Positions 1 through 9,495 of a DNA stretch of 9,495 nt are shown here, one piece after another (position 1 is the stretch's first letter; the number at the start of each line of letters is the position of its first letter). The position numbers and the translations under genes were made by a program. The notes under the pieces are model-generated. The model did not search any database and was not told the DNA's origin. It worked only from the letters and a program-made list of their open reading frames with translations. The DNA is taken from contig DBVK01000063.1 of assembly GCA_002308135.1 (NCBI GenBank), positions 1 to 9,495 on the forward strand. Direction: 5' to 3'. Origin of the DNA: Bacteroidales bacterium UBA1266 (lineage in GTDB: Bacteria > Bacteroidota > Bacteroidia > Bacteroidales > WCHB1-69).

Positions 1-1
1 C

Positions 2-343
2 CTGGATGAAAGCACCAACAGCTTCTATGACGTGTTGAACGCTTTCGAGCCCTTCGGTCCGGAAAACATGTCGCCCGTTTTCATGACCAGGCATGTGATG
101 GCCGACTCCTGCCGCATTGTAGGGAAGAACCACCTGAAAATGACATTGTACCAGCGGGATACCCGCTCCTATCCCATACCTGCCATTGCGTTTGACATGA
201 AGCAGCATTACCAGCGGATTGCGAGCGGCACCCCTTTTCATATCTGCTACCACATCGAGCGGAACGAATGGCGGGGGCGCACCAACCTGCAACTGACCAT
301 TAAAGACATTAAATTCGATTTTGCCCCTTTCGACAAAATTTAG
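2..343 (+). CDS. recJ: RecJ single-stranded-DNA 5'-3' exonuclease, C-terminal fragment
   Basis: The reading frame is open from the left edge to a TAG stop at 341-343, so only the last 113 or so residues are present. RecJ degrades single-stranded DNA 5' to 3' in recombination and mismatch/base-excision repair in the cytoplasm. What is visible is the OB-type C-terminal domain: the segment FEPFGPENMSPVF near the start, followed by CRIVGKNHLKM, matches the conserved 'FEPFG.GN..PVF ... G..HLK' signature of RecJ. The DHH catalytic motifs lie upstream of the window. An internal ATG-like start near base 32 is not a real start, because the conserved sequence continues upstream of it. The stop is followed after one base by the ATG of the vWA gene, so the two are probably co-transcribed. 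Family assignment is by recognition of the motif; I am confident of it. Confidence 0.9.
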   Translation: MDESTNSFYDVLNAFEPFGPENMSPVFMTRHVMADSCRIVGKNHLKMTLYQRDTRSYPIPAIAFDMKQHYQRIASGTPFHICYHIERNEWRGRTNLQLTIKDIKFDFAPFDKI

Positions 344-344
344 C

Positions 345-1736
345 ATGAGGAAACGACAGTGGCTTTTCATTCTCTTTTGCTTGTGCGCTGCACCTTTTAC
401 AGGAAACGCACAGCCGAGCACCGGGAAAAACGGCCCCGAGCTGACGCGCATACTGTTTATCTTTGACGCATCCAACAGCATGTGGGGCGAATGGCAGAGC
501 GACAAGAAAATCCACATTGCCAACCGCCTGCTCTCCCAAATGGTGGACTCCCTGGAAAGCTACCCTAACATTCAGCTTGCCTTGCGCGTATACGGGCACC
601 AGTCCGAAAGCAAACTGCACAACTGCAACGACACCAAACTGGAAGTTCCCTTCGCTTATAACAATTTCGCCCGCATCAAGCAGAAACTGAAGACCATCTA
701 CCCCAAAGGCACCACACCTATCGCCCAGTCGCTGCTGGCCTGCGAAAAAGACTTCTACCCTCCCGCCACCAACTGCCGCAATGTGGTGGTGCTGATCACT
801 GACGGCATAGAGGAATGCTCCGGCGACCCTTGCGCCGTTTCCCGCGCATTGCAGCGCCAGGGCATCATCTTAAAGCCTTTTATTATCGGCATAGGGGGGA
901 ATTTCGAAGCGGACCTGCATTGCATCGGCCATTACATTGACGCTTCCAGCGAAGAGGAATTCGACAATGCCATGCATGTCATCATTGACCACATTTTCCA
1001 CCCGACCTCCTGCCAGGTCAACCTGCTGGACCGTCTCGGAAAACCGAACGAGACCAATGTGAACATGACCTTTGAAGACAGCTACAACCATAAAATCCGC
1101 TACAACCTCATTCACACCTTCAATGAAAAGGGCTTGCCGGACACGCTGTTTATCAACCCTATGCCGGAATACAAAATCACCGTGCACACCCTGCCACCCG
1201 TTTCCGTAGACTCCATCAAACTGACGCCGGGCCGGCACAACGTCATCCCCATTTCCACCCCCCAAGGCGGACTCCAGGTCAAGGTGGTTTCCGGGCAAAG
1301 CGACCGCTACCGCCAAGTCCCCATTGTGGTGCGTCAGGCCGATTCCTCCGAAATCCTTAATGTGCAATATTTCGACATTGTTGACAACTACCTTGTAGGC
1401 GCCTATGATGTGGAGATCCTATGTCTGCCCCGGCTGAGGATGCCTCATATTGAAATCACCCAAAGCACGACCACGCAGATCAAAATACCGGCGCCGGGAA
1501 CCGCTATCATCCAAAAGAACCGCCTGGGGAACGGCAGCCTTTACGTGATGCGCGGACAGCAGATGGAATGGGTGTATAACCTTAGGGATGAGGACATACA
1601 GGAGTCCATCCTGCTGCAGCCGGGAACCTATAAGGTCGTATTCCGCTCCAGGCAGTCCGCAAAAACCCTGGAGAGCGTCACCCATACCTTTACCGTGCGC
1701 TCCAATATGACCACCACCGTCAACATTCCCCAATAA
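345..1736 (+). CDS. Exported von Willebrand factor A (vWA) domain protein
   Basis: The preferred start is the ATG at 345; a TTG at 321 is in frame but would overlap recJ and bury the signal peptide. The 463-residue product begins with a Sec signal (MRKRQW, hydrophobic stretch about 7-18, likely cleavage after GNA at residue 22), so it should be periplasmic or outer-surface. There is no convincing lipobox. Residues about 34-220 form a vWA domain with an intact metal-ion-dependent adhesion site: DASNS at 41-45, Thr123/124 in KGTTPIAQSL, and Asp153 in VVVLITDGIEEC. Seven cysteines lie between residues 94 and 223, consistent with disulfides outside the cytoplasm. Residues 225-463 look all-beta, possibly repeated beta-sandwich modules, and I do not recognise them. 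vWA domains mediate metal-dependent protein binding; the partner here is unknown. The gene is packed between recJ (1 bp) and the next gene (3 bp), suggesting one operon. Confidence 0.85.
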   Translation: MRKRQWLFILFCLCAAPFTGNAQPSTGKNGPELTRILFIFDASNSMWGEWQSDKKIHIANRLLSQMVDSLESYPNIQLALRVYGHQSESKLHNCNDTKLEVPFAYNNFARIKQKLKTIYPKGTTPIAQSLLACEKDFYPPATNCRNVVVLITDGIEECSGDPCAVSRALQRQGIILKPFIIGIGGNFEADLHCIGHYIDASSEEEFDNAMHVIIDHIFHPTSCQVNLLDRLGKPNETNVNMTFEDSYNHKIRYNLIHTFNEKGLPDTLFINPMPEYKITVHTLPPVSVDSIKLTPGRHNVIPISTPQGGLQVKVVSGQSDRYRQVPIVVRQADSSEILNVQYFDIVDNYLVGAYDVEILCLPRLRMPHIEITQSTTTQIKIPAPGTAIIQKNRLGNGSLYVMRGQQMEWVYNLRDEDIQESILLQPGTYKVVFRSRQSAKTLESVTHTFTVRSNMTTTVNIPQ

Positions 1737-1739
1737 GCC

Positions 1740-2429
1740 ATGGTCAGAAGCGCGCGTAACGCATTGGGCATAGCGGCAGACAAAAGCGCCAAGCTGAGTT
1801 CCGAATCCTTGTTCCTCTCCTGCTATGCTTTGCTCGGAATACAGCCAAAACAACCTGAAAAAGAATGGCTTGGACAATTGTTTTCAGCGTCTGGCTGGTG
1901 TTTCCGCAAAGCTGTCCTTCACCCTTTTGAGGCCAAGCTCACCCAACCGGCCTACCGTTTTCCGGTTTTTTACGCCCGCAGGCCCGGCAGACACCTGTCC
2001 CTATTGATCCAAAACACCGGAGAAAACGGAGGGAGAGAGCTGCTGTCTTTTCAAAACAACGGTTTATACCGCATCAAACTAAACGCCAAAGTGCTGCCTA
2101 ACCAATTGGCGCTGTTCGCGGAAGAAGCGATTCCCACCATACAGCCCGATGAAGACAAGGTGAAGAACTACAATCCGGAAAACATACGCAGATGGAATGA
2201 AATCACGGCTTACCTGGAGGAGCACTCCGTTCCGCTACCTTCGTTCCGCTACCTGCTTCTTTTATCATATGAAACTTACGAGCAGGACGTTCCCCTGCTG
2301 AACCACCTGCACAAGGTGCCCGGACTGCAATACCGTTACATTGCCGGTGACAGCATAGGCAACGACCACCTGCTGTACCAGCTGCTGAGCTTTCAGAACG
2401 AGCTTATACAGCTTATTAATCCTCGCTAG
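1740..2429 (+). CDS. Unrecognised 229-residue protein downstream of the vWA gene
   Basis: The ATG at 1740 follows the vWA stop by 3 bp. No clear Shine-Dalgarno is present, which is normal for Bacteroidota. I do not recognise the family. There is no signal peptide or membrane segment, so it is probably cytoplasmic. The N-terminal half has a short hydrophobic helix-like stretch (LFLSCYALLGI, about 25-35), then a beta-rich part including RRPGRHLSLLIQNTG. The C-terminal half is mainly helical and Leu/Tyr-rich (ENIRRWNEITAYLEEH, FRYLLLLSYETYE, LLYQLLSFQNELIQLI). The tight spacing suggests co-expression with the vWA protein. The C-terminal 14 bp overlap the end of the convergent regulator gene. Codon and base composition resemble the neighbours. 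The reading frame is credible because of its length and operon position, but the function is unknown. Confidence 0.7.
   Translation: MVRSARNALGIAADKSAKLSSESLFLSCYALLGIQPKQPEKEWLGQLFSASGWCFRKAVLHPFEAKLTQPAYRFPVFYARRPGRHLSLLIQNTGENGGRELLSFQNNGLYRIKLNAKVLPNQLALFAEEAIPTIQPDEDKVKNYNPENIRRWNEITAYLEEHSVPLPSFRYLLLLSYETYEQDVPLLNHLHKVPGLQYRYIAGDSIGNDHLLYQLLSFQNELIQLINPR
2228..2254 (+). repeat. 13-bp direct repeat inside the unrecognised gene
   Basis: CGTTCCGCTACCT occurs at 2228-2240 and again at 2242-2254, one base apart (14-bp period). Because 14 is not a multiple of three, the two copies are read in different frames (SVPLP and SFRYL). Loss of one unit by slippage would shift the frame near codon 170. 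Confidence 0.8.
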
Positions 2430-3240
2430 GGTAAAACTCTTCAAACGTCCTGTCCGCGTAGAAAAAGACCACTTTTTTGATCTTTTTCGCCCCCTTGGCT
2501 GCGGCCGGAGCTGCAGGCTGCGCTTGCGTCACGGACGGAGCCGCTTCTATTACGGGAGCGGCAGGCTGCACTTGCGGAACCGGATCAGCTTGCTGCGGAA
2601 CCGCTGGAGCCACCGGAGCTGCAGGTACGGGATCCACTTGTTCCGCAACTGGGAATTGCACCACAGCCCCGCTTTGAGGCTGTGCGTTAAGCGTGACAGG
2701 CTCTGGATGTTGCTGCGGAACCACAGGCATGGTTTGTGACTGGGGCATAACCGTCGTATTCGTTGTCGTTGTCGTTGCCGGAGACGTTTGCGTTTGAGCT
2801 GCGGGAGCGGCTTGGAACTGCGCCCCCGTCACTTCCGAAGGCTGGGAAACGCTTGGTGTGGCCGTAACCACAGGGGCGGCCTGAGCTTGCCCCTCCCCGG
2901 CGGGAAGAGGGGAGGATGCGGGGGAAAGCGTCGATGCGGCCTCATCTTCCATGGAAAACAAGTCCGCCTGTATCTCCTCAGGAGCGGATTTTTTGAGCAT
3001 CTCCGGAGTCACGACCGTCAATTTCGCATTCTCGCGGTACATATCGCCTTCACCTTTCAAGAGCCAAAGGGGGTTTATTTCCGGAAATTTCAAAAGGGTT
3101 TTGGACACCACCACCTGACTGGATTTGTCCCTTCCGGTCATCAGGTGGGTGATACTGGGGCGGCCCACACCGATAAAATCTGCAAATTCCGCCTGTGTCA
3201 ATCCTTTTTCCGCCAATAATTGTTTTATGCGTTCCTTCAT
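2416..3240 (-). CDS. XRE-type helix-turn-helix regulator with long Pro/Ala/Gln-rich linker and conserved C-terminal tail
   Basis: The 274-residue product begins with an XRE/Cro-like helix-turn-helix at about residues 3-60: LTQAEFADFIGV (14-25) as helix 2 and RPSITHLMTGR (27-37) as the recognition helix. INPLWLLKGEGDMY (56-69) follows, a pattern known from Bacteroidota phage-repressor-like regulators. Residues about 101-248 are low-complexity Pro, Ala, Gln, Val and Thr with few charged residues, including a TTTTTNTT run and repeats of DPVP and QPAAP; this part is probably disordered. The last 26 residues are a distinct tail with a basic patch and an aromatic/acidic end (KKIKKVVFFYADRTFEEF, then YPSED). 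I infer a DNA-binding regulator, with the tail as an oligomerisation or partner-binding element. The ATG at 3240 is chosen because the helix-turn-helix begins directly after it. The gene is divergent from the kinase-rpoN-pcrA run and converges on the unrecognised gene, overlapping it by 14 bp. TTTACA sites just upstream suggest autoregulation. Confidence 0.85.
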   Translation of the reverse strand: MKERIKQLLAEKGLTQAEFADFIGVGRPSITHLMTGRDKSSQVVVSKTLLKFPEINPLWLLKGEGDMYRENAKLTVVTPEMLKKSAPEEIQADLFSMEDEAASTLSPASSPLPAGEGQAQAAPVVTATPSVSQPSEVTGAQFQAAPAAQTQTSPATTTTTNTTVMPQSQTMPVVPQQHPEPVTLNAQPQSGAVVQFPVAEQVDPVPAAPVAPAVPQQADPVPQVQPAAPVIEAAPSVTQAQPAAPAAAKGAKKIKKVVFFYADRTFEEFYPSED

Positions 3241-3278
3241 GCCTGGTTTACATTTTTTGGTTTACAATTTACTCGACG

Positions 3279-3286
3279 CAAAAGTA
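3279..3286 (-). promoter_or_regulatory. Bacteroidota-type -7 box for the helix-turn-helix gene
   Basis: On the minus strand the sequence is TACTTTTG, a perfect match to the TAnnTTTG -7 element known for Bacteroidota sigma factors. A TTTG that could serve as the -33 element lies at 3311-3314 (minus), 24 bp upstream, longer than the usual spacing of about 19-21 bp. Transcription would start about 30-35 bases before the ATG, placing the TTTACA sites at 3247 and 3261 in the start/leader region and those at 3336 and 3345 upstream, as expected for autorepression. Confidence 0.45.
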
Positions 3287-3520
3287 CTCCCTTTTCCAAT
3301 ACCCTCGTCACAAAAAATTACATTTTCATTGAAAATTTACATGATTTACATCCATTTATTCTGTAATTATTTATAGTTTTTCTTTAAATCATATTTACTA
3401 TTTTACTTATTTTTAATTATTTAACAAGTTCATTTTAATAGCTTGTAAATTAGCGTGTAAATTGATGCTTTAGGTTATAGTTCAACTTTATAACACATAA
3501 ATTAAATACTTGTTTTTCAG

Positions 3521-3532
3521 CTAATTAATTAG
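3521..3532. repeat. 12-bp perfect palindrome CTAATTAATTAG
   Basis: CTAATTAATTAG is identical to its reverse complement and lies in the most AT-rich part of the intergenic region. It is not part of the TGTAAA array. AT-rich DNA produces such palindromes fairly easily, so its function is uncertain. Confidence 0.5.
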
Positions 3533-3561
3533 TATATTTAATTATTTGCTACTTATCTGCG

Positions 3562-3587
3562 TGTAAATCCATGTAAATTTGTGTAAA
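3562..3587 (+). promoter_or_regulatory. Three TGTAAAT sites at exact 10-bp spacing
   Basis: TGTAAAT begins at 3562, 3572 and 3582, so three copies lie on the same face of the helix, one turn apart. This fits cooperative binding of a regulator. The middle copy overlaps a perfect TAnnTTTG box at 3574-3581. Confidence 0.55.
3574..3581 (+). promoter_or_regulatory. Possible -7 box (TAAATTTG) facing the kinase-rpoN-pcrA run
   Basis: TAAATTTG matches the TAnnTTTG consensus exactly. A TTTG at 3545-3548 is the nearest candidate -33 element, but the 25-bp spacing is too long, and the leader would be about 250 bases. The match may simply arise from the TGTAAATTTG repeat sequence in which it is embedded, so this is weak. 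Confidence 0.25.
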
Positions 3588-3591
3588 TTTC

Positions 3592-3608
3592 TTTTGTAAA
3601 TTACAAAA
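3592..3608. repeat. Inverted repeat with 8-bp perfect arms (TTTTGTAA-A-TTACAAAA)
   Basis: TTTTGTAA (3592-3599) and TTACAAAA (3601-3608) are perfect reverse complements around a single A. The structure includes the TGTAAA site at 3595 and looks like a dyad operator. It is A/T-rich, with no GC stem and no T-run that would suggest a terminator. Confidence 0.6.
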
Positions 3609-3690
3609 ATTTGCGCAATTTACATCTCTCATTCTCATGCGCTGTCGTGTAAATTGTAAATTTTCACAATGTAAACTCTGTCCTGCGGGC

Positions 3691-3702
3691 TGTAAATTTA
3701 CA
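3691..3702. repeat. 12-bp perfect palindrome TGTAAATTTACA
   Basis: Two array hexamers, TGTAAA (3691-3696) and TTTACA (3697-3702), abut head to head and form a perfect palindrome. This is the most symmetrical site of the array and a good candidate for the full dyad operator of a dimeric helix-turn-helix protein. Confidence 0.6.
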
Positions 3703-3815
3703 TCCGGAAAATGGATACCCCCTCCCCTTTTTCCGCTATTGGAAGGCTATTTGAATAATGTAAAAAATTTGCAAAGAATTCTGTTTTTTGCATATTTTTT
3801 CGACCAAACAGCCGT

Positions 3816-3821
3816 TATAAT
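3816..3821 (+). promoter_or_regulatory. Possible TATAAT-like element close to the kinase start
   Basis: TATAAT lies 16 bp before the ATG at 3838, and a TTTG at 3787-3790 lies 25 bp upstream of it. Neither spacing nor sequence matches the Bacteroidota consensus well, and the leader would be very short. Listed only because some promoter for the downstream run must lie in this region. Confidence 0.15.
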
Positions 3822-3837
3822 ATAAAACAATGTACCT

Positions 3838-4707
3838 ATGATTTTAGCAGCAGACAGTGGCTCAACATCCACCAACTGGGCGTTGATATCCACAAAGGGA
3901 CTTGAAAAACAACTAGATACTAGCGGAATCAATCCTTACTATATGCAGGGGGACGAGATAGGCCAACGCCTGCAGGAGGAATTGCTTCCCCTGCTCTCCA
4001 AGGAGGAACGCGCAAACATAGACCAGATTTATTTTTATGGGTCCGGTTGCTCCACGCCATCCAAGCAGGAACTGATGAAAGAGAAACTGCAACTCATATC
4101 CCCGAATGCGTCCGTTTTTCCAAGCCATGACGTACTGGCGTCCGCCAGAGCCTGCTGTGGGCGAGGGAAAGGCATCGCCTGTATCCTCGGAACTGGCTCT
4201 AACGCATGTGTTTACGATGGAAAAAACGTTGTAAAAAACGCCATCTCCCTGGGCTATCTTTTGGGCGATGAGGGCAGCGGCGTGCATATTGGCAAACGCT
4301 TCCTGACCCTATACCTGAAAAACAAGGTCTCCCCTTCCCTCAAACAGGCGGTGGACACACATTTCAACTTGTCATTCGAAGCTATTCTCAACGGAATATA
4401 CCAAGGGGAGAAACCCAACCGTTTCATTGCCGGCTTCGCGCACTATATTTTGGATCACGCCATGGAATTTCCCGAACTGGAAGACATTGTGCGCACCTCC
4501 TTCCGGGAATTCATACAGGAATACATCCGCCCCTTCCCGGAAGCTGAAGACTATCCGCTTGGTTTTGTGGGTTCTGTGGCTTTCCTTCTGCAAAACCTGC
4601 TGCGCGATGAGGTGCGCAAAGCGGGCTATACCATGGGCAGCATTATCCGCTACCCAATAGAAGGCCTTATCGACTATCACCGGCAGCAATTGCTGGAAAC
4701 CAAGTAA
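3838..4707 (+). CDS. BadF/BadG-type ATPase, N-acetylglucosamine-kinase-like sugar kinase
   Basis: The 289-residue cytoplasmic protein has the ASKHA (actin/hexokinase/Hsp70) nucleotide-binding fold. The phosphate-1 loop is DSGSTSTNW (6-14), the phosphate-2 loop ILGTGSN (116-122), and GYLLGDEGSG (139-148) is the motif typical of BadF/NagK-like kinases. GFVGSVAFLL (242-251) is the adenosine-binding segment. Asp98 in SHDVLASARA is in the position of the catalytic base of N-acetylglucosamine kinases. The length is typical of the Bacteroidota members of this family. The likely reaction is ATP-dependent phosphorylation of an amino sugar such as GlcNAc, perhaps from cell-wall or glycan salvage, but substrate cannot be read from sequence. 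The ATG is chosen because the first beta strand (MILAADSG) begins at once, as in relatives. It is the first gene of a run, with rpoN 10 bp downstream. Confidence 0.85.
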   Translation: MILAADSGSTSTNWALISTKGLEKQLDTSGINPYYMQGDEIGQRLQEELLPLLSKEERANIDQIYFYGSGCSTPSKQELMKEKLQLISPNASVFPSHDVLASARACCGRGKGIACILGTGSNACVYDGKNVVKNAISLGYLLGDEGSGVHIGKRFLTLYLKNKVSPSLKQAVDTHFNLSFEAILNGIYQGEKPNRFIAGFAHYILDHAMEFPELEDIVRTSFREFIQEYIRPFPEAEDYPLGFVGSVAFLLQNLLRDEVRKAGYTMGSIIRYPIEGLIDYHRQQLLETK

Positions 4708-4717
4708 CTGCAGCGCC

Positions 4718-6226
4718 ATGGCATCACTGAAACAGGAACAGCAACTGAAACTGGGGCAGAAACTTTCGCCCAAGCAGATATTATTCACAAGATTGCTGGA
4801 AGTGCCCAGCTTCCAGCTGGAACAGCGCATACAACAGGAACTGGTGGATAATCCCGCATTGGAAATCGCTGATTACGAAGAGGATGAAAAGAGCCCGGAT
4901 GAGAACGTGAGGGATTCCGCAGAGGCGGAAGAGGGCTATGGCGAAGGCTCGGACGAGGCCACCGACACCGATACGTACGACTATGGCGAGGACGAAATGA
5001 TGGAGTATTTCTCCGATGACGAAAACAATAGGGACGCCTTGTACCGCAACATTTCCAACTACTCCCCCGACGATGAGGAAAGGGAAATCCCTATAGTGTC
5101 CAAAGCGAGTTTCCTGGAGTCCCTCAAACAGCAGCTGGGCATGTTCCAATTCAATGAAAACGACCAGCAGATAGCGGAATACATTCTGGGTAACATAGAC
5201 GAAAGCGGCTACCTGCAGCGCAATGCCAAGGAAATATCCAACGATCTGCTGTTCAATATGAACCTTCGTGTTCCCCAGGAAAAAATACAGGAACTCATTC
5301 AGCAGCTTATCCACCATCTCGAACCGGCGGGCGTAGGCGCCTCCGATTTGCAGGAATGCCTGCTGCTGCAATTGGAGCGATTGGAGGACAAAGCGGAGAT
5401 TCAATTGGCCAGACGCATTATTTCCAAGGCTTTTCCGGAATTCATCAAAAAGAATTACGACAAAATCCGGCAGAAAATGCACTGCAGTCCGGAAGAATTC
5501 CAAGCGGCTTTGCGCATACTGGTCCGCCTGGACCCCAAACCGGGAAACACCGGTGACGACCTGTCGCGGGAATCGGCCTACATCGCCCCTGATTTCATTG
5601 TCTATTACAACGACAAAACCGATGAAATGGAGTTGAGCCTGCCCAAATACAACATTCCCGAACTCTGCGTCCGCAAGGCGTATAAAAACCTTTTCAACGA
5701 AATACGCGAAAAGAAAAACATCAGCAAAGACGAGCGGAAAACCGCCTTGGACTTTGTCAAACAGAAGGTTACCGCAGCGGAATGGTTCATAGAGTCACTG
5801 ACCCAACGGGAGCACACGCTCTACAAAACCATGGAAAGCATCATCGAATACCAGCGCAGCTTTTTCCAAACCGGGGACGAGACAACCATTAAGCCTATGA
5901 TTCTGAAAAACATTGCAGAACGCATCGGCATGAACATTTCCACCGTTTCCCGCATCACCAGCAGCAAATACGTATTGACGCCCTACGGCATGTATCCCTT
6001 GAAGTTCTTTTTCTCCGAATCCATGGGAAAGGAAGGCGAGGAAGTTTCCTCACGGGAAATCAAACGCATTATCCAGAACACCATTCAGGAAGAGGACAAA
6101 ACGCATCCCCTCACCGATGACGACCTGCGGGGGATTCTGGAAAAACAAGGGTACAGCATTGCCCGGCGCACCGTCGCCAAATATAGAGAACAATTGGGAT
6201 TCGTCCCTTCACGCATGCGAAAATAA
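4718..6226 (+). CDS. rpoN: RNA polymerase sigma-54 factor
   Basis: The 502-residue protein shows the full sigma-54 layout. Region I (1-50) is Gln/Leu-rich (LKLGQKLSPKQILFTRLLEVPS, interrupted) and interacts with activator ATPases. Region II (about 52-125) is strongly acidic. The core-binding domain follows (ADYILGN-like IAEYILGNIDESGYL, then HHLEPAGVGASDLQECLLLQL). The DNA-binding part has the helix-turn-helix IAERIGMNISTVSRITSSKY followed by YGMYPLKFFFSES, and the RpoN box ARRTVAKYRE at 482-491, which contacts the -24 element. Sigma-54 directs core polymerase to -24/-12 (GG/GC) promoters and needs an AAA+ activator; none is encoded here. Nothing is missing compared with the family. It sits 10 bp after the kinase gene and 15 bp before pcrA, so the three are likely co-transcribed. 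Confidence 0.97.
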   Translation: MASLKQEQQLKLGQKLSPKQILFTRLLEVPSFQLEQRIQQELVDNPALEIADYEEDEKSPDENVRDSAEAEEGYGEGSDEATDTDTYDYGEDEMMEYFSDDENNRDALYRNISNYSPDDEEREIPIVSKASFLESLKQQLGMFQFNENDQQIAEYILGNIDESGYLQRNAKEISNDLLFNMNLRVPQEKIQELIQQLIHHLEPAGVGASDLQECLLLQLERLEDKAEIQLARRIISKAFPEFIKKNYDKIRQKMHCSPEEFQAALRILVRLDPKPGNTGDDLSRESAYIAPDFIVYYNDKTDEMELSLPKYNIPELCVRKAYKNLFNEIREKKNISKDERKTALDFVKQKVTAAEWFIESLTQREHTLYKTMESIIEYQRSFFQTGDETTIKPMILKNIAERIGMNISTVSRITSSKYVLTPYGMYPLKFFFSESMGKEGEEVSSREIKRIIQNTIQEEDKTHPLTDDDLRGILEKQGYSIARRTVAKYREQLGFVPSRMRK

Positions 6227-6228
6227 AC

Positions 6229-6234
6229 AGGAGG
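6229..6234 (+). promoter_or_regulatory. Shine-Dalgarno AGGAGG for the pcrA GTG start
   Basis: A perfect AGGAGG lies 7 bp before the GTG at 6242, in the 15-bp gap after the rpoN stop. It supports GTG as the start of the helicase gene. Such strong sites are uncommon in Bacteroidota and none of the other genes here has one. Confidence 0.75.
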
Positions 6235-6241
6235 TACAGCA

Positions 6242-8593
6242 GTGAATCTAACCGAAGGATTGAACGAAGCACAGGCGCAAGCCGTACAACATATTGACGG
6301 TCCCATGATGGTCATAGCGGGAGCCGGTTCCGGAAAAACAAGGGTGCTGACCCACCGTATAGCGTACCTGATCGCCCACGGGGTCTCCCCTTTCCATATT
6401 TTAGCGCTGACCTTCACAAACAAAGCGGCTGCGGAAATGCGGGACCGCATCGCCCAACTGCTGGGTGACAGCAACAGCCGCAACGTATGGATGGGCACCT
6501 TTCACTCCATTTTCAGCAAGATCCTGCATATTGAATCCTCCTACCTGGGATTCTCGTCCAAATTCACCATCTATGATACCGACGACGCCAAGAACCTGCT
6601 GAAAAGCATCGTAAAGGAAATGGGGCTGGACGAAAAGGTATACCGTCCCAACATGCTGCTTTCAACGATTTCCAATGCCAAATCCAACCTGATTTCTCCG
6701 GAGGAATACAATAACAACCACCTGATTCAGCAGGAAAACGCCCGAAAACGCGTGCCTGATATGGGAGATATCTACACCCGGTACAACAACCGCCTGCGCC
6801 GGGCCGATGCCATGGACTTTGACGACCTTTTGTTCAATATGTTCCTGCTGCTGAGGGATTTTCCGGAAATGCTGTACAAATACCAGCACAAATTCCAATA
6901 CATTCTGGTAGACGAGTACCAGGACACCAACTACGTCCAATACCAGATTGTACGCAAACTGGCGGCATTGAACGAAAACATCTGCGTGGTGGGCGACGAT
7001 GCGCAAAGCATTTATGCCTTCCGGGGGGCAAACATACAGAATATCCTGGATTTCAAGGAGGACTATCCGGATTACGAGCTGTTCAAGCTGGAGCAGAACT
7101 ACCGTTCCACCCAAAACATCCTTGCTGCGGCCAACGATGTGATACGACACAACAACAAACAAATCCCCAAAGTCATTTGGACGGACAACCAGCAGGGTGA
7201 CAAAATCAAAGTCTTCGAGACGGACGATGAACGCACGGAAGCCAAAGCCGTAGCGGACGAAATCCTGCGCAAGAAAAAGGAACTCGGATTGCAGAACAAC
7301 GATTTCGCCATACTGTACCGCACCAACGCCCAATCCCGTCCCTTGGAGGAAGCCTTTCATCTTAAAGGCCTGCCCTATCGTATATACGGCGGCATGTCCT
7401 TTTACAAACGCAAGGAAATCAAAGACGTGCTGGCGTATTACCGCCTGACCACCAACCCCAACGATGACGAGTCCCTGCGGCGCATCATCAACTACCCGCA
7501 ACGCGGCATTGGCGCTTCCACCATGGAGAAAGTCATTGCCGCCGCCATGCAGCACGGGGTTTCCCTGTGGGAATGCATCTGCCATCCGGAGCAGTACGCA
7601 TTGCAGCTTACATCCTCCACGCTGAAAAAGCTCTACGATTTCACCCAGAAAATACTGTCCTACCAGGCCCTGCTTCCCACCCAAAACGCCTTTGTGCTGG
7701 GGAAACACATTGCCGACACTTCCGGCATCACGCAAGAGCTGCGTGCCATGGAAGAGGAGCCGGAACGCTACGAGAACCTGGGGGAATTGTTCAACGCCAT
7801 GAAAGCCTTTGTGGAAAAGGAACCGGAAAACGCCATAGACATGGAGACGGGCGAAGACATGAGCAGTGTTTTCCCTTCGCTGGACGTGTTTTTGAATGAT
7901 GTTTCCCTGCTGTCCAACACAGACGAGGACGAAAAGGAGGAGAGCGACAAGATCAAGCTGATGACCATTCACGCCGCCAAAGGCCTGGAGTTCCCCTATG
8001 TGTTTGTCATTGGACTGGAAGATAACATTTTCCCTTCCTACATGATTTCCTCCCCTACGGAAATGGAAGAGGAACGCCGCTTGTTCTATGTGGCCATCAC
8101 ACGCGCGAAACGCTTTCTCAGCCTTTCTTACGCACACGCCCGCTTCATGTTCGGCAACACCAGCTACAACAGCCCCAGCCAGTTCCTGCAGGAGATATCA
8201 GACAAATACAAGGTGACAGAGCAGGTGTTCTCCACACAAGCGCCCCGGATGAAAACAGGATTCGCCTCGGATAACTGTTTCTATGACCAATCCCCACGCA
8301 CCTTTTCAAGCAAACCTAAGACCTATACGGCACCCCTGAACAAAACGCCACGACCCTCCCTTGCTTCCGCCAGCCCTCAAAAGGCGGCCGAAACACCCCA
8401 AAAACTTGGCGATATGCTGACAGATACAGCGCAAATGCACGTTGGCATGCGGGTTTTCCATGGGAAATTCGGATGCGGAACCTTAGAGGAGATTGTGGAG
8501 AAAGGGAGCAACGGCAAAGTGATCATCACCTTTGACCAATTCGGGCGCAAAACCATGCTGGTTGCCTTCGCCAAGCTGAAACAGGCGCTTTAG
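6242..8593 (+). CDS. pcrA: PcrA/UvrD-type superfamily 1A DNA helicase
   Basis: This 783-residue cytoplasmic helicase unwinds DNA 3' to 5' in nucleotide-excision and mismatch repair and clears stalled complexes. The SF1A motifs are all present: Q motif LNEAQAQAV (7-15), Walker A GAGSGKT (27-33), Ia ALTFTNKAAAEM (55-66), Ib GTFHS (85-89), II VDEYQDTN (223-230), III GDDAQSIYAFRGA (251-263), IV QNYRST (285-290), V TIHAAKGLEF (575-584) and VI AITRAKR (618-624). A Ser/Pro/Lys-rich linker (about 655-730) leads to a C-terminal Tudor-like module, GMRVFHGKFGCGTLEEI and on to the end (735-783), which in PcrA binds RNA polymerase. The length is as expected. The start is GTG, supported by an AGGAGG 7 bp upstream. 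UvrD and PcrA cannot be told apart by name here, but the C-terminal module favours PcrA. It ends 6 bp from the convergent MltF-like gene. Confidence 0.95.
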   Translation: MNLTEGLNEAQAQAVQHIDGPMMVIAGAGSGKTRVLTHRIAYLIAHGVSPFHILALTFTNKAAAEMRDRIAQLLGDSNSRNVWMGTFHSIFSKILHIESSYLGFSSKFTIYDTDDAKNLLKSIVKEMGLDEKVYRPNMLLSTISNAKSNLISPEEYNNNHLIQQENARKRVPDMGDIYTRYNNRLRRADAMDFDDLLFNMFLLLRDFPEMLYKYQHKFQYILVDEYQDTNYVQYQIVRKLAALNENICVVGDDAQSIYAFRGANIQNILDFKEDYPDYELFKLEQNYRSTQNILAAANDVIRHNNKQIPKVIWTDNQQGDKIKVFETDDERTEAKAVADEILRKKKELGLQNNDFAILYRTNAQSRPLEEAFHLKGLPYRIYGGMSFYKRKEIKDVLAYYRLTTNPNDDESLRRIINYPQRGIGASTMEKVIAAAMQHGVSLWECICHPEQYALQLTSSTLKKLYDFTQKILSYQALLPTQNAFVLGKHIADTSGITQELRAMEEEPERYENLGELFNAMKAFVEKEPENAIDMETGEDMSSVFPSLDVFLNDVSLLSNTDEDEKEESDKIKLMTIHAAKGLEFPYVFVIGLEDNIFPSYMISSPTEMEEERRLFYVAITRAKRFLSLSYAHARFMFGNTSYNSPSQFLQEISDKYKVTEQVFSTQAPRMKTGFASDNCFYDQSPRTFSSKPKTYTAPLNKTPRPSLASASPQKAAETPQKLGDMLTDTAQMHVGMRVFHGKFGCGTLEEIVEKGSNGKVIITFDQFGRKTMLVAFAKLKQAL

Positions 8594-8599
8594 GCCACG

Positions 8600-9495
8600 C
8601 TAATTGATTTCTATCAGACTGTCCCTATGGATGATGGCCTTATAGGTATCGTTCCTGTCAAGTATGGCCTGCACATAGCGTATCGTATGCCGGGCTCCAT
8701 GGTAACGGCCGTGGCGAATGGCCGGATGATGGGCATACTTCCATTCAGCCAACATCAGTAAGGCTTCCCTGATTCCGTTTGGTTCCCAGACGCTGGCGTT
8801 AAGCCCTTCCGCTTTGGCCAGGGCAATGGCGTCCACGAGGTGGCCGCTACCGGCATTGTAGGCGGCTATCACCATAGGCACAAGTTGTGCCGAGTCACAT
8901 ACCCCTTCCTTGGCTATCTTCTGCCGCAAAAAATGCAGGTAACGGCAACCGCCATTAATCTGCTGTTCCGGAGAGCTGCCGAAGCTCACCCCGAAGCGGG
9001 ATGCGGTTACTGGCGCGAGCTGCATCAACCCGTAGGTGCCCCCTTTCCCCACGATGTCATGGAGGAACCTGGACTCCTGGTACACCAAAGCGGCCAGCAG
9101 CTGCCAGTCAATGCCATAAACCGCCCCGTATTTCTTAAAATACGCGTCGTAACGGGAAATGGCCCCAAAAGGTTGGGAGTTCAGCGTATAGGCAATACGT
9201 GTGTGTTCCCGGGAAGTAGGGTCGGTGTATTTTTTGCATAGGCGGGCCCATTCTTTGGTCTTGGAATAGTCCTGAAGAAAGGTATTAATCGCTGCCAGCA
9301 TGGAATCGTTGCCTTTACGCACGGCCCAGCACAAGGGCACCCGCTTCGCCAAGGTGTCCACGACCTTGACATGGGGATACTGGTAAGCGGTGGCATGCCA
9401 ATAGCGTTCGAAATACAGGGTGGATTCCAAGCATCCGTCCTCTACGGCTTCCATCAGCTGGTAGATGGAGGCGCGGAAAAAGCGCCAGCGCAGAG
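8600..9495 (-). CDS. MltF-like lytic murein transglycosylase, N-terminus outside the window
   Basis: The frame is open to the right edge, so the start and N-terminal signal are missing; about 298 residues are visible, ending at a TAG at 8600-8602. An ATG at 9452-9454 is internal, because upstream codons continue the domain (RWRFFRASIYQL). The first 70 or so residues are the end of a periplasmic solute-binding-like (SBP_bac_3) domain: EAVEDGCLEST, then WAVRKGNDSMLAAINTFL. The C-terminal part is an SLT lysozyme-like domain with the catalytic Glu in AALVYQESRF (codon 9074-9076), then GTYGLMQLAP and VIAAYNAGSGHLVDA. This two-domain layout is that of MltF, which cleaves peptidoglycan between MurNAc and GlcNAc to give 1,6-anhydro ends. 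It acts in the periplasm, probably membrane-anchored. The gene is convergent with pcrA. Confidence 0.9.
   Translation of the reverse strand, partial: LRWRFFRASIYQLMEAVEDGCLESTLYFERYWHATAYQYPHVKVVDTLAKRVPLCWAVRKGNDSMLAAINTFLQDYSKTKEWARLCKKYTDPTSREHTRIAYTLNSQPFGAISRYDAYFKKYGAVYGIDWQLLAALVYQESRFLHDIVGKGGTYGLMQLAPVTASRFGVSFGSSPEQQINGGCRYLHFLRQKIAKEGVCDSAQLVPMVIAAYNAGSGHLVDAIALAKAEGLNASVWEPNGIREALLMLAEWKYAHHPAIRHGRYHGARHTIRYVQAILDRNDTYKAIIHRDSLIEIN

Follow-up and report, generated by a model that had tools for sequence, protein, structure and literature searches.

Introduction

Repressors of the phage 434 type have a two-fold operator architecture. SinR of Bacillus subtilis is an XRE-type helix-turn-helix (HTH) protein of the same fold. 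As far as the available sections of PMC3163267 describe it, SinR is a tetramer that prefers an inverted pair of its 7-bp motif, GTTCTYT, and this half-site occurs in promoters in multiple copies and varied orientations. VanUG of Enterococcus is an XRE autoregulator that binds repeated sequences across its own promoter (PMC4405338, available sections). BldC of Streptomyces binds direct repeats with MerR-like domains arranged head to tail, and it can coat a promoter (PMC5859096, available sections).

The DNA analyzed here is a stretch of 9495 bases from Bacteroidales bacterium UBA1266 (the window), in which a dense array of TGTAAA sites separates an XRE-type regulator gene from a divergent sugar kinase gene. 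The regulator shares its fold with SinR and the 434-type repressors. Its relatives carry a putative two-fold operator similar in length to that of the 434-type repressors, whereas the array-bearing clade lacks the two-fold spacing. A one-way array with an 11-bp period is not among the features of SinR in the sections of PMC3163267 that were available. The likeness to BldC lies in a small HTH regulator, direct repeats, a promoter-covering filament, and a variable site length, all described for BldC in the available sections of PMC5859096 and proposed here for the array. BldC has a MerR-like winged HTH, 9-bp repeats, and stoichiometries of 2 and 4 subunits (same sections), whereas the array regulator, whose binding is predicted, has an XRE-type HTH with a long linker, a C-terminal peptide that is conserved, an 11-bp period, and 7–17 sites. 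Because the fold appears different, the array regulator may work like BldC but is not classified as a BldC. BldC nevertheless appears to be the closest mechanism found in print. A literature search, with most subscription journals outside its reach, found no paper on the regulator or its operator. Judging from sequence comparisons, it is probable that the array is an autoregulatory operator, and that the regulator lineage has moved from a dimer on a palindrome to head-to-tail binding on direct repeats.

Results

Site Array in the Window

The features of the window are summarized in Table 1. The 597-bp gap between the regulator and the kinase contains 17 TGTAAA/TTTACA hexamers at 3247–3764. They are located at 3444, 3456, 3562, 3572, 3582, 3595, 3648, 3655, 3670, 3691, and 3759 on the plus strand, and at 3247, 3261, 3336, 3345, 3619, and 3697 on the minus strand. 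The rest of the window has three further copies (396, 4230, and 7401). The original prediction, made from this sequence, had reported 17 exact hexamers in about 520 bp against roughly one expected; all the positions match, and the expectation is 1.5. It had also reported that all four regulator-side sites read towards the regulator, that 11 of the 13 sites at 3444–3764 read towards the kinase, and that 3351–3443 is free of exact sites. These observations hold, and the mirror arrangement is present in the window.

Dinucleotide-shuffled controls, which had been proposed as a check, gave counts far under the observed one. In 2000 shuffles of 3241–3837, the mean was 1.46 and the maximum was 7. For the whole window, 20 sites compare with a mean of 4.4 and a maximum of 11 (200 shuffles). 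Because TGTAAA had been picked after the fact, every hexamer was scored against its own expectation. TGTAAA is at the top of all hexamers with a score of 11.4, and 1000 shuffles peak at 5.7. In raw counts, the commonest word of any kind reached up to 24 copies in 1000 shuffles, and the words with at least 15 copies were poly-A. The repeat unit exceeds the hexamer; TGTAAAT has 13 copies in the window array against 0.5 expected. Across 13 loci the unit is TGTAAATT, with T at the two following positions in 72% and 66% of the 148 sites used for the logo, out of 158 array sites, the remainder being too close to an end.

Table 1. Features of the window around the TGTAAA array.
Feature	Coordinates	Strand	Remarks
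XRE-type regulator, 274 aa	2416..3240	-	HTH domain about 1-70, long Pro/Ala/Gln linker, conserved C-terminal peptide KKIKKVVFFYADRTFEEFYP
Putative regulator promoter, -7 box TAnnTTTG then C (TACTTTTGC)	3278..3286	-	Box and downstream GTAAA in 13/13 loci
Regulator-side cluster	3247..3350	-	4 exact sites (3247, 3261, 3336, 3345), all towards regulator
Degenerate AGTAAAT at putative start site, within regulator-side cluster	3267-3273	-	Reads towards regulator
Middle sites 3444 and 3456	3444..3461	+	3456 is the positional counterpart of the -219/-221 site in L001, L002, L003
Kinase-side cluster	3562..3764	+	11 exact sites, 9/11 towards kinase; majority opposite in each of 12 other loci
TGTAAATTTACA	3691..3702	.	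Sole perfect inward-facing pair of the intergenic region
BadF/NagK-type sugar kinase	3838..4707	+	Divergent from regulator; PG1100 (1zbs) match 9e-66, solved GlcNAc/MurNAc kinases also matched
rpoN (sigma-54)	4718..6226	+	10 bp past kinase; Pfam, synteny; neighbor outside the conserved unit
pcrA/uvrD helicase	6242..8593	+	15 bp past rpoN; Pfam, synteny; neighbor outside the conserved unit

The other genes of the window are ordinary neighbors. Positions 2–343 look by eye like the end of recJ, and 321–1736 encodes a von Willebrand A-domain protein. The protein encoded at 8600–9493 is a lytic-transglycosylase protein, nearest to MltF yet below the cut-off of the MltF model. A structured RNA was considered and rejected, as no Rfam family reached its gathering threshold in the window.

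Conservation of the Array with the Regulator

Genome contigs were scanned with the regulator alignment, and 80 loci of 142 relatives were kept. Twelve related loci carry 7–15 exact sites each in the 466–624 bp before the regulator, which is the motif conservation in orthologous regions that the original prediction had asked to be checked. The regulators of the array loci are 35–56% identical to that of L003. The DNA between the sites turns over among the array loci, and the spacing is variable and non-tandem. The genomes with arrays belong to unclassified Bacteroidales and are available as metagenome bins or assemblies; all 12 are assigned to the "family of G003", a label that may be a catch-all. 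Two loci with short upstream sequences, L004 (182 bp, 4 sites) and L073 (126 bp, 3 sites), were left out of the counts of arrays and relatives; their regulators have the array-type residues described below.

A divergent kinase is present in 11 of the 12 array loci. Among the best 30 kinase loci of 51 genomes with a match, the 11 with a divergent regulator have 7–15 sites, the 17 without the regulator have 0–1, and two lie at a contig edge. In genome G008, the kinase is on a separate contig with one site, while the regulator (L009) still has 15 sites in 600 bp, 14 of them in the first 500 bp. L009 has no evident divergent gene; the gap on that strand has only 82- and 90-codon open frames. The nearest long upstream open frame is acetyltransferase-like by eye and has the same direction as the regulator. 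As the kinase is absent there, the L009 region was ended at 558 bp. An order-wide search for the regulator found matches in 256 of 295 genomes, and of 30 loci from this search, 29 are outside G003 and none had the kinase in the DNA examined.

TGTAAA sites were also observed upstream of two other kinase genes, where the contig ends: L251 of G419 (7 sites in 212 bp) and L255 of G429 (10 sites in 239 bp). No regulator was found in these two assemblies at E ≤ 1e-20.

The original prediction tied the array to sigma-54 and PcrA. This tie is weak. Outside the window, rpoN adjoins the array in four of the 12 loci (L001, L002, L003, and L006), which are those with the most similar kinases (56–79%), and pcrA is beside it in three; the L001 contig ends in rpoN. 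Neither gene was found in the neighboring DNA examined for the remaining seven kinase-bearing loci. The rpoN-pcrA link is not a property of the system. In the window, an effect on rpoN-pcrA is possible because the 10- and 15-bp gaps may mean one kinase-rpoN-pcrA operon. The divergent kinase may likewise be affected, but any such effect, including that on rpoN-pcrA in the window, would be secondary.

Orientation, Phasing, and Promoter

The 12 other loci have 141 sites, and 108 of them point to the regulator. Among the sites nearest to the regulator (up to about 160 bp away), the proportion is 42 of 47, window included. Because the 12 other loci are mostly one-way, kinase-side sites included, the mirror symmetry of the window is a local oddity, and it was rejected as a functional feature. 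The earlier proposal that the array serves both directions is not supported: the opposed orientations are seen only in the window, and the L009 array persists next to no evident divergent gene. A 17-nt inverted repeat, 94% complementary (3261–3277 with 3644–3660), flanks most of the window array. It is possibly a trace of an inversion that would relate to the reversed kinase-side cluster.

Same-strand spacings up to 130 bp have a best period of 11.0 bp (score 0.40, 274 pairs from 13 loci), and 300 jittered control sets peak at 0.21. A subset of 10 loci scored 0.43 versus 0.20 at most in the controls. Over the 13 loci, the direct repeats are therefore in helical register. The window alone shows no significant phasing, with 39 of 300 jittered controls equally good. 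Exact direct pairs in the array clade number 8, 5, 9, and 15 at gaps of 3, 4, 5, and 6, and 0–3 at gaps of 0, 1, 2, and 7. The inward pair TGTAAATTTACA is an enriched geometry alongside the direct repeats. It has nine exact copies in the 13 array loci, and eight of its 13 occurrences in 12 genomes are at the array locus.

In all 13 loci, a TAnnTTTGC box lies 33–76 nt before the regulator start. We take TAnnTTTG to be the Bacteroidota -7 box. Transcription usually starts a few bases downstream of the -7 box. The GTAAA nearest downstream starts 7, 9, or 10 nt past TTTG in every locus. A GTAAA site would therefore sit on the transcription start, a layout that fits autorepression. A similar box is found within 75 nt of the kinase start in eight of the 12 kinase loci (window included); it is absent from the matches listed for the window, L001, L002, and L003.

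Twin single sites about 103 bp apart, at 200–225 and 96–122 bp before the regulator, are observed in L005, L008, L010, L020, and L038. Several of them are preceded by an AT-rich element near ATAAAGTAnTACTTTAAATATTT; in the window, the arrangement is degenerate. AAAGTAnTACTTT in the middle region was considered as a suggestive pair of twins about 103 bp apart and rejected as too degenerate.

Palindrome in the Relatives of the Regulator

Hexamers were ranked against shuffles in the 250 bp before 66 non-array relatives, and 258 upstream regions of other genes from the same loci served as controls. The relatives include Hymenobacter, Cytophaga, and Flavobacterium. They are not independent, as 27 of the 66 are from Hymenobacteraceae; the others are from Cytophagaceae, Leadbetterellaceae, Flavobacteriaceae, Marinilabiliaceae, and other Bacteroidales. 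The top eight hexamers (CAAATG, GTAAAC, TGTAAA, TTACAA, AAATGT, TACAAA, ATGTAA, and ACAAAT) are all pieces of GTTTACAAATGTAAAC. TGTAAA is third of 2080 hexamers in the relatives versus rank 226 in the controls (68 seen, 49 expected). Its rank is 2 in the 27 Hymenobacteraceae and 6 in the other 39.

With up to two mismatches allowed, TTTACA-N2-TGTAAA occurs 130 times before the relatives, and other opposed arrangements occur 0–24 times and direct pairs 25–45 times. Because all spacings were compared within one set of regions, the excess of the palindrome is not attributable to base composition. At least one such palindrome precedes 51 of the 66 relatives versus 10 of the 258 controls, and none was found before the other 15 relatives. 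As GC content is 0.48 in the controls and 0.30 in the relatives, GC-matched counts were added; in regions with GC ≤0.30, the palindrome is present in 27 of 39 relatives versus 4 of 38 controls. Exact copies of TTTACA-N2-TGTAAA number six in 12 genomes of relatives, one of them at the relative's own promoter (L078).

The partner half-site is visible in the relatives, where A, C, and A at positions -5, -4, and -3 carry 0.26, 1.21, and 0.49 bits. In the array sites, positions -8 to -3 carry 0.00–0.06 bits, and the information of the partner half-site is absent. Opposed pairs at spacing 2 (15 in the array clade) are not above those at other spacings (13–33). One TTTACA-N2-TGTAAA with up to two mismatches is found in five of 12 array regions. 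A putative two-fold symmetric operator is thus carried by 51 of the 66 relatives and is not a feature of the array clade. The two-fold site is probably the ancestral form.

The Regulator Protein

The regulator has an HTH_3 domain above the curated cut-off, which places it in the XRE family. The Pfam search found HTH_3 and no MerR model, and the structures among the matches listed are of the 434/SinR type. None of five group members scanned reached the cut-off of any NCBIfam model.

Residues 40, 42, 43, and 46 fully separate the 13 array regulators from 74 other regulators. Because the array regulators can form one lineage, the 13 cases of this residue swap may trace back to a single event. In the recognition helix, R27 is present in 10 of 13 array regulators and H32 in 12 of 13, and both are present in all 74 others. 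A structural model of the regulator aligns to SinR 1–66 on residues 2–67. The alpha3-alpha4 loops of the SinR(1-69) crystal dimer meet at residues 40–44; this dyad contact is a crystal contact, because SinR(1-69) is monomeric in solution (PMC3163267, available sections).

The C-terminal peptide KKIxKIVFFYxDxTFEEYYP (window 2416–2490) lies past the long disordered linker and is nearly invariant in the array clade. It is also observed in single relatives from Hymenobacter, Cytophaga, and Flavobacteriaceae. The pattern is absent from 36 of the sequences checked and has no Pfam match.

Genome-Wide Distribution of Paired Sites

Paired direct sites are found only at the array locus in G001 (2 of 2), G010 (3 of 3), and G011 (2 of 2). 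In G003, three of five are at the locus, and the other two are in an open-frame repeat. In G002, one of nine is at the locus, and eight are in such repeats. G008 has five of 12 at the locus and seven in other places, G012 has one elsewhere, and G005 has none. This distribution of paired sites suggests a self-contained circuit rather than a global regulator. A global regulon was considered and rejected. The off-locus triple-phased matches in G002, G003, and G004 are 12-bp tandem repeats in open frames, and three more are in G015, a genome outside the array clade.

A triple-array search of 393 genomes of the order found matches in 81 genomes, many of which are tandem repeats. No relative of the regulator was encoded within about 1.5 kb on each side of the 11 triple-array loci checked. 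Phased TGTAAA triples in other genomes include L160 (G365), which has no relative of the regulator, G196:C29, G092:C22, and G288:C31.

Some repeats mimic TGTAAA arrays in pattern scans. L083, L087, and L097 contain 12-bp in-frame tandem repeats, TGTAAATGnnnn. The frames of L083 and L087 read (VNDx)n, and by eye the encoded proteins appear Fic-like and transcription-regulator-like. In L089 and L096, a transposase-like frame has a (QSHL)n variant. L135 at about 7470–7800 (G012:C5 47.47–47.80 kb) contains an approximately 41-bp tandem repeat with the inverted repeat TTGCGGA...TCCGCAA. TTTACA is present in most of its units, and it lies about 3 kb from the array; it looks like a distinct repeat family.

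Discussion

The original prediction of a large operator-like array is well supported at the level of sequence. There is also strong evidence for its suggestion that the array belongs to the adjacent HTH protein: the array tracks the regulator and not the kinase, and the half-site precedes relatives of the regulator across the phylum. It is very likely that the adjacent protein binds the array and autoregulates. Head-to-tail binding appears to be the better reading of the geometry. Each TGTAAATT would be a half-site for a single HTH domain. Subunits would load side by side, mostly in one orientation and at a density close to one per 11-bp helical turn, and would spread over the regulator's own promoter, including the start site. 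With enough protein, cooperative loading of this kind would cause a sharp, steep shut-off of the regulator gene. Because relatives across the phylum have the same half-site as a two-fold operator, the geometry of the regulator seems to have changed in the array lineage. This lineage would have retained the half-site, along with the main residues of the recognition helix, while the partner half-site disappeared and the dyad contact changed.

It is less probable, but a serious alternative, that the regulator is still a symmetric dimer or tetramer, held together by the C-terminal peptide or the linker, which spans half-sites in any orientation, with the array as a high-avidity operator. SinR is a close structural match and recognizes its motif singly, in tandem, or inverted, with 10-fold better binding to the inverted pair (PMC3163267, available sections). 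The near invariance of KIVFFYxDxTFEEYYP in the array clade and the over-representation of TGTAAATTTACA would also fit such an oligomer. However, the array sites lack the two-fold spacing that the relatives show, they are mostly in one orientation with a one-turn register, and the substitutions sit in the dyad segment. These three observations count against such an oligomer.

Adjacency alone is no proof of binding, and the sites in G419 and G429 adjoin a kinase in assemblies where no regulator was found. A different protein, such as a factor controlling the kinase, is nevertheless an improbable binder, given that the array follows the regulator rather than the kinase, that the half-site also precedes relatives with other neighbors, and that the sites overlap the regulator promoter.

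It is very improbable that the array is an origin of replication or a centromere-like partition site, although it is AT-rich, is made of direct repeats, and several genomes have a single dense array each. On the contigs used for GC skew, which are only 40–153 kb, the skew in G010 is -0.005 to -0.034 (35–50 kb) up to the array and then +0.10 to +0.13, and in G012 a single bin of -0.011 is followed by +0.144. On a wider scale, however, both flanks have positive skew in G003, G010 (0–35 kb), and G012 (25–45 kb), and the skew does not switch across the window. No exact DnaA box is present in the 13 regions, two of which have one with one mismatch. A ParA/ParM-type domain is absent from the seven window proteins scanned, against a centromere. 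Chance or a tandem-duplication artefact of AT-rich DNA has a negligible probability: the region is 72% AT and poly-A words score higher counts in shuffles, but the composition-normalized score of TGTAAA is above all 1000 shuffles, and the array is kept among regulators as diverged as 35–56% identity to that of L003 despite turnover between the sites and non-tandem spacing.

The autoregulatory array thus remains the favored reading. A more specific scenario is tentative, and we hold it as slightly doubtful: a widespread Bacteroidota autorepressor would, in one lineage, have given up symmetric dimer binding to a 14-bp palindrome and become a one-way polymer on a direct-repeat array of 450 bp, through clustered substitutions at the dyad contact and with the half-site kept. 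If this is true, an XRE/434-fold protein would act as a DNA-guided filament, and the family would hold a natural record of a change in operator architecture. Related proteins with a common half-site and common recognition residues seem to use both architectures, and residues 40, 42, 43, and 46 are candidates for the switch. The evolution of operator geometry would therefore be testable by the exchange of a short segment. TTTACA-N2-TGTAAA is a candidate operator for a widespread group of Bacteroidota regulators.
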